Of a stretch of DNA of 64,000 nucleotides, positions 1 to 64,000 are shown piece by piece; position 1 is the stretch's first letter, and each line of letters starts with the position of its first letter. The DNA is taken from assembly GCF_000482245.1 (NCBI RefSeq), contig NZ_AWNH01000057.1, positions 1 to 64,000 of the forward strand, written 5' to 3'. The position numbers were made by a program, and so were the translations under genes. The notes beneath the pieces are model-generated. The model had not been told where the DNA came from, made no database searches, and saw only the letters and a list, made by a program, of their open reading frames with translations. Source of the DNA: Leptolyngbya sp. Heron Island J (GTDB taxonomy: Bacteria > Cyanobacteriota > Cyanobacteriia > Phormidesmidales > Phormidesmidaceae).

Positions 1-522
1 GTGCTATCAAAGTGCCCCAGCCTAGAGTTCATGATTGATGGGACCGAACGTCGGATTAACCGTCCCAAGGACCCGGATAAACAGAAGGAATACTATAGCG
101 GCAAGAAGAAAACTCATAGTGTCACAAATGTCATCATCAATGAGCGTAAAGGCAAGGTGGTTTACTTGAGTGGGACCTATGAAGGAAAGAAACAAGACAA
201 GAAGATAGCCGATGAAGAAGACTACCAGTTTCCAAAAGGGAGCACGTTACTTCAAGACACGGGATTTCAAGGGTATCACCCCGAGGGAGTGACGATTGTG
301 CAACCGAAGAAGAAGCCCCGGAATGGAGAATTAACGGAGGTCGAGAAAGTGATCAATCGAGGCATATCGAGTCTTCGGGTGGAAGTTGAACATCATATTG
401 GGGGTATCAAACGGTGTCAGATTTTGGTGCAAAAATTCCGTAATCGGGTGGAGGGATTTGTGGATGATGTAATGGAAACAGCTTGCGGGCTTCACAACTT
501 CCGTTTAGAGCTACGACGTTAG
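1..522 (+). CDS. IS5-type DDE transposase, 3' portion (cut by window edge)
   Basis: The reading frame is open from the first base, so this is the C-terminal part of a longer gene. The visible 173 residues carry the layout of the DDE_Tnp_4 nuclease fold: an Asp in IDGTERRI, a lysine-rich YYSGKKKTHS stretch typical of these enzymes, a second Asp in LLQDTGFQGY, and a Glu in RVEVEHHIGGIKR. These three acidic residues would form the catalytic triad that cuts and joins DNA during transposition. The C-terminus (ACGLHNFRLELRR) is a normal family ending, so this side is not truncated. No terminal inverted repeat could be fixed downstream, because the other end of the element lies outside the window. 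Whether the copy is intact cannot be judged. Confidence 0.85.
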   Translation: MLSKCPSLEFMIDGTERRINRPKDPDKQKEYYSGKKKTHSVTNVIINERKGKVVYLSGTYEGKKQDKKIADEEDYQFPKGSTLLQDTGFQGYHPEGVTIVQPKKKPRNGELTEVEKVINRGISSLRVEVEHHIGGIKRCQILVQKFRNRVEGFVDDVMETACGLHNFRLELRR

Positions 523-628
523 CACTAGCGGATAGGCAAAGAGAGCAGATCAGGACTGCAGATGGCAACTCTCACTATTTCCAATAATGTCTAATATATA
601 CCAAAATCCTTGGCGATTTTGAAAAAAG

Positions 629-658
629 GGCGTAGAGATATTTGAAGATCTCTACGCC
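629..658 (-). terminator. Rho-independent terminator of the 732-1214 gene
   Basis: An 11-bp perfect stem (GGCGTAGAGAT with ATCTCTACGCC, 8-nt loop) is followed on the minus strand by CTTTTTTC. The T-run lies on the minus-strand side only, so it terminates the minus-strand gene at 732-1214. It lies about 70 bp beyond that gene's stop and supports it being expressed. Confidence 0.8.
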
Positions 659-731
659 TTAATATGTTGCCACCAGCACATTTATTTTTTTGTTGAAATA
701 ATTGGTCTTTCAATCATCTCAACAAAATCAA

Positions 732-1214
732 TTAATTTGATAATGAAGCAGGGCAACCAAATAGTGTATGAATTTGATTAAAAATATACTTGAGCTGTTG
801 TTGACAAGTTTCGGTTGGTAAGGAGTCTCCATAAAACTGCCAATCAGTCATGCTAGAAAATCCCCAATACTGTTTTCGATGTCCATGGCCAAAGGCTTCA
901 ATGCCATGAAAGCTATTGTTTCTTTCTGAAAGCTTATTAACAAAACAGACCTGTAACAAGACGCACCCACAACTCAAGTAGGAATGCCAGCCTGGAAATG
1001 AAAACGCAAAGTCTAAAGAATTAGGATCACACTCTTGCTGAGTTTGTTCGTCCATCGTCCAAGGACTAAAATCCACAATTGCTGATGAAAATTCTGAACG
1101 AAAGAGAAGTGGAATACTGGCAATTTTGCTCATTGCACCAATTGAGGCGGCTTGAGTACTGGCATTCATAAAAGATTTATCGCTTAGAGTTAACTTGAGA
1201 GTTATGGTTGACAT
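732..1214 (-). CDS. Conserved-looking hypothetical protein
   Basis: I do not recognise this protein. From the ATG at 1214 it is 160 residues, beginning MSTITLKLTLSDK; an upstream ATG at 1259 is possible but adds a poor N-terminus running into the promoter of the divergent aldolase gene. The sequence is rich in aromatics and Cys (SCGCVLLQVC near the middle; HGHRKQYWGFSSMTDWQFYG later), has no signal peptide or obvious membrane span, and ends in SLSN. A strong intrinsic terminator follows it on the same strand. Composition is like a real soluble protein. No function can be assigned. Confidence 0.6.
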   Translation of the reverse strand: MSTITLKLTLSDKSFMNASTQAASIGAMSKIASIPLLFRSEFSSAIVDFSPWTMDEQTQQECDPNSLDFAFSFPGWHSYLSCGCVLLQVCFVNKLSERNNSFHGIEAFGHGHRKQYWGFSSMTDWQFYGDSLPTETCQQQLKYIFNQIHTLFGCPASLSN

Positions 1215-1327
1215 CTGTAGCTTATTGAGATTATATGTCAATAGTGCAGTATGGATCAAGCTTAATAAACGTCGGTCTTGAGCTGTCTCTACTGTTGCTT
1301 TGCATAAAAACTGTTAAGAAGGTACCT

Positions 1328-2368
1328 ATGGGAATTTACGCTGAAGAGCTTAGAATGACTGCCAAATCAATGATCCAGAAGGGAAAAGGGATTTTGGCGA
1401 TGGACGAAAGTAATGGTACCTGTAACAAGCGCTTCGATGTTTTAGGTATTCCAACCACTGAGGCTTCACGCCAGGCTTATCGGGAATTAATTTTAACTAC
1501 TCCAGGCTTGTCTGATTATGTTAGCGGTCCCATTCTTTATGATGAGACCATTCGACAAACCAGCAAAGCAGGTGTTCCTTTTCTCAAGGTCATTGCCGAT
1601 GCAGGCATGATTCCAGGTATTAAGGTAGATACAGGTGCCAAGGATATGGCTGGTCACCCTAACGAGAAGGTGACTGAGGGACTAGATGGTCTTCGAGATC
1701 GTATTGCTGAGTATTATCAGATGGGAGCCCGGTTCGCTAAATGGCGTGCTGTTATTACCATTGGTGAGGGCATTCCTAGTCGCGCTTGTATTGAGGCGAA
1801 TGCCCATGGGCTGGCCCGCTATGCTGCTCTATGCCAGGAAGGTGGTTTAGTGCCCATTGTAGAACCCGAGGTGTTAATCGATGGTGACCATACCCTGGAG
1901 CGTTGTTATCAGGTAACTGATGAGACTTTAGATGCTGTCTTTTCACAGCTATATACGCAAGGTGTTGCATACAATCAGATGATCTTGAAGCCCAGCATGG
2001 TCATTCCCGGTAAAGCTTGTGCTCAACAGGCTACTGTTGAGCAGGTAGCTGCAGCAACAGTCCGCTGTTTGCTGAAGAATGTTCCTGCCACAGTAGCAGG
2101 TATTGCATTTCTATCTGGTGGGCAAACTAAAGAGCAGTCTTCAGCCCACTTGAATGCTATGAACAAGCTCTTTGGCGATCAGCTGCCCTGGCCTGTGACG
2201 TTCTCTTATGCTCGTGCCATTCAGCAGCCAGCACTAGATTATTGGTCTGGCAAAGATGAGAATGTGAAAGAGGCTCAGAAGCATTTGCTGGAAAGAGCTA
2301 AGTTTAATAGCTTGGCCAGTAAGGGTGAGTACAGCAGCGATTTGGAAAAGCAACTGACTGCGGTCTAA
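1328..2368 (+). CDS. fda: Class I fructose-bisphosphate aldolase
   Basis: This enzyme interconverts fructose-1,6-bisphosphate and dihydroxyacetone phosphate plus glyceraldehyde-3-phosphate, and sedoheptulose-1,7-bisphosphate in the Calvin cycle, through a Schiff-base lysine and without metal. The ATG at 1328 is chosen over the longer frame from 1235 because AGAAGG lies at proper spacing and MGIYAEELRMTAKSMIQKGK is the standard family N-terminus. The 346 residues match the usual length. Visible landmarks are LAMDESNGTCNKRF, the active-site FAKWRAV (Lys138), the Schiff-base lysine in MILKPSMVIPG (Lys221) and FLSGGQTKEQSS. Many cyanobacteria carry a class II enzyme as the main aldolase, so this may be a second isoform; no class II gene is in the window. 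Confidence 0.95.
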   Translation: MGIYAEELRMTAKSMIQKGKGILAMDESNGTCNKRFDVLGIPTTEASRQAYRELILTTPGLSDYVSGPILYDETIRQTSKAGVPFLKVIADAGMIPGIKVDTGAKDMAGHPNEKVTEGLDGLRDRIAEYYQMGARFAKWRAVITIGEGIPSRACIEANAHGLARYAALCQEGGLVPIVEPEVLIDGDHTLERCYQVTDETLDAVFSQLYTQGVAYNQMILKPSMVIPGKACAQQATVEQVAAATVRCLLKNVPATVAGIAFLSGGQTKEQSSAHLNAMNKLFGDQLPWPVTFSYARAIQQPALDYWSGKDENVKEAQKHLLERAKFNSLASKGEYSSDLEKQLTAV

Positions 2369-2487
2369 AATCCCTGTCTTGCAATGAATAGGTAGTCTAA
2401 TATCCTCTCTCAACCGACGGTAGGAAGAACGTTATTGCTCGTTTCTTTCTTTCTACTGTCTTTTTTAATCCTTTAAAACAACAATGA

Positions 2488-2789
2488 TTACTAATGAATA
2501 TGGGTTGGGATAGCCATCGACGAGTCTATGGTTGCGTCCTGCATTTAGATATCAAAGCAGGAAAAATCTGGATTCAGCAGAATATGACAGAGATTCAGGG
2601 TCGTCCACGAACTAGTATTCTGTGGCGTAGTTTACCCACTATTAAAGGTGGATGGGTGGATGGGTGGATGAAATAGCTGCTAAATTTCTGCCTCGGGTAC
2701 TAGTTAATAAAGGTATCGCTAAGACGGATATTGTCCTTAGGTTTCAGGCTCCTGAAATACGGGAATATACTGATTATGCAACGGCCTAA
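2488..2789 (+). pseudogene. xisI: xisI-family remnant, frameshifted and 5'-truncated
   Basis: The piece LLMNMGWDSHRRVYGCVLHL followed by KAGKIWIQ is the central signature of XisI proteins (fdxN-element excision controlling factor family). After a stop at 2674-2676 the coding resumes in another frame with DEIAAKFL, GIAKTDIVLRFQAPEIREYT and a stop at 2787-2789, which is the XisI C-terminus. The frame change sits at three perfect copies of GGTGGATG (2647-2670); two copies would keep the frame open. The usual first 40 or so residues are missing, since a stop lies directly upstream at 2485. The residues just before the repeat do not obviously match the family. No XisH partner is present. Confidence 0.75.
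2647..2670 (+). repeat. 3 x 8-bp tandem repeat causing the xisI frameshift
   Basis: GGTGGATG is repeated three times without mismatch. Eight is not a multiple of three, so gain or loss of one unit shifts the frame; the downstream XisI C-terminus is in frame only if one unit is removed. Confidence 0.85.
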
Positions 2790-2900
2790 TATCAGCAGAC
2801 AAGCATTTAGCTAGCTCTAACTTAAGGGATGAGGGCTGCTGCCCACAAACCGACTCATTAAAATTCGTTAAAATCAATGGGCTGCCACAGGTTCTAATGA

Positions 2901-5900
2901 ATGCCACGGATTGTTTTAATTGCTGGGTTCGAAGCTTTTAATACACAGCTCTACCAGCAGTCGGCGGATCTGGCCCAGAAGCGCTGTCTTGAGTTGGACA
3001 TTCGGGTATTTTGCGATCGCGACCTCACTACCCAGCCCAATGCGATCGCCGCAGCCCTAGACGGAGCCGACGTCTTCTTCGCCAGCCTAATTTTTGACTA
3101 CGACCAGGTCCTATGGCTGCGGGAACGAGCCCAGAAAATTCCTATTCGTCTGGTGTTCGAATCAGCCCTGGAACTGATGGCCCTGACTCAGCTAGGCAAG
3201 TTTGTCATTGGGGAGAAACCCAAAGGCATGCCCAAACCCGTCCAGTTTATCCTCAGTAAGTTTGGCAGTGGTAAAGAAGAAGACAAGCTGGCCGGATATA
3301 TCAGCTTTCTCAAAATCGGCCCCAAACTCCTAAAATATATCCCGGCGCGTAAGGTCCAGGATCTACGCAACTGGTTGATTATCTATGGCTACTGGAATGC
3401 AGGCGGCACTGAGAATGTGGCCTCAATGCTGTGGGTCTTGGCAGAGAAATATCTGGGACTGACTGTCGGAGAGATTCCAGCCGTGATGGAGACTCCTAAT
3501 ATCGGATTGTTGCATCCAGACTACGAAGGGTATTTCGAATCACCTCAGGCTTATGTCACCTGGTACGAACAAACGTTTTCACAGTGTCAGAACAAACCCC
3601 GCGTTGGCATTCTGTTATATCGCAAACATGTCATTACAAAGCAAGCCTACATTCCACAGCTGATTCGCTACTTTGAGGAAGCCGGACTGGTGCCCGTGCC
3701 CATTTTTATCAATGGAGTCGAGGGCCACGTAGCGGTGCGAGACCTGATGACCACCAGCTATGAGCAGACGCAGAGGGCCTTGGGCCATGTGGAATGTGCC
3801 TCTCTATCGAAAGAGGCCGTACAGGTAGATGCAATTGTCTCCACCATCGGCTTTCCACTAGTGGGCGGCCCAGCGGGCTCCATGGAAGCCGGTCGGCAGG
3901 TAGCCGTGGCCAAAAAGATTTTAGGGGCAAAGAATGTCCCCTATTTTGTAGCTGCACCGTTGCTAATTCAGGATATCCATTCGTGGACACGGCAGGGCAT
4001 TGGCGGTCTGCAGAGCGTGGTACTGTATGCGCTGCCAGAACTAGACGGAGCAATTGATCCAATCCCGCTGGGCGGTCTGGTGGGCGATCAGATTTATCTG
4101 GTGCCGGAGCGGGTGCGCAGGCTAACTGGTCGGGTCAAGCAGTGGATTGAGCTAAGGCGAAAGGAACGGCGCGATCGCAAGCTAGCCATCATTCTTTATG
4201 GCTTTCCCCCCGGTTATGGAGCCATCGGTACAGCCGCTCTGTTAAACGTACCAAAATCTCTCCTGGCGTTGTTAGAGGCCCTCAAGACTGATGGTTATCA
4301 CGTGGGTGAATTACCCAATGATGGTGAGACAATTATCGACTGGGTAAAAGCCGCAGATGATGAAAACCAGTGGATGGTGAAGAGGGCAGAAACAGCGGAG
4401 AATCTACCCGAGCTGTCGGTGCCAGCAACGGTGAATGTCAGAACTTTAGAGAATTGGTTAGGATATCTAAAGACCAACAAGATCGAAAAACAGTGGCAGT
4501 CTTTAACCAAAAGTGGAATTAAGACGGTTGGCGAAGACTTTCATGTAGGCGGGATTCAGCTGGGGAATGTATGGATTGGGGTGCAACCGCCGTTGGGACT
4601 GGCCGGTGACCCGATGCGGCTGATGTTTGAGCGGGATTTAACCCCTCACCCGCAGTATGCGGCCTTCTATACTTGGCTGCAGCAAGATTTTCAGGCGGAT
4701 GCGGTACTGCACTTTGGTATGCATGGCACGGTAGAGTGGCTGCCAGGTTCTCCCCTGGGCAACACCAGCTATTCCTGGTCTGACATTCTGTTGGGTAACT
4801 TGCCTCACCTCTATGTATATGCTGCCAACAACCCATCGGAATCAATTTTGGCTAAACGACGAGGCTATGGAGTGCTGGTTTCTCACAATGTGCCCCCCTA
4901 TGGGCGGGCCGGTCTATACAAGGAACTGATCACGCTGCGGGAGCTAATCGCTGAGTTTCGAGAAGATCCCCAGGCCAACCGAGTGTTGCAAGATGCAATC
5001 CTTACCAAGATTACTGATACCGGCATAGCAACAGACTGTCCGTTACCAGAACTCAAGGCTCAAGGCTTAGAGTTCACGCCAGAAAACGCCAGGTTGTTTA
5101 GCAATGCTGTGTTAGATAGGTATTTTGTCACCGTCTATGACTATCTGCAGATATTGGAAAATCGTCTGTTCTCCAGCGGTCTGCATGTGCTAGGACAACA
5201 GCCTCAGATAGAAGATCTCAGCAGCTATCTTGCCGCTTATTTTGGCAAACAACTGTCGCCTGAGCTGATAGAACAAATTGCGGCTGATGCTCTACCGGAT
5301 ACTCCTCAGATTGAAACGCTGGCTAAACGTTATCCAGCCAGCGAACCGCTGACCACAGAGCTATTAGAAGAAGCCATGATTATTCGTCGAGGGCTAACCC
5401 AAACCACCGACGAGCTAACCAATCTGTTGCGAGGACTCAATGGTGAATATATTCCCCCAGCCCCCGGTGGTGACTTGTTACGGGATGGACCAGGAGCGTT
5501 ACCAACAGGCCGCAATATTCACGCGCTCGACCCGTATCGCATGCCTTCACCTGCGGCTTACGAGCGAGGACGGGCAATCGGGCGCAAGCTAATCGCCCAA
5601 AACCTAGAAGACTCAGGTGAATACCCTGAAACGGTGGCGGTAATGCTGTGGGGGCTGGATGCGATTAAAACTAAAGGAGAATCTCTAGGGATTTTACTTG
5701 AGCTGGTGGGAGCGGCACCGGTTAAAGAAGGTACGGGGCGGATTGTGCGCTATGAGTTAATTCCGCTGGAGCAAATGGACCATCCGCGCATCGATATCCT
5801 AGGAAACCTGTCGGGGATTTTTCGAGATAGCTTTGTCAACATTATCGAGCTGTTGGACGATCTGTTTTTGCGAGCGACGGAAGCTGATGAACCGCCAGAA

Positions 5901-6680
5901 CAGAATTTTATTCGCAAGCATGCCCTGGTGCTCAAAACTCAAGGGATAGAGAATGTCTCTGCTCGGCTGTTTTCGAATCCATCAGGAGATTATGGTTCGT
6001 TGGTCAATGACCGGGTGGTGGATTCTAACTGGGAGTCGGGGAATGAACTGGGGGATACCTGGCGCGATCGCAACGCCTTTAGCTACGGTCGGGCCGATAA
6101 GGGACAAGCCCGTCCCGAGGTACTCAATACCTTACTGCAGAGCACAGGTCGCATTGTCCAACAGATTGACTCGGTGGAGTATGGTCTCACCGATATTCAG
6201 GAATATTACGCCAATACTGGTGCTCTCAAGCAAGCTGCCGAACAACGCCAGGGTAAACGCGTTACCGCCAGTTTTGTCGAAAGCTTTTCCCAGGACACCA
6301 CCCCCCGCAAGCTAGAAGAAGTGCTGCGGATGGAGTATCGTACCAAACTGCTCAATCCCAAATGGGCAGAAGCCATGGCCGATCAGGGTTCTGGTGGTGC
6401 CTATGAGATTTCTCAGCGGATGACGGCTCTGGTGGGCTGGGGCGGCACCACCGGCTTTCAGGATAACTGGGTATACGATCAAGCAGCGCAAACCTACGCT
6501 TTGGACGAGACGATGGCTAATCGACTACGACAGGCTAACCCAGAAGCGTTTCGGAATATTGTTGGCCGCATGATCGAGGCGAATGGCCGAGGGATATGGC
6601 AAGCAGAGGAGGAAACCCTGGAGAGACTGCAGGATCTGTATGATATTGCCGATGAGACGTTAGAAGGTGTGGCAACGTAA
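2901..6680 (+). CDS. Magnesium-chelatase subunit H / CobN-family large subunit
   Basis: This is the porphyrin-binding large subunit of an ATP-dependent metal chelatase. With 1259 residues it is shorter than the usual cyanobacterial ChlH (about 1330) and resembles the BchH-like paralogue that many cyanobacteria carry besides ChlH, often labelled cobN. Landmarks are an N-terminal domain ending near ENVASMLWVLAEKYLG, the core motif HFGMHGTVEWLPG at about residues 603-616, then YVYAANNPSESILAKRRGYG and VPPYGRAGLYKELI, and a C-terminal part with QDNWVYDQAAQTYALDE. The ATPase partners (ChlI, ChlD) are not in the window. Whether it inserts Mg into protoporphyrin IX or Co into a corrinoid cannot be decided from sequence; a B12-uptake cluster lies 32 kb away but is not linked. 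The upstream ribosome site is weak. Confidence 0.85.
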   Translation: MPRIVLIAGFEAFNTQLYQQSADLAQKRCLELDIRVFCDRDLTTQPNAIAAALDGADVFFASLIFDYDQVLWLRERAQKIPIRLVFESALELMALTQLGKFVIGEKPKGMPKPVQFILSKFGSGKEEDKLAGYISFLKIGPKLLKYIPARKVQDLRNWLIIYGYWNAGGTENVASMLWVLAEKYLGLTVGEIPAVMETPNIGLLHPDYEGYFESPQAYVTWYEQTFSQCQNKPRVGILLYRKHVITKQAYIPQLIRYFEEAGLVPVPIFINGVEGHVAVRDLMTTSYEQTQRALGHVECASLSKEAVQVDAIVSTIGFPLVGGPAGSMEAGRQVAVAKKILGAKNVPYFVAAPLLIQDIHSWTRQGIGGLQSVVLYALPELDGAIDPIPLGGLVGDQIYLVPERVRRLTGRVKQWIELRRKERRDRKLAIILYGFPPGYGAIGTAALLNVPKSLLALLEALKTDGYHVGELPNDGETIIDWVKAADDENQWMVKRAETAENLPELSVPATVNVRTLENWLGYLKTNKIEKQWQSLTKSGIKTVGEDFHVGGIQLGNVWIGVQPPLGLAGDPMRLMFERDLTPHPQYAAFYTWLQQDFQADAVLHFGMHGTVEWLPGSPLGNTSYSWSDILLGNLPHLYVYAANNPSESILAKRRGYGVLVSHNVPPYGRAGLYKELITLRELIAEFREDPQANRVLQDAILTKITDTGIATDCPLPELKAQGLEFTPENARLFSNAVLDRYFVTVYDYLQILENRLFSSGLHVLGQQPQIEDLSSYLAAYFGKQLSPELIEQIAADALPDTPQIETLAKRYPASEPLTTELLEEAMIIRRGLTQTTDELTNLLRGLNGEYIPPAPGGDLLRDGPGALPTGRNIHALDPYRMPSPAAYERGRAIGRKLIAQNLEDSGEYPETVAVMLWGLDAIKTKGESLGILLELVGAAPVKEGTGRIVRYELIPLEQMDHPRIDILGNLSGIFRDSFVNIIELLDDLFLRATEADEPPEQNFIRKHALVLKTQGIENVSARLFSNPSGDYGSLVNDRVVDSNWESGNELGDTWRDRNAFSYGRADKGQARPEVLNTLLQSTGRIVQQIDSVEYGLTDIQEYYANTGALKQAAEQRQGKRVTASFVESFSQDTTPRKLEEVLRMEYRTKLLNPKWAEAMADQGSGGAYEISQRMTALVGWGGTTGFQDNWVYDQAAQTYALDETMANRLRQANPEAFRNIVGRMIEANGRGIWQAEEETLERLQDLYDIADETLEGVAT

Positions 6681-6723
6681 CCCCTTGAGTTGGGGTGAGG
6701 ATTCTCTATGCCTAATCTCCTAG

Positions 6724-6782
6724 GGGCAGGACTTGTGCGTTCGACTGAGCTCACGCCGAAGTCTCACGCCGAAGTCCTGCCC
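6724..6782. repeat. Palindromic repeat between convergent genes
   Basis: An 11-bp perfect outer stem (GGGCAGGACTT at 6724-6734 with AAGTCCTGCCC at 6772-6782) encloses an imperfect palindrome TTCGACTGAGCTCACGCCGAA (6740-6760) and two tandem copies of TCACGCCGAAGTC (6751-6776). It fills the gap between the ends of the chelatase gene and dps, so it could act as a two-way transcription stop, but it has no T-run. It resembles interspersed REP-like repeats. Confidence 0.65.
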
Positions 6783-6799
6783 TGGGATATCAGATGCTA

Positions 6800-7282
6800 C
6801 TACTGCAACAAACTGCGGAGCATCCAGGCATTTTTCTCATGGATCTGCAGCCGCTGGGTCAACAGATCAGCGGTGGGTTCATCATTAGCCTCGTCAGCTA
6901 CGGCAAACACCTCACGGGCTGTGCGAGCCACAGCTTCTTGCCCTTCGACCAACAATGCAATCATCTCTTCTGCCGTGGGGACGCCTTCAGTCTCACTAAT
7001 GGAGCTGAGTTTGGCATATTCGCTGTAGGTGCCGGGGGCTGGAAATCCTAAGGCACGGATGCGCTCTGCGATCGCATCCACGGCCAGGGCCAGTTCGTTA
7101 TATTGCCCTTCAAACATCAGATGCAATGTTTGAAACATTGGACCAGTCACATTCCAATGAAAATTGTGAGTCTTGAGATAGAGAGTATAGGTATCAGCCA
7201 GGGCACGAGATAACCCATCTGCGATCGCTTTGCGCTGATCATCACTGATACCAATATTAATGGGGAGAGTTGAAGCGGACAT
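6800..7282 (-). CDS. dps: Dps family ferritin-like DNA-protection protein
   Basis: Dps dodecamers oxidise Fe(II) with peroxide and store the iron, protecting DNA from Fenton chemistry. The 160-residue length fits the family. The inter-subunit ferroxidase ligands are visible at the canonical spacing: His42 (FHWNV), His54, Glu58 ([11 protein letters not shown]), Asp69 and Glu73 (VDAIAERI). A well placed AGGAGA precedes the ATG at 7282. The gene is convergent with the chelatase gene and separated from it by a palindromic repeat. Iron storage beside a tetrapyrrole-chelatase gene may be chance. No OxyR/PerR-type operator could be recognised in the 270-bp upstream gap. Confidence 0.93.
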
Positions 7283-7555
7283 GACGTGTCTCCTGCTAAT
7301 GGGGTGGGGTTAAACCACATCCAAATCTACAGCTTTCTATGGGATAAAACCTTAGTTTTGGACATGACTTAGCAACCTATCTGGTCAAACACTATAGTGC
7401 AGCTCAGCAATTATAAATGTTGAAACGTTGCTTGGCTGTATTGTACGAACCCCCTAATCATACTCATAACGACTTCGACTTGCAACCTCTACAAATTTCT
7501 CACACAGTCGATTGAGGTTTGGGCTATGGTTTGAGGGGTTACTGTACATGCGCGT

Positions 7556-9316
7556 ATGTTTTTGGCTGATTGGCGAATAATAAAGCGTTCACGGGCGATG
7601 GTGATCGCTTTGGGGATATGGACAGTGATCCCCGCTAGTACCCTGGCTCAAACACCGCTTAATCCTGAAATTCAGATCGGGTTAATTCAGCGGTTTGGTG
7701 AAGAAGACAATGATGAGCTAGTGCTGACCCCACTGAGCGGGGATACACTAACAGTGAACTTTGAGACAGGTGGAGAACCCCAGACGCTGACTACCCAGGA
7801 GCTCACCCTGGAGGTGGGGTCAGCACCGCTTGCCCAGCCAATTTTGCAAGAATGGGTGGTACTGAGCAGCCATCGCAGCTTTGAAAGTGCAGAAGAAAGT
7901 GCTAACCAGTGGCAGGCAAAAGGGATCGCGACAGAAGTGGCACAACCTAGTTCCTGGCAAGTATGGGCTAAGCGTGAGGATTACAACACGCCGCTGCTGC
8001 GTCGCTTGTTACTGGAAAGCCTACATGAGGCTGGACATACCAACACTTTTATTGATAGTCGCGTCCTGACAGAAGCTCCTCAGGCGGCATTTATTGCCAA
8101 TGGCTACCGCTACAATCGCCATGTCTTTAGGATCACCAGCGCCAATCGTCGCGTTCAGATTGCTGAGAATAGCGGGGCTAAAAAGCTGTTTGGGGGAGAC
8201 TTTAAGCTCCAGCCTAATGCGTATGGCACCTATACGCTGGTCAATCAGGTACCGATAGAACTTTACCTGCGCGGTGTGGTGCCCCATGAGATTGGTCCCA
8301 GTGCACCCCAGACGGCAGTGGAAGCTCAGGCTGTGCTGGCTAGAACCTATGCTCTGCGTAATCTGCGACGGTTTGTCATTGATAACTATGAACTATGTGC
8401 CGATACGCAATGCCAGGTGTATCGCGGGTTGAGCGGTACGGTACCCAGGGCGGATCGTGCGATCGCAACCACCCAGGGTCAGGTACTCACCTATGACGGT
8501 GAACTGATTGATGCCCTCTATTCATCCACCACAGGCGGCATCACAGCTCGCTTTAGCGACGTTTGGAATGGCCCTGACCGGCCTTACCTGCAGCCAGTGC
8601 TCGATTCCCTGGCCGTTACCTGGGATTTAGCCGCCCGTCCCCTATCAGATGAAAATCACTTTCGGGCATTTATCAACCAGCAGGGCCGCTTTAACGAAGA
8701 CGACTGGCCAACTTTCCGCTGGCAGCGCTCTGGCACCTTAGAAGAAATTACTGCCGGGGTGAAGGAATATCTGACCAACCGTCAGAATCCGATGGCCAGT
8801 CTGACCAGGGTCACTGGGCTAACCGTAACCGAACGTGCCAAGGCAGGACGTGTGCAGACATTACTGGTAAATACGGATATTGGTGATTTTGAACTGCATA
8901 AAAACGAAGTGGTCAGTGCTCTGCTTCCACCCCGCAGCCAGTTCTTCTATTTGGAGCCTCTATATGAAGACTCTGCAGATCCTGAAGACCCACAGGAGAC
9001 TACAGCTAACACCGCTCCCACAGCCCCTGACAACGCAGCCCCTAGCCCCACAACGCAGCCAGCTGCGCCCGTCCTCAAAGGGTATACCTTTGTCGGAGGT
9101 GGCTTTGGCCATGGTGTCGGCATGAGCCAAACCGGCTCCTACCGGTTGGGCGAAAGCGGTTGGCCCTATCAACGCATTTTGCAGTTTTACTATCCCAACA
9201 CCCAGCTGCTACCCCTGAGTAATGACATTGTGTTTTGGACTGATCCCGAACCCCCTGCAGAGACTGTTGAGACAGAACCCTCGGCAACAGCAGAACCAGC
9301 CTTTTCACTACCTTAG
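7556..9316 (+). CDS. SpoIID/LytB domain protein, exported
   Basis: The N-terminus (RIIKRSR then a hydrophobic run ending near STLAQ) is a signal peptide, so the protein is exported. About residues 170-430 form a SpoIID/LytB domain: YNRHVFRITSANRR, LYLRGVVPHEIGPSAP, EAQAVLARTYALRN, STTGGITARFSDVWNG. A Pro/Thr/Ala-rich linker (about 475-505) splits off the conserved C-terminal GGGFGHGVGMSQTGSYRLGE, which belongs to the same fold. SpoIID is a lytic transglycosylase acting on denuded peptidoglycan in Bacillus; in cyanobacteria the role is not known, but cell-wall remodelling is the natural inference. The first ATG is kept because it supplies the positively charged n-region; the ribosome site is weak. 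Confidence 0.88.
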   Translation: MFLADWRIIKRSRAMVIALGIWTVIPASTLAQTPLNPEIQIGLIQRFGEEDNDELVLTPLSGDTLTVNFETGGEPQTLTTQELTLEVGSAPLAQPILQEWVVLSSHRSFESAEESANQWQAKGIATEVAQPSSWQVWAKREDYNTPLLRRLLLESLHEAGHTNTFIDSRVLTEAPQAAFIANGYRYNRHVFRITSANRRVQIAENSGAKKLFGGDFKLQPNAYGTYTLVNQVPIELYLRGVVPHEIGPSAPQTAVEAQAVLARTYALRNLRRFVIDNYELCADTQCQVYRGLSGTVPRADRAIATTQGQVLTYDGELIDALYSSTTGGITARFSDVWNGPDRPYLQPVLDSLAVTWDLAARPLSDENHFRAFINQQGRFNEDDWPTFRWQRSGTLEEITAGVKEYLTNRQNPMASLTRVTGLTVTERAKAGRVQTLLVNTDIGDFELHKNEVVSALLPPRSQFFYLEPLYEDSADPEDPQETTANTAPTAPDNAAPSPTTQPAAPVLKGYTFVGGGFGHGVGMSQTGSYRLGESGWPYQRILQFYYPNTQLLPLSNDIVFWTDPEPPAETVETEPSATAEPAFSLP

Positions 9317-9360
9317 CCAGCGATTAAAACAAAGTCTCTTGATGATTACCTAACAACAAT

Positions 9361-9402
9361 AAAAGCTCAGGTCTTTACTATAAGTAAGAGACCTGAGCTT
9401 TT
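9361..9402. terminator. Bidirectional terminator
   Basis: AAAAGCTCAGGTCT at 9361-9374 pairs perfectly with AGACCTGAGCTTTT at 9389-9402; TTAC and GTAA extend the pairing in the loop. The A-run on one side and T-run on the other make it work on both strands, and it lies between the convergent SpoIID and ferredoxin genes. Confidence 0.85.
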
Positions 9403-9460
9403 AACTGATTAAAACTCTAATGCGACGTTAAAGTCACCAATCAGTCAACTGAGCAAAACC

Positions 9461-10281
<821 letters not shown>

Positions 10282-11247
10282 ATGACTATTTACACAGCCA
10301 TCATCGGTACTGGTTTTGCAGCTCGCAAACGCGTTGAAGCGTTACGGGAAATTCCACAAGTTGAGTTAGTTGCTGTGGTCAGCCGCAGTCTTGAGCGGGC
10401 GCAACGGTTTGGACAACAGCATCAGATCACGGCCCTCAACAGCAGCAATGAGCTTTGGGGGCATCCACAGCTAGACTTGATCGTGATCTGTACGGTCAAT
10501 GCAGACCATGGAACTCTGGTGCAGCAGGCCTTAGAGCACAATAAACATGTTGTTGTCGAATATCCTTTGGCACTGAATGTGGAGCAGGCGCCCCAGTTAG
10601 TCTCCTTGGCCCGCGACCGTCAACGAATGTTGCATGTCGAGCATATTGAACTGCTTGGCGGGTTGCATCTGGCCATGAAACACCACATGGCAGCCATCGG
10701 CAAGCCCCACTATGTGAACTACCGCACCTTTGCGCCCCAGCAGCCAGCACCTGACAAGTGGAGCTATCATCAAAAGTTGTTAGGGTTTCCCCTAATGGCG
10801 GCTCTATCGCGCATTCAGCGCTTAACAGATCTGTTGGGTCCAGTGGCTCATGTTACCTGTCAGGGGATGATAGCGCCGCTAAATTCAGAGCGCTTTCGGC
10901 GATGTCTGTACAGCGCCCAGCTACAATTTTGTAATGGGGTTTTGGCCGAACTGACCTATGGTAAAGGTGAAGGTCTATGGCAGCGCAGTCGCTGCATAGA
11001 AATCAGAGGCGACCAGGGCTGTTTAACGTTTAATGGGAATCAAGGGTGCCTGGTGACAGCGGCGGGAGAACAAACAATAGAGGCAGAACCGCGTCAGGGT
11101 CTCTTTCAAAAAGATACGCTCTGGGTTGTGGATCATTTAGTCACGGGCAAACCGCTGTACGTGCAGCCAGAGGAGAGCTTATATGCACTACAGATAGCTG
11201 CAGCACTAGAGCGGGCAGTGACCTTGGGAGAGCGGGTGACCATGTAA
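10282..11247 (+). CDS. bvdR: Biliverdin reductase
   Basis: The protein is of the Gfo/Idh/MocA fold: an N-terminal Rossmann motif (GTGFAAR, residues 9-15) for NAD(P)H, then a C-terminal sheet domain. It follows the cyanobacterial BvdR pattern closely: VVVEYPLALN, MLHVEHIELLGG, a YHQKLLGFPLMAALSRI stretch, LAELTYGKGEG, then a CxTF beta hairpin and QGLFQKDTLWVVDHL plus TGKPLYVQPEESLYALQ. The 321 residues fit BvdR (about 328). BvdR reduces biliverdin IXalpha to bilirubin and in cyanobacteria is linked to normal phycobiliprotein accumulation. A generic dehydrogenase is the alternative, but the shared blocks outside the Rossmann domain argue for BvdR. It converges on the comB-like gene with a 21-bp gap. 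Confidence 0.85.
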   Translation: MTIYTAIIGTGFAARKRVEALREIPQVELVAVVSRSLERAQRFGQQHQITALNSSNELWGHPQLDLIVICTVNADHGTLVQQALEHNKHVVVEYPLALNVEQAPQLVSLARDRQRMLHVEHIELLGGLHLAMKHHMAAIGKPHYVNYRTFAPQQPAPDKWSYHQKLLGFPLMAALSRIQRLTDLLGPVAHVTCQGMIAPLNSERFRRCLYSAQLQFCNGVLAELTYGKGEGLWQRSRCIEIRGDQGCLTFNGNQGCLVTAAGEQTIEAEPRQGLFQKDTLWVVDHLVTGKPLYVQPEESLYALQIAAALERAVTLGERVTM

Positions 11248-11268
11248 AAGGCCACAGTCATAACTACA

Positions 11269-12003
11269 CTATCGATTGACCAAAACCCCTGGACTTTCCT
11301 GTTCCGGTACGATGGTGGCCACATCTATCTGAGCACAGTATTCCAAATCACCGGTGTTGTTTAGGCGCAGCAGTCGTTGACCGTGGCTAGCCACATGCAT
11401 TAAATCAAGCATGCGGTCTTTCCATTGCTCGTATAGACCCACAGCCGCAATGGCAGAATCATTGCCGGTACAATCCACAAAACTCTGACCGGTTTGGGCC
11501 ATGAGAGCATGAATAATGGCACCAGCACAGACGGTGTCTTCTAAAGAGTAGGTGCCTTCCCAACCAGAGCCGACTAGCCAGACAGACTCGGGCTGTTTAG
11601 CGATCAGTTTATCGACCACGGCTTGACGAGTGGTCAGAGCCGCCGTCATCACTAAGGGCGCTGCTTGAATTCGTTGCAAACAGCGAGTGCCGTTAGTAGT
11701 GCTCATAAATAAGCGCCGACCAGCGGTATGCTCAGGATCATGATCGCGAGGGGAATTGCCAAGGTCAAATCCATCCACTCGCTGACCACCCCGTTCTCCG
11801 GCCAGAATACGCTTTTCGGAGGGCCAGTGTTGGCTGGCTTGTACTAGTTTGTCTAAGTCACTAAAAACTTCTATGGCCTCAGCACCTGCTGCAAATGCCG
11901 CTGCCATGGTTGTGGTAGCCCTAAGAACATCAATGGCGATCGCACATGTGGGCAAATCATCAGTCGGTGTTTCTTCAGGGGTATGGTATACGAATAATTT
12001 CAC
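11269..12003 (-). CDS. 2-phosphosulfolactate phosphatase family protein (ComB-like)
   Basis: The 244 residues show the ComB family pattern: [73 protein letters not shown] and NDSAIAAV. ComB hydrolyses 2-phosphosulfolactate in coenzyme M synthesis of archaea. Cyanobacteria carry the family widely but do not make coenzyme M, so the substrate here is unknown. The start is a GTG at 12003. It shares strand with the GlcE-like gene upstream (164-bp gap) and may not be in one operon with it. Confidence 0.88.
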
Positions 12004-12167
12004 AAATATTTAGAAAGAGCGGAAGACCTGACTATTCTATGCGGGAACGGGCTCATAAAGGTATGAGTGCTAGAGTTTGGATTTTGAGTTTCTCGGAGTA
12101 ATACTGCGTATGGGGACTTAAACATACAGGTTTTCGCCCTAAAACTCAAAATTTGTGGCAGGTTTTG

Positions 12168-13418
12168 TTAAAGTCCGCCGACAAATCGGCCTGGGTTTAA
12201 AAGGCCATGGGGATCAAACTGCTGTTTAATGGCGTTCATCATCGTCAGTGCGTTACCAGTGTAACCCCAAGGTTCTAGGGGCAGTGATTGAGGAGCCTGC
12301 AGAATTGTCAGGAAGCCTTTATGTGAATTGCAGTGCGATCGCAACATTTCCAGACTCTTAACCATATCCACCGTGCCGTCCGCTGGTAGAGCAATCAACC
12401 CTAAACCACTACTATTGTGCAACCGGGCTAGCCAGCCTGAAGGCAATTTGGCCAATCGCTCTAGCAAGGGGACCAGCTGGGTTGGCAGCATACCCACTTT
12501 GCACAGGACCTGGTCAGCCTCACCCAATTGCTGCGGTAGGGTTGACCACAGGGAATCGTCTACCAGCTCATAGGTAAGACCTGATTCAGTTGCGATCGCC
12601 TGAAATCGCTCCACCTGTTCTTCCACACCAGCGGCAATACCTTCAAATCGTCCGGTCAGCTGCAAGCCTTGCGCCCCACCAATCAGATCCATCGCCCTGG
12701 CGGTCAGACCCCGTAGCCTTACCTGCAACGCGGCTTTGGCAATGGCCTCAGTGGGACCCGACAGCACCACCGTTTGGGACTGAGCCGTAATTGGATAAAG
12801 CCTCAACGTCAGCTGGCTGAGAATGCCCAAGGTACCATAGGCTCCAGTCATTAGCTTCATCAGGTCATAGCCCGCCACATTTTTTACCACCCGGCCACCG
12901 GCTTTCACCACTTCACCGTCGTAGCGTACAAACTGCACACCGATGATCGTATCGCGGACGCTGCCATAGCGCTGACGCAGCGAGCCCCCATCGGCAGTGG
13001 CCACAATGCCACCCACCGTGGCCTGTTGTTCATAAAGCGGATCTACGGGCCAAAATTGGTTGTGGGGCTGCAGCCGATTCTGTAGCGCCACCAGTCCCAA
13101 ACCGGCTTCCACCCGCATGGTAAAGTCATCGACCCAGTGCTCAACCACATGGTTAAGGCGGGCAGTGCTAATCACCACGTCAATATTGGTGAGCTGACGT
13201 TGATTGCCCCAGTGGAATTTGGTGCGCTGGCCACAGCTAAGCATGCGCCAGCGCTGGTCATAACAGGTGCGCACCAACGCTGACAGTTGCTCAATTGATT
13301 CTGGGAAAAGAATACTTAGGTCATCATTGGCCTCAAAGCGAGCATCGCCAAGGCTGGTCCAGGACACTACTTGATCGGCACCAAGTAGTGATTCAAATTT
13401 ATTAACTACGGGGCTCAT
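12168..13418 (-). CDS. glcE: FAD-binding oxidoreductase, glycolate oxidase GlcE-like
   Basis: A PCMH-type FAD-binding domain fills the N-terminal half (ILFPESIEQLSALVRTC, MLSCGQRTKFHWG, TMRVEAGLGLVALQNRL, ATVGGIVATADGGSLRQRYG, AGGRVVKNVAGYDLMKLMTG, GTLGILSQLTLRLYP). The C-terminal half is short and ends in FDPHGLLNPGRFVGGL, as in GlcE rather than the longer GlcD with its full C-terminal domain. GlcE is one of the subunits of glycolate dehydrogenase (GlcDEF), which oxidises photorespiratory glycolate to glyoxylate; GlcD and GlcF are not in the window. The 416 residues fit the cyanobacterial GlcE-like form. It lies 47 bp upstream of nothing on its own strand except the comB-like gene; the GST gene precedes it by 47 bp and may be cotranscribed. 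Confidence 0.85.
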   Translation of the reverse strand: MSPVVNKFESLLGADQVVSWTSLGDARFEANDDLSILFPESIEQLSALVRTCYDQRWRMLSCGQRTKFHWGNQRQLTNIDVVISTARLNHVVEHWVDDFTMRVEAGLGLVALQNRLQPHNQFWPVDPLYEQQATVGGIVATADGGSLRQRYGSVRDTIIGVQFVRYDGEVVKAGGRVVKNVAGYDLMKLMTGAYGTLGILSQLTLRLYPITAQSQTVVLSGPTEAIAKAALQVRLRGLTARAMDLIGGAQGLQLTGRFEGIAAGVEEQVERFQAIATESGLTYELVDDSLWSTLPQQLGEADQVLCKVGMLPTQLVPLLERLAKLPSGWLARLHNSSGLGLIALPADGTVDMVKSLEMLRSHCNSHKGFLTILQAPQSLPLEPWGYTGNALTMMNAIKQQFDPHGLLNPGRFVGGL

Positions 13419-13465
13419 GGTGCTGCGCTAACTGCGCTTTCCATCATATAGGGCGGGCTGGATTA

Positions 13466-14260
13466 TTACTCAATGCCAATTTTGACTGGACCACTGCCCG
13501 ACTCCCTAGGTGGCCCAGAGCGCACTTGGCGGTAGTCGGCATAGAGCCGATCCCGCCAGACCCAAAAGGATTCATATTCAGGAGCATCGGCCAGACCAGG
13601 GACGCCGTTGCCGCAGAGGCCCTCAGGCAGATCAACATAGCGCTGGGCTGGAAACTTGAGGTACATGGAAATACCGGCTATGGCAAAGTCTGCCAGGGTG
13701 GGCTGATCGCTCACCAGATAGGGACGCTCGGCTAACACCCCACAGATAGACGTCAGGGCTCTTTGTAGAATTAATGTGGCAGTTTTGATATCATCGGGGC
13801 CAAACCCTACACCAGTCCCAAGCAGATTGAGTAAATCACCGGGGACAGCACTGACTAATCCTTTTAATACATCGGGAGTTGAAGCGGGCAGCAGCGCCGT
13901 GCGAAAACTAGGGTGCTGGCTAAAGGCTCCAATCATAGCCTTGCGGGCATTGGGACCAATGGATTCATCGGCCCAGTCTTCTAACATTAGACACAGACCC
14001 CGCATGGCTCCGTCAGCCGGGAGCACAGGCCGTTCAGGATAGGTTTCATCCAGGTAGGTTGCGATCGCAGTAGAATCCGCCACCACCATCGCCCCATCCT
14101 TAAGCACCGGCACCTGACGCTGCCCTGAGAGCCGATACAGCTCAATCTGACCTACACCAGGGACCACTTCCACAGTGTTATACGGCAGCTGTTTATAGTC
14201 TAAAATCAGCCGGACCTTTTCACAGTAATGAGATGCTTCAAACTGATGTAGCTCGATCAT
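13466..14260 (-). CDS. Glutathione S-transferase family protein
   Basis: Residues 1-75 form the thioredoxin-fold domain (IELHQFEASHYCEKVRLILD, then RQVPVLKDGAMVVADSTAIA, with the cis-Pro VPVL and the glutathione-binding DST). An all-helical C-terminal domain with LADFAIAG follows. The HYCEKVR sequence puts a Cys near the catalytic position, as in Cys-type GSTs (omega or glutaredoxin-2 like). At 264 residues it is longer than a minimal GST (about 210); the C-terminal 40 residues (PPRESGSGPVKIGIE) look flexible. Substrate is unknown. It sits 47 bp before the GlcE-like gene on the same strand. Confidence 0.88.
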   Translation of the reverse strand: MIELHQFEASHYCEKVRLILDYKQLPYNTVEVVPGVGQIELYRLSGQRQVPVLKDGAMVVADSTAIATYLDETYPERPVLPADGAMRGLCLMLEDWADESIGPNARKAMIGAFSQHPSFRTALLPASTPDVLKGLVSAVPGDLLNLLGTGVGFGPDDIKTATLILQRALTSICGVLAERPYLVSDQPTLADFAIAGISMYLKFPAQRYVDLPEGLCGNGVPGLADAPEYESFWVWRDRLYADYRQVRSGPPRESGSGPVKIGIE

Positions 14261-14324
14261 TGTTGGGTAGGTTTTCGATTAGTTTTCGAATGATAGTTTC
14301 GAATGATAGTAAAGATGGCAAACG

Positions 14325-15113
14325 TTAAGAACAGCCTGCCGGGTCAGCCACTCGTATGGTCAGGTTCTCATAGCCCAGGGGTTCAATCAGCTGACGCATT
14401 GTGACCTCAGCCCGTTCACTGGCCATGGCCAAAATACCCTCATCACAGGCTCCCTGACGAATCTGATTCAGTGCTTCTTGCTGAGCCAGTGTCTGCAATT
14501 CTGGAGCCCGATCTGGACCTAAATTCAAAAAACCACGGTCATAGTCATACACTTTGGAACGTGTCACATCGAGTTTGCTATCCAAAATTTTAGGGGCTGG
14601 CAAAGTGACAATCAGACTGGGTGGCAATTCCTCAGACCCAGCAATGACCTGAATATTATCTTCACTGATTGCACTCAGGTCGATGCCCGCTCTGACCTCG
14701 CCATGGGCGATATATAGCAAATTGGTTTGACCAATCACGTAGTTACCCACGGTGCGGTTACTTTCCGCAGGCACGACCGCCTCCATAGAAAAGATAGCGG
14801 TGGTGAGCTCGCTGGCCCCCTGCACCTGTTCAACGATCAGGGTACGTGCATCCACCTTATCCTCTGGGGGTTGCGGTGTGAACATCATCTGCACACCATC
14901 CATAAACTGATCGCCAGTGCGCCACAGACCATAGCCCACCACTGAAGCCATCATCAGGCCACCCCCTAAGACAGCCATCGATAGCATTGACCAAACTCGA
15001 TACATCCCTGGCTGCCGTTGAGGCTGCCGCTTTGTCGGTGGATCCGTCTGTTTCTGTTTATCCGTTTTGCGAGTTCGACTGCGATTTGCAATACGAGAAG
15101 GACGAGTAAACAT
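14325..15113 (-). CDS. DUF4230 protein with one membrane anchor
   Basis: The first 35 residues are basic and hydrophilic (RTRKTDKQKQT, KRQPQRQ), followed by one membrane span (about 40-65, MLSMAVLGGGLMMASVVGYG), so the rest is likely periplasmic. The C-terminal 165 residues match DUF4230: TAIFSMEAVVPAESNRTVG, LLYIAHGEVRAGIDLSAI, LIVTLPAPKILDSKLDVTRS, VYDYDRGFLNLGP. The function of this family is unknown. The gene is divergent from the 15370 gene across 256 bp. Confidence 0.85.
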   Translation of the reverse strand: MFTRPSRIANRSRTRKTDKQKQTDPPTKRQPQRQPGMYRVWSMLSMAVLGGGLMMASVVGYGLWRTGDQFMDGVQMMFTPQPPEDKVDARTLIVEQVQGASELTTAIFSMEAVVPAESNRTVGNYVIGQTNLLYIAHGEVRAGIDLSAISEDNIQVIAGSEELPPSLIVTLPAPKILDSKLDVTRSKVYDYDRGFLNLGPDRAPELQTLAQQEALNQIRQGACDEGILAMASERAEVTMRQLIEPLGYENLTIRVADPAGCS

Positions 15114-15369
15114 GAAGCCGCCTAGAACGCTAGGGATGATTCTAGCGTCAGTTGCAAGTAATGAACGGTCAATTCAACCAGTTGTATTAAATGTCCTAGT
15201 TTTTGGACAGACCCAGTTGGTTAAGTTACGGATAATCGCTGAAAGACTGATGTTGCAAAACCTGTTGGCTATTGCGGGTTGAGATCGCGACTTGAGCCGT
15301 CATGTCAGCTGCCATACAACCTAGGTAAACGCGATAAGGTGATTAGAGCACTGACCACTTGCTTTACCT

Positions 15370-15780
15370 ATGACTGCCCCTTCGTCCGAGACCAACCAGC
15401 AGCGCCTGCGGCTTTTCCGCAACAATCTACTCAAACTCCACAAACTACTCCTGGAGGCAGAACGCGTACGTTACGAACAAGTCAATGGCCCAATTAAAAA
15501 CAAAGGTGAATTCTTTCAGCTGGTGATCAGTGACGATGCCTTCAGCTGGCTCCGGCCCATTTCTCAATTTATTGTGCAGATTGATGAATTTACCAGCGCC
15601 AAAGAACAGCCCGACGATCCCGAGGAAAAAGCAGCTATTTTCCTGGAAAAAGGACGGCTGATGCTTAAGCCCAATGAAAATTCATCCACACCGTTGGCGG
15701 CTAAATATTTTGAAGCGATTCAGAGCGATCCCCAAATTGCCCTGATGAACGCAGAGATCACCCAAGTCTTTCGAACCTAG
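15370..15780 (+). CDS. Hypothetical soluble helical protein
   Basis: I do not recognise the family. The 136 residues are mostly helical and charged: a basic N-terminus (NQQRLRLFRNNLLKLHKLLL), an aromatic centre (GEFFQLVISDDAFSWLRPIS, IVQIDEF) and an acidic linker (KEQPDDPEEKAA). No signal peptide or membrane span. The pattern of short amphipathic helices with a conserved-looking FSWLRPIS turn suggests a real folded protein. It is monocistronic as far as can be seen, upstream of a run of small orphan frames. Confidence 0.7.
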   Translation: MTAPSSETNQQRLRLFRNNLLKLHKLLLEAERVRYEQVNGPIKNKGEFFQLVISDDAFSWLRPISQFIVQIDEFTSAKEQPDDPEEKAAIFLEKGRLMLKPNENSSTPLAAKYFEAIQSDPQIALMNAEITQVFRT

Positions 15781-15904
15781 CCATAATTAGCGCTGCGCCT
15801 ACGCCGAGCCCTACAGTACTATCTGGTGCCCAGCCTCTGGCTGAGAAGCTTCCGGGAGGTTCTACCTCCGAAAGAGTGGCAGCGCCACAGGATGTGCTCG
15901 CTAG

Positions 15905-16288
15905 ACAGAGCCTGGGAGCCAGGATGGAAGGAACAGCAAAAATCACCAGAGCTTAGTTTCAGGCAGTATTGGTCTAGTCATTACGATCATCATTCTTGTT
16001 GCGATCGCCCATCAAGGATTCACTCTGAAAGCTCTTAGCACCGTCCCGGGTGCTTTTGCTGTCGCGGGTGCTGCCGTGGGCGTGGGTGCTGTCGTTGGTA
16101 CGTTTACTGTCGTTTCTGCGGGCGTGGGTGCTGTCGCCGGGGCTTTCACTAGCACTGTTGCCGGTGCTGCCACTGTCGCTGGGGCTCTCGCTATCGCCGG
16201 TGCTGTTGCTACTACCAGTCTGTTACTCTCCCTTTATATTATTCGACAAGTTCGCAATAATGAACAACCACAATATCAGCCCAACTAA
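15905..16288 (+). CDS. Gly/Ala/Val-rich membrane protein, start unclear (possible frameshift)
   Basis: This frame encodes a span (SIGLVITIIILVAIAHQGF), then a long Gly/Ala/Val/Thr-rich hydrophobic stretch built from near-repeats such as AVGVGAVVGTFTVV, AGVGAVAGAFTSTV and AGAATVAGALAIAG, and a final span SLLLSLYIIRQVR. It is open from 15905, but between there and the first GTG at 16076 no ATG, GTG or TTG codon occurs, although the first membrane span lies in that part. An ATG at 15924 in the neighbouring frame could feed in if an A5 run near 15940 were A6. The gene may be frameshifted, misassembled or start at GTG 16076. Function unknown. Confidence 0.4.
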   Translation, partial: TEPGSQDGRNSKNHQSLVSGSIGLVITIIILVAIAHQGFTLKALSTVPGAFAVAGAAVGVGAVVGTFTVVSAGVGAVAGAFTSTVAGAATVAGALAIAGAVATTSLLLSLYIIRQVRNNEQPQYQPN

Positions 16289-16472
16289 TGTGCGTGGTTT
16301 TGAACGTAAAGGTGCAGACGTGCTAATCCGCGTTGCTGTCCCTGGAGAGCATGCCAAAACCGACATTGCCCGTACCTTTGACAACTCCTACGAAAAAGCG
16401 CTGCCGGAGTCTACTGCCCAAGTATTACTCACAGCCGAACGACAAAATAAACAAGAGTTCATCGACGATTGA
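16260..16472 (+). CDS. Small hypothetical protein overlapping the preceding frame
   Basis: From the ATG at 16260 this 70-residue frame reads MNNHNISPTNVRGFERKGAD and ends KQEFIDD. It is hydrophilic with a plausible strand-helix pattern (VLIRVAVPGEHAKTDIA, ALPESTAQVLLTAE). It overlaps the end of the membrane-protein frame by 29 bp, which is compatible with translational coupling. No family recognised; the evidence is composition only. Confidence 0.4.
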   Translation: MNNHNISPTNVRGFERKGADVLIRVAVPGEHAKTDIARTFDNSYEKALPESTAQVLLTAERQNKQEFIDD

Positions 16473-16502
16473 CGCTTTTGATCAACGACTGAAAAATTTA
16501 GA

Positions 16503-16805
16503 TTATTCTCGTTTTTTATAGCCTTTTTGGGGAGCATCTTCCGAGCTATTTTGCCAGAGTCGCTCTAACTGTCCCAAAATTTGGAGCAGCTGAGATTCAT
16601 TTTTCCTAGCCCAAATGTACAAGTCAGTTGGAGTTTCTATAGCATCTATGAAAACTTTTTTCGATGGCTCAGGTGATTGACAGGGAGCTGAATCAGCTGA
16701 AACGGCATTGAGCATTTCTAGTTCAATATGCTTCAGATCTGCCGAGGAGAACATCATAGGATATGCCGTAGCGATTGTAAATTTAGGAGAAAATTTAGAG
16801 CTCAT
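16503..16805 (-). CDS. Hypothetical protein
   Basis: A 100-residue frame with an ATG at 16805 and no recognised domain. The middle and end are amphipathic (TPTDLYIWARKNESQLLQIL, GQLERLWQNS), the end basic (KGYKKRE). No signal peptide. It lies in a run of small orphan frames of both orientations, so it could be the decayed remains of a larger gene. I cannot assign a role. Confidence 0.45.
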   Translation of the reverse strand: MSSKFSPKFTIATAYPMMFSSADLKHIELEMLNAVSADSAPCQSPEPSKKVFIDAIETPTDLYIWARKNESQLLQILGQLERLWQNSSEDAPQKGYKKRE

Positions 16806-16914
16806 CGTTTTAAAGCGTTTCGTGATGCAACAGCATCACTGTTGCAGTCATCCTTGACAGAAACAATCCGGGAAAGTTCATATTTATTGAGTTTTCATCA
16901 ACAGTTTATTCAGA

Positions 16915-17235
16915 TTAAAGTTTGTCAATGACAACTTCAAAGAGCTGTAGGTGAAAATTGTGCTTTTTATGGTGAGCAAATATTAACAAGTCATCATTGT
17001 AGTCAATCTGACAATGGCCCTGGGATCTTGATGATATCTGGATTTTGGATAGTGCGATCGCATTATCCAAAATCTGTTCTGCCATTAAATTGTTAGGGTT
17101 TATTACCAGCAAAAGGGATATTCCGCAATGATTTGTCTCTTGGTGCTGTATGACACCCATCACCATACCGTGATCGATGTAGTTGCGGACAATGTAAAAA
17201 GGGCTGTCTCCTATGGCCAGCCAGTCAACAATCAA
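16915..17235 (-). CDS. Hypothetical protein, possibly 5'-degraded
   Basis: The frame codes for a compact protein with clear secondary-structure patterning (GISLLLVINPNNLMAEQILD, HNFHLQLFEVVIDKL). The start given is a TTG at 17235. The same frame stays open upstream to a stop at 17287-17289, and the extra residues (RARKSELTQLIVDWLAIGD) look coding, yet no standard start codon exists there. The gene may therefore be N-terminally truncated or use an unusual start. No family recognised. Confidence 0.45.
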   Translation of the reverse strand: MIVDWLAIGDSPFYIVRNYIDHGMVMGVIQHQETNHCGISLLLVINPNNLMAEQILDNAIALSKIQISSRSQGHCQIDYNDDLLIFAHHKKHNFHLQLFEVVIDKL

Positions 17236-17798
17236 CTGGGTGAGTTCGCTTTTTCTCGCTCTAATAGCGACTCTGGTTGAATGTTGTCAGGCTTTTAGGG
17301 AGACAGTTGGATCAACAATCTTTTAAAACTCAAGTTTTAGAAAAGCTTAATGGCATCCTTGCAAGAACATAGGATTGCTTTCTGTACAAAGTGTTTTGGC
17401 ACTCTCTGCGAAGGGTGGCTTGTCCTAACAACCCGACAATTTCTCAACTGCACATCTCTTCTGCAATAAATAACCCCCAATGCACAGGGCATCGGGGGCT
17501 GATTCGCTATATTGATTCGGCTATAGGGTGGGATGGCAGTATGTCTGCCTTCTTTACCTACAATGTCCTAAGTTCAGTTTACGGACAGCTCTGTAATTGA
17601 CATGTTCATGGGATACAGGACAAATATCCGCCAAGCGACAAGCTTCAACCACTGTGACGCACATCCTTTACTTTTCCCTGGTTCCATGGGTTTTCTGAAG
17701 CTGAACAATTATTTGAGCTCAAAATCCAAATAATAGGCATATATCCATTATTTAGATAATGGTATTACACTTAGATAAAAACTTGTTTCACATCTGCC
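17236..17798. other. Intergenic region upstream of padR
   Basis: No convincing gene lies in this 563-bp stretch. A hairpin (CCCCCAATG with CATCGGGGG, one mismatch, 17474-17498) might be a terminator. Near the right end are dyads that probably serve the PadR regulator. Confidence 0.6.
17745..17778 (+). promoter_or_regulatory. Candidate PadR operator
   Basis: CCATTAT-TTAG-ATAATGG is a perfect 7-bp dyad at 17745-17762. TTAGATAA occurs inside it and again at 17771-17778, about two helical turns away. The site ends 20 bp before the PadR start, where PadR proteins commonly bind their own promoters. Binding is inferred. Confidence 0.5.
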
Positions 17799-18128
17799 AT
17801 GGGCGATCAAGAGTTAAGTCTGACTCCTAACCAAGAAATCATCTTGGCTGCGCTGCGGCTACGCAGGCGCTATGGGCTAGAAATTATGGAAGCCATTGAA
17901 AATAGCGGTGGTAAGCAAATTGGCTTTAACTCGCTGTATCCCAACCTGAAAAAGTTGGAGAAAAAGGGCTTTGTTAAATCTGAATGGGGGGATGAACTGC
18001 CCGAAGAACATACGGGAGCCCGACGGAAGTACTACCGAATTACAGGCATAGGGGTGCAGGCGCTAGATACAAAGCGACAGCAGTTAGAGGCTATGGCTCA
18101 GTGGATACCGGAGCCAAAGGGAGTATGA
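17799..18128 (+). CDS. PadR family transcriptional regulator
   Basis: The 109 residues form a PadR winged helix: LTPNQEIILAALRLRRRYGL, EIMEAIENSGGKQIGFNSLY, PNLKKLEKKGFVKSEWGDE, GARRKYYRITGIGVQALD. PadR proteins are usually repressors that release DNA on binding a small molecule. This one belongs to the short form with a single C-terminal dimer helix. It is followed one base later by the cytochrome b6-like gene, so the two are coupled, and the regulator most likely controls its own operon through the dyad just upstream. Ligand unknown. Confidence 0.9.
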   Translation: MGDQELSLTPNQEIILAALRLRRRYGLEIMEAIENSGGKQIGFNSLYPNLKKLEKKGFVKSEWGDELPEEHTGARRKYYRITGIGVQALDTKRQQLEAMAQWIPEPKGV

Positions 18129-18129
18129 C

Positions 18130-19038
18130 ATGGATAATCAAGACGTCAAATTAGCGGGTAAAGTCGCGAAATTTATCAATCGTTTTCCTGATGATTGGCA
18201 AAAATATCAAGATTGGTTGCGGGCGATTATGTCGTCTCGGTCCGTACTGCTAGAGCGTTACCCAGCCTGGCAAGCTACGATGATTTTTCGCTGGCGGCTG
18301 TTTTATTTTATGGTCTATGTTGCCAGTGGAATTTTCTGGAGTCGGTTACGGCGCTATGCCCATAAACAAGGGGCTTGGCGGACTGTCGATGGGGAAACAG
18401 TGGGCGAGCAGCCGGTTATCCGCGGGCAGTATCGCTACATTCTGCAGCGAGTAGCAACGCTTTTGGCCATGGTAGAGCTTACCCTGTGTGGCATTGCAGC
18501 CTTAACGGGGGTGATGCTGGCCTTTTATTATCAGCCAACGGCATTGGGGGCATACACATCGCTAAAGATGATTGTCAATAATGTGGCCAACGGTGCCCTA
18601 ATTCTCAGTCTGCATAATGTTGCTGGCGATGGTCTCATCGTCTTTGCCCTGATTCAAATTGTTGTCATGTTTTTGGGACGGGAGTTTTTACTATCCTGGT
18701 TTACGGCCTGGATTAGTGGCATTGGTTTGGCACTGACGGCGATGGCTCTAAGTTGGACAGCTGTGGTACTGGCCTGGGAGCAGACAGGATTTTGGCGATT
18801 GAAGATTGAGCTGAATATTTTGGGTTCGCTGCCATGGGTGGGGCCAACGCTCCGGGATATATTATCTGGCGGGAGTGGGATTAGTAGCTTTACCCTGCAG
18901 CATATGTATATGTTGCATAGCTATGTGCTTGCGATCGCAGCCATCTTGATCTCCATCACCCATCTCACCGCCCTCATCTTTCAAGAACAACAGTGGCAAT
19001 CTGCCGAGCGTTCCAACTGTGCAGCCAACCCAAAATAG
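18130..19038 (+). CDS. Cytochrome b6-like membrane protein with an incomplete heme-ligand set
   Basis: A 302-residue membrane protein with at least four spans laid out as in cytochrome b6: MLAFYYQPTALGAY corresponds to the b6 FYYxPT segment, SLHNVAGDGL to helix B, VLAWEQTGFWRLKI to LPWDQxGYWAVKI, WVGPTLRDILSGGSG to VGxxxxxLLRGGxS, and LQHMYMLHSYVL to helix D. In b6, two His in helix B (spaced H-x13-H) and two in helix D (H-x14-H) bind two hemes. Here helix D keeps both (His263, His278); helix B has His162 but Gln176 in place of the second. One heme site is thus intact and the other lost or changed. About 80 N-terminal residues are extra. The gene is coupled to padR. Role unknown; not the photosynthetic b6. 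Confidence 0.75.
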   Translation: MDNQDVKLAGKVAKFINRFPDDWQKYQDWLRAIMSSRSVLLERYPAWQATMIFRWRLFYFMVYVASGIFWSRLRRYAHKQGAWRTVDGETVGEQPVIRGQYRYILQRVATLLAMVELTLCGIAALTGVMLAFYYQPTALGAYTSLKMIVNNVANGALILSLHNVAGDGLIVFALIQIVVMFLGREFLLSWFTAWISGIGLALTAMALSWTAVVLAWEQTGFWRLKIELNILGSLPWVGPTLRDILSGGSGISSFTLQHMYMLHSYVLAIAAILISITHLTALIFQEQQWQSAERSNCAANPK

Positions 19039-19047
19039 CTAACTTTC

Positions 19048-21447
19048 CTAGGACTGAATGCGCATTTCTAGTCTTAGAGGATTTGTTAGGGTTTGTGGAC
19101 AATGCCATGTCAGCAACGCCTGCCGAATCTGAGCAACCACAGCCGAGTTTTGTGAGTCTGATGCCTGATCATCCAACATTACCCGTCTGACTCGTCCCCG
19201 CTGAATCACTAGCTCAAACACCAGCAATCCATCCTGAGGATCAACCAGCTGCAGACTTTGTAAATGTTGGGCAAGCTGTTGGAGATCGTCGTTGTCCAAC
19301 CCCTCTGCTTTGACAATCTGAATTTGCTGAGGCAGCTCCTGCGGTAAAACAGGTTCAGACCTGCTGGCAAAGGCCGTAGTTTCCATATCCGGCACGATCA
19401 GAGCTGCATCAAAGTCCTCCAGCGGCTCTATTTTTACCTGGGGAGGTGGGCTGGCCTGTTTCTTCGCAGGACTGCCTGGCATCGGCATGGAGGCTGTCGG
19501 GGCTGACGATGCCATGGATTTCAAGACTTGTCTGCGTGGCATCATCCTAGTGGATGGAGCGACTGCCCCAAACACGCCTGCATGGCTAACAGCATCTGGC
19601 ATCAGCACAGGCACATCCACAGAGACAGCGTTATGGGGCTGTTCTACACGGACATCATCGCTAACGGCAACAAACGCAGTATATTGCGAAAGCAGCTGAT
19701 AGGCTAAAGCCGTATCCGTAACAGCTTTGACTCCACGGGTGGTCTCACCGCTAACCATTTGGTTCATTAATTCCTTAATCCGCGCCCGTCCCCACAGTTG
19801 AGCGACAGCTGGATTGCCTGATGGTTCAAAACTCATAGCAAAGGATTGTTCAAAGGGCTGACCGTTAGCGGCAATGCCAGTGATTTGCAGCGTTCCTGGC
19901 TGATTGTCGGTCTTACGGCCAAACAAGATCAGGGGTTGTTCTGCAAATACATCCGGGGGAGCCATCGGGTAAAGAATTGGAGCTTCCCCTGGTCCTTGCC
20001 AATTGAGCGAGAGATTCCCCAAAACTGGATTATTGATTTGGCCAAAGAACTGATCAACAACCGTGTCAATCGGTTCATCATGACGAACGACATGGCTGAT
20101 GCCACGGCCACACTCAGCTACTCGATTGAGCAAAAAGCGATTAACCGAACTACCGGCCCCAAAGCTATGCAGTCGGGTCGATGGCCCTAGCGATCGCTGT
20201 ACTTCAGCAAAAATCTGGGGTTCATTACCAATGTAGCCATCGGTTAAGAGGACAATATTGCGAATGCGCTCTGGGTTGAACTGAGGGAGATTCAGTACTG
20301 TTTTGAGACCACGTAACATTTCAGTGCCACCCCCGGCATGCAAACGGTTGATGTAGTTCAGGGCCTGTTTGCAATTACGGGGAGTATTCTCTAGGGAGAC
20401 TTTTGCCAGCTGCTGGGTGGTATTGGCAAAGTTGACAATGTTAAAGGTGTCCTGGGGGTGCAGCCCTTGAATAAAGCGCCGCATCAATGCCTGACACTGA
20501 GCTAACGGTGCCCCTGATTGGGAGCCAGAGGTATCGATCAAAAACACCATATCCTTTGGGATATATTGCTGGGTGTCGTAGCTGATGGCCGGAATCAAAT
20601 AAACTGCAAAATGGCCACCGCGCTGATCTGACTGAGTTAAGAGAGATGTTTGGGTGGTATCGCCAGCAACCTGATAGCGCAGGACTAGGTCTTTATTGGG
20701 CAATGTATCCCTGGGAGCCAGGGTAATACGAGTGAGTGCATCCTGGGTATCCACGCTGATTTGATGGGATGGGGATTGCAGGTTTGAGATCTCAACGCCT
20801 GTCTCAAGGTCTACGGTTACCTGAATATCATGGCCAGACCGCATGCCCGCTGGCAAAATTGGCCCATTGAGACGACTGGCATCCGGTACCAGGTCTGTGT
20901 CTTGGTTCAAGGGCATGGGCTCAGGTGCCGCTCCTGAGGGCGTGGCAGGCTCAGCAATGGGGTGGCCTGGGATGTAGCGTGGCCCCACCACCATGGGAAA
21001 GACAAATTCATATGCCCCTTGCTTATAGGCCAGCTGGTCACTGTAGCTGATTGTGACCTCAATCTGCTCCCCTGGTGGAATATTAGCCAGGGACTGGGTG
21101 AAAATATTGGCCCGTTCTTGCTCTAACAGTCCGGCAGTTTTGCCAGCTTTTTTGGCTTGGTCATAAATGGTCTGGGCCTCTTCACGCTTCTCAATACGGC
21201 CTTGGATGGTGCGATCAGCAAAGCGAATCGTCATGGTGTCGACAGCTGCTTCATCTGGCAACGGAAAGACGTAGGTTGCTTCTAGAGCAGTAGTAAACGG
21301 ATTTTCAAAGCTGTGGGTAACGTTTACACGGGAAATGTTGCCGCTAACCTGGGCCTTGACAGTTGTATGTTTAAGCGGAAACGCCAGTGGTTGTTCAGCG
21401 TCATCTATATATAAGCCAGTGGTTTTAGGAGCTAGGGTTTGTACCAT
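19048..21447 (-). CDS. VIT and von Willebrand A domain protein
   Basis: Residues about 10-140 form a VIT domain (VSGNISRVNVTHSFENPFTT, EATYVFPLPDEAAVDTMTIR, YDQAKKAGKTAGLLEQERAN). A VWA domain follows at about 300-480 with the metal-binding MIDAS motif DTSGS in MVFLIDTSGSQSG and TDGYIGNE later. A disordered Pro/Ser/Met-rich linker (about 640-700) leads to a C-terminal domain (QDGLLVFELVIQRGRVRRVML, HCPQTLTNPLRLEMRIQS) resembling TonB/AgmX-type C-termini. There is no clear signal peptide. VIT-VWA proteins of bacteria are poorly characterised and are thought to mediate metal-dependent protein contacts. A good AGGAGG-like site precedes the ATG. Divergent from the NB-ARC gene across 221 bp. Confidence 0.9.
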   Translation of the reverse strand: MVQTLAPKTTGLYIDDAEQPLAFPLKHTTVKAQVSGNISRVNVTHSFENPFTTALEATYVFPLPDEAAVDTMTIRFADRTIQGRIEKREEAQTIYDQAKKAGKTAGLLEQERANIFTQSLANIPPGEQIEVTISYSDQLAYKQGAYEFVFPMVVGPRYIPGHPIAEPATPSGAAPEPMPLNQDTDLVPDASRLNGPILPAGMRSGHDIQVTVDLETGVEISNLQSPSHQISVDTQDALTRITLAPRDTLPNKDLVLRYQVAGDTTQTSLLTQSDQRGGHFAVYLIPAISYDTQQYIPKDMVFLIDTSGSQSGAPLAQCQALMRRFIQGLHPQDTFNIVNFANTTQQLAKVSLENTPRNCKQALNYINRLHAGGGTEMLRGLKTVLNLPQFNPERIRNIVLLTDGYIGNEPQIFAEVQRSLGPSTRLHSFGAGSSVNRFLLNRVAECGRGISHVVRHDEPIDTVVDQFFGQINNPVLGNLSLNWQGPGEAPILYPMAPPDVFAEQPLILFGRKTDNQPGTLQITGIAANGQPFEQSFAMSFEPSGNPAVAQLWGRARIKELMNQMVSGETTRGVKAVTDTALAYQLLSQYTAFVAVSDDVRVEQPHNAVSVDVPVLMPDAVSHAGVFGAVAPSTRMMPRRQVLKSMASSAPTASMPMPGSPAKKQASPPPQVKIEPLEDFDAALIVPDMETTAFASRSEPVLPQELPQQIQIVKAEGLDNDDLQQLAQHLQSLQLVDPQDGLLVFELVIQRGRVRRVMLDDQASDSQNSAVVAQIRQALLTWHCPQTLTNPLRLEMRIQS

Positions 21448-21668
21448 GGTGAGACCTCCAGGAGGTGAACTGACTTAAGATTAAGCGGGCCAGTTAGCAA
21501 AACGTGCTCAGTTTTGGGCTCAGTCAATTGACTCAGTAGTGAACATCTACCCAGGGAATCCTTACGTACTATGGACAACAGGCTGGGCCAAAAACACTAC
21601 TGTAGGAGCATCCCTCGTGGATGCCCATCGCACCGGTACCCAGTCCAGGATAAGTTAGGAAATCAGTC

Positions 21669-23144
21669 ATGGGGAATTCCGTCAGGGCATCGGAGCAGGG
21701 GTTAGCGATCGCAAACCAGGCTCGCCAGCGCCGTGGCTGGACCAAAACCAGCACCGCCCGCTGGTGGCAAGATGCCCACACCTCCAGAGCTACCCTACGA
21801 CGCTTCTGGCGCGGTGAGCGCATTCAGCAAGACGCCTTTATCGCCATCTGTCAGGCCGTTGGTCTTGATGATTGGCAAACCATTGCTGAGCTATCTCCTC
21901 AGGCTGTTCCAGCACCGACAGCAGACTCCCGGATCGATTGGGGCGAGGCCCCTGATATCGAACAGTTTTATGGACGAGAACAAGAACTCCAACAGCTGCA
22001 GCATTGGGTGTTAGTCAGCGGCACTAAGCTAATCAATATTAGTGGTCTGGGGGGCAGCGGTAAAACAACCCTGGCCCTGGCCCTGGCAGAACAACTACAG
22101 CCAGAGATTACAGGTATCATCTGGCGTTCGCTCAACACAGCAGCATCCCTTGAGGCGCTATTGACCGACCTTCTGGATGCTCCCATAGAAACCGTCGATC
22201 AAGGAGTACGACAGCTGCTTAAAACCATGCAAAAGCGCTGGTTGATTATCTTAGATGATTTAGACATAGGGCCGTCTAACGTCTATTTAGATATGCTCTA
22301 TCGCCTGACCCGTTCTCGTCATCACAGCTGTTTACTGATTATTAGTCGTCAGCCTTTACCATCGCAGTTTCAAACCTTAAACCAAACGCAGCATCTGTCG
22401 CTCTCGGGGCTATCTGCAGCGGCGGGGGCAGCACTGTTACGCGCCTGCCAATGTCAGGGACCTACCCATCAGCTCAAATCCTTAGCCCGGATGTATAGCT
22501 ATAATCCCCTGGCCCTCAAGCTAGTTGCAGCCACCATTCAAACTGTTTTTGGGGGGCAACTAGCCTCTTTTTTAGCCCAAGAAACCGTCATTCTGCCAGA
22601 ACCCATCCGTCTGCTTTTAGCCCAACAATTTAAAGCACTGAGTCCACTGGAAAAAAGCCTGCTTTTTTGGCTAGCCATCTGGCAGGAACCCACTGCACTG
22701 AGTCGGCTCCAGACCCATCTGCTCAACCCTAACCCAGCAGCAGTAATTACAGCTCTTTCGGCGCTGATGCAGCGCGCCCTCATCACCCAGCATTTTCTTA
22801 CGGACGAACCATCCTTTGGACTGCAGCCCATGGTGATGGCTTTTGTCAGGGATCAATTCGTAGAGGCGATTATCCAGGAGCTGATACTAGCCCAGGCCCA
22901 GCCAACGCTTCAGCATTTTCAGCTGTTGCAGACCCACTGTCTGTTACGACCTGGCACGGATGATATTTTGTGCGATCGCATGCTGACAGCATTGCAAACA
23001 GCCTATCGCCAACAAGTATCTCAGCCATTATCGAACTATATCGATACTTGGCTCGCTCTAGCCAAAGACCATTATCCAAACGACGGCTATCTCAGGTTTA
23101 ATCTGACTCTATTAAAAACGATGCTCCCTAACGGTGACGATTAG
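21669..23144 (+). CDS. Short NB-ARC (STAND) ATPase with N-terminal helix-turn-helix-like domain
   Basis: Residues 8-75 form a small helical domain (GLAIANQARQRRGWTKTSTA, TLRRFWRGERIQQDAFIAI) often seen at the N-terminus of cyanobacterial NB-ARC proteins. Next comes YGREQELQQLQHW and the P-loop GLGGSGKTT (126-134), then RWLIILDDL as Walker B and NPLALKLVA as the GxP-like motif of NB-ARC. The C-terminal 200 residues are helical, with winged-helix features (LSPLEKSLLFWLAIWQEPT). STAND ATPases are switches; most cyanobacterial ones end in WD40 or TPR sensor repeats. This one stops at 491 residues with none, so its sensor or effector must be in trans or absent. Role unknown; immunity or signalling are possibilities. 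Confidence 0.87.
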   Translation: MGNSVRASEQGLAIANQARQRRGWTKTSTARWWQDAHTSRATLRRFWRGERIQQDAFIAICQAVGLDDWQTIAELSPQAVPAPTADSRIDWGEAPDIEQFYGREQELQQLQHWVLVSGTKLINISGLGGSGKTTLALALAEQLQPEITGIIWRSLNTAASLEALLTDLLDAPIETVDQGVRQLLKTMQKRWLIILDDLDIGPSNVYLDMLYRLTRSRHHSCLLIISRQPLPSQFQTLNQTQHLSLSGLSAAAGAALLRACQCQGPTHQLKSLARMYSYNPLALKLVAATIQTVFGGQLASFLAQETVILPEPIRLLLAQQFKALSPLEKSLLFWLAIWQEPTALSRLQTHLLNPNPAAVITALSALMQRALITQHFLTDEPSFGLQPMVMAFVRDQFVEAIIQELILAQAQPTLQHFQLLQTHCLLRPGTDDILCDRMLTALQTAYRQQVSQPLSNYIDTWLALAKDHYPNDGYLRFNLTLLKTMLPNGDD

Positions 23145-24023
23145 AGCGATACCTTTCCACAGGAGCCCTGGGTTCAGCTCCGTCTTCACTGTGACAAAGC
23201 GATAAAACCTTAAAGAGCTGCCAAGTACTATCGACCAGTTTTCAAGCCTGGCAACGACTCATCAGGATAACCTAGTGAAATCTAAGAAAGATCTTAGAAA
23301 AAACCTGGGAACCTTAAAATGATGACAGAGTTTTCATCTTTGACCCTTCCTAAAAAGAAGTGTATTAGCTGATAATCGCGTAATAGGCTCAGTAAATGCA
23401 CTGAATCTTTGCTGTTGCTGATTTATTAAGGATGAATCAATCTGAAAGCAGGGCAATTAGCCCAAACTTTACAGATGAAATCATATCGAGCATCAGCAAC
23501 AACGAATTTTTCAGTAGGTGCTTAGGCAGCTTCAGATGTTCAAAGGGGGGAATTAGACAGTACGCTTTAACTTGAGATTGCATAAATCATCCAGGTAAAT
23601 CCAGGCATCATTGTCTCCATGGTTACCTGGAAACGTTCTTTTTTGACAATACTTTTTCTCAAGTTTCAAAATAACAAGCATACTACCTACAGTATCAGAT
23701 AAAACAATTCTTTAATTCCCACTATGTTAAAAAGAGAAAGTACTTTGGGTGCTTATCAACAACAATACTGGCCCCAATGTTGTTGGTTGATACTTCAGTT
23801 ATTGAGATTGTGTGAGGGATGCTTTAAAGGGAGATTCAATCCGGACCAGCTGCCCTCAATGGACATATTTGAACTGGCCTAACTGGATATAATCTGTTCT
23901 CCTTAACCTTTGGGAGAATACTTTTAGGCTTTCCAAAAAAATGGGGAGCTCTAGAGATCCGCCAGTGTTTAGATACCGACAATCGTTCAGGCCAAAACAC
24001 TTATAAGCTTTTGAACTGGTCTC
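23145..24023. other. Gene-free region of 879 bp
   Basis: No credible gene is seen on either strand. It carries one copy of the dispersed palindrome (23411-23503) and a second hairpin, CCAGGTAA (23591-23598) with TTACCTGG (23623-23630), followed after a few bases by TTCTTTTTTG, which looks like a plus-strand terminator. A small RNA is possible. Confidence 0.6.
23411..23503. repeat. Dispersed ~90-bp imperfect palindrome, copy 1
   Basis: Outer arms GTTGCTGAT (23414-23422) and ATCAGCAAC (23492-23500) are perfect inverted repeats. The inside contains TCTGAAAGCAGGGCAATTAG and CCCA, then ACTTTACAGATGAAA, almost identical to the copy at 34943-35033. GGC-AATTA-GCC forms an inner hairpin within CTGAAAG/CTTTACAG. 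The two copies lie 11.5 kb apart, both between genes. Confidence 0.8.
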
Positions 24024-24959
24024 ATGACTAAGAAAATTTTAATAATAGAAGACAATAGCTCTGTCTGTAATCTGTTGCAGAACTGTCTAACACAGAATGG
24101 ATATGAGATTGCTTTTGCCACCGAAGGTGGAGACGAAGGGATTTTATTGGCGGTTACTGAGTCGCCAGATCTGATTTTAGTAGATACGGACTTGCCAGTG
24201 ATCGATGGTTGGCAAGTGATTAGAATTCTCAAAGCATCTACAGTGACTCAGAACATACCGGTTATTGCCCTCACGGCACCGGCTACAGATGCAGATTGGA
24301 ATAGAGTCCTGGAGTCTGGCTGTAATGCCTGCGAACTAAAACCAATTGATCCTAAGGGGATTTTAGGGAAAATCAAAGCCCTCACAGAACCCATTGCTGT
24401 TGATCGAGGAGCTGATGTTTCAACAGTATCAACTGAGCCAGATCCCATACTTTTCCCAAAATACCAGCTCTCCTATAAAGCGGCATCACACATGCTGAGG
24501 AGATCATCAGCATTGATGACGACCGCTACCGAATCCCAGGAGGCCAGAGTGGTTTACGTTGACGATAGTCCGTTGGATAGCCAGACCATGGCGGCGATAG
24601 TTGAAGGTGCAGGCTATGGCTATAACAACATTAGCGAACCACTCAAGGCACTGCCGTTACTTTTAGAAATCAAACCTCAGCTAATTTTTCTAGACCTGGT
24701 GATGCCCGATACTAACGGCTATGAAATGTGTGCCCAGATTCGACGGACCTCAGTTTTTCGATCCACCCCGATTATCATTGTTACCAACAATGACGGCATC
24801 ATTGACCGAGTTAGGACCAGATTTGTAGGTGCCTCCGGCTTCTTTAGTAAGCCTGTCAAAGAGGAAAGAGTTGTTAAGTTGCTCAACAAGTACTTACATC
24901 CAGCCCCGGTTAGTTTGATGGAAAACCTATACCAGCGCAGTATTTTGCCTTTTGTCTGA
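24024..24959 (+). CDS. Response regulator with two receiver domains
   Basis: Two complete receiver domains sit in one 311-residue protein. The first (about 4-120) has the acidic pair ED9-10, phospho-acceptor Asp54 (ILVDTDLP) and Lys106 (CELKPI). The second (about 176-295) has DD180-181, Asp224 (IFLDLVMPD) and the Lys of FFSKPV, and resembles the C-terminal receiver of PatA-type proteins. A 50-residue linker joins them. There is no output domain, so it acts in a relay, for example between a kinase and another regulator. It stands alone on the plus strand about 2-9 kb from chemosensory cluster A, which is rich in potential donors; that partnership is inferred. Confidence 0.9.
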   Translation: MTKKILIIEDNSSVCNLLQNCLTQNGYEIAFATEGGDEGILLAVTESPDLILVDTDLPVIDGWQVIRILKASTVTQNIPVIALTAPATDADWNRVLESGCNACELKPIDPKGILGKIKALTEPIAVDRGADVSTVSTEPDPILFPKYQLSYKAASHMLRRSSALMTTATESQEARVVYVDDSPLDSQTMAAIVEGAGYGYNNISEPLKALPLLLEIKPQLIFLDLVMPDTNGYEMCAQIRRTSVFRSTPIIIVTNNDGIIDRVRTRFVGASGFFSKPVKEERVVKLLNKYLHPAPVSLMENLYQRSILPFV

Positions 24960-25013
24960 TCGGTCGCAACAGCCGGTGTAACATTAAATCAATCATTAAG
25001 ATGATATTGTTGG

Positions 25014-26015
25014 CTAGATATTGAAGCGACGGGTAATGCGATCGCAATAATTAAGCATCCTGGCCCGTCCATAGCTCCGCTGATGTTGCCACTGAGTCCC
25101 CTCGCACCAAGCCTGATAAGCAGGAATCACCACATCACACAAAAACTGTTGCCATCGTTGTGTAATTACCTCTGGAGCATAGTGAATCGACCGAATTTGA
25201 CCTCTTTTAATCAGCCTAGCCCGAAACACACGATCCTGCTGAAGCTGCTCTAGATGGGTCAGCAACTCTGCTGTAGAGTTCGCTTCTAAATAATCCAGGT
25301 TGACATTACCTTCAGCGCGATAGGCCAGCTCTCGACCGAGTATAGCTGGCACCCCAGCTAGCCAAGCATTATAAAGTTTAGTAGCTGGTTTACTACGATA
25401 GCCGGGACGTCGCAAATTAAACTGACGTACAGCAACAACAGCATCAATGTGTTGATAATTATGCCAACGCGTGTCAATAGTTTGGTAACTATCCCAACGA
25501 TTAGTATTGACCACAGGCAGCCACCGCAAGCCCATCTGCTGTAGCTGGTTCTCCCAGGCCGGTGTCATCAGCTCATCAGCCAAGCTGTTGCGATGTCCTA
25601 GAAACGCGACAGTTTCAAACCGCTGCTCAGGTAAACGAGGCCGTAGTCCCGGTTGAGGCCAGTGGGGTATAAAGTGACAGCCCAGCCACCTGGACGCTTC
25701 ACAGGGATTTTGTACCACATGGAGCTGTGCCTGAGCACATAGGGGCGCTTCTGCTTTTAAGCAAATTAGCAATCGCCTAGGACCTGGTTGAATATCTGCT
25801 CCACGAGTAGCGTTGGCATGAAACAGAACAATACCTGCTTCGGGCAGTTGGTCAATTAGCCGACAGGCAAACCCCGCTTCCTGCAGCCTTAGATATGTTT
25901 GTACAGTCCAAGTATAAATCCCGAGTCCAAAACCAGACCAGTTTTCATTGCTAGAGGCTGGTAATCGACTAGGCCAGAAAGTTGTTGGAATATAAAAGTA
26001 AACGTCTGCAGGCAA
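25014..26015 (-). CDS. Glycosyltransferase-like protein (GT-B type C-terminus)
   Basis: The C-terminal half contains SKPATKLYNAWLAGVPAILG followed by RELAYRAEGN, the nucleotide-sugar binding type of segment found in GT-B glycosyltransferases, and LEANSTAELLTHLEQL, the usual follow-up. The N-terminal half has GFGLGIYTWTVQTYLRLQEAG, a typical acceptor-side entry. There is no signal peptide. The start is a TTG at 26015, since the frame is closed by a stop just upstream and no ATG occurs near the N-terminus. A role in extracellular polysaccharide is plausible because a pyruvyltransferase-like gene lies on the other side of chemosensory cluster A. Confidence 0.7.
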   Translation of the reverse strand: MPADVYFYIPTTFWPSRLPASSNENWSGFGLGIYTWTVQTYLRLQEAGFACRLIDQLPEAGIVLFHANATRGADIQPGPRRLLICLKAEAPLCAQAQLHVVQNPCEASRWLGCHFIPHWPQPGLRPRLPEQRFETVAFLGHRNSLADELMTPAWENQLQQMGLRWLPVVNTNRWDSYQTIDTRWHNYQHIDAVVAVRQFNLRRPGYRSKPATKLYNAWLAGVPAILGRELAYRAEGNVNLDYLEANSTAELLTHLEQLQQDRVFRARLIKRGQIRSIHYAPEVITQRWQQFLCDVVIPAYQAWCEGTQWQHQRSYGRARMLNYCDRITRRFNI

Positions 26016-26222
26016 AAAAATTCAACCCTACTAAAGGGGATTTAAACAGCTCACACTGATTTTAGTGGAGATACCTGGATTTTAATCTGATGATGCGCTG
26101 TCATTATTATTTCTTTAGCTTCCACAGATCAATACCAGAGACGCTTTTGGGCATCTTAGCTTGTCAAGCGTGTTTGTTTTGTGTGACAACGCTGCTGTTT
26201 TTACTGAGGTTGTTGGTCCAAT

Positions 26223-26600
26223 ATGGATAACATTAAAGAGTCTATTCAAAGTTCTCTGTCTATTGATGGTACTATTGGTGCCGCTCTCGGAGATTGGTCT
26301 ACAGGATTTTCCCTAGGCCAGGTTAGTAAAGATGAAAACGCTTTCTCTACCCTGAAGTTGGAGCAAGCAATTGCTCTCAACTCTGAAGTAATTAAAGCTA
26401 AAAATAGAGCCCGTGAGGGCCTAGGAATAACATCTCCTATTGAAGACATACTCATCACTTTACAGGATCAGTATCATTTAATCCGTATTTGTGAAACCCT
26501 TGAAGGTGTTTTCTTCTATATGGTGATGGAACGAGAAAAATCCAATTTAGGTCTCGCTCGTCTCAAACTACGTCAAATTGAGCAGAGCCTGAAAGTGTAG
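26223..26600 (+). CDS. Small protein, Roadblock/LC7-like pattern
   Basis: The 125 residues show the alternating pattern of Roadblock/LC7 folds: SLSIDGTIGAALGDWSTGFS, a helix LEQAIALNSEVIKAKNRARE, two strands (DILITLQDQYHLIRIC, GVFFYMVMER) and a final helix LARLKLRQIEQSL. Proteins of this fold regulate small GTPases or serve as scaffolds in polarity and motility; the assignment here is from pattern only. It converges on chemosensory cluster A, 331 bp from the receiver gene, and may have a role in the same behaviour. Confidence 0.6.
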   Translation: MDNIKESIQSSLSIDGTIGAALGDWSTGFSLGQVSKDENAFSTLKLEQAIALNSEVIKAKNRAREGLGITSPIEDILITLQDQYHLIRICETLEGVFFYMVMEREKSNLGLARLKLRQIEQSLKV

Positions 26601-26931
26601 CACTCACAATCGGCTGGATTGGTGGCAAATTAGCTTAGATTTTATCCATGTTCAGAACGGTCATTGATCCTTTTGAACACGGATATTTTTTTTAACTGAA
26701 ACTTTTTACGTCATCAGACGTTGACTGGTTATTTCAACTTTTCACCGCTATCACCAGACTATCAATAGCGATACGTTCAAATCTATCATAGGAACTGTAT
26801 TGCTATATGTTCTCCATATATAGAGTTCACTCCCGGCATTCTCAAAAGTGAGTAACCAGGAGTGAACTAAAAGACAAACTATGGGGAGCAGCAAAGCAGG
26901 GCATTTAGAACATCCCTGCCCCGCTACAAGG
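26601..26931. terminator. Convergent intergenic region with two hairpins
   Basis: AGTTCACTCC (26824-26833) pairs perfectly with GGAGTGAACT (26859-26868), with CTCA/TGAG pairing again inside. A second hairpin GCAGGG/CCCTGC spans 26896-26919, just beyond the stop of the receiver gene on the minus strand. Neither has a strong T-run. Together they separate the two convergent genes. Confidence 0.55.
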
Positions 26932-27345
26932 CTATACCTTTTTGCTGGCTAAAACCTTAATCTTAGTAATCAAAGAGCTTTTGAGTTTTTCATAGTCCGT
27001 AGCTGAGCCAGATGTGGGCTTAGGAAAAAAGTCTAGTGCCCCCGCCTGCATCAGGTTAAAAATGTTATCCACATCAGCAGGATGTACCGTATTGCTTACC
27101 ACCAAAATGGGACGGGGAAACTCAGACATGACTTTTTGGGTAAATTCCAGACCATCCATTTTAGGCATCTGTAGGTCGGTACAGATAACGTCTGGCATAG
27201 TTTGGGCAATTACCCTAAGGCCATCTGCGCCATCTTGGGCCGTGCCAACAACATCGACTTCCGGCGACGAATCAATCAGTCGCTGCAGAATTTGTAGAGC
27301 AATAGCAGAATCTTCAACCAGAACAACTTTGATTGGGGTAACCAT
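26932..27345 (-). CDS. CheB-like receiver without methylesterase domain
   Basis: This 137-residue protein is a receiver domain of CheB type: VLVEDSAIALQILQRLI, Asp57 in VICTDLQMPKMDG, PRPILVVSNTV, AGALDFFPKPT. It ends in LITKIKVLASKKV. In the full CheB at 53213-54286 the matching LINKIKVLSGVKV leads on into the linker and catalytic domain, so here the protein stops exactly at the receiver-linker border. No trace of the catalytic domain follows downstream. It starts 2 bp after the hybrid CheA stop and would take phosphate from it. It can act as a CheY-like output or phosphate sink but not demethylate receptors. Confidence 0.9.
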   Translation of the reverse strand: MVTPIKVVLVEDSAIALQILQRLIDSSPEVDVVGTAQDGADGLRVIAQTMPDVICTDLQMPKMDGLEFTQKVMSEFPRPILVVSNTVHPADVDNIFNLMQAGALDFFPKPTSGSATDYEKLKSSLITKIKVLASKKV

Positions 27346-27347
27346 CG

Positions 27348-29714
27348 TTAAATTAAACTCCTAAGGGTATTGAGCAGTAAACTTTGGTCAAAATCACCTT
27401 TAGTGATATAAGCGTTGGCCCCAGCGTCAGCACCACGCTGTTTATCAGCATCTTGAGCCAAGGTTGTAACTAAGATAATCGGTAAATTTTCGTATTTTGT
27501 TTCCTGTCGGATCCGTGTAGTTAGCTCCAAACCGTTGAGATTAGGCATTTCTACATCAGACACAACTGCGTCAAATGAGTCCTCCTGCTGTAATTTACTA
27601 AAACCATCAAGACCGTCTACGGCAGTCGTTACTTGATAGCCAGCTCCTTCCAAGATTCGTCGTACCTGGGTGCGAATCGGAATAGAATCCTCCACTAACA
27701 ATACTCTCGGTTGAGTTACGGTAGGTTCTCGGTCAGTCGATAGGGTATCGATGCCTTGGCCCCGAGCCGACTTGATCAGATCTTGAGGGCTCAATACCAT
27801 ACAGATCTCTCCTGTTCCCAGGATAGTAGCGCCAGCAATATTGCGCACTCGCTTGAGTATCTTACTATGGGGCTTTAATACAATGTCTTGCTGATCTACC
27901 AAAGCATCAACAAACACGCCTAATCGCTCTGAACCGACCTTCAGCACAACGCAGGGGTTAGATTGTTTAGTAGCGTTGATCTGAGGTCGTGTAGCAACAG
28001 ACAGAGGCAAATCTAACAGATCTGTTAACCAAACAACCGATAGGGGATTACCTTGAAACGTGATTGTAGGGCTACCTTCAAGGGCAAAGATATCCTGGGG
28101 AGCAACCCGCATCATTACTTCAACACATTCAACAGGTATTGCATAGGAGGTGTGATTAACTTCAATAATTAAGGCTGATGCTGTCGCTAAACTTGTATTG
28201 AGGATAAATCGGAACATACAGCCTTGACCGGGGTTAGACTGTACTTGAATTGATCCCTTCAGCCGTTCAACGTTGACTCGAACAACATCTAAACCTACCC
28301 CTCGACCAGAAATTTCAGTCACGGTTGTACGGGTGGAAAAGCCAGGGACAAAGATCAGGTTTTGAAGTTGTTCAGTACTCATCTGATCCAATTCAGCTTT
28401 GTTATACAGTCCCCGACGCAGAGCTGTTTGTTTAATACTCGCTAAGCTAAGTCCACGACCATCATCGACCACGTCAATCTCAATATGGCTACCCTGCTGA
28501 CGAGCCTTGAGCCAGATTGTGCCCATAGAGACCTTATCCATGGCAATACGCTCGCTCGGAGCCTCAATCCCGTGATCAATGGCGTTACGGATCAGATGAG
28601 TCAGCGGTGCTTTCATCTCTTCTAAAATCCGTTTATCTGCCTGGATATCGCCCCCCTCAATCACTAGATTAACGCTTTTTCTGCGATCTTTTGCCAGATC
28701 GCGCACCATTCGGGGAAACAGATTAAACATACTGGACAAAGGGAGCTGACGCAGCCTGAGAATACCTGATTCCAGGTTATTGGAGAGAGTCTCTAACCGA
28801 GCGGAGTCTTCATAAGCTTTTGTCCGCAGCTGTTTCAATAAACCACCCAGCTGATCTAGGCGATCTTCAGTAAGCTGTTGAACTGTTTGTAGCGGTGCCA
28901 GAACGCCAGCCTCAAGCTGGAGATCTTGATTATCAAAGGTCAGACGATTGATAAAACTATCACGAACCCAGCTTTCCCAAAAAAGAAGGGCTTTGTCAAT
29001 ATCATCCATCCGACGGGTGATACGCCGTTTAGTTACAGATAGTTCTCCTGCTTGTATCATCAGGGCATCTAGCTTTAGCGACTCAACCCTAACTGTATCA
29101 ATGTGATAGGCTTCACTAACGCTATCATCTGTCGCTACCGTCTCAGAAACCGTACTTTTTAGAGTGACAGCGTCTGGGGTTGACTGATTGATTGCCTCTA
29201 GTTCTAACTCTTCTGATGCAGGCAAAGTCAGTATCGGATCAGTTTTGTTGTCGGTATAGAAGTCGTCTTTGTCAGCTTCCAACAAATCCTGACTCTCATC
29301 TGGCTCTATAGCTTCAGAAACAGGTGTAGACACGTCGCCAGCGTTCATCAGCTGAGCCAGCACGTGGAATACACTCACGTTTGCGGGCTCACCTGTGACG
29401 GCTTCATGGGCTATTTTACGAATCGAGTCTAACCCCTGGTAAAGGCAATCGCAGAAAGCTGAGGTTAAGTGACGCTCACCTTGTTCTACACTGCTCAACA
29501 GCTCTTCTAACTGGTGGGTCAGGGTCTCTGCATCCTCTACTCCCAGCATACGAGAGTCTCCTTTTAGGGAGTGGGTTGCTCGCAGTAGTTCTTTGAGTTT
29601 GGTAGAGTCCTCTGGATGTTTCTCTAAGTAAAGAAAACCCGCTTCTAACTTGTCTAAATGGTCCTTGCTGGCGTCTCGATAGAGCGCACGCAGCTCTTCA
29701 TCTTCGATGTACAT
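27348..29714 (-). CDS. cheA: Hybrid chemotaxis kinase CheA with C-terminal receiver (cluster A)
   Basis: Domain order in 788 residues: one Hpt domain with phospho-His48 (ATHSLKGDS), an acidic linker of about 100 residues, dimerisation helices (SLKLDALMIQAGELSVTKRR), the HATPase (LTHLIRNAIDHGIEAP, VVDDGRGLSLASIK, GRGVGLDVVRVNVERLKG), a CheW-like adaptor domain, and a receiver (VLLVEDSIPIRTQVRRILEG, VVSDVEMPNLNGLEL, NAYITKGDF). No separate P2 domain is evident. It phosphorylates its own receiver and the CheB-like receiver encoded next. Hybrid CheAs of this build act with type IV pili in cyanobacteria (PixL/PilL/HmpE group). It lies 20 bp after the MCP gene in one operon. Confidence 0.93.
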   Translation of the reverse strand: MYIEDEELRALYRDASKDHLDKLEAGFLYLEKHPEDSTKLKELLRATHSLKGDSRMLGVEDAETLTHQLEELLSSVEQGERHLTSAFCDCLYQGLDSIRKIAHEAVTGEPANVSVFHVLAQLMNAGDVSTPVSEAIEPDESQDLLEADKDDFYTDNKTDPILTLPASEELELEAINQSTPDAVTLKSTVSETVATDDSVSEAYHIDTVRVESLKLDALMIQAGELSVTKRRITRRMDDIDKALLFWESWVRDSFINRLTFDNQDLQLEAGVLAPLQTVQQLTEDRLDQLGGLLKQLRTKAYEDSARLETLSNNLESGILRLRQLPLSSMFNLFPRMVRDLAKDRRKSVNLVIEGGDIQADKRILEEMKAPLTHLIRNAIDHGIEAPSERIAMDKVSMGTIWLKARQQGSHIEIDVVDDGRGLSLASIKQTALRRGLYNKAELDQMSTEQLQNLIFVPGFSTRTTVTEISGRGVGLDVVRVNVERLKGSIQVQSNPGQGCMFRFILNTSLATASALIIEVNHTSYAIPVECVEVMMRVAPQDIFALEGSPTITFQGNPLSVVWLTDLLDLPLSVATRPQINATKQSNPCVVLKVGSERLGVFVDALVDQQDIVLKPHSKILKRVRNIAGATILGTGEICMVLSPQDLIKSARGQGIDTLSTDREPTVTQPRVLLVEDSIPIRTQVRRILEGAGYQVTTAVDGLDGFSKLQQEDSFDAVVSDVEMPNLNGLELTTRIRQETKYENLPIILVTTLAQDADKQRGADAGANAYITKGDFDQSLLLNTLRSLI

Positions 29715-29734
29715 GGCGTCATTGGAGAAAAGGG

Positions 29735-31093
29735 TTACACAGCAACTTGTAATTCTTCTGCGATGGTCTTGAGTTCTTCGGTGGAATTTTGAACCTGATT
29801 TACAGCGGTTACTGTTTCTTTCGCACCCAGGTTAATTGCGTTCATGGCAGATACGGCCTGCTGTACACCCACCGCCTGTTGTTTAGCAGTTTGAGCAATC
29901 TCTTGGGTGTTGGAATACACCTCGTTAATGGCCGCAGCAATCTGCTTAAACACATTGGCTGTACTTTTAGCAACTTCAATCCCTGCTTTTGCGGTTTTGT
30001 TGCCTTCATCGGTTACCATCACCGTGCTGTTAATTGAAGATTGAATCGCTTCAACCAAGATATTAATCTTGCCGGCTGAGTCGCGACTTTGGTCGGCTAA
30101 TTTACGAATCTCACCGGCTACCACAGCGAAACCTTTGCCCTGCTCACCTGCCCGTGCTGCTTCTACCGCTGCGTTTAGGGCTAACATGTTGGTTTGATCG
30201 GCTACGTCGGCCACCAGACTGGAAATTGTTGAAATTTGGTCGGTTTGCTCACTTAGCTGCATAATTTGCTCTGCGATCGCACTCACCTTGTCCTGCAGAT
30301 CTTCAATTCCCAGCACCGTGTTTTCCACCGCTTGACTACCTGTCTCAGATAAATCTAGAGCCTCACGGGCACCCGTAGCAGAGGAATTAGCCTTTTGAGC
30401 CGCCTGTAGCGAGGATGTTCCTAGCTGTTCAATGGTCGATGTAGTCACATGCACAGACGCTGTCTGGTCAGCAACCAGACGCTCCTGGGCTTCAACCGTC
30501 GCTGCAATGTCCGAAGAACTATCAGCCACCGTCGTGACTGATTGCTGAAGCACCTTAGAAACGCGATAAATACTCCAGAGAATAAAACCTAATATGGCTA
30601 AGTCCACGGCTAAAAATGCCCATAGAATGAGACCTACTTCTTTAATATGAGCTGTGGTAAAGTTTTCGGCTGCAAACACAGCTTCATTAGTCAATTCAAA
30701 GAACGCTTCACTATCTTCGAGCAGTTTTGTTTTTAGATTGGGATTTTGACGGTACTGGACAATCGTTGTTTTAAGCTGTTGCCAGGCACTCTCGACCTCT
30801 TGAATCCTAGCTAGATAGGTTGGATCAGTAGCTTTAGGTAGATCTAAAGATTTGTCTCCATTGATCAAACCATTCATCAATTGGTCCAGGTTTTGAATCA
30901 AGTCATCACTGGGTTGTCCATTGGTTTCTAACTTGACTAGTCGTTGAGTAGCCCCTCGCACAATACCAGATTTGTTCACAACACTTCCGTCTAATGCACC
31001 CTCTTGTGTACGGACGTTTTCAAACACGGTAACGCCTATAGTCAAACAAGCTAGTCCAACAATGGTGATTTTTAACTGATCAGTAATTTTCAT
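29735..31093 (-). CDS. Methyl-accepting chemotaxis protein, PilJ-type sensor (cluster A)
   Basis: Two membrane spans (about 8-25 and 150-172) enclose a small periplasmic four-helix domain whose NKSGIVRGATQRLVKLE motif is that of PilJ/nitrate-sensor-type domains. There is no obvious HAMP; the second span leads directly into a long coiled-coil signalling region with the tip [20 protein letters not shown] and [20 protein letters not shown]. The tip binds CheA and CheW. At 452 residues it is short for an MCP. Cluster A has no CheR of its own, so whether its Glu/Gln sites are methylated depends on the cluster-B enzyme. The ligand is unknown. Confidence 0.92.
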   Translation of the reverse strand: MKITDQLKITIVGLACLTIGVTVFENVRTQEGALDGSVVNKSGIVRGATQRLVKLETNGQPSDDLIQNLDQLMNGLINGDKSLDLPKATDPTYLARIQEVESAWQQLKTTIVQYRQNPNLKTKLLEDSEAFFELTNEAVFAAENFTTAHIKEVGLILWAFLAVDLAILGFILWSIYRVSKVLQQSVTTVADSSSDIAATVEAQERLVADQTASVHVTTSTIEQLGTSSLQAAQKANSSATGAREALDLSETGSQAVENTVLGIEDLQDKVSAIAEQIMQLSEQTDQISTISSLVADVADQTNMLALNAAVEAARAGEQGKGFAVVAGEIRKLADQSRDSAGKINILVEAIQSSINSTVMVTDEGNKTAKAGIEVAKSTANVFKQIAAAINEVYSNTQEIAQTAKQQAVGVQQAVSAMNAINLGAKETVTAVNQVQNSTEELKTIAEELQVAV

Positions 31094-31159
31094 GCGATCA
31101 CTCCTAGAGTATAATCTGGATTTTTTTTAGCAAACGTTAATGGCAAGGGATGTCATGAT

Positions 31160-32248
31160 TTACATCGCCTGATTGACAACCAAACCACCTTGAGAGAGAA
31201 GTTTTGACAAATCAAGAATACTTAAGGTGTTTTGGGCATAGCGGGTTGCCCCTTGAAAAAATGCCTGGCAACGATTTGAGACTACTGTGGGCATAGCGGT
31301 AATCTCAGAGGGGGACAAATAAATCACATCTAAAACCTGATCAACGGTGATCCCCGCAACAATGTCATCAACTTCAATGACAACAGCCTTGGAAGAAACA
31401 TACTCAGGTTGGAAAAGATTTAGCTCCTCACGAATATCAATTAGGGTCATCACTTCTCCTCGCAGGTTCATATTGCCCACAATGTGTGACGGACAACAGG
31501 GAATTGACATCACATGGCGAGTATTAATAAATTCTCGTACACGGTGTAGATCTACACCAAAATATTCCCCTCCTAGACCGATTACCGCCAGGGGCATCAA
31601 GCTACTAATATCAGAAGTCTCTAAAGACTGTCTCACATCGATTGCTCGTTGTCGAAAGACCTGCTGCTCTTCTGGTGTACTATGAGGGCAATAAAGGGAG
31701 AAAAAGTTAGTGAGAACCGGAATCTCCTGAGCTTCTAAAACTCGCTCACTAGGATAGGCATCATCATCGCTGTCTGATGTGTTGAGTTTTGCTTCCCAGG
31801 TCATCATTGCCACGTCGTCAGTTTGACGAATCAATGCCTCAGGGTTTAACAAAATAATGATCTCATCGTCTAGCTTAGCGACGTTTGCTGCAAATGCTGC
31901 TTGATAATGATCTCTAAATTCATAACTAGGTGCGGCTTCAATACTGGAAATGTGAAAAGACCGCACATTATCCACCTGGTTGACCACCATACCCACCTGC
32001 AGCCCCTGCCACTCTATAACAATGACGCTATCACTCAGCTGACAGCCTGGCATGTCCTGTCCTAATCGTTTGGCAAGGTGCATAATCGGCAGAATCTTGC
32101 CTCGAAAATTCAGAATACCGATAATATCGCCTGGTGCATCGGCAATGGGAGTTACCTCAGGTAGCTGAAAAACCTCTCGTACTTGAGTTGTGGCAAGTCC
32201 ATAGTGTAAACCATTAAGTTCAAAGGTTAGGTAAGCTTGGGTTTCCAT
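31160..32248 (-). CDS. cheW: Double CheW-domain coupling protein (cluster A)
   Basis: Two CheW domains in 362 residues. The first (about 1-150) reads YLTFELNGLHYGLATTQVRE and GDIIGILNFRGKILPIMHLA; the second (about 205-362) has YFGVDLHRVREFINTR, IPCCPSHIVGNMNLRGEVMT and VVIEVDDIVAGITVDQVLDV. Between them is a short STPEEQQVFRQRAIDVRQSL segment shared with the equal-length cluster-B paralogue. CheW bridges receptors and CheA; two domains in one chain may link neighbouring array units. It lies 66 bp before the MCP gene. Confidence 0.92.
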   Translation of the reverse strand: METQAYLTFELNGLHYGLATTQVREVFQLPEVTPIADAPGDIIGILNFRGKILPIMHLAKRLGQDMPGCQLSDSVIVIEWQGLQVGMVVNQVDNVRSFHISSIEAAPSYEFRDHYQAAFAANVAKLDDEIIILLNPEALIRQTDDVAMMTWEAKLNTSDSDDDAYPSERVLEAQEIPVLTNFFSLYCPHSTPEEQQVFRQRAIDVRQSLETSDISSLMPLAVIGLGGEYFGVDLHRVREFINTRHVMSIPCCPSHIVGNMNLRGEVMTLIDIREELNLFQPEYVSSKAVVIEVDDIVAGITVDQVLDVIYLSPSEITAMPTVVSNRCQAFFQGATRYAQNTLSILDLSKLLSQGGLVVNQAM

Positions 32249-32295
32249 AGTGGGTGTTCTAGTTGTAAATCTTCTATGACATCACTACGACATGA

Positions 32296-33477
32296 CTACG
32301 ACATCACTGTGTCGGGTATATATCTGTTGAGTACTTCCATGAGCTTTTGACGATCGATGGGTTTTGTTAAATAGTGGGTTGAACCGGCCATTTGACCTTT
32401 AATTTTGTTGAACATACCGTCTTTGGCTGTCAACATAATTACCGGTAGCTCCCTAAATTTATTAATCTTACGAATGGTTCGACAAAGTTCCAGACCATCA
32501 ATATCTGGCATGGTTACATCTAAAAGCAACAAGTCGATGTTTTCTCGATTTAATAAGTTAAGGGCATCCATGGCATTGTCAGCCAATAGGAGATTGTAGC
32601 GATCATCAACAATCCGTTTAATCATTGTTTGTACGACAGGACTATCATCAACGCTGAGAATAGTCCGTACCTGTTGACGAGCCGGAGCGGCAACAGGTTT
32701 AGATGGCATAGTGATTGGGGAACTCAAATTAATAGGTGTATCCTGCTTTTTATCTGGCCTGAAGGTCAGCCAGCCCATCTGCACATAATGCGCATAGCTG
32801 TGAGCTAACTCCAGGGGATCTCTGCCAATTCCATCGGCGATCTCTCCGAGGGTGCGCTGACCATCTATCCATTGGTGTAAATGTTGTTGCACCCAGGGAT
32901 CGCTGATGGTTTGTTGTGCGGCAGAGATGCGATGGGGAATTGAATTTCTGGATGCGATCGCAGGCAATAACCCAGCCCACCCCCGTCGTCGTTGGGCAAG
33001 ATCGTCCTCTAGCTGTTGCCACCTAAAACCATGGTTATCCTCTCCATAGGTAAGATCTACCATCACCGAGGAATTGCATTTGAGCTGTCCAGCATAGGGT
33101 AAGATTTCTTCCAGAGTCAGAACAATCTGATTGCGAATAAATGACTCAACATCCTGCCATTTAAACAACTCAAGGCGAATAAAGAGGTCTAAATACTGAC
33201 GAATAGAAGATTGATCCGCAACTTTTCTACTGGCCAGCTGTAATGCTGCATCCATAATTTGCAATTTAAATTTCTTTCCTAATTTTTGAGATAGCTCATA
33301 GGGTTCTGGTAAATATAGACCCGCATAGGTCAGCTCACCCTTAAAAAAACTAAGAACTCTAGGACGCCGAAGTTTTGGCTCACTAACCTGCACCTCAACA
33401 TAAGCAACCCCAGAAAAACCATCATGCTGCAGCTTTAAGAGCACACTGCCCAATTGATTGGCGTTAAACTGAAGCAT
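32296..33477 (-). CDS. PatA-type response regulator (cluster A)
   Basis: The N-terminal part (about 1-150, NANQLGSVLLKLQHDGFSGV, VLSFFKGELTYAGLYLPEP) is the PATAN/DUF4388-type domain of cyanobacterial PatA, PixG and HmpA proteins. A helical middle follows, and a receiver ends the 393 residues (ILSVDDSPVVQTMIKRIV, LLLLDVTMPDIDGLEL, HYLTKPIDRQKL). The ATG at 33477 is preferred because GGGAGG is six bases upstream; earlier TTG and ATG codons overlap that site. PATAN regulators couple chemosensory phosphorelays to type IV pilus motility and polarity. It opens cluster A, as PixG opens pix operons. Confidence 0.9.
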   Translation of the reverse strand: MLQFNANQLGSVLLKLQHDGFSGVAYVEVQVSEPKLRRPRVLSFFKGELTYAGLYLPEPYELSQKLGKKFKLQIMDAALQLASRKVADQSSIRQYLDLFIRLELFKWQDVESFIRNQIVLTLEEILPYAGQLKCNSSVMVDLTYGEDNHGFRWQQLEDDLAQRRRGWAGLLPAIASRNSIPHRISAAQQTISDPWVQQHLHQWIDGQRTLGEIADGIGRDPLELAHSYAHYVQMGWLTFRPDKKQDTPINLSSPITMPSKPVAAPARQQVRTILSVDDSPVVQTMIKRIVDDRYNLLLADNAMDALNLLNRENIDLLLLDVTMPDIDGLELCRTIRKINKFRELPVIMLTAKDGMFNKIKGQMAGSTHYLTKPIDRQKLMEVLNRYIPDTVMS

Positions 33478-33941
33478 TAACATCCTCCCCAAGAGAATTT
33501 AGAAGATCGTAAAAAGAGTTTGCACAGACCAAACTGACACCAACAATTGGCTTAAGGATCTGCAGCTAAATAATGTACCCGATCAATCCGGTTTCGACTT
33601 CGCTCAACCTACCAGCTTTGAGAGTTGAGCGAAGCCGAAACTCGCTCTACGGGCATTGCATCTTCGAACCAGTCCCTTAATTGAGCCTTCTTTAAAGAGA
33701 ATCAAATATCAACTCAACTTGTTGTTACTAATTCACTAACAACACAATTAAGACGTAAATTTCATCGTTGCTGATTTAGCAGATGACTTGGGCGGACCAT
33801 GGGGCTTAGTCTCTACCTATTCAAGATCAATGAATGCTGACGATTAGCAGCGCCTCAATTCTTAATCTCATTGTTGATTTGATATGGTTAAAGTGCCCAT
33901 CTAATCAAAAGACGAACATAGAGGCTCGGTGGTTAGGCAGC
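33478..33941. other. Intergenic region upstream of cluster A, with hairpin repeat
   Basis: The 464-bp divergent gap holds the promoter of cluster A. GTTTCGACTTCGCTCAAC (33591-33608) and GTTGAGCGAAGCCGAAAC (33624-33641) form an 18-bp stem with one G-U pair. This is a REP-like hairpin of the TTCGACTTCGCTCAA kind. No gene is seen. Confidence 0.65.
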
Positions 33942-34841
33942 ATGAAGATTTTTTACTACAGACGGCGGGATGCTCAGCCTAACTTCGGCGATGAGTTAAA
34001 TACCTGGCTATGGCCCCAACTGCGACCAGACTTCTTTGATGATGAGGAGTTTACCCAGTTTATTGGTACAGGAACCTTACTGAATCACCGCCTAGCTGAA
34101 CGAACAGCTACAGCTAAACGGCTGATTATCTTTAGCAGCGGTGCTGGGTATGAACAACCGCTGTCAACGATCCCTGCACACTGGCACATTGTCTGTGTCA
34201 GGGGGCCTCTATCGGCTAGCCGTTTGCGGCTTCCCCGTGAAAAAGCAATTACTGATGGCGGTATCTTAGTGCGTCGCTGCTTTACTCCTGCCAGTAACAA
34301 GACTGTCTCCTATGGGTTTATGCCCCATATTCACCATGCCAATTTTGCTGGTGTTACCTGGAAGCGACTGTGTGAAGAAATCGGGATTGGTTACATTGAT
34401 CCGCGTTGGCCCATAGAGCAGGTGTTGGGAGCTATCGGTCGTACAGAAGTTTTACTCGCTGAAGCAATGCATGGAGCCATTGTAGCCGACGCCCTCAGAA
34501 CCGCCTGGATTCCCGTCGTCACCAGTCCGAGAATTTTAAGTTTTAAGTGGCAAGACTGGTGTGCTTCTATCAATGTGCCCTATCGTCCCTGGAGATTGTT
34601 GCCACTATCAGATTATCCAACCTATGTCAGGGGATTACGCTCGTCGTTGCAGGCAGGATGGCTGCGGACTAAATGGGGACAGCAAACATTAAGCCATCAG
34701 CCAATGAAGTTTCTTCACCCATCTACCGCAGATAGTCTTAAGGGGCTAATCACTCAAGGCCGACCTGTTTTAAGTACAGACGCTACTCTAGAAAGATTAA
34801 CCACACAGTTAGAATCAAGATTAAGTTCCATCAAGAAATAG
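33942..34841 (+). CDS. Polysaccharide pyruvyltransferase-family protein
   Basis: Starting at the ATG at 33942 the 299 residues begin MKIFYYRRRDAQPNFGDELN, the family's N-terminal signature (NxGDE). Later GTGTLLNHRL, IIFSSGAGYEQP, VCVRGPLSASRLRL, ITDGGILVR and LAEAMHGAIVADALR are typical of PF04230. These enzymes add pyruvate ketals to sugars of exopolysaccharide or S-layer glycans. The longer frame from 33834 is rejected because the extra residues are unlike the family. It is divergent from cluster A and may belong to the same surface-polysaccharide theme as the 25014 gene. Confidence 0.88.
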   Translation: MKIFYYRRRDAQPNFGDELNTWLWPQLRPDFFDDEEFTQFIGTGTLLNHRLAERTATAKRLIIFSSGAGYEQPLSTIPAHWHIVCVRGPLSASRLRLPREKAITDGGILVRRCFTPASNKTVSYGFMPHIHHANFAGVTWKRLCEEIGIGYIDPRWPIEQVLGAIGRTEVLLAEAMHGAIVADALRTAWIPVVTSPRILSFKWQDWCASINVPYRPWRLLPLSDYPTYVRGLRSSLQAGWLRTKWGQQTLSHQPMKFLHPSTADSLKGLITQGRPVLSTDATLERLTTQLESRLSSIKK

Positions 34842-34942
34842 CTAGTTTGGTGAGGGGGGATACAATTTAGGGATTTTTAAGGGGTTTACCCGTACGATTC
34901 GTTCTCCTTTAGCTAGACTGAGAGCAATATTAGGTTCTATAC

Positions 34943-35033
34943 GCCGTTGCTGATTTAGAGCATGAGCTGATCTGAAAGCAGGGCAATTAGCCCAGACTTT
35001 TCAGATGAAACTATAGTTCGGATCAGTAACGGC
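34943..35033. repeat. Dispersed ~90-bp imperfect palindrome, copy 2
   Basis: Arms GCCGTTGCTGAT (34943-34954) and ATCAGTAACGGC (35022-35033) pair with one mismatch. The inner part matches the copy at 23411-23503 almost base for base (TCTGAAAGCAGGGCAATTAG, then CCCAGACTTTTCAGATGAAA). The sequence folds as CTGAAAG/CTTTTCAG around GGC-AATTA-GCC. It ends 10 bp before the PEP-CTERM gene start, so it may form part of that leader. Confidence 0.8.
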
Positions 35034-35042
35034 ATCTACTTT

Positions 35043-35861
35043 ATGTTGCTCATCATGTTTTCTCAGGCTGTGGGATCTAGATGGAGGCTGTCTGTTCCCT
35101 GGATAATTGCGTTAGGGCTGTTAGCAACACCAGCTCAAGCGGCCAGTCTTGTTTTAGAGAGTTTGGAGTTTAGTGAAGTTTCAGGTGATTTCACGATTAC
35201 AGGCGGTCAAACAACTCAGGATGCCCTCAGAATTTTTCAAGATGTGACTGGCCCAAATATAGACTTGTTTATGTCAATTGAGGGATTGCGGCGTGAACGC
35301 TTACTGGGGTTTCGATTAGAATCTGTAGTCACTAACCGCACTGATACGCCTTGGGTTTTCTTTGATCATGAGCTGCAAGAACAATTGGGAGTACCGAGTC
35401 CTGAGGAAGACGGTTTATCCTTTGCTCAAGGGTTTGCATTTGCTAGACCGACTTCAGACCAGTTTTCAACAGTTGACGAAGTAACAGATATCCGAGATTT
35501 TGTGAATTTCACTGGAGGTGTGATTAATCCAAATCAAACGGTGACCTTTCGGTATCTTATCCTTGATAACAGCCCAAACGATTTATTTTTTCTCAGACAG
35601 CGTCCTAATTTTGCCCCTGGTGGCGTGGGAGTCGTGGCACCACCACCACCACCTCAAGTCCCTGCCGCACCTGCTCCACCATCGACGCCGCCATCACCGA
35701 CTGCACCACCGATTGTAGAAGCTCCGGTAACCCCACCACCGCCGCCACCGGAGGTGATTTCCGAACAACCGTTGCCAGCGGTGAAAGTGCCAGAACCAGG
35801 CGTCTCTATTGGTCTACTGAGCCTAATGGGAATGGCCTGGCTACGGCGGCGAGATCACTAA
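35043..35861 (+). CDS. PEP-CTERM sorted exported protein
   Basis: A signal peptide (RWRLSVPWIIALGLLATPAQA) is followed by a beta-rich domain of about 175 residues (SLVLESLEFSEVSGDFTITG, NQTVTFRYLILDN), a long proline-rich linker (PPPPPQVPAAPAPPSTPPSP and onward), and the C-terminal sorting signal VPEPGVSIGLLSLMGMAWLRRR: a PEP motif, a membrane span and basic residues. PEP-CTERM proteins are exported, then cut by an exosortase, in bacteria that make exopolysaccharide. No exosortase gene is in the window. The start may be the first ATG (35043) or the ATG at 35055. Function of the core domain unknown. Confidence 0.85.
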   Translation: MLLIMFSQAVGSRWRLSVPWIIALGLLATPAQAASLVLESLEFSEVSGDFTITGGQTTQDALRIFQDVTGPNIDLFMSIEGLRRERLLGFRLESVVTNRTDTPWVFFDHELQEQLGVPSPEEDGLSFAQGFAFARPTSDQFSTVDEVTDIRDFVNFTGGVINPNQTVTFRYLILDNSPNDLFFLRQRPNFAPGGVGVVAPPPPPQVPAAPAPPSTPPSPTAPPIVEAPVTPPPPPPEVISEQPLPAVKVPEPGVSIGLLSLMGMAWLRRRDH

Positions 35862-36116
35862 GGAATGAGGATTCAATTAGATCCTATCTTTTGCCCTACA
35901 GGCGTCCCATAGAACGCCTCAGCAGACAACATTTTTGGATCTGATAAAATCCTGATCCCTAAACAGCATGGTATATTTTTCCATGATTGTTGGCAGTTTG
36001 TCATGATTTTGGGTAATTCACCTCAGCTTGCTATCATCTGGGTGCATATTGTTTGAGTAAATATTGTTTATTCTCCCTGAGAACACTCATCAGCCCCTAA
36101 TGACTAAGGTGAATAC

Positions 36117-38102
36117 ATGCTGGCTTTTGGACGAGAAGTTTGTGGAGATTTGGCAACGGCTGAAACTCGCGAATGGTTAGTGACTAACGGCATTGGTGGC
36201 TATGCTGCAGGCACAGTGGCAGGTATTCTCACTCGTCGCTACCACGGTCTGCTGGTGGCGGCACTGCAGCCCCCCTTAGGGCGAACCCTGTTGGTCACCA
36301 AGTTCGAGGAAACTGTATACACCGATCAGTACTATGATTTGGCTACCAACCGCTGGACAGATGGCAGTGTTGCTCCCCAGGGCTATCAATTAATTGAAAG
36401 CTTTTACCTGGACGGGACCACCCCTGTGTGGACGTTTGCCCTGGGTGATGTGCTGTTAGAAAAGCGCATTTGGATGCAGCCTGGGGCCAATACGACCTAT
36501 ATGCGATACCATCTGCAGCGAAGTAACGATCCGGTAGAACTTTCCCTAAAAGCTCTGGTCAACTATCGGGACTACCATAGCAACACCCAAGGGCAAGGCT
36601 GGCTGATGCAAACAGGACGAGTCCCTGACGGGATTTATGTCCATGCCTTTGCCGACGCTGTTCCCTTCTATCTTTTGAGCAATCGTGGTCAGTTTCAGCT
36701 CCATCACGACTGGTATCAGGAGTTTGCCCTGGCTATGGAGCGCTATCGAGGCTTAGGCGATCGGGACGATCATTTATGTGTTGCCAGTTTGACCCTGGAG
36801 CTAGCTCCAGGAGAATCGGTGTTGCTAGCGACCAGTACGGATGCGAGTCCCGGTCTGGATAGTGAAGCGGCTATAGCAATGCGACAAACCTATGAGCAAC
36901 AGCTGTTAAAACAGTCTCTAATCGGCTCCGAACAGCAGAAAACATTGATATCAGAAGAATTTCAGCGGTTAGTTCTGGCTGCCGATCAGTTTATTGTTGA
37001 GCGTCCTTTGGTGGATGAACCGGAGGGGAAAACGGTGATTGCTGGCTATCCCTGGTTTGGTGACTGGGGGCGGGATACCATGATCAGTCTGCCAGGGCTG
37101 ACTCTGGCTACCGGACGTCCTCAGATTGCCCGCACTATTATTCGGACTTTTGCTCGCTATCTTGATCAGGGCATGTTGCCTAATTTGTTTCCCGACGCTG
37201 GGGAGATGCCAGAGTACAACACAGTCGATGCAATTCTTTGGTACTTTGAGGCCATTCGCGCTTACTATGGGGCCACGGGAGATGACACGCTGCTTAAGGA
37301 GATTTGGTCAGAGCTGGCGGCAGTGATTGATTGGCATCAGCGCGGGACACGCTACAACATTCATTTAGATAGTGATGGGTTATTGTATGCTGGTGAGCCC
37401 GGATTGCAGCTGACTTGGATGGATGCCAAGGTGGGAAATTGGGTGGTGACTCCCCGCATGGGTAAGCCGATTGAAATTAGTGCTCTCTGGTACAATGCGC
37501 TGTGCTGTATGGCGCTGTTTGCTCAGGTTTTAGGTAAACCCGCCCAGGACTATAAAACGCTGGCACAGCACACGTTGATCGGGTTTCAGCGATTTTGGCA
37601 AGGAGCCTACTGTTACGATGTTTTGGATGGACCCGATGGGAATGATGCGGCCATGCGCCCTAATCAAATTTTTGCCATTTCATTGCCGTTTGCTGGTGGC
37701 GAAGCTGGTGGTGCTTTGTTAGACCCCGCGCAGCAGCAGGCGGTAGTAGAGGCCTGTGGGCGAGAATTACTGACATCTCACGGGTTGCGATCGCTATCCC
37801 CCACCCATCCCCAATACATTGGCACCTATGGCGGCGACCCGCTTCAGCGCGATGGTGCCTATCATCAAGGCACCACCTGGGGGTGGTTGCTAGGCCCCTA
37901 TGCCCAGGCCCACTTCCGGGTTTATCAAAATGCAGCCCAAGCACGGGCGTTACTTTCTCCTTTGATCCGGCATCTCCAGGGCGGCTGTATTGGCAATCTC
38001 AGTGAGATTTTTGACGGAGATGCTCCGATGGCACCGAGGGGATGTTTTGCCCAGGCCTGGACAGTGGCAGAAGTGCTCAGAGTCTGGCGGTTGCTGAGCT
38101 AA
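36117..38102 (+). CDS. Amylo-alpha-1,6-glucosidase / glycogen-debranching enzyme (GDE type)
   Basis: The N-terminal domain (REWLVTNGIGGYAAGTVAGI, TRRYHGLLVAALQPPLGRTL) is GDE_N; the C-terminal (alpha/alpha)6 barrel has VIAGYPWFGDWGRDTMISLP, LFPDAGEMPEYNTVDAILWY, GLQLTWMDAKVGNWVVTPRM and GTTWGWLLGPYAQAHFRVY. This is the eukaryotic-GDE-like glucosidase that removes 1,6-linked stubs of glycogen. The 661 residues fit the bacterial single-enzyme form. It faces the permease gene convergently with a 33-bp gap rich in TGACTGGG repeats. Confidence 0.93.
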   Translation: MLAFGREVCGDLATAETREWLVTNGIGGYAAGTVAGILTRRYHGLLVAALQPPLGRTLLVTKFEETVYTDQYYDLATNRWTDGSVAPQGYQLIESFYLDGTTPVWTFALGDVLLEKRIWMQPGANTTYMRYHLQRSNDPVELSLKALVNYRDYHSNTQGQGWLMQTGRVPDGIYVHAFADAVPFYLLSNRGQFQLHHDWYQEFALAMERYRGLGDRDDHLCVASLTLELAPGESVLLATSTDASPGLDSEAAIAMRQTYEQQLLKQSLIGSEQQKTLISEEFQRLVLAADQFIVERPLVDEPEGKTVIAGYPWFGDWGRDTMISLPGLTLATGRPQIARTIIRTFARYLDQGMLPNLFPDAGEMPEYNTVDAILWYFEAIRAYYGATGDDTLLKEIWSELAAVIDWHQRGTRYNIHLDSDGLLYAGEPGLQLTWMDAKVGNWVVTPRMGKPIEISALWYNALCCMALFAQVLGKPAQDYKTLAQHTLIGFQRFWQGAYCYDVLDGPDGNDAAMRPNQIFAISLPFAGGEAGGALLDPAQQQAVVEACGRELLTSHGLRSLSPTHPQYIGTYGGDPLQRDGAYHQGTTWGWLLGPYAQAHFRVYQNAAQARALLSPLIRHLQGGCIGNLSEIFDGDAPMAPRGCFAQAWTVAEVLRVWRLLS

Positions 38103-38135
38103 ATGTGTGATTGGGTATGACTGGGTGTGACTGGG

Positions 38136-39248
38136 CTAAATCTGTTGTCGTCCTTGTTTTAACATCAGCCAAATCAGCACCGGAGCCCCTAATAAGGCCA
38201 TGACAGCATTCAGCGGTAGCACAGTCTGGTTGCCAGGAACCTGGGCAATACTATCGGCTACTAGGGCCAGCCAGCCCCCCAGGAAGGCAACCACTGGCAC
38301 GAGTATGCGATGATCCTGAGTCCGAAACAAACTGCGGCCTAAGTGAGGCACGGCCACACCAAGAAAAGCGATGGGACCACAAAACGCGGTAATACTACCA
38401 GCCAAAAGAGAGGCACTAAAGATCAAATAGCACCGTACCACTGTGACCGATAGCCCCAGGCTAATGGCCTGTTCTTCACCCAAGAGTAAAAGATTAAGCG
38501 GTTTGCAGGTAAGCTGAGCAATCACCAGACCCATGGTTACAACCGATAGTAAAATCGGCATCTGCTGCCAGGTGACACCATTAAAGCTACCAAAAGTCCA
38601 GTTGAGGTAGGCCAGGGTTTGTTCTAAACGGCTAAAGTGAAGCAATATTGTGACCAGGGCTGTGGTCACATAACCCAGCATCAGACCAAAGATTAGCAAC
38701 GCTAAAGAGCTACGGACCTGACGCGCCATCAGCAGCACCAGCAGCATTGCGATCGCAGCCCCCCCACTGGCTGCACCCACTACACTCAGCTGGCCCCACC
38801 AGCCAATGCCCCCGCCGGTGAGCACAACCAAGGCCGCCCCCAAACTCGCTCCCGCATTAATACCCAGCACCGACGGTCCCGCCAGAGCATTGCGAAACAA
38901 TGCTTGCAGCTGCAGACCACTGATCGCCAGGGCCGAACCAGCCGCCAGGGCCGTCAGAGAGCGAGGTAAACGAAAAGTCAGAATAATCTCTTGCCAGGCA
39001 GGCTTGGTGGCGGTCCCACCTAACAACACAGTCATAACTTCACTGGGGGGAATCGCCACAGATCCTAGGGCCAGGCTAACGAGAAACGTGATCAGAAGTA
39101 CCAGGCTCAGGAGAACAAATCTGCTCAGACGACTGCAGCAAAATGCTTTGAGGCGACGGCTAATAATTCTGTTGAATACATTAGCTGGCGGAGAGATGGT
39201 TGGAGATGTTGTATAGCTAGGTTTTAGGGGATAGATTTTGTTGGCCAT
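38136..39248 (-). CDS. btuC: FecCD-family permease, probable B12 importer (BtuC)
   Basis: A polytopic membrane protein of about 370 residues with the FecCD pattern: LGSVAIPPSEVMTVLLGG, EIILTFRLPRSLTALAAGSA, LAISGLQLQALFRNALAGPS, VLGINAGASLGAALVVL, FCGPIAFLGVAVPHLGRSL. These permeases carry siderophores, heme or cobalamin. The cobalamin riboswitch at the head of the operon points to B12. The ATG at 39248 is preferred; a TTG at 39329 directly abuts its AGGAG. It is the last gene of the operon and no ATPase (BtuD) gene lies in the window, so that subunit must be encoded elsewhere. Confidence 0.85.
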   Translation of the reverse strand: MANKIYPLKPSYTTSPTISPPANVFNRIISRRLKAFCCSRLSRFVLLSLVLLITFLVSLALGSVAIPPSEVMTVLLGGTATKPAWQEIILTFRLPRSLTALAAGSALAISGLQLQALFRNALAGPSVLGINAGASLGAALVVLTGGGIGWWGQLSVVGAASGGAAIAMLLVLLMARQVRSSLALLIFGLMLGYVTTALVTILLHFSRLEQTLAYLNWTFGSFNGVTWQQMPILLSVVTMGLVIAQLTCKPLNLLLLGEEQAISLGLSVTVVRCYLIFSASLLAGSITAFCGPIAFLGVAVPHLGRSLFRTQDHRILVPVVAFLGGWLALVADSIAQVPGNQTVLPLNAVMALLGAPVLIWLMLKQGRQQI

Positions 39249-39332
39249 AGTGATGTTTACAAGGTGAGAATTGGCCTCAGTGGCATGATGAGCAGCAAAA
39301 AAATTAGCCTTTTGACACGGTATACCCAACTC

Positions 39333-40127
39333 CTAAAAAGCATGATCCTTAACTGAGGCGGGGACACAACTGACTCGTCTCACCTCCGTTCGATAACTGC
39401 CATCCTCGTTCAACCACAACAGCCGAAATCCTGGCCGTTCGTCATGGAGCTCAGCTGCTGCTGGTGTCACCTGAGAACAGGTTGATGGACAGCCATACAA
39501 GCGAATACCGTTGGTGGTTTGGGCTTGAAACTCATGGTGAATATGTCCAAACACCACTAACTTAACGTGAGAGAATTGCTCAATGAGGCTGCAAAACTGA
39601 TCGCCGTTTTGTAGCTGTATTTGATCTACCCAATCAATACCCACAGCCTGGGGATGATGGTGTAGTGCAATTAAGGTCGGCTTAGGCGAATCATGGGTTA
39701 AATAAAATCTCAGCCGCTGCAGCTGTGGCGCTGAAAGATAGCCTTCGCCAAACTTGGCCTGAGGGAATACCGAATTCAACAGAATCAACCGCCAGGCTCC
39801 TAGGTCAACTGCCTTTAATCCCTGGCTGCATGGTAAAGTTTGAAACATCTGCTCAAGATTATCCAAGCAGTCATGGTTACCCGGTAGCCAGTAGGTTGGT
39901 AGTTGGGCTGCGCCATCTGCGATCGCATCCACCAAATGCCCATAGGCCGCTGCTTCTCCTTGATCAGCCAGATCCCCTGTCAGCAGCAGTCCATCGGGGC
40001 GACACCGGAGCGCCTGTTGCAATACAGCATTAAACGACTGCCAGGGATGATAGCCCCGCAGCTGGGCCGTCTTTTGAGCCAATAAGTGACTATCGGTGAT
40101 TTGGACTAACAGAATTGAATTGCTCAT
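39333..40127 (-). CDS. Metallophosphoesterase, CpdA-like, inside the B12 operon
   Basis: The 264 residues show the calcineurin-like binuclear metal site: Asp12-x-His14 (TDSHL), Asp52 (GDLADQG), Asn84-His85 (LPGNHD), a His in LIALHHHP and a GHIHHE near residue 197. This is the PDE class III pattern of cAMP phosphodiesterase CpdA. Its ATG overlaps the stop of the btuF-like gene (ATGA), so the two are translationally coupled. Such a phosphoesterase inside a B12 uptake operon suggests it acts on a nucleotide or phosphorylated corrinoid precursor, but a general nucleotide phosphodiesterase is equally possible. Confidence 0.85.
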   Translation of the reverse strand: MSNSILLVQITDSHLLAQKTAQLRGYHPWQSFNAVLQQALRCRPDGLLLTGDLADQGEAAAYGHLVDAIADGAAQLPTYWLPGNHDCLDNLEQMFQTLPCSQGLKAVDLGAWRLILLNSVFPQAKFGEGYLSAPQLQRLRFYLTHDSPKPTLIALHHHPQAVGIDWVDQIQLQNGDQFCSLIEQFSHVKLVVFGHIHHEFQAQTTNGIRLYGCPSTCSQVTPAAAELHDERPGFRLLWLNEDGSYRTEVRRVSCVPASVKDHAF

Positions 40128-41482
40128 GGTTCTAGCTGTTGGTAGTAAACCAATTCATGGTCAGGTAGTAACTCTGGATGGAAAATCTTAATTAAATCAG
40201 CCAGGATAATATGGGGGTTGACCGCGCCACTTTCCCAGTAGTCGTTGCCGCCGGTGTTATTCATCCGGGCGTTGTTATTAAAGACATTGCCCTGCTTGAG
40301 GGCCTCAAATTGGCCGTAGCGGGGGTCGGTTGCGATCGCATCATCACGGCTCAACCAATCCTGACTTACATTCACCCATATATCCGCCGTCGCCGCCTGG
40401 TCAAATACCGATTCAAAGTCCAGCGGTATGGTCACCGTCGAATCATTATTAGCCCACAAATAGGCAGCTCCCGCATCGTTTAACAGCTGAGCTGCATAGC
40501 TTTGGCCCCCCGACATATACCAGGTACCCTCATAGCTAAAGCCAGAGAAAACCGTTGGTTGTGCCGATAGATGAGCCGTTAACTCCACCAAAGACTCATA
40601 GGCTGTAGCAATTTCCCCAAACACCCGTTGAGCCTGAGCCTCTTGGTTAAAGAACAACGCCGTAAACAACAACCACTCGGCTCGTCCCAGGGGAGAATTT
40701 TCCACATAGTCTCCCACTAAGGCTACCGGTAATCCAACCTGCATCAAGCGATTATAACTATCCACATCCGGATCACCTGTGCCATAGGCCATAATCAAAT
40801 CCGGGGCACTGATCAACAAGCGCTCCATATCAAGAGTTCTACCAGAGCTAAACTCGATCAGTTGATCACGCTCGATCTTTTTACGAACCTCAGGAGCATA
40901 GACAAAGCTCAAATTATCCATCCCCACTAGAGCATCCACCTGGTCTAGCAACTCTAAATGAGGGATATAGGTTGTGGATAATGTAACTACCCTCTGAGTA
41001 GGTACCTGGATCACCTGAGTCGCTTCAAACCCGCTGGGAGTTGGCGTACCACACTGCACTAGCAAGTATTTAAATGTCTCATTAGCCGCTGTCCACGGCT
41101 GAGTAACCGTCACCAGTTTGTAGTGATTGTAATAGTCTACAGAAAACCCTTGTGCATACTCTGGCTGAATTTTATCTGGGAAATAATCTGTATCAGGATC
41201 ATAATCTGTTACGCAAGCAGAATTTTCGGCAACAGAAGGTCCTGAGGGGAGCTGTCGGCAACCACCAGTCACTAACAGCCCTACCACTAGGACAATCGTT
41301 AAAGATTTAGGAACAGACAATAAAGAGAAATCTTGGATAGGGCTGTTTTTCCCTTTTTTTCCCGCTGCAGAGGAGGGCCGATAGGGGAAGGGCATACGCT
41401 CAATAGCACTAGCCAAAGCCTGCCTTAGCCCCCTTTGCAGCAGGGAAACAACGTCTTTATCTAATGGCCTAAATTGCTCCAT
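40124..41482 (-). CDS. btuF: Periplasmic binding lipoprotein, probable BtuF-type
   Basis: A membrane segment (SLTIVLVVGLLVTGGC) ends in a lipobox LVTGGC, so the mature protein is a lipoprotein. The body has the two-lobe pattern of cobalamin/siderophore-binding proteins: VVTLSTTYIPHLELLDQVDA, LISAPDLIMAYGTGDP, LPVALVGDYVENSPLGRAEW and DIWVNVSQDWL. With over 400 residues it is longer than E. coli BtuF; many cyanobacterial homologues are labelled iron-siderophore binding. The riboswitch argues for B12. The start is chosen at the ATG at 41482, with GAAGGGGG a few bases before; a TTG at 41524 overlaps the receptor stop. Confidence 0.8.
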   Translation of the reverse strand: MEQFRPLDKDVVSLLQRGLRQALASAIERMPFPYRPSSAAGKKGKNSPIQDFSLLSVPKSLTIVLVVGLLVTGGCRQLPSGPSVAENSACVTDYDPDTDYFPDKIQPEYAQGFSVDYYNHYKLVTVTQPWTAANETFKYLLVQCGTPTPSGFEATQVIQVPTQRVVTLSTTYIPHLELLDQVDALVGMDNLSFVYAPEVRKKIERDQLIEFSSGRTLDMERLLISAPDLIMAYGTGDPDVDSYNRLMQVGLPVALVGDYVENSPLGRAEWLLFTALFFNQEAQAQRVFGEIATAYESLVELTAHLSAQPTVFSGFSYEGTWYMSGGQSYAAQLLNDAGAAYLWANNDSTVTIPLDFESVFDQAATADIWVNVSQDWLSRDDAIATDPRYGQFEALKQGNVFNNNARMNNTGGNDYWESGAVNPHIILADLIKIFHPELLPDHELVYYQQLEP

Positions 41483-41520
41483 CATTCCCCCTTCATCTTC
41501 TACCGTATATACACAAGTAA

Positions 41521-43551
41521 TCAAAAAGTGCCTTTTACACCTACCTGGAGACTGCGACCAACTCCTGGAAATCCTGGAAACTCTTCAAACTGCTCATCAA
41601 AAATATTGTCCATACTCGCATTTAACGCCCAGGTATTCGACAGGGGTACCCGCAGCTTCAAGTCTAAAGTTGTCCGTCCATCCAAGGATTCTAGATTGCC
41701 TCGATCGACAAAAGTATCACTGAGGGAACGTAAAAATAGTGCCGCGTAAAGCCCATCTCCAGGTTCGTAAGCCAAACCTAAATTAAAGCTGTCGGCATTG
41801 ATAAACGGTAGAGAGTTACCTCGATTATCAGGGTTATCACTTTCCCGAATTTCCGGACGATTCCACGTATAGTTGGCAAAGGCAAACACGCCGTCAAACA
41901 CTTGGTAGTTCAACTCCGTCTCAATCCCGATAGACTCTACTCGGTCAATGTTTTCCAACCTGAAGCTATCACTATTAAAGTTAATCGCATCATTAATTTC
42001 ATTACGGTAGAACGTGACTCTCAACAAACCTCGATCTCCAAGCTGTTGATCAACACCAACATCAAAGCTAATACCAGTTTCAGGTTCAAGGTCTGGGTTA
42101 TTGGTGTTGAAGGTAGTCAGGAACAGATCTGATAGCGTCGGCACCCGAAAATTCCGAGCAAAATTCGCTCGGAGACTGGTGGCGTCTGTTAAAGCTACCC
42201 GTGTGCCTAGGTTAAACGAGGTAAACGAACCATCAGCCAGGTCGTTGAAATCTTGGCGAATACCAGCATTCACCCCAAAACGAGAGGTAATATTAGCCTG
42301 ATATCGCGCAAAAATACCCGTTTGATTGATGTTCTCGTCATAGGCATCAGCCGTTATCCCTGTCAGCAAATTAGTAGTCTCATTCTCAGCTTGAACATTG
42401 CGGTAGTCGATGCCATAGGTAATATTTTGATTGTCAGCAAACTGCCAGGCATGCTGCAATTGGCCACCTAAAGATACTTGATCAATCCGATCTTCTGAAG
42501 GCGTATCAAAATTACTATCAGCCACAGGATCATTAAACGTCAGGTCAAGAAAATCACCAAACAATCGTGCCGTTAATAATGAGTCATCCCCCTGCCCTAA
42601 CCTGGATTCATAGGTTAGATCCAGCAACAGATTCTCTGTGTACTGATTGTCATCCTCAGTCAGGGTATTAAACGCACCAAAGCCATCGGGAGTCGGTACA
42701 CCACCAGGAACGTTTAAATTTTTTGTTAGATACAAAGCTCCCAGACTAACTCGATTGCGCTCACCCAGGTCAGCTGCTAGCTGAAAATTAAAATTGTTAT
42801 AAAGGACCTCAGCATTGGTGCGATCACCTTCAAAATCGACTGTGTTCAAACTGAAGGGGAAATCATTGTCGGCATCGGTACGGTTATACCCCAGTCTCCA
42901 ATCAATAGTGCCGGTGTTGCCACGGACTTGCACAGTTTGATTGTTATAGCCAAAGCTGCCGATATCAAAGCTAGCTGTGGTTTCAATTCCTGCTTCTGCT
43001 AGGGGTCTGCGGGTAATGATATTGATAACACCGCCAATGGCGTTAGAGCCATATAGTACAGAACCTCCCCCTGGTAGCACCTCAATTTGCTCTACTGCAT
43101 CTGTTGTAAAATTCGATAGATCAAAACCACCCGCAGCGCCGATCTCGTTAATGGGACGACCATCAAGCAGAATCAGTGTTTGAGCGGTGCTACTACCGCG
43201 AATGAACTGGCCACTCTGGGCTCCTAGCTGTCCACCGGCTGTTCCTTCACTCAGGATGCCAGGCAGATAGAGGAGAGCTTCGTCTACAGTGCGGGCTCCC
43301 TGGGCTTCAATTTGTTCACGGTTAATGACATAGACCGGTTGTGTTGCTTCACGAACAGTCCCTTCACGCCGAAAGGGGGAATAAACGGGCTGATCTAAAA
43401 TGCTTTCAACAACGTTGATGCGGATAACGTCGTCTATTTCAGGACTCTGGGTCAAGAGTTCAAAATTGTCTGGGCGAGCTGTTTCTCCAGCCCAGGCAGG
43501 TGCTGCCAATAAAAAGAATAAAAGAGTCAGAGAAACAGGAAACTTGGACAT
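41521..43551 (-). CDS. btuB: TonB-dependent outer-membrane receptor, probable B12 receptor (BtuB)
   Basis: From the ATG at 43551 the protein has a signal peptide (SLTLLFFLLAAPAWA), a plug domain (VYVINREQIEAQGARTVDEA, PGILSEG, FIRGSSTAQTLILLDGRPI, VEQIEVLPGGGSVLYGSNAI, GGVINIITRR) and a 22-strand-type barrel ending in LQVGVKGTF, whose last Phe is the usual barrel signal. The substrate is inferred to be cobalamin, because a cobalamin riboswitch lies upstream and binding protein and permease genes follow. The frame extends to 43671, but those residues fall in a leader with hairpins. It opens the operon with 38 bp to the next gene. Confidence 0.88.
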   Translation of the reverse strand: MSKFPVSLTLLFFLLAAPAWAGETARPDNFELLTQSPEIDDVIRINVVESILDQPVYSPFRREGTVREATQPVYVINREQIEAQGARTVDEALLYLPGILSEGTAGGQLGAQSGQFIRGSSTAQTLILLDGRPINEIGAAGGFDLSNFTTDAVEQIEVLPGGGSVLYGSNAIGGVINIITRRPLAEAGIETTASFDIGSFGYNNQTVQVRGNTGTIDWRLGYNRTDADNDFPFSLNTVDFEGDRTNAEVLYNNFNFQLAADLGERNRVSLGALYLTKNLNVPGGVPTPDGFGAFNTLTEDDNQYTENLLLDLTYESRLGQGDDSLLTARLFGDFLDLTFNDPVADSNFDTPSEDRIDQVSLGGQLQHAWQFADNQNITYGIDYRNVQAENETTNLLTGITADAYDENINQTGIFARYQANITSRFGVNAGIRQDFNDLADGSFTSFNLGTRVALTDATSLRANFARNFRVPTLSDLFLTTFNTNNPDLEPETGISFDVGVDQQLGDRGLLRVTFYRNEINDAINFNSDSFRLENIDRVESIGIETELNYQVFDGVFAFANYTWNRPEIRESDNPDNRGNSLPFINADSFNLGLAYEPGDGLYAALFLRSLSDTFVDRGNLESLDGRTTLDLKLRVPLSNTWALNASMDNIFDEQFEEFPGFPGVGRSLQVGVKGTF

Positions 43552-43929
43552 GGTAGATATTGTTTTTGGAATTTGAAGTATATGGTATGCATGCAGGTTA
43601 ATGACCAAAGCATTATTCTCAGAAACTTTGCCCCTCTCCAAGGGAGAGAAAGAAAAGGTCTTCTGAGCCATTTTTTTCGAGCCAAACCCTCTCGCACCGA
43701 GGAGAGAATCTTAAAAGTTGTGATAGCCAGTGTGACGCATTACAGAGCCGCTAAGGCTTGAAGCCACAGCGTCTGCAAGGATATATTCGACTAATCAGCC
43801 TTGAAAACACTATCTATAGACTCTGGCCTATACTGCATTAGGAGCTGCAGCTATACTGAGAGTACACTTGCCAATGGAGTCTTGAACGCACAAAGAAAAC
43901 TTGATTCACTATCCGTACCTCGCAGATAT

Positions 43930-44160
43930 TGTTTGGGGTAATCAGCATCGGCGGGCATTCTGACTCAGAGGTACGACTCCATCCAGGCTAAAACCTGAAT
44001 TCTTTTCCACGACAAGACTTTAAGCCTTGGGCGCAGTAAAAGGTCAGAACCTGCTTCACAGCTGCGGGACAGTGGCAGATTTTCACTGCGCTTTCCCCGT
44101 TAACTCTAGCGGCTGTTCCCCGCTAGAACCGATTCAGTGGATAGGATCATATCACACTGC
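43930..44160 (-). ncRNA. Cobalamin (AdoCbl/MeCbl) riboswitch
   Basis: Reading the minus strand, the conserved parts occur in order: GGTTCTAGCGG and CCGCTAGAGTTAACGGG GAA (44126-44097), the core GTGAAAATCTGCCACTGTCC then CGCAGCTGTGA (about 44087-44057), and the B12 box AGTCAGAATGCCCGCC (43965-43950). ATCGG at 44133-44129 and CCGAT at 43951-43947 close the P1 stem. This is the class I cobalamin riboswitch pattern, which lowers expression of uptake genes when B12 is sufficient. It heads the btuB-btuF-MPE-btuC operon with about 380 nt of leader to the receptor ATG. Confidence 0.92.
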
Positions 44161-44359
44161 TCCAGTCAGAAATATTCAGATTTTGGTGATTGCTAGGATA
44201 GTTCTAAAGAGGAGCTATATGCATAACTGGCCAACGCGTTGCACCTGTCGTGAAGGACGAAAGAGTGAAGACAGAGGAATAAAGATGATGTCTGAGGTAG
44301 GAACGTTTTCAGGATCTAAACTGTTCTAGTCAATCCGTCATCGTCTAGAGAGGTAAACC

Positions 44360-45340
44360 TTGGACCATCGAGACTTAACAATTGCAGCAGCTGATTCTAC
44401 CCTCAGTACATCTGAGCTCCTGCATAAAGTAGTGCCTCACTATCAGCTGCCCACTCCCAAGATCTGTGAGTTTTGGCACAAGGGCATCAATGATACCTAT
44501 AAAGTATCTTCTGAAAACGAGAGTTTTATATTGCGGGTATACCGAAATAATTGGAGAACACGCTCAGCTATAGAATTTGAGCTAGACGCCCTCATACACT
44601 TGCATAGGGCAAATGCTGCTGTTGCCACACCGATCGCCAGAAAGGATGGTGAGTTTATCACCCCGATCATGGCTCCAGAAGGAGAGCGATATGTTATCGT
44701 CACCCAATTTGCTCCGGGCTCTATCTTAACGTTTGAATACCCAAGCGATGCCATCCTGTTTGGACAAGCCGTGGCCGAAATACATCATTGTTCCTCAGGG
44801 TTTACGTCTCGGGCTAGTCGTGCTCCTCTAGATCTTAACTATCTAATTAATATTCCTTTAGTGAATATTCAGCCGTATCTATCCCATAGACGTTCAGACT
44901 GGAAGTTTCTCTGTGGGTTAGCCACTCAGCTTTCTATTATCATCAAGGCTACAGATATGGATACCCTTGACTATGGTTTTTGTCACGGTGATTTACATGG
45001 AGAGAATGCCCATGTCTATGGCGGCAAAGTCACGCATTTTGATTTTGACTGCTGTGGTTTAGGCTGGCGCATCTATGACCTGGCTACCTTTAAGTGGGTC
45101 ATGCAGCTGTTGGGAAAAGAAGAACCGCTGTGGTCCAACTTTTTAGACGGCTATCGATCCAGACGAAAGATCACTGATTTAGACTTAAACCTGATTGAGC
45201 CGTTTATCGCTATGCGAGACATCTGGTTTTTTGGACTCAATGCCAGCAATTCTTTAGCACAGGGCCAGCTCAATGATTGCTATTTTGATCTTCATCTGAA
45301 TTTTCTCAAACAAATTTCCAAGCAACTCATTGTGCCTTAA
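44360..45340 (+). CDS. Phosphotransferase of APH/SrkA-like fold
   Basis: The protein kinase-like fold of APH enzymes is visible: FILRVYRNN with the ATP-binding Lys position replaced by Arg, YVIVTQFAPG, then YGFCHGDLHGENAHV (catalytic Asp) and THFDFDCCGLGWRIYDLATF (metal-binding Asp). The family includes homoserine kinase-like, choline and stress-response kinases; SrkA/YihE-like is the nearest general pattern. The start is a TTG at 44360 with AGAGAGG upstream and no alternative ATG near. Its stop overlaps that of the convergent PatA-type gene (45337-45340). Substrate unknown. Confidence 0.8.
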   Translation: MDHRDLTIAAADSTLSTSELLHKVVPHYQLPTPKICEFWHKGINDTYKVSSENESFILRVYRNNWRTRSAIEFELDALIHLHRANAAVATPIARKDGEFITPIMAPEGERYVIVTQFAPGSILTFEYPSDAILFGQAVAEIHHCSSGFTSRASRAPLDLNYLINIPLVNIQPYLSHRRSDWKFLCGLATQLSIIIKATDMDTLDYGFCHGDLHGENAHVYGGKVTHFDFDCCGLGWRIYDLATFKWVMQLLGKEEPLWSNFLDGYRSRRKITDLDLNLIEPFIAMRDIWFFGLNASNSLAQGQLNDCYFDLHLNFLKQISKQLIVP

Positions 45341-46578
45341 TTGGGGCTTGGTTGGAGATATTTACGAATCATGCTGATGAGTTCGTTAGGTTCTGGCGGC
45401 TTCACTAAAAATTCTGTTGCGCCAGCCATACTGGCCCGCGCCCGATCAACTGGCTTACTGCGCCCAGTCAGGATAATAATCGGTGTATTTTTAAAGACTG
45501 GCGTGTCTCTTAAAAATCGACAGATATTATAACCATCAGCATTGGGTAGCATGACGTCCAATAATATGAGACCAGGCACATGCTCAATCAACTGAGAAAA
45601 CCCCTGCATGGGTTCTTGAATAATCAGGGTACGATAGCCAGCCGTGGCCAAGATTTTCTTAAGGCTGTGGGCCAATACGGGACTGTCATCAATGCAGGCA
45701 ATTAGCGGCTGGCCCGCTTCTTTTTTGGGTGCAGGCGCAGACTCAATGAATGATGAAACGGGTTTTGCCGGTTTTGCTGAAATGACTGATGATGACAAGC
45801 TCCCTAGTTTACGGGACGCCGTTGCCGTCGCTGCAGGAGTTGGGGGTGTCGAGGAGGCTGGTACTGAGAGTTTAACTTTGGATAACGGTAAGTCAGGTAT
45901 AGTCCTCAACTCTAATGCCTGATCTTTAATCAGGGGCAGCAGATGCTGAGTGACCTCTACAACAGATTTATCAAGCTTTGTGGCAATATCCCATAGCGTG
46001 TTTCGGCCAGTGAAATATTGGTGGGGCAACGGCAATCTTTGAGGCTCTACAGACCGTTTCAGGATTGGAGATAGACTGGGGGTAAGCCCCGTCAATCCCG
46101 CCGCCTGCCATTGCTGTCGCAGGTTTTTGACTTTGCTATGGGTCATCTTGGTTTCCCAAGTAGATAGCGCTAGACTTCGAGATACTTGAGAGAGGGGCAA
46201 TGTGCTTGGCTGCCAGTGATGCTGGAGAAAATTACACAGGCTTAGCTCAAATAAGCATTCTTGCATAATCGTACGAATCATCAGTTTGGCGCGAATCAAA
46301 CTTAAATGTTGTTGACTCACTCCCATATCAAGCCACTGTATTTGCCAGGGCTGATCAGCTGACGGTTGTATCTCCGTATTAGTCCAACTAGCATTAGGAA
46401 AATACTGTTCAAAGTTTCTGTTCCAGTGTCGAACAACATGCATATTATCAACAGCGTAGAGCAATCGGCCCTGGATAACGGTGAGCTTCCAGCTCAACTG
46501 TTGATCACTGAGGATTAAGTGTCCATCAAGATTAGTATTGGGAAGCTTTAACAGTTGAGTCAGCTCTGTAATTTCCAT
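45337..46578 (-). CDS. PatA-type response regulator, second copy
   Basis: The N-terminal region (LKLPNTNLDGHLILSDQQLS, GRLLYAVDNMHVVRHWNRNF, ASWTNTEIQP) is a PATAN-like domain related to that of the cluster-A regulator but clearly diverged. A helical middle and a Ser/Thr/Ala/Pro linker lead to a receiver (LIACIDDSPVLAHSLKKIL, LILLDVMLPNADGYNICRFL, PIIILTGRSKP, TEFLVKPPEPNELI). 413 residues. It is not adjacent to an MCP or CheA on its own strand, but cluster B begins 1.4 kb away in the opposite direction, with no other PATAN regulator of its own, so it is the natural output partner of B. Confidence 0.88.
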   Translation of the reverse strand: MEITELTQLLKLPNTNLDGHLILSDQQLSWKLTVIQGRLLYAVDNMHVVRHWNRNFEQYFPNASWTNTEIQPSADQPWQIQWLDMGVSQQHLSLIRAKLMIRTIMQECLFELSLCNFLQHHWQPSTLPLSQVSRSLALSTWETKMTHSKVKNLRQQWQAAGLTGLTPSLSPILKRSVEPQRLPLPHQYFTGRNTLWDIATKLDKSVVEVTQHLLPLIKDQALELRTIPDLPLSKVKLSVPASSTPPTPAATATASRKLGSLSSSVISAKPAKPVSSFIESAPAPKKEAGQPLIACIDDSPVLAHSLKKILATAGYRTLIIQEPMQGFSQLIEHVPGLILLDVMLPNADGYNICRFLRDTPVFKNTPIIILTGRSKPVDRARASMAGATEFLVKPPEPNELISMIRKYLQPSPN

Positions 46579-47975
46579 CTGCGACAGTAGTTAAACGTGA
46601 GGTAGTTTCAAAGAAATTTCTGATTTTATAACGCTTCTCGATTGAGATGAATACATGCTGGGATAGGGGGCAAGGGGAATGTATTCAAGGCGCATAAAAT
46701 CGTACATAGGATTCACAGCAATCGTTTTAAGAGGGATCAACTATGGTGACTGACTTCTTAGAGGAGGTTTTAGAGGTAGCATTCAAATTTGATCAGCTAC
46801 CTTAGTCAGAAAGAGTCCTAAACTCCCAATGAAGTCAATTGGAAGTTTTCCAAGTTTTTGGGGAGTTCTATCTTGAAATCTCTAAAATTTGGTGGATTTA
46901 AGAGGCCTAACCAGCATATTTGATACTTTTTATCCAATTTTTTAACCAATAATCATGGGCGGGGCCAATGAGACTATGAATGATATATAACCAGCAAAAC
47001 ATTCACTTAAACAGAATTGTAGTCAATTTAAAGAAGATATATTTTCTGAAAATAATAGCTTAGTCTGCATTAACGACTAACCCATGACAGCTTTAGTTAT
47101 AAAATCTGGATCTCAATTAAACTAATATCACTCCACTTACAATCAGCAATCTTTTCAAAGCCAATCGCCTTTGGTCAGGCAAAGTACTGATTTTTCTTTT
47201 AACTTAATCCTATCAACAACTTTTTTAAAGATGTAGTAAAATCAGCTGCAATCATTTATCGATTTTCTAATTACAGGGTGAGATTAGAGGGAAGCTTAAA
47301 CAGTTTTTCACAGGGATTAACCATTAAGCTTTTACAGTGCTAAGCACTTGAAATCCTTGAAGAAAAAGGATTTTCAGGCATTCTCATCTACCAACACGTA
47401 TCTTTTCTGACTCCTTTATAAGGTTCTAATAGCGTAGCTTCAATGAATTGAATTCCCTATGGAAGCTATCTCTATTGTTTAGGATCTAAAGGAAAAAATG
47501 TCGCAAAAAATACAGTTTACATTACTTATTATTGCTGAGTTTCAGCAAATCCTGGCTTATTTAGAGGGTTAATCGTCTAATTTAACTCGCACTTTTCAAT
47601 AAATAAGAAAAAATTCATTTTTTGACCTGTATTCATAGACTTATGGATAAGAAAAATTTCATCTTTAGTCTGTACTTATAGACTTATGGATAGGAAAACT
47701 TTCATCTTTAAATTGTTTTTATAGCGCTTAAGGTTTTTATCGAGTTTTTTTATCTTCTTGCATGTTTATCCTGATTCTTGCTCATTAGGAAGTCATGTTT
47801 TGATGCGTCTAATTAAAGTTGATGGCTTTTGTTAGAGGGGATAGTCAACAATATTGGCTTTAAAGGCTTAAATGCGCATTAAACAGGCGGAATTACAGCG
47901 TCTTCTCATTCTTTGCTCCTAATTCTCGATTTTTGTCTAATTTTTTAGTTTCTTACTCTCAGAAGATCACTCACT
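46579..47975. other. AT-rich gene-free region of 1.4 kb upstream of cluster B
   Basis: No credible gene is seen in any frame. Notable are a hairpin GAAATCCTT/AAGGATTTTC (47350-47375), a 43-bp tandem repeat (47628-47713) and a general lack of protein-like frames. It must contain the promoters of the PatA-type gene and of the MCP gene; the length suggests extra content such as an sRNA or decayed gene. Confidence 0.6.
47628..47713. repeat. 43-bp tandem repeat, two full copies plus partial flanks
   Basis: Unit 1 (47628-47670) and unit 2 (47671-47713) share TATAGACTTATGGATA-type cores followed by AAAA-TTTCATCTTTA, differing at a few bases. Degenerate parts of further units lie on either side (AATAAGAAAAAATTCATTTT before; TGTTTTTATAG after). 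Copies are adjacent without spacers, so it is not a CRISPR array. Confidence 0.75.
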
Positions 47976-49862
47976 ATGTTTGCAAATATCTTTGGCAGTT
48001 TCCAAAAGCTTAAAATCCAGCAGCAGCTTCTACTTCTGATCATATTGAGCGCCGCAATTCCCGCCTCAGCCGTTGGACTATTGGGTACAACCTCTGCCAG
48101 TAGCGCTCTAGGCAATAATGCGACCGAAGCACTGAAGGAAGAGGCCCAGGAAAATACTGAGAAAATTGATACTTTTTTAACCGGGCTCAATGAGGATGTT
48201 CTGTTTATGAGTAAGCTGCCTCCGGTCCAGGGGATGATTCGTGCTCGGGCCAATGGTGGTAACGATCCTGAAGATGGTTCTTCCTATGATGAATGGGCTG
48301 GTCGTCTGCAGGACGTCTTTAAGAGCATTATGGAGGAGAAGCCTCAATATATGCAGCTGCGATATATTGATGAGTCTGGTGAAGAGCTGGTGCGGGTAGA
48401 TTCCGATGGTACTTCAGTTATCCCCATTCCCGCAGATCAGCTGCAGAATAAAGGGGACCGAGGCTATTTTACTGAGACGGTCTCGTTATCATCCGGTAGC
48501 GTTTATACATCCCCCGTGAATCTCAACCAGGAACAGGGAGAAATTGAAGTACCCTTTAAACCGGTTATTCGCTACGCTACGCCTGTATTCGATGCATCCG
48601 GCCAACAGCGGGGTATCATCATTTCTAATGTATTTGCCAATAAGTTTTTAGAGTTTCTGAGTGATTCAGAGGAGTTGAAGTCGGAGGAGCTACAGCTGGT
48701 TAACCAGGATGGTTATTTTCTTGCTCACCCAGACCCTGACAAGTTGTGGGGATTTGACTTGGGTAAAGAGGAAACCTTGGCAACTGAATATTCCCCAGAG
48801 CTGGCGGAACAAATCCTCTCCAGTGAGTCGGGCACTATTAACGTAGGTCAAAACATTCTTGCCTATAAGCGGTTTGTCCCTAATCCAGAGCGAGCTTATG
48901 CACTGACTGCGATCGCAAAAGTACCCCGCAGTGAAGTATTTGCCTCGGTTACTTCATTCAAACTTTTCGCCGGTTTAACAGTTTTATTATCTCTGGGTCT
49001 GGTGATTCCATTTGCGATTTGGCGTGGACGGCAGTTGGTATCGGTACTGGAGAAAGTATCCTCTAACATTGCCACCTCCACCCAGGAAATGGCCTCCACC
49101 GTGGCCGAGCAAGAACGGATTGCCAGTCAGCAAGCCGCTTCGGTGAATGAAACCACCACCACTATGGATGAGCTAGAAGCCTCTTCTCGTCACGCTGCCG
49201 AACAGGCTAATGCAGCTGTTGAAGCGGCCAAGCTGGCCTTTTCGGCCTCAGAAGAAGGCGCTGATTCGTTGAGTGCCAGTTTGGAGGGAATGTTTAGTTT
49301 GGAGAGCAAGGTGGATGCGATCGCAGAGCAAATCGTAGACCTCAGCAGCCAGGCGGATCAAATTAGTAATATCTCCCAGCTGGTGATTGACTTTGCCAAC
49401 CAAACCAACATGCTGGCGTTGAACTCATCGGTTGAAGCTGTCCGAGCCGGGGAACATGGTAAAGGATTTGCTGTAGTTGCCAACGAAATTCGTAAGCTTG
49501 CAGACCAAAGCCAGCAGTCAGCTGACAAAATCAACAACTTGGTTTCTGACATCCAAAAAGCAATTAACGAAACCGTGATGGTGACAGAAGAAGGTACCAA
49601 AACTGTGAAAACAGGTGTAGAAATCGCCAAACGCACAGAATCAGCCTTCAATCAAATCCAGGACTCTGTCAACCAGGTGGTGCTCAACAATCAGCAAGTG
49701 TCACTGAACCTCAAACAGCAGGTAGACGCCATCAAACAGGTTGTCAATGCGATGGAACTCATTAACCGAGGCGCTAAGGAAACGGCTGGTGGTTTGAACC
49801 AAACCAAAATTGGCACAGAGCAGCTGAATGAAGCCGCTCTAGATCTGGAAAAAATCATCTAG
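47976..49862 (+). CDS. Methyl-accepting chemotaxis protein, dCache-type sensor (cluster B)
   Basis: Two spans (about 15-38 and 327-348) enclose a periplasmic region of about 290 residues with Cache features ([71 protein letters not shown]). No HAMP domain is evident. The cytoplasmic coiled coil carries the signalling tip [20 protein letters not shown] and [20 protein letters not shown]; the tip has SSVEAV where the family norm is AA(V/I)EAA. dCache domains bind small molecules such as amino acids. The gene starts cluster B, whose CheR and CheB can methylate it. Confidence 0.93.
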
Positions 49863-49873
49863 GCCACCTCACT

Positions 49874-49912
49874 GCCTAACGCTTCCCTGGCTGAGTCAGG
49901 GAAGCGTTAGGC
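49874..49912. terminator. Perfect 16-bp hairpin between MCP and CheA
   Basis: GCCTAACGCTTCCCTG pairs perfectly with CAGGGAAGCGTTAGGC across a 7-nt loop, 11 bp after the MCP stop. There is no T-run, so it is either a partial terminator that lowers CheA relative to MCP or an mRNA 3'-end stabiliser. Confidence 0.7.
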
Positions 49913-50112
49913 AACCGACCAAATATTAGGATTGTCTGGATTTCCTCCTTGAAACCGGCAATATAACAGATGAAGAATTAGTGAGAACAATTTAGAGGCC
50001 TGAAAGTTTGCGATTTCAGGGATTTGCCTTCTGCTTCTGTTCTTCGCCATATCCCTAAATTTATGCAGCAAAGCCGCATCCACCGTAATCCTTAACCCGA
50101 TGACTCAAACGC

Positions 50113-53100
50113 ATGATGATCCAAGATGAAGAACTGCGCAGCCTCTATCAAGAAACCAGCACACAGCGACTCAATAACCTCCAATCCAGTCTGCTGCAGT
50201 TAGAAGAAGATCCCCATAACCCAACAATTCTCGAAGACATACGGCGAGAAATTCATAGTCTTAAGGGCGACTCTAAAGTCATCGGTCTAGATACTGTTGC
50301 TATCCTAGCTCAGGAACTAGAGGAGGTAGTCAAAGCCCTGCAACAACAGCATGCTGAGTTTACTCTGGATATCAGCGATTGCTTTTATCAGGGCATGTAT
50401 GCCATTAGTCAACTTGTCCACGAAGTGGTCACGGGTGAACCAATTGACATCGATTACAACCAGACCCTGGATTTTCTCAAAGCAGTTGCCGCCTCGACCA
50501 CCGTAACACCAGTTGCCAGCCCAGACTCCACGACCAAAACCCTTTATATTAGAGACGATGAACTACGGGAGATCTATCGGATTACCAGCGATAGTCGACT
50601 GCAAGCCCTAAAAGCTAGTCTCCAAGAGCTGGGGCACAGCCCGGACGATGCCACCACCATCGAAGTGCTGCGACGAGAAACCCATAGTCTCAAAGGTGAC
50701 TCTAGGGCGGTTGACATGGACGAGATTGGCGATCTTGTCCATGTTATTGAAAAGATTGTCAACGATCTTCAACATCAGACCATCCCCTTTAGCGCTCAGG
50801 TCGGTAGCTGTTTGAAAGATGGGTTAGAGGCCATCGACCAGCTGGTCCGTGAAGCGACAACAGGCGAACCAAGCCATGTGGTGCTGCCTCAAGTGTTTGA
50901 ACGACTGGGTGAAATAACAACAGCGTTGGAGTCGCCAGCGTTGGAAGCGCCAGGCGTAACGCTTCCTGAACCCGAGATGATCTCCAGTGCCAGCGTTATT
51001 GCTGACCCTGAACTGCGACAAATTTATCAAACTACAACCGAAGAACGTCTCCAAACACTAGAGTCCAATCTTCTCTATTTAGAGCAGAATCCTGACGATC
51101 AGGAGTCATTATCAGTACTGCTGCGGGAGGCCCATAGCCTGAAGGGGGATGCCAGAAGTGCGGGGCTTAAATCAGTAGAAGCCCTCACCCATAGGGTAGA
51201 GGATATTCTGATTGGCATTCAAAGTCAGACTCTGGAGCTGGATGCAACGGTTAGCGATCGCTTGTATGAAGGTTTAGATGCGATCTCCTACCTGGCCTAT
51301 GAAGCTGTCACTGGTGTATCCGCCAACGTCGACACCAAACAGCTCCTAGAAACTCTGGCCAAAGTCCTACCGGCAGCCACCACTACGATCGATGTCGAGC
51401 CAGAAACCATCGCGTCACCACTAGAGCCCACTCCAGAAACCGAACCGCCATCACCAGCGACCAGCAATAAAGACACCCCTCAAACCGATACTCTTCGCGT
51501 CCAGCTACGCGATCTTGATGCCCTAACCACCCAGGCAGAAGAATTAGCTGTCACCCGTATTCAAATCGCCCAAACCTCGACCCAAACTGAGCAACTGATG
51601 ACGTTGTGGGACGAATGGCAAGCCAACAAAGGGAAACCGCAGGCTGTCTCAGGTCCGTCCTATGAAGAGCGTTTAGAAACCCTGATCTTAAATTTAAGAT
51701 CCACCCTGCAAACTAATAGCACTAAGCTCGAGCTAGTCTCCGAAGAGTTAAGAAATCAGGTTCGTAGACTACAGCTGCTGCCACTATCCACCCTTTTCCA
51801 ACCTCTACAGCGTGTAGTTCGTGATCTAGCCAAACAACAGTCCAAAGCTATCAATCTCGTAGTTGAAGGCGCAGAAGCTACCAGTGACAAGCGGCTATTA
51901 GAAGGCATTAAAGACTCATTAATGCATCTTGTGCGCAATGCCATCGACCACGGAATTGAAACATCAGCTGAACGTGAGACCTTGGGCAAACCCGCTGCGG
52001 CTACCCTACGGCTCAAAGCCTATCAAACGGCTATCAGCCTAATTATTGAAATCACAGACGATGGTAGAGGTCTAGATCTAGAAAAAATTAAACAAACCGC
52101 AATTAAACGGAAACTCTACAGCTCAGCTGAACTGGATGCCATGTCCACCAGCCAAATCCAACGGCTAATTCTGGCCCCCGGTTTCTCAACCCGTAACTTT
52201 ATTACTGAAATCTCCGGCAGAGGTGTGGGGCTAGATGTTGTTCGCAACCAGGTAGAAAACCTCAAAGGAAGCATTCAGATTGAATCTACCCCCGCTCAGG
52301 GCACCACGTTTCGCCTACAGCTGAGCACAGCTCTCAGTACAGCCAATGTGGTCTTAGTGGAAACCCAGGGCATGATGTTTGCTGTGCCTATTGAATTTCT
52401 AAAAACAACATTACTGGTCTCTCCTCAGCAAATTGTGACCACCGATGGAGAATACACAATCATGCTAGGGGACGAAGCGGTTCCAGTGGCCAATTTAACC
52501 GATGTTTTAGAGCTGTCTAGCTCCCCCATCTATGACTGGGTGGCTAAACCAGGCTTGAGTGTCGATGATACCCGGCCTTGCATGATCCTCAATGTTGGCC
52601 ATGAACAAGCCGGCTTCTTTATCGATCGGTTAATTAGCCAACAGGAAGTAGTCAGCAAACCTTTGGGTAAGATCCTCAAGCGGGTTCGCAATGTTTCTGG
52701 AACCACCGTTTTGGGTTCAGGAGAAATCTGTATGATTCTCAACCCGCCAGATCTACTCAAGTCCCTACAGCAACAATCGCTATCCGAAACACTAGCGACA
52801 AATAAAGCAAACACACAGAAAAAACCTGTCATTCTTTTAGTAGAAGACTCGCCGCCCGTTCGGATTCAAGAAAAACGATTGTTTGAAGGTGCTGGCTATG
52901 TAGTCGTCACAGCTAACAACGGTCTCGAAGGTTATAACACACTCCAAAGTGGCATCTTTGATGCCGTTGTCTCGGATGTAGAAATGCCCTACCTGGATGG
53001 GTTTTCCCTGGCCACTAAAATTCGTCAACATCAAAAGTTTGACAATTTACCTATCATTCTAGTGACCACGTTAGACTCGGCTGCGGATCGCCAACGCGGT

Positions 53101-53184
53101 GCCGACGCGGGGGCCAATGCCTACATTCTGAAAGGTCGATTTAACCAAGAGGCACTTTTAGAAACCTTAGGCAAACTGATCTAG
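50113..53184 (+). CDS. cheA: Hybrid CheA kinase with three Hpt domains (cluster B)
   Basis: The 1023 residues contain three tandem Hpt domains, each with an intact phospho-His: His48 (EIHSLKGDS), His191 (ETHSLKGDS) and His341 (EAHSLKGDA). A Pro/Thr-rich linker (about 405-455) precedes the dimerisation helices (LRDLDALTTQAEELAVTRIQ), HATPase (LMHLVRNAIDHGIETS, TDDGRGLDLEKIK, GRGVGLDVVRNQVENLKG), CheW-like domain and a receiver (ILLVEDSPPVRIQEKRLFEG, VSDVEMPYLDGFSL, AYILKGRF). The three Hpts are clear duplicates of one another and of the single Hpt in cluster A. Several phospho-sites may let it serve several receivers (own, CheB, PatA-type, tandem receiver). Confidence 0.94.
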   Translation: MMIQDEELRSLYQETSTQRLNNLQSSLLQLEEDPHNPTILEDIRREIHSLKGDSKVIGLDTVAILAQELEEVVKALQQQHAEFTLDISDCFYQGMYAISQLVHEVVTGEPIDIDYNQTLDFLKAVAASTTVTPVASPDSTTKTLYIRDDELREIYRITSDSRLQALKASLQELGHSPDDATTIEVLRRETHSLKGDSRAVDMDEIGDLVHVIEKIVNDLQHQTIPFSAQVGSCLKDGLEAIDQLVREATTGEPSHVVLPQVFERLGEITTALESPALEAPGVTLPEPEMISSASVIADPELRQIYQTTTEERLQTLESNLLYLEQNPDDQESLSVLLREAHSLKGDARSAGLKSVEALTHRVEDILIGIQSQTLELDATVSDRLYEGLDAISYLAYEAVTGVSANVDTKQLLETLAKVLPAATTTIDVEPETIASPLEPTPETEPPSPATSNKDTPQTDTLRVQLRDLDALTTQAEELAVTRIQIAQTSTQTEQLMTLWDEWQANKGKPQAVSGPSYEERLETLILNLRSTLQTNSTKLELVSEELRNQVRRLQLLPLSTLFQPLQRVVRDLAKQQSKAINLVVEGAEATSDKRLLEGIKDSLMHLVRNAIDHGIETSAERETLGKPAAATLRLKAYQTAISLIIEITDDGRGLDLEKIKQTAIKRKLYSSAELDAMSTSQIQRLILAPGFSTRNFITEISGRGVGLDVVRNQVENLKGSIQIESTPAQGTTFRLQLSTALSTANVVLVETQGMMFAVPIEFLKTTLLVSPQQIVTTDGEYTIMLGDEAVPVANLTDVLELSSSPIYDWVAKPGLSVDDTRPCMILNVGHEQAGFFIDRLISQQEVVSKPLGKILKRVRNVSGTTVLGSGEICMILNPPDLLKSLQQQSLSETLATNKANTQKKPVILLVEDSPPVRIQEKRLFEGAGYVVVTANNGLEGYNTLQSGIFDAVVSDVEMPYLDGFSLATKIRQHQKFDNLPIILVTTLDSAADRQRGADAGANAYILKGRFNQEALLETLGKLI

Positions 53185-53212
53185 TACCTATCTATATTAT
53201 TCTTAGCACCTG

Positions 53213-54286
53213 ATGCCTATTCGTGTTCTAGTTGTTGAAGACTCGCCCATTGCCTTGGCAATTCTCAAAAAAATTCTCAGTTCATCACCTGACATTGAAA
53301 TCGTGGGGACAGCACGCAGCGGAATGGAAGGATTAGAACTGATTCCTGAGGCATGTCCCGATGTGATTTGCACCGATTTTTTCATGCCCCATATGAATGG
53401 TCTTGAATTCACATCCCAGGTCATGCTGCGCTACCCGCGACCTATATTAGTGGTCAGTGCCTCAGTGCAAGAGGAAGAAGATACCCATCGTATTTTTCAG
53501 CTGCTAGAGGCTGGAGCAGTAGATATTTTACCTAAACCAAAAGCTGGATTAGACAGCGACAATATCCGACTTAAGCAAGCTCTTATTAATAAAATTAAAG
53601 TACTATCCGGCGTCAAAGTCTTTAAGAAAAAACACGGAAAATCTCAGCCTCATTCAGCATTTAACCGCCATAATCGAATCGCCTCATCCATAAAACTAAG
53701 TAGCAGACCAAAAATTTTAGCGGTGGGCTCTTCAACCGGTGGTCCCCTGGCATTACAAAAGGTATTAGCATCACTACCCCCAGATTTTCCACTACCGGTA
53801 GTCTGTGTGCAGCATATCAGCCTTGGATTTTTACAGGGACTGATAGATTGGCTCAGTGAATCCTGTCATCTCCCCATCCAGATCGCTCCAGCAGGAGAAC
53901 GCCCTAAACCCGGTAACATTTACTTTCCACCTGAGCGCCAACATCTAGAGATTGATCGCCAAGGTCGATTTGTTCACTCAAAATTACCTCCTGTCGATGG
54001 GCATCGTCCTTCTGTGACCACCTCATTTAAATCAATTGCCGGATTTTATGGACGTCGAACCATCGGAGTTTTATTAACAGGAATGGGACGCGATGGTGCA
54101 GATGGCATGAAAACTATTACTGATGTCGGTGGTCTAACCATTGCCCAGGATGAAGCAACGTCCATCGTATTTGGGATGCCCAAAGAAGCTATTGCTCTAG
54201 GAGCTGCCCAACACGTTTTACCTATCCAAGCAATTGGACCAACAGTTTTAAATGTTGTGCAACAGTTTGTGCTCGGTCCTCAATAA
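53213..54286 (+). CDS. cheB: Chemotaxis methylesterase/deamidase CheB
   Basis: A receiver (Asp55 in VICTDFFMPHMNG) is joined by a basic linker (KKKHGKSQPH) to the methylesterase domain: catalytic Ser174 in VGSSTGGPLALQ, His in VVCVQHIS, Asp in LLTGMGRDGADG. CheB removes methyl groups from MCP glutamates when its receiver is phosphorylated by CheA, giving adaptation. At 357 residues it has the standard length. It follows CheA by 28 bp and precedes CheR by 37 bp in the cluster-B operon. Its receiver half is the closest relative, within the window, of the truncated protein at 26932-27345. Confidence 0.95.
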   Translation: MPIRVLVVEDSPIALAILKKILSSSPDIEIVGTARSGMEGLELIPEACPDVICTDFFMPHMNGLEFTSQVMLRYPRPILVVSASVQEEEDTHRIFQLLEAGAVDILPKPKAGLDSDNIRLKQALINKIKVLSGVKVFKKKHGKSQPHSAFNRHNRIASSIKLSSRPKILAVGSSTGGPLALQKVLASLPPDFPLPVVCVQHISLGFLQGLIDWLSESCHLPIQIAPAGERPKPGNIYFPPERQHLEIDRQGRFVHSKLPPVDGHRPSVTTSFKSIAGFYGRRTIGVLLTGMGRDGADGMKTITDVGGLTIAQDEATSIVFGMPKEAIALGAAQHVLPIQAIGPTVLNVVQQFVLGPQ

Positions 54287-54323
54287 TCAATGTTTATCTT
54301 TACATCTAGAGTAAAAACTAATC

Positions 54324-55424
54324 GTGCCACCCACAGAGTCATTAAGTCCAGAGCTGACTCAAGCTTTTATCCAGCTAATTGTCAAGCGTACTGGCATCAT
54401 CATTAGAGAAAGCGATCAGACAGCCTTTGAAGAAACGATTTCCCAAAGAATTAAACTCACAGGTTCAGATTCCATCGCCGCATACTATCGATTACTCGCA
54501 GCCGAGACGTACAAAAGTCAGGAGGAATGGGACAGCTTAACCACAGAAATCACCAATACCGAGAGTTTCTTTTTTCGGGATAAGGGGCAGTTCAAACTAC
54601 TCAAAAATCATATTTTTCCAGATTTAATTAAGCGCCAGGCGCAGACAAAAACAATGCGTATTTGCAGTGCCGGTTGTTCAACCGGTGAAGAGCCCTACTC
54701 CATCGCTATGCTGCTATACGACTTAATCCCAGACATCAAAGAATGGAACCTGACAATTTTAGGAGTAGACATTAACTCGATAGCACTGGAGAAAGCCAGA
54801 GAAGGAATCTATCGCCCCTGGTCCTTTCGAGGAGTTGATCAAGATATTCAGAAACGTTTTTTTAGGCAAACAAACGATCACTATCACATTAGTGATGATA
54901 TCAAAACCATGGTCAGTTTCCAGACTGGCAACCTCCTTGATAATTCATCCTCAAATCCCTTCTGTCACGTCAAAGACATAGATTTAATACTGTGTCGCAA
55001 TGTCTTTATTTACTTTAGTAGTACAGCGGTTAAAACAGTTTTAGATAAATTCTATAATGCCCTTTGCCCCTTGGGTTATCTCCTCGTAGGACATGCTGAG
55101 CTTTACAGTCAAAACCCCGACAGATTTTGGGTCAAAATGTTTGAAGAATCGATGGCTTACCAGCGACCAGGAGATACAACTACCCAGCCAATAGCCAGCC
55201 GGTCATCAGCTCTCCCCCAACAGATCCCATCTCCAACAGCAACAACTGAAGATCAGCTTCAGACTCTAGATAATTCCCTAACAGGTGTTAACCTGCAAAT
55301 GCAAAAAGCAGCCTTAAATCTTCTCCGGCAACTCCCTGGGGAAACTAGAATTGCCAAACTTGGTAATCTCACAGCCTCCGAGCTGATTCAACAGTACGAA
55401 CAAGCCTTAAAGAAAATTGATTAG
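54324..55424 (+). CDS. cheR: Chemotaxis methyltransferase CheR
   Basis: The N-terminal helical domain (IQLIVKRTGIIIRESDQTAF) is followed by ITNTESFFFRDKGQFKLLKN, the SAM site ICSAGCSTGEEPYSIAMLLY, LTILGVDINSIALEKAREGI, and DLILCRNVFIYFSSTAVKTV, all CheR hallmarks. It methylates receptor glutamates. The start is a GTG at 54324. The C-terminal 75 residues (after AYQRPGD) are an extra Ser/Thr/Gln-rich tail that ends in a helical LIQQYEQALKK; it may tether CheR to the array. It is the only CheR in the window. Confidence 0.95.
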   Translation: MPPTESLSPELTQAFIQLIVKRTGIIIRESDQTAFEETISQRIKLTGSDSIAAYYRLLAAETYKSQEEWDSLTTEITNTESFFFRDKGQFKLLKNHIFPDLIKRQAQTKTMRICSAGCSTGEEPYSIAMLLYDLIPDIKEWNLTILGVDINSIALEKAREGIYRPWSFRGVDQDIQKRFFRQTNDHYHISDDIKTMVSFQTGNLLDNSSSNPFCHVKDIDLILCRNVFIYFSSTAVKTVLDKFYNALCPLGYLLVGHAELYSQNPDRFWVKMFEESMAYQRPGDTTTQPIASRSSALPQQIPSPTATTEDQLQTLDNSLTGVNLQMQKAALNLLRQLPGETRIAKLGNLTASELIQQYEQALKKID

Positions 55425-55433
55425 AGAAACGTT

Positions 55434-56522
55434 ATGGAAACATCTTATTGCCTCTTTGAAATCAACCAGTGTCAAGGTGCAGTCAACGCAGCCTATGTTG
55501 AAGAAGTATTTGCTTTGCCAGAGCTTGTACTTATCCCCAATGCGCCCCTGAGTATTATCGGGGTTCTTGATCGTCGCGGAGAAAGCTTACCCATTGTTGA
55601 CTTCCGAGTTCATGATGAGTCCCAACCACGACATTACCAACTCAGTGACAGCATTGTTGTGCTCAAACAAGCAGATTTAAGCATCGGTATCATTGTTGAC
55701 TCAGTGAAAGGAATTCAAGAAATATCTACATTAGAGGTAAATACTAATATAGATAAACAGCATGAGACATCTAATCTTGATCTAAAAAGATTTTTTTCAG
55801 GCATGGTCACAGATGAAACTGACATTTTTATTTTAAATGCCCCTCAAGACTGGTTCAAAACTGGTGAAATTCAGCAGTTTATCTCTGTTACTCGCTTTTT
55901 AGTTGATGATTTCTATAGCTCCCAAACTGAGCAATCTATCTCTGAAGCACAGGTATTGAATGCTGATTCCAGCATGACATTTGCACCTACGGCAACCCTG
56001 GAGGAGAAAGCAACCTTTCGTCAGCGAGCTGAAAACTTGAGGCAGTCAATTGATGAGGAAGGTGCAACTACAGAATCTAGAGCCTTAATCGTGGTCTCTT
56101 TAGACGACAATCTTTTTGGCATTGACTCCGGTCTGGTTCGAGAGTTTATCACAGTTAATCAGGCAACTCCAGTCCCCTGCTGTCCAAAACACATTATTGG
56201 AACCGTCAATTTACGGGGCGAAATTTTAACTGTTATCGATATTGCCCAGCTCTTAGGGCTACCATCAAAGGCAATCCCAAGACTACCTAAAGCTATTGTC
56301 GTAGAGTATCAAGATATTCTGATCGCTATCTTCGTAGAAGATATTCGGGATGCACTCTTTTCTGCCAACCCAAGCGACATCCAAGAAGTCGCCGATAACT
56401 CTCTGAGTATGGGCAGCACCTATGTTCAAGGACTAGTGTCCTATGGGGAACAGGTGATGCAAATATTGGATCTGCCAACGCTTTTAGGCAGCAGTGAACT
56501 TGTAGTTAACGAAATCCTCTAA
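55434..56522 (+). CDS. cheW: Double CheW-domain coupling protein (cluster B)
   Basis: Two CheW domains in 362 residues, the same length as the cluster-A paralogue. The first reads YCLFEINQCQGAVNAAYVEE and IIGVLDRRGESLPIVDF, the second LFGIDSGLVREFITVNQATP, VPCCPKHIIGTVNLRGEILT and VVEYQDILIAIFVEDI. The linker has TLEEKATFRQRAENLRQSI, matching the cluster-A linker. It couples MCP and CheA. It is the last gene of cluster B, 9 bp after CheR; a perfect palindrome follows 220 bp downstream. Confidence 0.93.
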   Translation: METSYCLFEINQCQGAVNAAYVEEVFALPELVLIPNAPLSIIGVLDRRGESLPIVDFRVHDESQPRHYQLSDSIVVLKQADLSIGIIVDSVKGIQEISTLEVNTNIDKQHETSNLDLKRFFSGMVTDETDIFILNAPQDWFKTGEIQQFISVTRFLVDDFYSSQTEQSISEAQVLNADSSMTFAPTATLEEKATFRQRAENLRQSIDEEGATTESRALIVVSLDDNLFGIDSGLVREFITVNQATPVPCCPKHIIGTVNLRGEILTVIDIAQLLGLPSKAIPRLPKAIVVEYQDILIAIFVEDIRDALFSANPSDIQEVADNSLSMGSTYVQGLVSYGEQVMQILDLPTLLGSSELVVNEIL

Positions 56523-57112
56523 ACGTCTTTTAGGTTATTCACTAAAGACAAAAAAATCAGCAAACAAGCATGGCATTACATGGATAACCAGATGCTTAAA
56601 ATTTAGTGATTAATGGATATTTGATAATTAAGCTTATGGACTATTTTCAATGCGTCTTATAGGCTATTTTCAATACATCTAATCCCAATAAAAAACTGTA
56701 AAAATTTATCGGAAATACAACTACAAATATACATTTGTATGCAACCAATAAAATAAGAAATTTCTTATTTTATTGGTTAGAAAAACTGCGATATAAGAGG
56801 TTGTTTATTTTTATTGACCAAGAAAAATAAACGTGTTTTCAAGGCTTTCACGCCCAGCAGGATAAATCTCAGAAAACATTTTAAAAGTTAACAATATCAG
56901 GCCTCCATGACGCTTTAAGTAATTTCAAGGATGGTTTATTGTAAAAAACTACATGCCATACGAGTAAATACTGGGAGAAGATGCCTAATTCTGATAATTT
57001 TGATCAAATTCATCTAAGTAATATCAACAATTTACCTACTTGTATTAAATTTTCTGCAGTCTTGATTACAAAAACTGCTTAATTTATTAAGTAATATGGC
57101 TTATGTACATAT
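56523..57112. other. AT-rich intergenic region with palindromes
   Basis: No gene is seen in 590 bp. TACAAAT/ATTTGTA (56722-56739) forms a small hairpin just before a large palindrome (56743-56778). The right part is AT-rich and should contain the promoter of the 57113 gene. Confidence 0.6.
56743..56778. terminator. Perfect 36-bp palindrome
   Basis: AACCAATAAAATAAGAAA is followed directly by its exact reverse complement TTTCTTATTTTATTGGTT with no spacer. Spacer-free AT-rich palindromes of this size can extrude as cruciforms or bind dimeric proteins. As RNA the stem is weak in G/C. It lies after the last gene of cluster B and could end its transcript. Confidence 0.7.
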
Positions 57113-58504
57113 ATGAATCTGGGCTTTACCATGACTCTTTCGCTCCCAAATCAAGAGCAAGCTCTGCCTGATCAGTCACCTAATCCCAAGGAAACACCGA
57201 CCCGCAAGAGAACCTTTCTTTTATGGTTTTTAGTCCCCGCGCTTATTTCAGGCTCGGGGTTTTTATTGTTCATTAATCGCTATAGCAATAAAAACATCGA
57301 ACAGATAGCGCTCCAAACACCAGCGGAAGATGCCACCTTCGTTGGCTCAAATATCAGTTTTCAAGTCGGCGAGAATTACCAGACAGATGTCGCATTTGAC
57401 ATTGCTGGCCCTGATGGAGAAACAACCCTTAACCTGCGTGATATTGACCTTAGCCGGTTTATTCCCCAAGTGCCAGAGTTTGCTAAGGATGATCCTGCCT
57501 TGACACGATGGTTTTTGACCGAACGTGAGTTTAATCGACAGCGGGTTATATTTTCTGCTGGTTCTGAACATATTGATATTCCCGGAGGGTTTGGTGGTTA
57601 TAGTGCTGACCAATTGTCAATTGGCCTAACTAATAACTGTTTAGGCGCGGGTTACTGGGAACTCGCAATCTACGCTGAAACGCCGACGGGTAGAGAAACG
57701 ATTTACCAGGGATATTTCGACTTCTCTCGGGGTGCTTATGCCGATATGGTGGCTGAACTTAACCCCACCAGCTATTGGTCCCAGGCGCGTACTATGGAAG
57801 CTTGGCCAGGCTTTGGTTTCCTCAAAGGTATGCAGTTTGATCTGAGTGCTTTCAGAGATGTGACCAAAGAATCGGAAGTTACTGCTACCGATTTAGCTAA
57901 CGAAGAGATTATGGCCCTCGGGGAGCAAGATAAAAAGTCCAAGCTAATTGTCGGAGAAATCCCTGGAACTACCTGGGCCGATCTGCGAAGTTCGAATATA
58001 CAGTTTCAAAGCTTTGTGCCTCCTGGTATCTATGAGGAAAATCGGTTGTGGGGCTCTGACTATAGCCAAATTGAAACTCTTGATAAGGTGATCGGGCGAG
58101 AAATTGAGTCCCCTTTGACCACTGAACCTCTCAAAGAGGTTGAAATGGTATTCAATGGCAGTGAAGGTACACGTAAGTTGATCCTCACTGGGTTGGACGT
58201 GGAAGCAATTCCTCAGCTAGCTTCCGAAGATTACAGTGATGGCATTTATATGCCCCTAGGATTTGGGACACCCTTTACCCAAGACTATGAGGATTTAAAG
58301 CGGATTAATCCAACTGAGCATCCCTTTATGAGTGTGGTGCTTGATGGTGACAATCGTGTTGTTGATTATCGCATCGACATTGGTCTCAATGGTGTTGTAC
58401 TACACCGAGATCAGGTGAATCCCAACCTCTTACATGTCTATCCGATGTCCTATGAGAGAATTACGCTGGTGGGGCACTACACGATAGACCTGGCAGAGAT
58501 TTAA
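57113..58504 (+). CDS. Membrane-anchored protein of unknown function
   Basis: I do not recognise the family. After a hydrophilic N-terminus comes one membrane span (about 35-52, TFLLWFLVPALISGSGFLLF), so the remaining 400 residues probably face the periplasm or lumen. They are soluble and acidic, with segments such as DAFTDVAFDIAGPDGETTL-like strands (TDVAFDIAGPDGETTLNLRD), WFLTEREFNRQRVIF, MEAWPGFGFLKGMQFDLSAF and GIYMPLGFGTPFTQDYEDL. A Cys-containing LTNNCLGAGYWELAIYAETP patch looks conserved. ATG at 57131 (MTLSLPNQ) is an alternative start. It is monocistronic and follows cluster B. Confidence 0.75.
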   Translation: MNLGFTMTLSLPNQEQALPDQSPNPKETPTRKRTFLLWFLVPALISGSGFLLFINRYSNKNIEQIALQTPAEDATFVGSNISFQVGENYQTDVAFDIAGPDGETTLNLRDIDLSRFIPQVPEFAKDDPALTRWFLTEREFNRQRVIFSAGSEHIDIPGGFGGYSADQLSIGLTNNCLGAGYWELAIYAETPTGRETIYQGYFDFSRGAYADMVAELNPTSYWSQARTMEAWPGFGFLKGMQFDLSAFRDVTKESEVTATDLANEEIMALGEQDKKSKLIVGEIPGTTWADLRSSNIQFQSFVPPGIYEENRLWGSDYSQIETLDKVIGREIESPLTTEPLKEVEMVFNGSEGTRKLILTGLDVEAIPQLASEDYSDGIYMPLGFGTPFTQDYEDLKRINPTEHPFMSVVLDGDNRVVDYRIDIGLNGVVLHRDQVNPNLLHVYPMSYERITLVGHYTIDLAEI

Positions 58505-58922
58505 GTGGATCAGGTCTGCTTGATCAAAGAGAATAGGCAATTTAACTGATTCTGGGACAGATAGGAATGAAGATGAAAAAAGGGGGACGGAAGAAGGATG
58601 GAAATGATTGCAGTCACGAGGTTTCATGGCTCTAAATTTTCCTTGCTTATCCTTCATCTGTTATCTTATTTGCCCCATGCTTTTAACTGTTAAGCTTGTG
58701 CGTGTTTGGTCTATAAAAAGTGAGAGTCGTTCACTCAGTGGCTGTGGTAGTGAACACTCTTACTTTCTTTAGTGAGAACTATCGTGGAAAGATAGAAAAA
58801 TGAGGACAAAGGAATTAGAACAATGCTTGCAGCGTCCTAGTTTTAGGACACTGAATTATCCTGATAAAATGTGTCGACTATTCACCCCCCATAGCCTATA
58901 GGTAGAGTTTTTTGTTTGTAGA
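58505..58922. other. Convergent intergenic region
   Basis: The 418 bp between convergent genes contain no credible gene, strong hairpin or repeat that I can see. Confidence 0.5.
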
Positions 58923-59276
58923 TTATACGTATGAGCGGACACAACTTAATAGCTCACTGAACCTGAAAGGTTTACTGATGTAGTCGTTAGCTCCTAGGGC
59001 CAAAGATTTTTCACGCTCATCGTCACCAGCACGAGCGGTTACTACAATCACAGGAATTTGTATACCTTGGGCGCGAGTTGCACTCAAAACAGACGTACCA
59101 TCAAGAACAGGAAGTCCTAAATCTAGGAGAACCAGATCGATCTCTCCTGAGGCAACCAGTGACATTGCCTGAATTCCGTCTGCAGCTACCTGGATTTGAT
59201 AGCCTGCTCGCCGCAATCCCTTAGACAAAAAGGCGACGATTTGGGGCTCATCTTCGACAATCAGGATAGTTGCCAC
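58923..59276 (-). CDS. Single-domain response regulator (OmpR-like receiver only)
   Basis: A complete receiver of 117 residues: ILIVEDEPQIVAFLSKGLRR, Asp52 in VLLDLGLPVLDG, IPVIVVTARAGDDEREKSLA, GANDYISKPFRFSELLSCVR. The sequence style, including RAGY and DYISKPF, is that of OmpR-family regulators, but the protein stops at the end of the receiver, where a winged-helix domain would start. No remnant of such a domain follows. It starts with GTG at 59276. No kinase is adjacent. It may be a phosphate shuttle or a shortened OmpR-family member. Confidence 0.9.
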   Translation of the reverse strand: MATILIVEDEPQIVAFLSKGLRRAGYQIQVAADGIQAMSLVASGEIDLVLLDLGLPVLDGTSVLSATRAQGIQIPVIVVTARAGDDEREKSLALGANDYISKPFRFSELLSCVRSYV

Positions 59277-59593
59277 AACAATAACCTTTGGCTGTAATAA
59301 ACGAATTTATTTTGACAGACTGCTTAGGGACCTAGGCAGCTTGTCAATGCTCTTTAGCCATAGTATGACGCTTAACCATTAGCTACATAGTGGCAACAAC
59401 ACATACAGGCTCAAACACTGAGATATTTCAGCTAAATGCACATGGCTAAATCACATGGTTAAATCACGTGGGTGGTTCAGGATACCACACTACTCAGGTT
59501 GGCTCAGTACTCCGATGTGAGATATTTCTCAATGGTATGCCAAGACTTTCTGATGATTTTTATTTTTATTTTTAGTGTTCTCAGGCACTGGGA
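59277..59593. other. Intergenic region with short tandem repeat
   Basis: The 317 bp upstream of the receiver gene hold two direct 13-bp copies, ACATGGCTAAATC and ACATGGTTAAATC (59440-59465), plus a partial third (ACGTGG). Such spaced repeats may be regulator binding sites. No gene is seen. Confidence 0.5.
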
Positions 59594-61051
59594 TTAAGTC
59601 GCCATCCACATACGAGCAGTTCGTCCAGGAACTGTAAACGTAAACGAAGGACTGTTAATCTTGATCGGCGCTTCGTTTGTCAGGATATCTTGATATAGAT
59701 GAAACCACTTAAACTTAAATCGAGTGTCCACAGTAATCTTCCGAGGTTCTCCACATTTGTTGATGGCTACAATGCCAGTCTCGGCTCGTCGCCACAGCAG
59801 ACTGCACTCATCGGCATGTAGTACTTCCATGGGGAGACCTTGCATCTGGTTGTGAAATTGGATCATATGAGTCATGCGATCGCGATTCCACACCCCTTGC
59901 CAGCGGCCATTATCAATCTGACCAAAGGGGGGCTGAGCCGTTGTGCCATCATCAAACACCATGGGCGTTCCACCATCACGACCCATGATGTAGGCATAAG
60001 CCAAGTCTTCATCCGTCGGATCTAATATTAGATAGCGAAACGGATCGTTGTAAGGAATATCATGGGTGACGACAACCGTAACCGCACGAGTGTTTTCTAA
60101 GGCATTACCCATACTGTAGGGTTGGGCAATGTCAGACAGTGGCTGCCCGAGGCTAAAAGCCTGTCTAATCGCATTTAGCAATGGAAAATCATAGGCTTCA
60201 AAAGCAGCTGGTAATTCCCGTAAGTAAGGTTCTAAAAACAGATTGTATTCATGATCGCCAACGCCACCTGTCGTAATAATCTCCGCAAATATCTGGGAAT
60301 TTTTAGCGATTTTATCGGGAACAAAATATCGGATAGCTCTGTTCGGCATATGCTTAGCAGCATCTAGCCGAAATCCGCGCACTCCTAGATCGTAGAGCGT
60401 CTGTACATATTGTCTTCGTTGCTCTAGAACCCAATTCTCTCCTGGCACCGTATCCCTTAAATCAGGTAGGCCTGGATCATCTCCCCCACCACAGATACGT
60501 CCCTTGATGACCTGCTGACGATTGCCATAGTCACGAATACAGTTGGCGGGATGAAAATCTTGAGTACTAAACAAGCCGTCATCTAAATCCCCATACAGTC
60601 GCTGTCTTTCCCAATATTCAGGATTGTTGGCATACTCTTCAAGAATAGCGCTTCCAGGAAATATGGTTGAAGCATTGCGCTCATTGGCCATATGGTTGAC
60701 TACAACATCAGCATAGGTACGTACGCCCACCGCTGACAGAGCGTTAATCATGGCGACAAAACTCTCTTTGTCGCCATCACAGTGACTAATTACCCTAAAA
60801 TCCTGGGGCTGATAGCGCTGATACCAACGACATTCGCGGGTGATCGGTGATTTGAGTGGAGGGGTGACTAACACAGCCCCATAGCCTGCAGCTGCAATAG
60901 CAGGGGCACGTTCTGCTACGGTCCCATAACTCCAGTCAAAGGCATGGAGAATGACATTGGCAGGGGCTAGACGATTGGCCGACGCCGATAACAACAGCGT
61001 TATCGCCACCACTATGGCGGTCAGGCAAAAAGTGACTAATTTGCGGAACAT
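59594..61051 (-). CDS. Secreted alpha-amylase (GH13)
   Basis: From the ATG at 61051 the protein has a signal peptide (KLVTFCLTAIVVAITLLLSA), then a GH13 barrel: VRTYADVVVNHMAN (region I), RGFRLDAAKHMP with nucleophile Asp230, QIFAEIITTG with acid/base Glu257, and VVVTHDIPYND with Asp331. The C-terminal beta domain ends VPGRTARMWMAT. The length of 485 residues fits small alpha-amylases. It would cut alpha-1,4 bonds of external starch or glycogen outside the cytoplasm. The TTG at 61069 is rejected as start. It shares the glucan theme with the debranching enzyme at 36 kb but is not linked to it. Confidence 0.92.
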   Translation of the reverse strand: MFRKLVTFCLTAIVVAITLLLSASANRLAPANVILHAFDWSYGTVAERAPAIAAAGYGAVLVTPPLKSPITRECRWYQRYQPQDFRVISHCDGDKESFVAMINALSAVGVRTYADVVVNHMANERNASTIFPGSAILEEYANNPEYWERQRLYGDLDDGLFSTQDFHPANCIRDYGNRQQVIKGRICGGGDDPGLPDLRDTVPGENWVLEQRRQYVQTLYDLGVRGFRLDAAKHMPNRAIRYFVPDKIAKNSQIFAEIITTGGVGDHEYNLFLEPYLRELPAAFEAYDFPLLNAIRQAFSLGQPLSDIAQPYSMGNALENTRAVTVVVTHDIPYNDPFRYLILDPTDEDLAYAYIMGRDGGTPMVFDDGTTAQPPFGQIDNGRWQGVWNRDRMTHMIQFHNQMQGLPMEVLHADECSLLWRRAETGIVAINKCGEPRKITVDTRFKFKWFHLYQDILTNEAPIKINSPSFTFTVPGRTARMWMAT

Positions 61052-61364
61052 GGTGGAAATGGGTCGCAACGATCATATAAGACAACTATCCTATAGCACC
61101 CTTATTTTGAGGATTGTCATCATGAATAAACTTTCAAGCTTTCTGCGAGGTTTCTGAGGAGCGGATGGTACATTATCTAGAATCGCTCATCCTTATGTGA
61201 GGATGGAAAAGGGCGTTTACGTTCCTTGGAGGTCTAGGGAGCTATTGCAGTTTTCTGCTAACGGCGCTCGTTAGCGCTGGTCATTTGGCTAGACGTGTGA
61301 GTGCTAAAGGGGCAGGTTGCGATCGCAATCCCTGGATCATTAAGGTCGGTTTTCAGGGTGGCTG

Positions 61365-63443
61365 ATGAGTTTATGCATTAATCCCGATTGTCCCCGGCCC
61401 GATCATCCGGGCAATGGCGAGGCCAATAGCTGTCAAGCCTGTGGGACGCCGTTAATTTTGCAAGGGCGCTATCGTGTGATGCGATTGTTAAGTAACCAAA
61501 CCGGCTTTGGTCTGGTCTACGAAGCTTATGAGCGGGCTCTACCTAAAATTTTGAAGGTACTGCGCAACGAGCATAGCCAGACCCCAAAAATTGTATCGAT
61601 GTTTCAGCAGGAAGCATCGGCACTGAGCCAGTTAAACCATCCAGGTGTACCGTATATGACCGAGGATGGTTACTTTACAGTGACACCGCCCGCTGCCACC
61701 ATGCCGCTGCACTGCATCGTCATGGAAAAAATTGATGGCATTAATCTGACGCAATGGATGAAGCAGCAGGGGTCTCATCCTATCCACGAGCAGCAGGCGC
61801 TACGATGGCTTACCCAGCTCACCGAAATTCTCAAACAGGTTCATCAGAACCACTATTTTCATCGAGATATCAAACCCGAAAACGTGATGATTCGCACCAG
61901 TGGTCAGCTGGCGCTGGTGGATTTTGGGGCCGCGCGGGAGGTCACCCCAACCTACCTCAATCAGGTGAGTAAAGGTGGTATTGTCACGGCGATTAGCTCA
62001 GCCGGGTACACCCCCCCCGAACAAGAACAGGGGCAGGCCGTACCCCAATCCGATTTTTATGCCCTGGGCCGCACTCTAATTTATTTACTGACAGCCAAAG
62101 CACCCACCGATGCCGAGCTCTATGATCCGCTAGAAAACCAGTTTGAATGGCGCTCCTACGCCCCGCAGATCTCCACTGAACTAGCGGATTTACTCGACAG
62201 CATGATTGCCCCTCGGGTGGTGGATCGACCTGCCAGCGCCCAGGCGATTTTGACGCGATTAAAAGAACTATCGGGGCAGTCTGCGCCATCGCGTCCACTG
62301 GCACCAACACTGCCTGAAACCACCTTAACTAACAGTACAACCCCTGCAAATGAGGCCACATCCCTACAGCTAGGCATTACCACGCCATCGTGGCAGACCC
62401 TGCCGCAGACCATGTTGCCACCCCGGTCACGTCGCCGCTGGCCCTGGATGGTAGCGGCCTTGGTGGGAGTTTTAGCCGTTGGTGCGATCGCAGTTCGATA
62501 TCAGCTGCTGCCTGCGAAGACCGCCATCCAAGCCGTAGAACCCACCCCGCTCAAAGTCCAACTCCATCGCACGCTGCCTGCCCACACCAGTTCTATCAAC
62601 GATCTCCTGTTGTTTGCCGATGGTTTGCGACTAGTCAGCGCCAGTGCCGACAAAACCATCCGTGTCTGGGATTTAACCTCTGGCCAGGTGCTGCAAATCT
62701 GGAGTAATCAAACCAGCTTTGTGAATACCATCTTGCTGAACCCAGATGAAACCCGGCTCTACAGCGGTAATGCGGATGGCTCATTGCAAGCCTGGGCAGT
62801 AGCCAATGGTAGCTTGATCTGGCAGAATAACAGCGCCCACAATGGGCCTGTCAATACAGTCGCTCGCACCCCAGACGGTCAACAGTTGATCAGCGGTGGA
62901 GCCGATGGTGCGATCCACATTTGGGAGGCCAGTACCGGCAAAGCAATGGACTTGCTCCTCACCCAGCAGGGAGCTGTCAATAGTTTAGTGGTCACCTCCG
63001 ATGGTCAGTACATTATTAGTGGCGGCAGCGACAACACCATTAAGGTTTGGCATCTAGCAACCGGTGAACTAAAAGAAACCCTGAAAGGCCACGAAAGCTT
63101 TGTCAATGCGCTCACCATTAGTCCAGACGGTCGCTATTTATTTAGCGCCAGCGCTGATGCCACCATTCGTCAATGGCAAATCAAAACCGGTGAGTTGCTT
63201 AATACCCTGTCTGGACACACTAGCTATGTCAACGACATGGTCTTTAGTCGCGATGGTCGCCTATTGAGAACAGCGAGCGCAGACCAAACCGTACGTATTT
63301 GGAATGTGGAAACGGGGGCAGCCGAACAGGTTTTAACTGGCTTTGACATGTTAATCGACCATATCGTGGTGTCACCATCCGAACACATTGTGGGAGCGAG
63401 CCGGACAACACCCGCCATTAAAATCTGGCTGAAAGAGCAGTAG
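61365..63443 (+). CDS. Serine/threonine protein kinase with zinc ribbon and WD40 repeats
   Basis: An N-terminal zinc ribbon (Cys4, Cys9, Cys23, Cys26 in CINPDC and SCQAC) leads into a Hanks-type kinase: GRYRVMRLLSNQTGFGLVYE, Lys64 in KILKVL, HRDIKPENVMI (Asp168), DFGAARE (Asp186), GYTPPEQEQGQAVPQSDFYA. After a Pro/Thr-rich stretch is a membrane span (about 364-382, WPWMVAALVGVLAVGAIAV), then at least six WD40 repeats ending in WD-like IRVWDL, IHIWEA, IKVWHL, IRQWQI, VRIWNV. The kinase is cytoplasmic; the propeller would be on the other side of the membrane. Cyanobacterial kinases of this group are numerous; target unknown. Confidence 0.95.
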   Translation: MSLCINPDCPRPDHPGNGEANSCQACGTPLILQGRYRVMRLLSNQTGFGLVYEAYERALPKILKVLRNEHSQTPKIVSMFQQEASALSQLNHPGVPYMTEDGYFTVTPPAATMPLHCIVMEKIDGINLTQWMKQQGSHPIHEQQALRWLTQLTEILKQVHQNHYFHRDIKPENVMIRTSGQLALVDFGAAREVTPTYLNQVSKGGIVTAISSAGYTPPEQEQGQAVPQSDFYALGRTLIYLLTAKAPTDAELYDPLENQFEWRSYAPQISTELADLLDSMIAPRVVDRPASAQAILTRLKELSGQSAPSRPLAPTLPETTLTNSTTPANEATSLQLGITTPSWQTLPQTMLPPRSRRRWPWMVAALVGVLAVGAIAVRYQLLPAKTAIQAVEPTPLKVQLHRTLPAHTSSINDLLLFADGLRLVSASADKTIRVWDLTSGQVLQIWSNQTSFVNTILLNPDETRLYSGNADGSLQAWAVANGSLIWQNNSAHNGPVNTVARTPDGQQLISGGADGAIHIWEASTGKAMDLLLTQQGAVNSLVVTSDGQYIISGGSDNTIKVWHLATGELKETLKGHESFVNALTISPDGRYLFSASADATIRQWQIKTGELLNTLSGHTSYVNDMVFSRDGRLLRTASADQTVRIWNVETGAAEQVLTGFDMLIDHIVVSPSEHIVGASRTTPAIKIWLKEQ

Positions 63444-63565
63444 AGTAGGGCTAAATCTCATTTCTAACCATCAGAATTCTTAGTGTCTACTCACACTGTT
63501 TACGACGATTGCCCTGATGTGTGGAACGGTGAATTTTATGAACTTGAGTCGCTACCGTGAACTCT

Positions 63566-64000
63566 ATGAATAAGTCGTCACTCAGAAGACTACTCATTGG
63601 CGAATTCACTTGGAAACGCCTGGTGCGCTCAGTCCTGTTCATCTACATATTCTTTGCCCTATATGTCTTTTTTCGGGCAGACAGCATGATTTTCCTGCCA
63701 CCGCCTGCCAGCTATCAAGACACCCCGGACATCCTCAAAATACCCGTCACTGACAACGAGCAGATTTCCGCCCTCTACTTACCTAATCCTGAGGCTACCT
63801 TCACCCTGCTCTATATCCATGGCAACGCTGAAGACCTGGGGGATATTCGTCCCAGATTGGCCGATATGTACCGCTGGGGCTTTAGTATATTTGCCTATGA
63901 CTATCGGGGCTATGGCACCAGCGACGGTAAACCCAGCGAACGCAACGCTTATCAAGATATTAATGCTGCCTACACCTATATCACCCAGCAGCTCAAGGTC
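63566..64000 (+). CDS. Alpha/beta hydrolase, 5' part (cut by window edge)
   Basis: The frame is open to the last base; 145 codons are visible. An N-terminal membrane span (RSVLFIYIFFALYVFF) is followed by MIFLPPPASYQDTPDILKIP, TLLYIHGNAEDLGDIRPRL (oxyanion-side HGN) and FAYDYRGYGTSDGKPSERNA. This is the ABHD13/17-like membrane-anchored hydrolase pattern. The nucleophile elbow lies beyond the window. GTG at 63557 is an alternative start. It follows the kinase gene by 122 bp on the same strand. Confidence 0.85.
   Translation, partial: MNKSSLRRLLIGEFTWKRLVRSVLFIYIFFALYVFFRADSMIFLPPPASYQDTPDILKIPVTDNEQISALYLPNPEATFTLLYIHGNAEDLGDIRPRLADMYRWGFSIFAYDYRGYGTSDGKPSERNAYQDINAAYTYITQQLKV

Follow-up and report, generated by a model that had tools for sequence, protein, structure and literature searches.

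The DNA analysed was a 64,000-nucleotide stretch (the window) of Leptolyngbya sp. Heron Island J, assembly GCF_000482245.1, contig NZ_AWNH01000057.1. It was found to carry a gene for a cytochrome b6-like protein with a gene for a PadR-family regulator directly upstream on the same strand, and, as the original prediction had stated, one base (18129) lies between the two. The b6 layout motifs that had been read in the open reading frame were present, and the codons confirmed glutamine 176 at the fourth ligand position, together with His162, His263 and His278. The features are as follows.

17740–17760, forward strand: operator-like inverted repeat TATATCCATTATTTAGATAAT, upstream of padR, a candidate by conservation and position
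17799–18128, forward strand: PadR-family transcription regulator, 109 amino acids (PF03551, 61 bits, cut-off 27)
18130–19038, forward strand: cytochrome b6-like open reading frame, 302 amino acids
18130–18405, forward strand: N-terminal helical domain of about 92 residues, with helices at residues 3–16, 20–43 and 46–84 predicted from AlphaFold2 and alignments
18412–19038, forward strand: cytochrome b6-like four-helix core, residues 95–302, matched by PF00033, 1vf5_A and 2e74_A
18613–18615, forward strand: codon of His162 (b6 His86 position, p-side heme)
18655–18657, forward strand: codon CAA of Gln176 (b6 His100 position, n-side heme)
18916–18918, forward strand: codon of His263 (b6 His187 position, p-side heme)
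18961–18963, forward strand: codon of His278 (b6 His202 position, n-side heme)

Among the open reading frames scanned around the cytochrome, none was seen for petD, a Rieske protein or cytochrome f. The convergent neighbour (19048–21447, reverse strand) encodes a VIT/VWA protein near the marine sortase target family; its score for that family, 479.9 bits, falls short of the cut-off of 551.65, and an after-VIT domain is clearly present at 103.8 bits (cut-off 45).

Profile search against the cytochrome b/b6 family, as originally suggested, gave a match of PF00033 (Cytochrome_B) to residues 117–282 with 85.3 bits, above the Pfam gathering cut-off of 27.2. The best solved relative found by phmmer was 1vf5_A, with residues 112–279 aligned to b6 residues 36–203 (E = 1.2e-23). 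This alignment ran without a gap over 168 residues at an offset of 76, placing residues 162, 176, 263 and 278 at b6 positions 86, 100, 187 and 202, which we take to be the heme ligands, paired as 86/187 on the p side and 100/202 on the n side. Structure prediction established the same fold: the AlphaFold2 model, built from a 79-sequence alignment (mean pLDDT 89.6, pTM 0.70), superposed on b6 chain 2e74_A with a Z score of 20.6 and an rmsd of 2.7 Å over 189 residues, and the b6 match was also returned by Foldseek. A misaligned fourth ligand was ruled out by the gapless alignment across both histidine helices together with the fold match. The VIA structure list, which covers residues 98–296 only, holds no N-terminal-domain chains and is uninformative on that domain. 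Among NCBIfam families the b-type cytochrome ExtP (NF040969) scored best, and the two share a b6-like domain, but the 100.1 bits lay far below the cut-off of 290.

The cytochrome belongs to an uncharacterised family of stand-alone b6 paralogues in cyanobacteria. One bacterial-genome scan returned ten relatives, eight of them cyanobacterial and two from Anaerolineales at about 30% identity. The family was present in 32 of 386 genomes of the phylum by whole-genome search (E ≤ 1e-30), in 118 of 388 genomes of one cyanobacterial order, about 30% of that sample (E ≤ 1e-26), and in 8 of 63 genomes of the window's own order (E ≤ 1e-26). A plasmid location was rejected: 30 plasmid records matched, each below 60% identity and with less than 80% of the query covered, and the 15 matches listed of these 30 were 27–31% identical over 52–70%. 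Neither the family nor a cytochrome b/PadR pair was found described in the titles and abstract openings listed by searches of an open-access library, and in the available part of a paper on heterocyst metalloproteins the b6f complex alone appears (PMC6616624). Residue counts were taken from an alignment of 147 sequences, comprising 144 family members and three controls (L009, L010 and L012, the last being the genome's own petB-like gene). Five duplicate loci (L043, L155, L154, L002 and L001, of which L001, L002 and L154 were verified to be identical) and two more identical sequences had been removed before counting.

The alignment established that the fourth ligand is missing throughout the family. 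Position 176 was Gln in 121 of the 144 members, Glu in 16, Asp in 2, Ala in 2, Asn in 1 and a gap in 2, so that His occurred in 0 of 142 and a polar Gln, Glu, Asp or Asn in 140 of 142. The three other histidines were kept in 97–99% of members: position 162 was His in 141 (Tyr in 1, gap in 2), position 263 His in 137 (Asn in 4, gap in 3) and position 278 His in 139 (Asn in 2, gap in 3), and all three controls had His at all four positions. Recurrence of the pattern across 144 aligned members rules out chance or artefact; random residues at all four positions, named at the outset as evidence against the prediction, did not occur. Gln was present at 176 in 18 of 18 long forms, those members that carry the N-terminal domain. 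Of the 126 loci without this domain, 124 are occupied at 176, in no case by His. Gln176 and PadR were ruled out as a single trait, His being absent at 176 from loci without PadR as well; the ligand loss is family-wide and not bound up with PadR. Across homologues the Gln was kept or replaced, never by His, and the PadR neighbour was confined to the long forms.

Single members depart from the common pattern. Asn is found at both 176 and 278 in L128 and at 278 in L065; position 162 is Tyr in L025, and position 176 is Ala in L103 and L106. In four of 141 members (L035, L042, L090 and L118) Asn occupies position 263, which is the position of the Rhodobacter capsulatus H198N exchange.

The surroundings of the two heme sites were then counted at b6 positions by means of the offset of 76. 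The b6 Cys35 position, Leu111 in the window protein, held Ile in 96, Leu in 24, Val in 14, Phe in 4 and Ala, Arg and Thr in 1 each of 141 members, and a covalent heme cn is not expected because this Cys is missing. On the same side we found Ser or Ala at the Gly37 position in 141 of 141, Val, Ile or Leu at Arg103 in 141 of 142, Trp at Arg114 in 142 of 142, and Ile, Leu, Val, Phe or Met at Arg207 in 135 of 140, while all three arginine positions were basic in the genome's own petB and in L009. Arg103 and Arg114 of b6 presumably have roles at the n-side heme. Arg207 contacts a heme cn propionate in the b6f complex (PMC9342900). On the p side, Gly51 was kept in 141 of 141 members, the Arg182 position was His in 126 and Arg in 15, Gly135 was replaced by Ala in 134 of 141, and the Arg83 and Arg87 positions were variable or replaced. 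Thus both halves are altered, the n side more consistently. The family is like PetB of the b6f complex in its four-helix fold, in the ungapped 168-residue alignment and in the p-side His pair, but differs in the replaced fourth ligand and in the loss of Cys35 and of the n-side basic residues. PetB proper has four His ligands for two b hemes and Cys35 for covalent heme cn, and here His at 176 was found in none of 142 members, with leucine at the Cys35 position of the window protein.

These counts suggest that the protein most likely binds a single heme, close to the p side, through the bis-His pair His162/His263, and that the n-side heme is probably absent. It had been predicted that one bis-His heme is kept and that a second site is missing or altered; the p-side pair was borne out, but the change is not that of one ligand alone, the n-side pocket having been rebuilt. 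A missing second heme appears likelier than an altered one because most of the n-side surroundings have changed, beyond the single ligand. Retention of His278 and of a polar residue at 176 argues against simple loss of the site, and the altered p-side surroundings (Gly135, Arg83 and Arg87) argue against the one-heme reading. Since His278 and the polar residue persist, the n-side pocket may contain a high-spin heme or another bound molecule. We consider it very unlikely that some hydrophobic cofactor other than heme (a quinone, chlorophyll or the like) occupies it, or that it stands empty as a structural remnant: the pocket has become more hydrophobic with its His/polar pair kept, His and Gln can act as chlorophyll ligands, and eight of the ten loci in the one bacterial-genome scan were cyanobacterial, but nothing direct supports any specific cofactor. 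An improbable, if somewhat better placed, arrangement has two hemes, one of them open, in which a high-spin heme, five-coordinate through His278 and faced by Gln176 on the distal side, would bind, reduce or sense O2, NO or peroxide. The conservation of His278 (139 of 141) and of Gln, Glu, Asp or Asn at 176 would suit it, and the H198N mutant of R. capsulatus cytochrome b, in which a His ligand likewise gives way to an amide residue in the same fold, is reported to keep a high-spin heme (PMC8138165). That mutant, however, is engineered and lies on the p side (b6 His187; PMC8138165), whereas the exchange here is natural and on the n side (b6 His100), where the surrounding pocket has changed as well. 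An open heme is further disfavoured by Ala at 176 in two members and by the loss of Arg103, Arg114 and Arg207, the last of which binds the heme cn propionate (PMC9342900). If the n-side heme is truly gone, the usual cytochrome b arrangement of two stacked hemes spanning the membrane is broken and b6-style electron transfer across the membrane would be impossible.

We found that PadR linkage divides the family along another line. The 18 distinct long forms have about 92 extra residues before the core, and padR lay directly upstream in 16 of them; of the other two, L050 lies at a contig end with 117 upstream bases, and in the long form of Leptolyngbya sp. PCC 7375 (L073) PadR was not found upstream. 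PadR was present in 0 of the 126 loci without the N-terminal domain, whose upstream flank was examined and reached at least 900 bases in 120; six of these 126 "short" loci are fragments with the true start unseen (L078, L138, L139, L140, L145 and L146), and L078 may be a cut long form. The tight PadR neighbour noted at the outset was confirmed for the window gene, and the N-terminal domain with which the co-occurrence of PadR is now established had gone unmentioned. As judged from gene order, PadR is not a trait of the family but goes with the N-terminal domain. The gap between padR and the cytochrome gene was one base in 12 of the 16 loci and 2, −2, 133 and 133 bases in the other four, where start codons are uncertain. 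In a FastTree phylogeny the long forms made up a single clade of 18 tips (support 0.97) with the short form L077 as sister, and because of this branching the PadR association is, on the sequence tree, one inherited evolutionary event and not 18. In PCC 7375 (L002/L073/L155) the long form is intact, but only about 14 codons resembling the end of a PadR gene precede its start.

The N-terminal domain had no Pfam or NCBIfam match, and it was rejected as a widespread module, its profile matching the window's genome only among 386. Pfam HAAS was not detected in any of the eight long forms scanned at E ≤ 10, nor in the window domain, and the GxP motif of HAAS helix 3 was absent from residues 1–92; the same scan detects HAAS beside the PadR of L172 (52.5 bits, cut-off 27). 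A model of the isolated domain, itself weak (pLDDT 69), found no structure match in the PDB better than E 6. When 11 loci matched by the window PadR (L165–L175) were inspected, a small helical domain with the pattern LP..EEWLGDL...P.W and variants lay beside PadR in seven, two of which are paralogues in the window's own genome (contigs C36 and C29); it was not seen beside PadR in L170, L171 and L175. This small domain has no Pfam or NCBIfam name. Used as a query it returned nine further loci, with PadR adjacent in 9 of 9, but two of the PadR matches were partial and several loci were orthologous to the C29 pair, so these are not nine independent events. An hhalign comparison of the long-form N terminus with this PadR-neighbour domain (A5/A7) gave E 0.014 over 27 columns with 3% probability (0 of 150 shuffles), E 0.0034 over 26 columns with 9% (0 of 100) when more members were included, and E 0.0012 over 48 columns with 19% when most were, with 0 of 200 shuffles reaching the real score. 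A direct profile search of 60 genomes with the PadR-neighbour domain missed the long forms at E ≤ 1. On these profile comparisons, the long-form N terminus weakly resembles the PadR-neighbour helical domain and is likely, though by no means certainly, related to it.

The own-genome loci in question (L157, L173, L174 and L183) differ in what follows padR: at C36:67138–68305 it is two small proteins with the PadR-neighbour helical domain, and at C29:2739–4572 a 530-residue open frame with coiled-coil-like repeats and that domain. L172 (genome G004, L172:339–1523, reverse strand) encodes a true HAAS protein, in which HAAS (52.5 bits) is joined to an LptF/LptG-like permease (67 bits); its PadR is a relative of the window PadR, making it a true HAAS–PadR pair in another class of the phylum.

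The window PadR matched 43 PDB sequences at E ≤ 0.1, the best being PadR-like regulators, and with 53.5 bits against the curated cut-off of 101.8 it is not a member of the acidobacterial PadR family TIGR03433; six PadR genes were counted in the genome. A repeat like TATATCC-ATTTATT-GGATATA was found in 16 of 16 PadR-bearing loci, ending 59–80 bases before the PadR LTP codons. The best matches were 16–21 of 21 per locus and the best of 300 shuffles per region 14–17, in a comparison where the consensus was derived from the same loci that were scored and the shuffles preserve base content only. The window copy (16 of 21) was among the two poorest and was equalled by the best of its shuffles (16), so its candidacy rests on position and conservation. 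Furthermore, the conserved site was established as unique in the 8.06 Mb genome, both as the window 23-mer at up to three mismatches and as a degenerate 21-mer at up to two. Because the repeat is unique, these data suggest that PadR controls only its own operon. That the module is inducible, as originally proposed, is something we still infer; the conserved operator-like repeat fits autoregulation.

Collectively, the window gene can be placed with two known kinds, b6 paralogues and PadR–membrane pairs, of which it is a conserved variant, and the original interpretation was right in kind but too narrow. We propose, at a little short of even confidence, that the two genes form an autoregulated PadR/membrane-cytochrome dyad with a one-heme b6 paralogue, working like published HAAS–PadR pairs. 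In such a dyad the b6 paralogue would carry its single heme between His162 and His263, towards the p side, the n-side heme having given way to a more hydrophobic pocket with a polar Gln176–His278 pair; in one clade the core would have been fused to the N-terminal helical domain and placed directly behind padR. PadR would bind the putative repeat at 17740–17760 and thereby keep both genes of the operon repressed, contact with PadR would be made by the N-terminal domain, and repression would in turn respond to how much cytochrome is present or to its redox or quinone/ligand state. The dyad is favoured by PadR lying beside 16 of 18 long forms and 0 of 126 others by the conserved, genome-unique repeat, by the resemblance of the domain to PadR-neighbour proteins and by the true HAAS protein beside the related PadR of L172; against it stand the missing Pfam HAAS hit and GxP motif, the low hhalign probability, the negative direct search, the poor isolated-domain model with no PDB match and the origin of the association in one evolutionary event. 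In the published dyads a helical domain, typically N-terminal to a multi-transmembrane or sensory part, is encoded beside PadR, and they have been proposed as an alternative to two-component systems (PMC11237479). The long forms share the helical domain before a multi-transmembrane region and the adjoining stand-alone padR, but differ in lacking a HAAS profile and GxP, and their sensor part is a cytochrome, which is not listed among the sensor parts in the available text of that source (PMC11237479).

Plain co-regulation, to which we attach a modest chance, would have PadR answer a small soluble ligand and switch on a redox protein whose N-terminal domain serves targeting, dimerisation or assembly instead of contacting PadR. 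Classic PadR regulators respond to a small soluble ligand in just this manner, and a topology estimate points the same way. Helix 46–72 scored as a membrane helix (−8.0 to −14.6 kcal/mol on the octanol scale in ten long forms), followed by a positive stretch that suits the inside. If this helix spans the membrane and the core is oriented as in b6, the N-terminal domain would lie on the outer side, apart from PadR, and the dyad would need an interfacial helix or an inverted core. A precedent for co-regulation is the Listeria PadR LltR, reported to repress an operon whose next gene, lmo0600 (DUF1700), encodes a membrane protein, with a phenotype from overproducing it (PMC6624303). The gene order, padR then a membrane-protein gene in one operon, and the repressor role are as in the dyad proposed here, but no heme protein is part of the Listeria pair and its N-terminal domain is another (PMC6624303). 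What co-regulation leaves unaccounted for is that PadR keeps company with the N-terminal domain (16 of 18 against 0 of 126), and that this domain resembles those beside other padR genes.

Returning to the dyad, a more specific version, which we hold only tentatively, is that a b6 core with a single heme monitors the quinone pool, or detects a gas or quinone lodged in the vacated n-side pocket, and that the arm holds or releases PadR accordingly. Should the long form sense plastoquinone-pool state or a ligand and signal this to PadR, transcription would be tied to membrane redox state by a simple and new route; if the dyad is real, it would be a redox counterpart of HAAS–PadR signalling, built in cyanobacteria from a b6 duplicate.

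Some further observations concern individual loci and the short forms. L003/L051 has a 35-residue insertion between window-protein residues 258 and 259, just before helix D, that is absent from the other aligned members and is possibly an insertion sequence product or an assembly error. Among short-form loci (L014–L042 and others), 56 of 121 have an alpha/beta-hydrolase-like gene upstream in the same orientation, and 55 of 123 have a cation/proton-antiporter-like gene that runs convergently downstream; both gene names come from our reading of the sequences.
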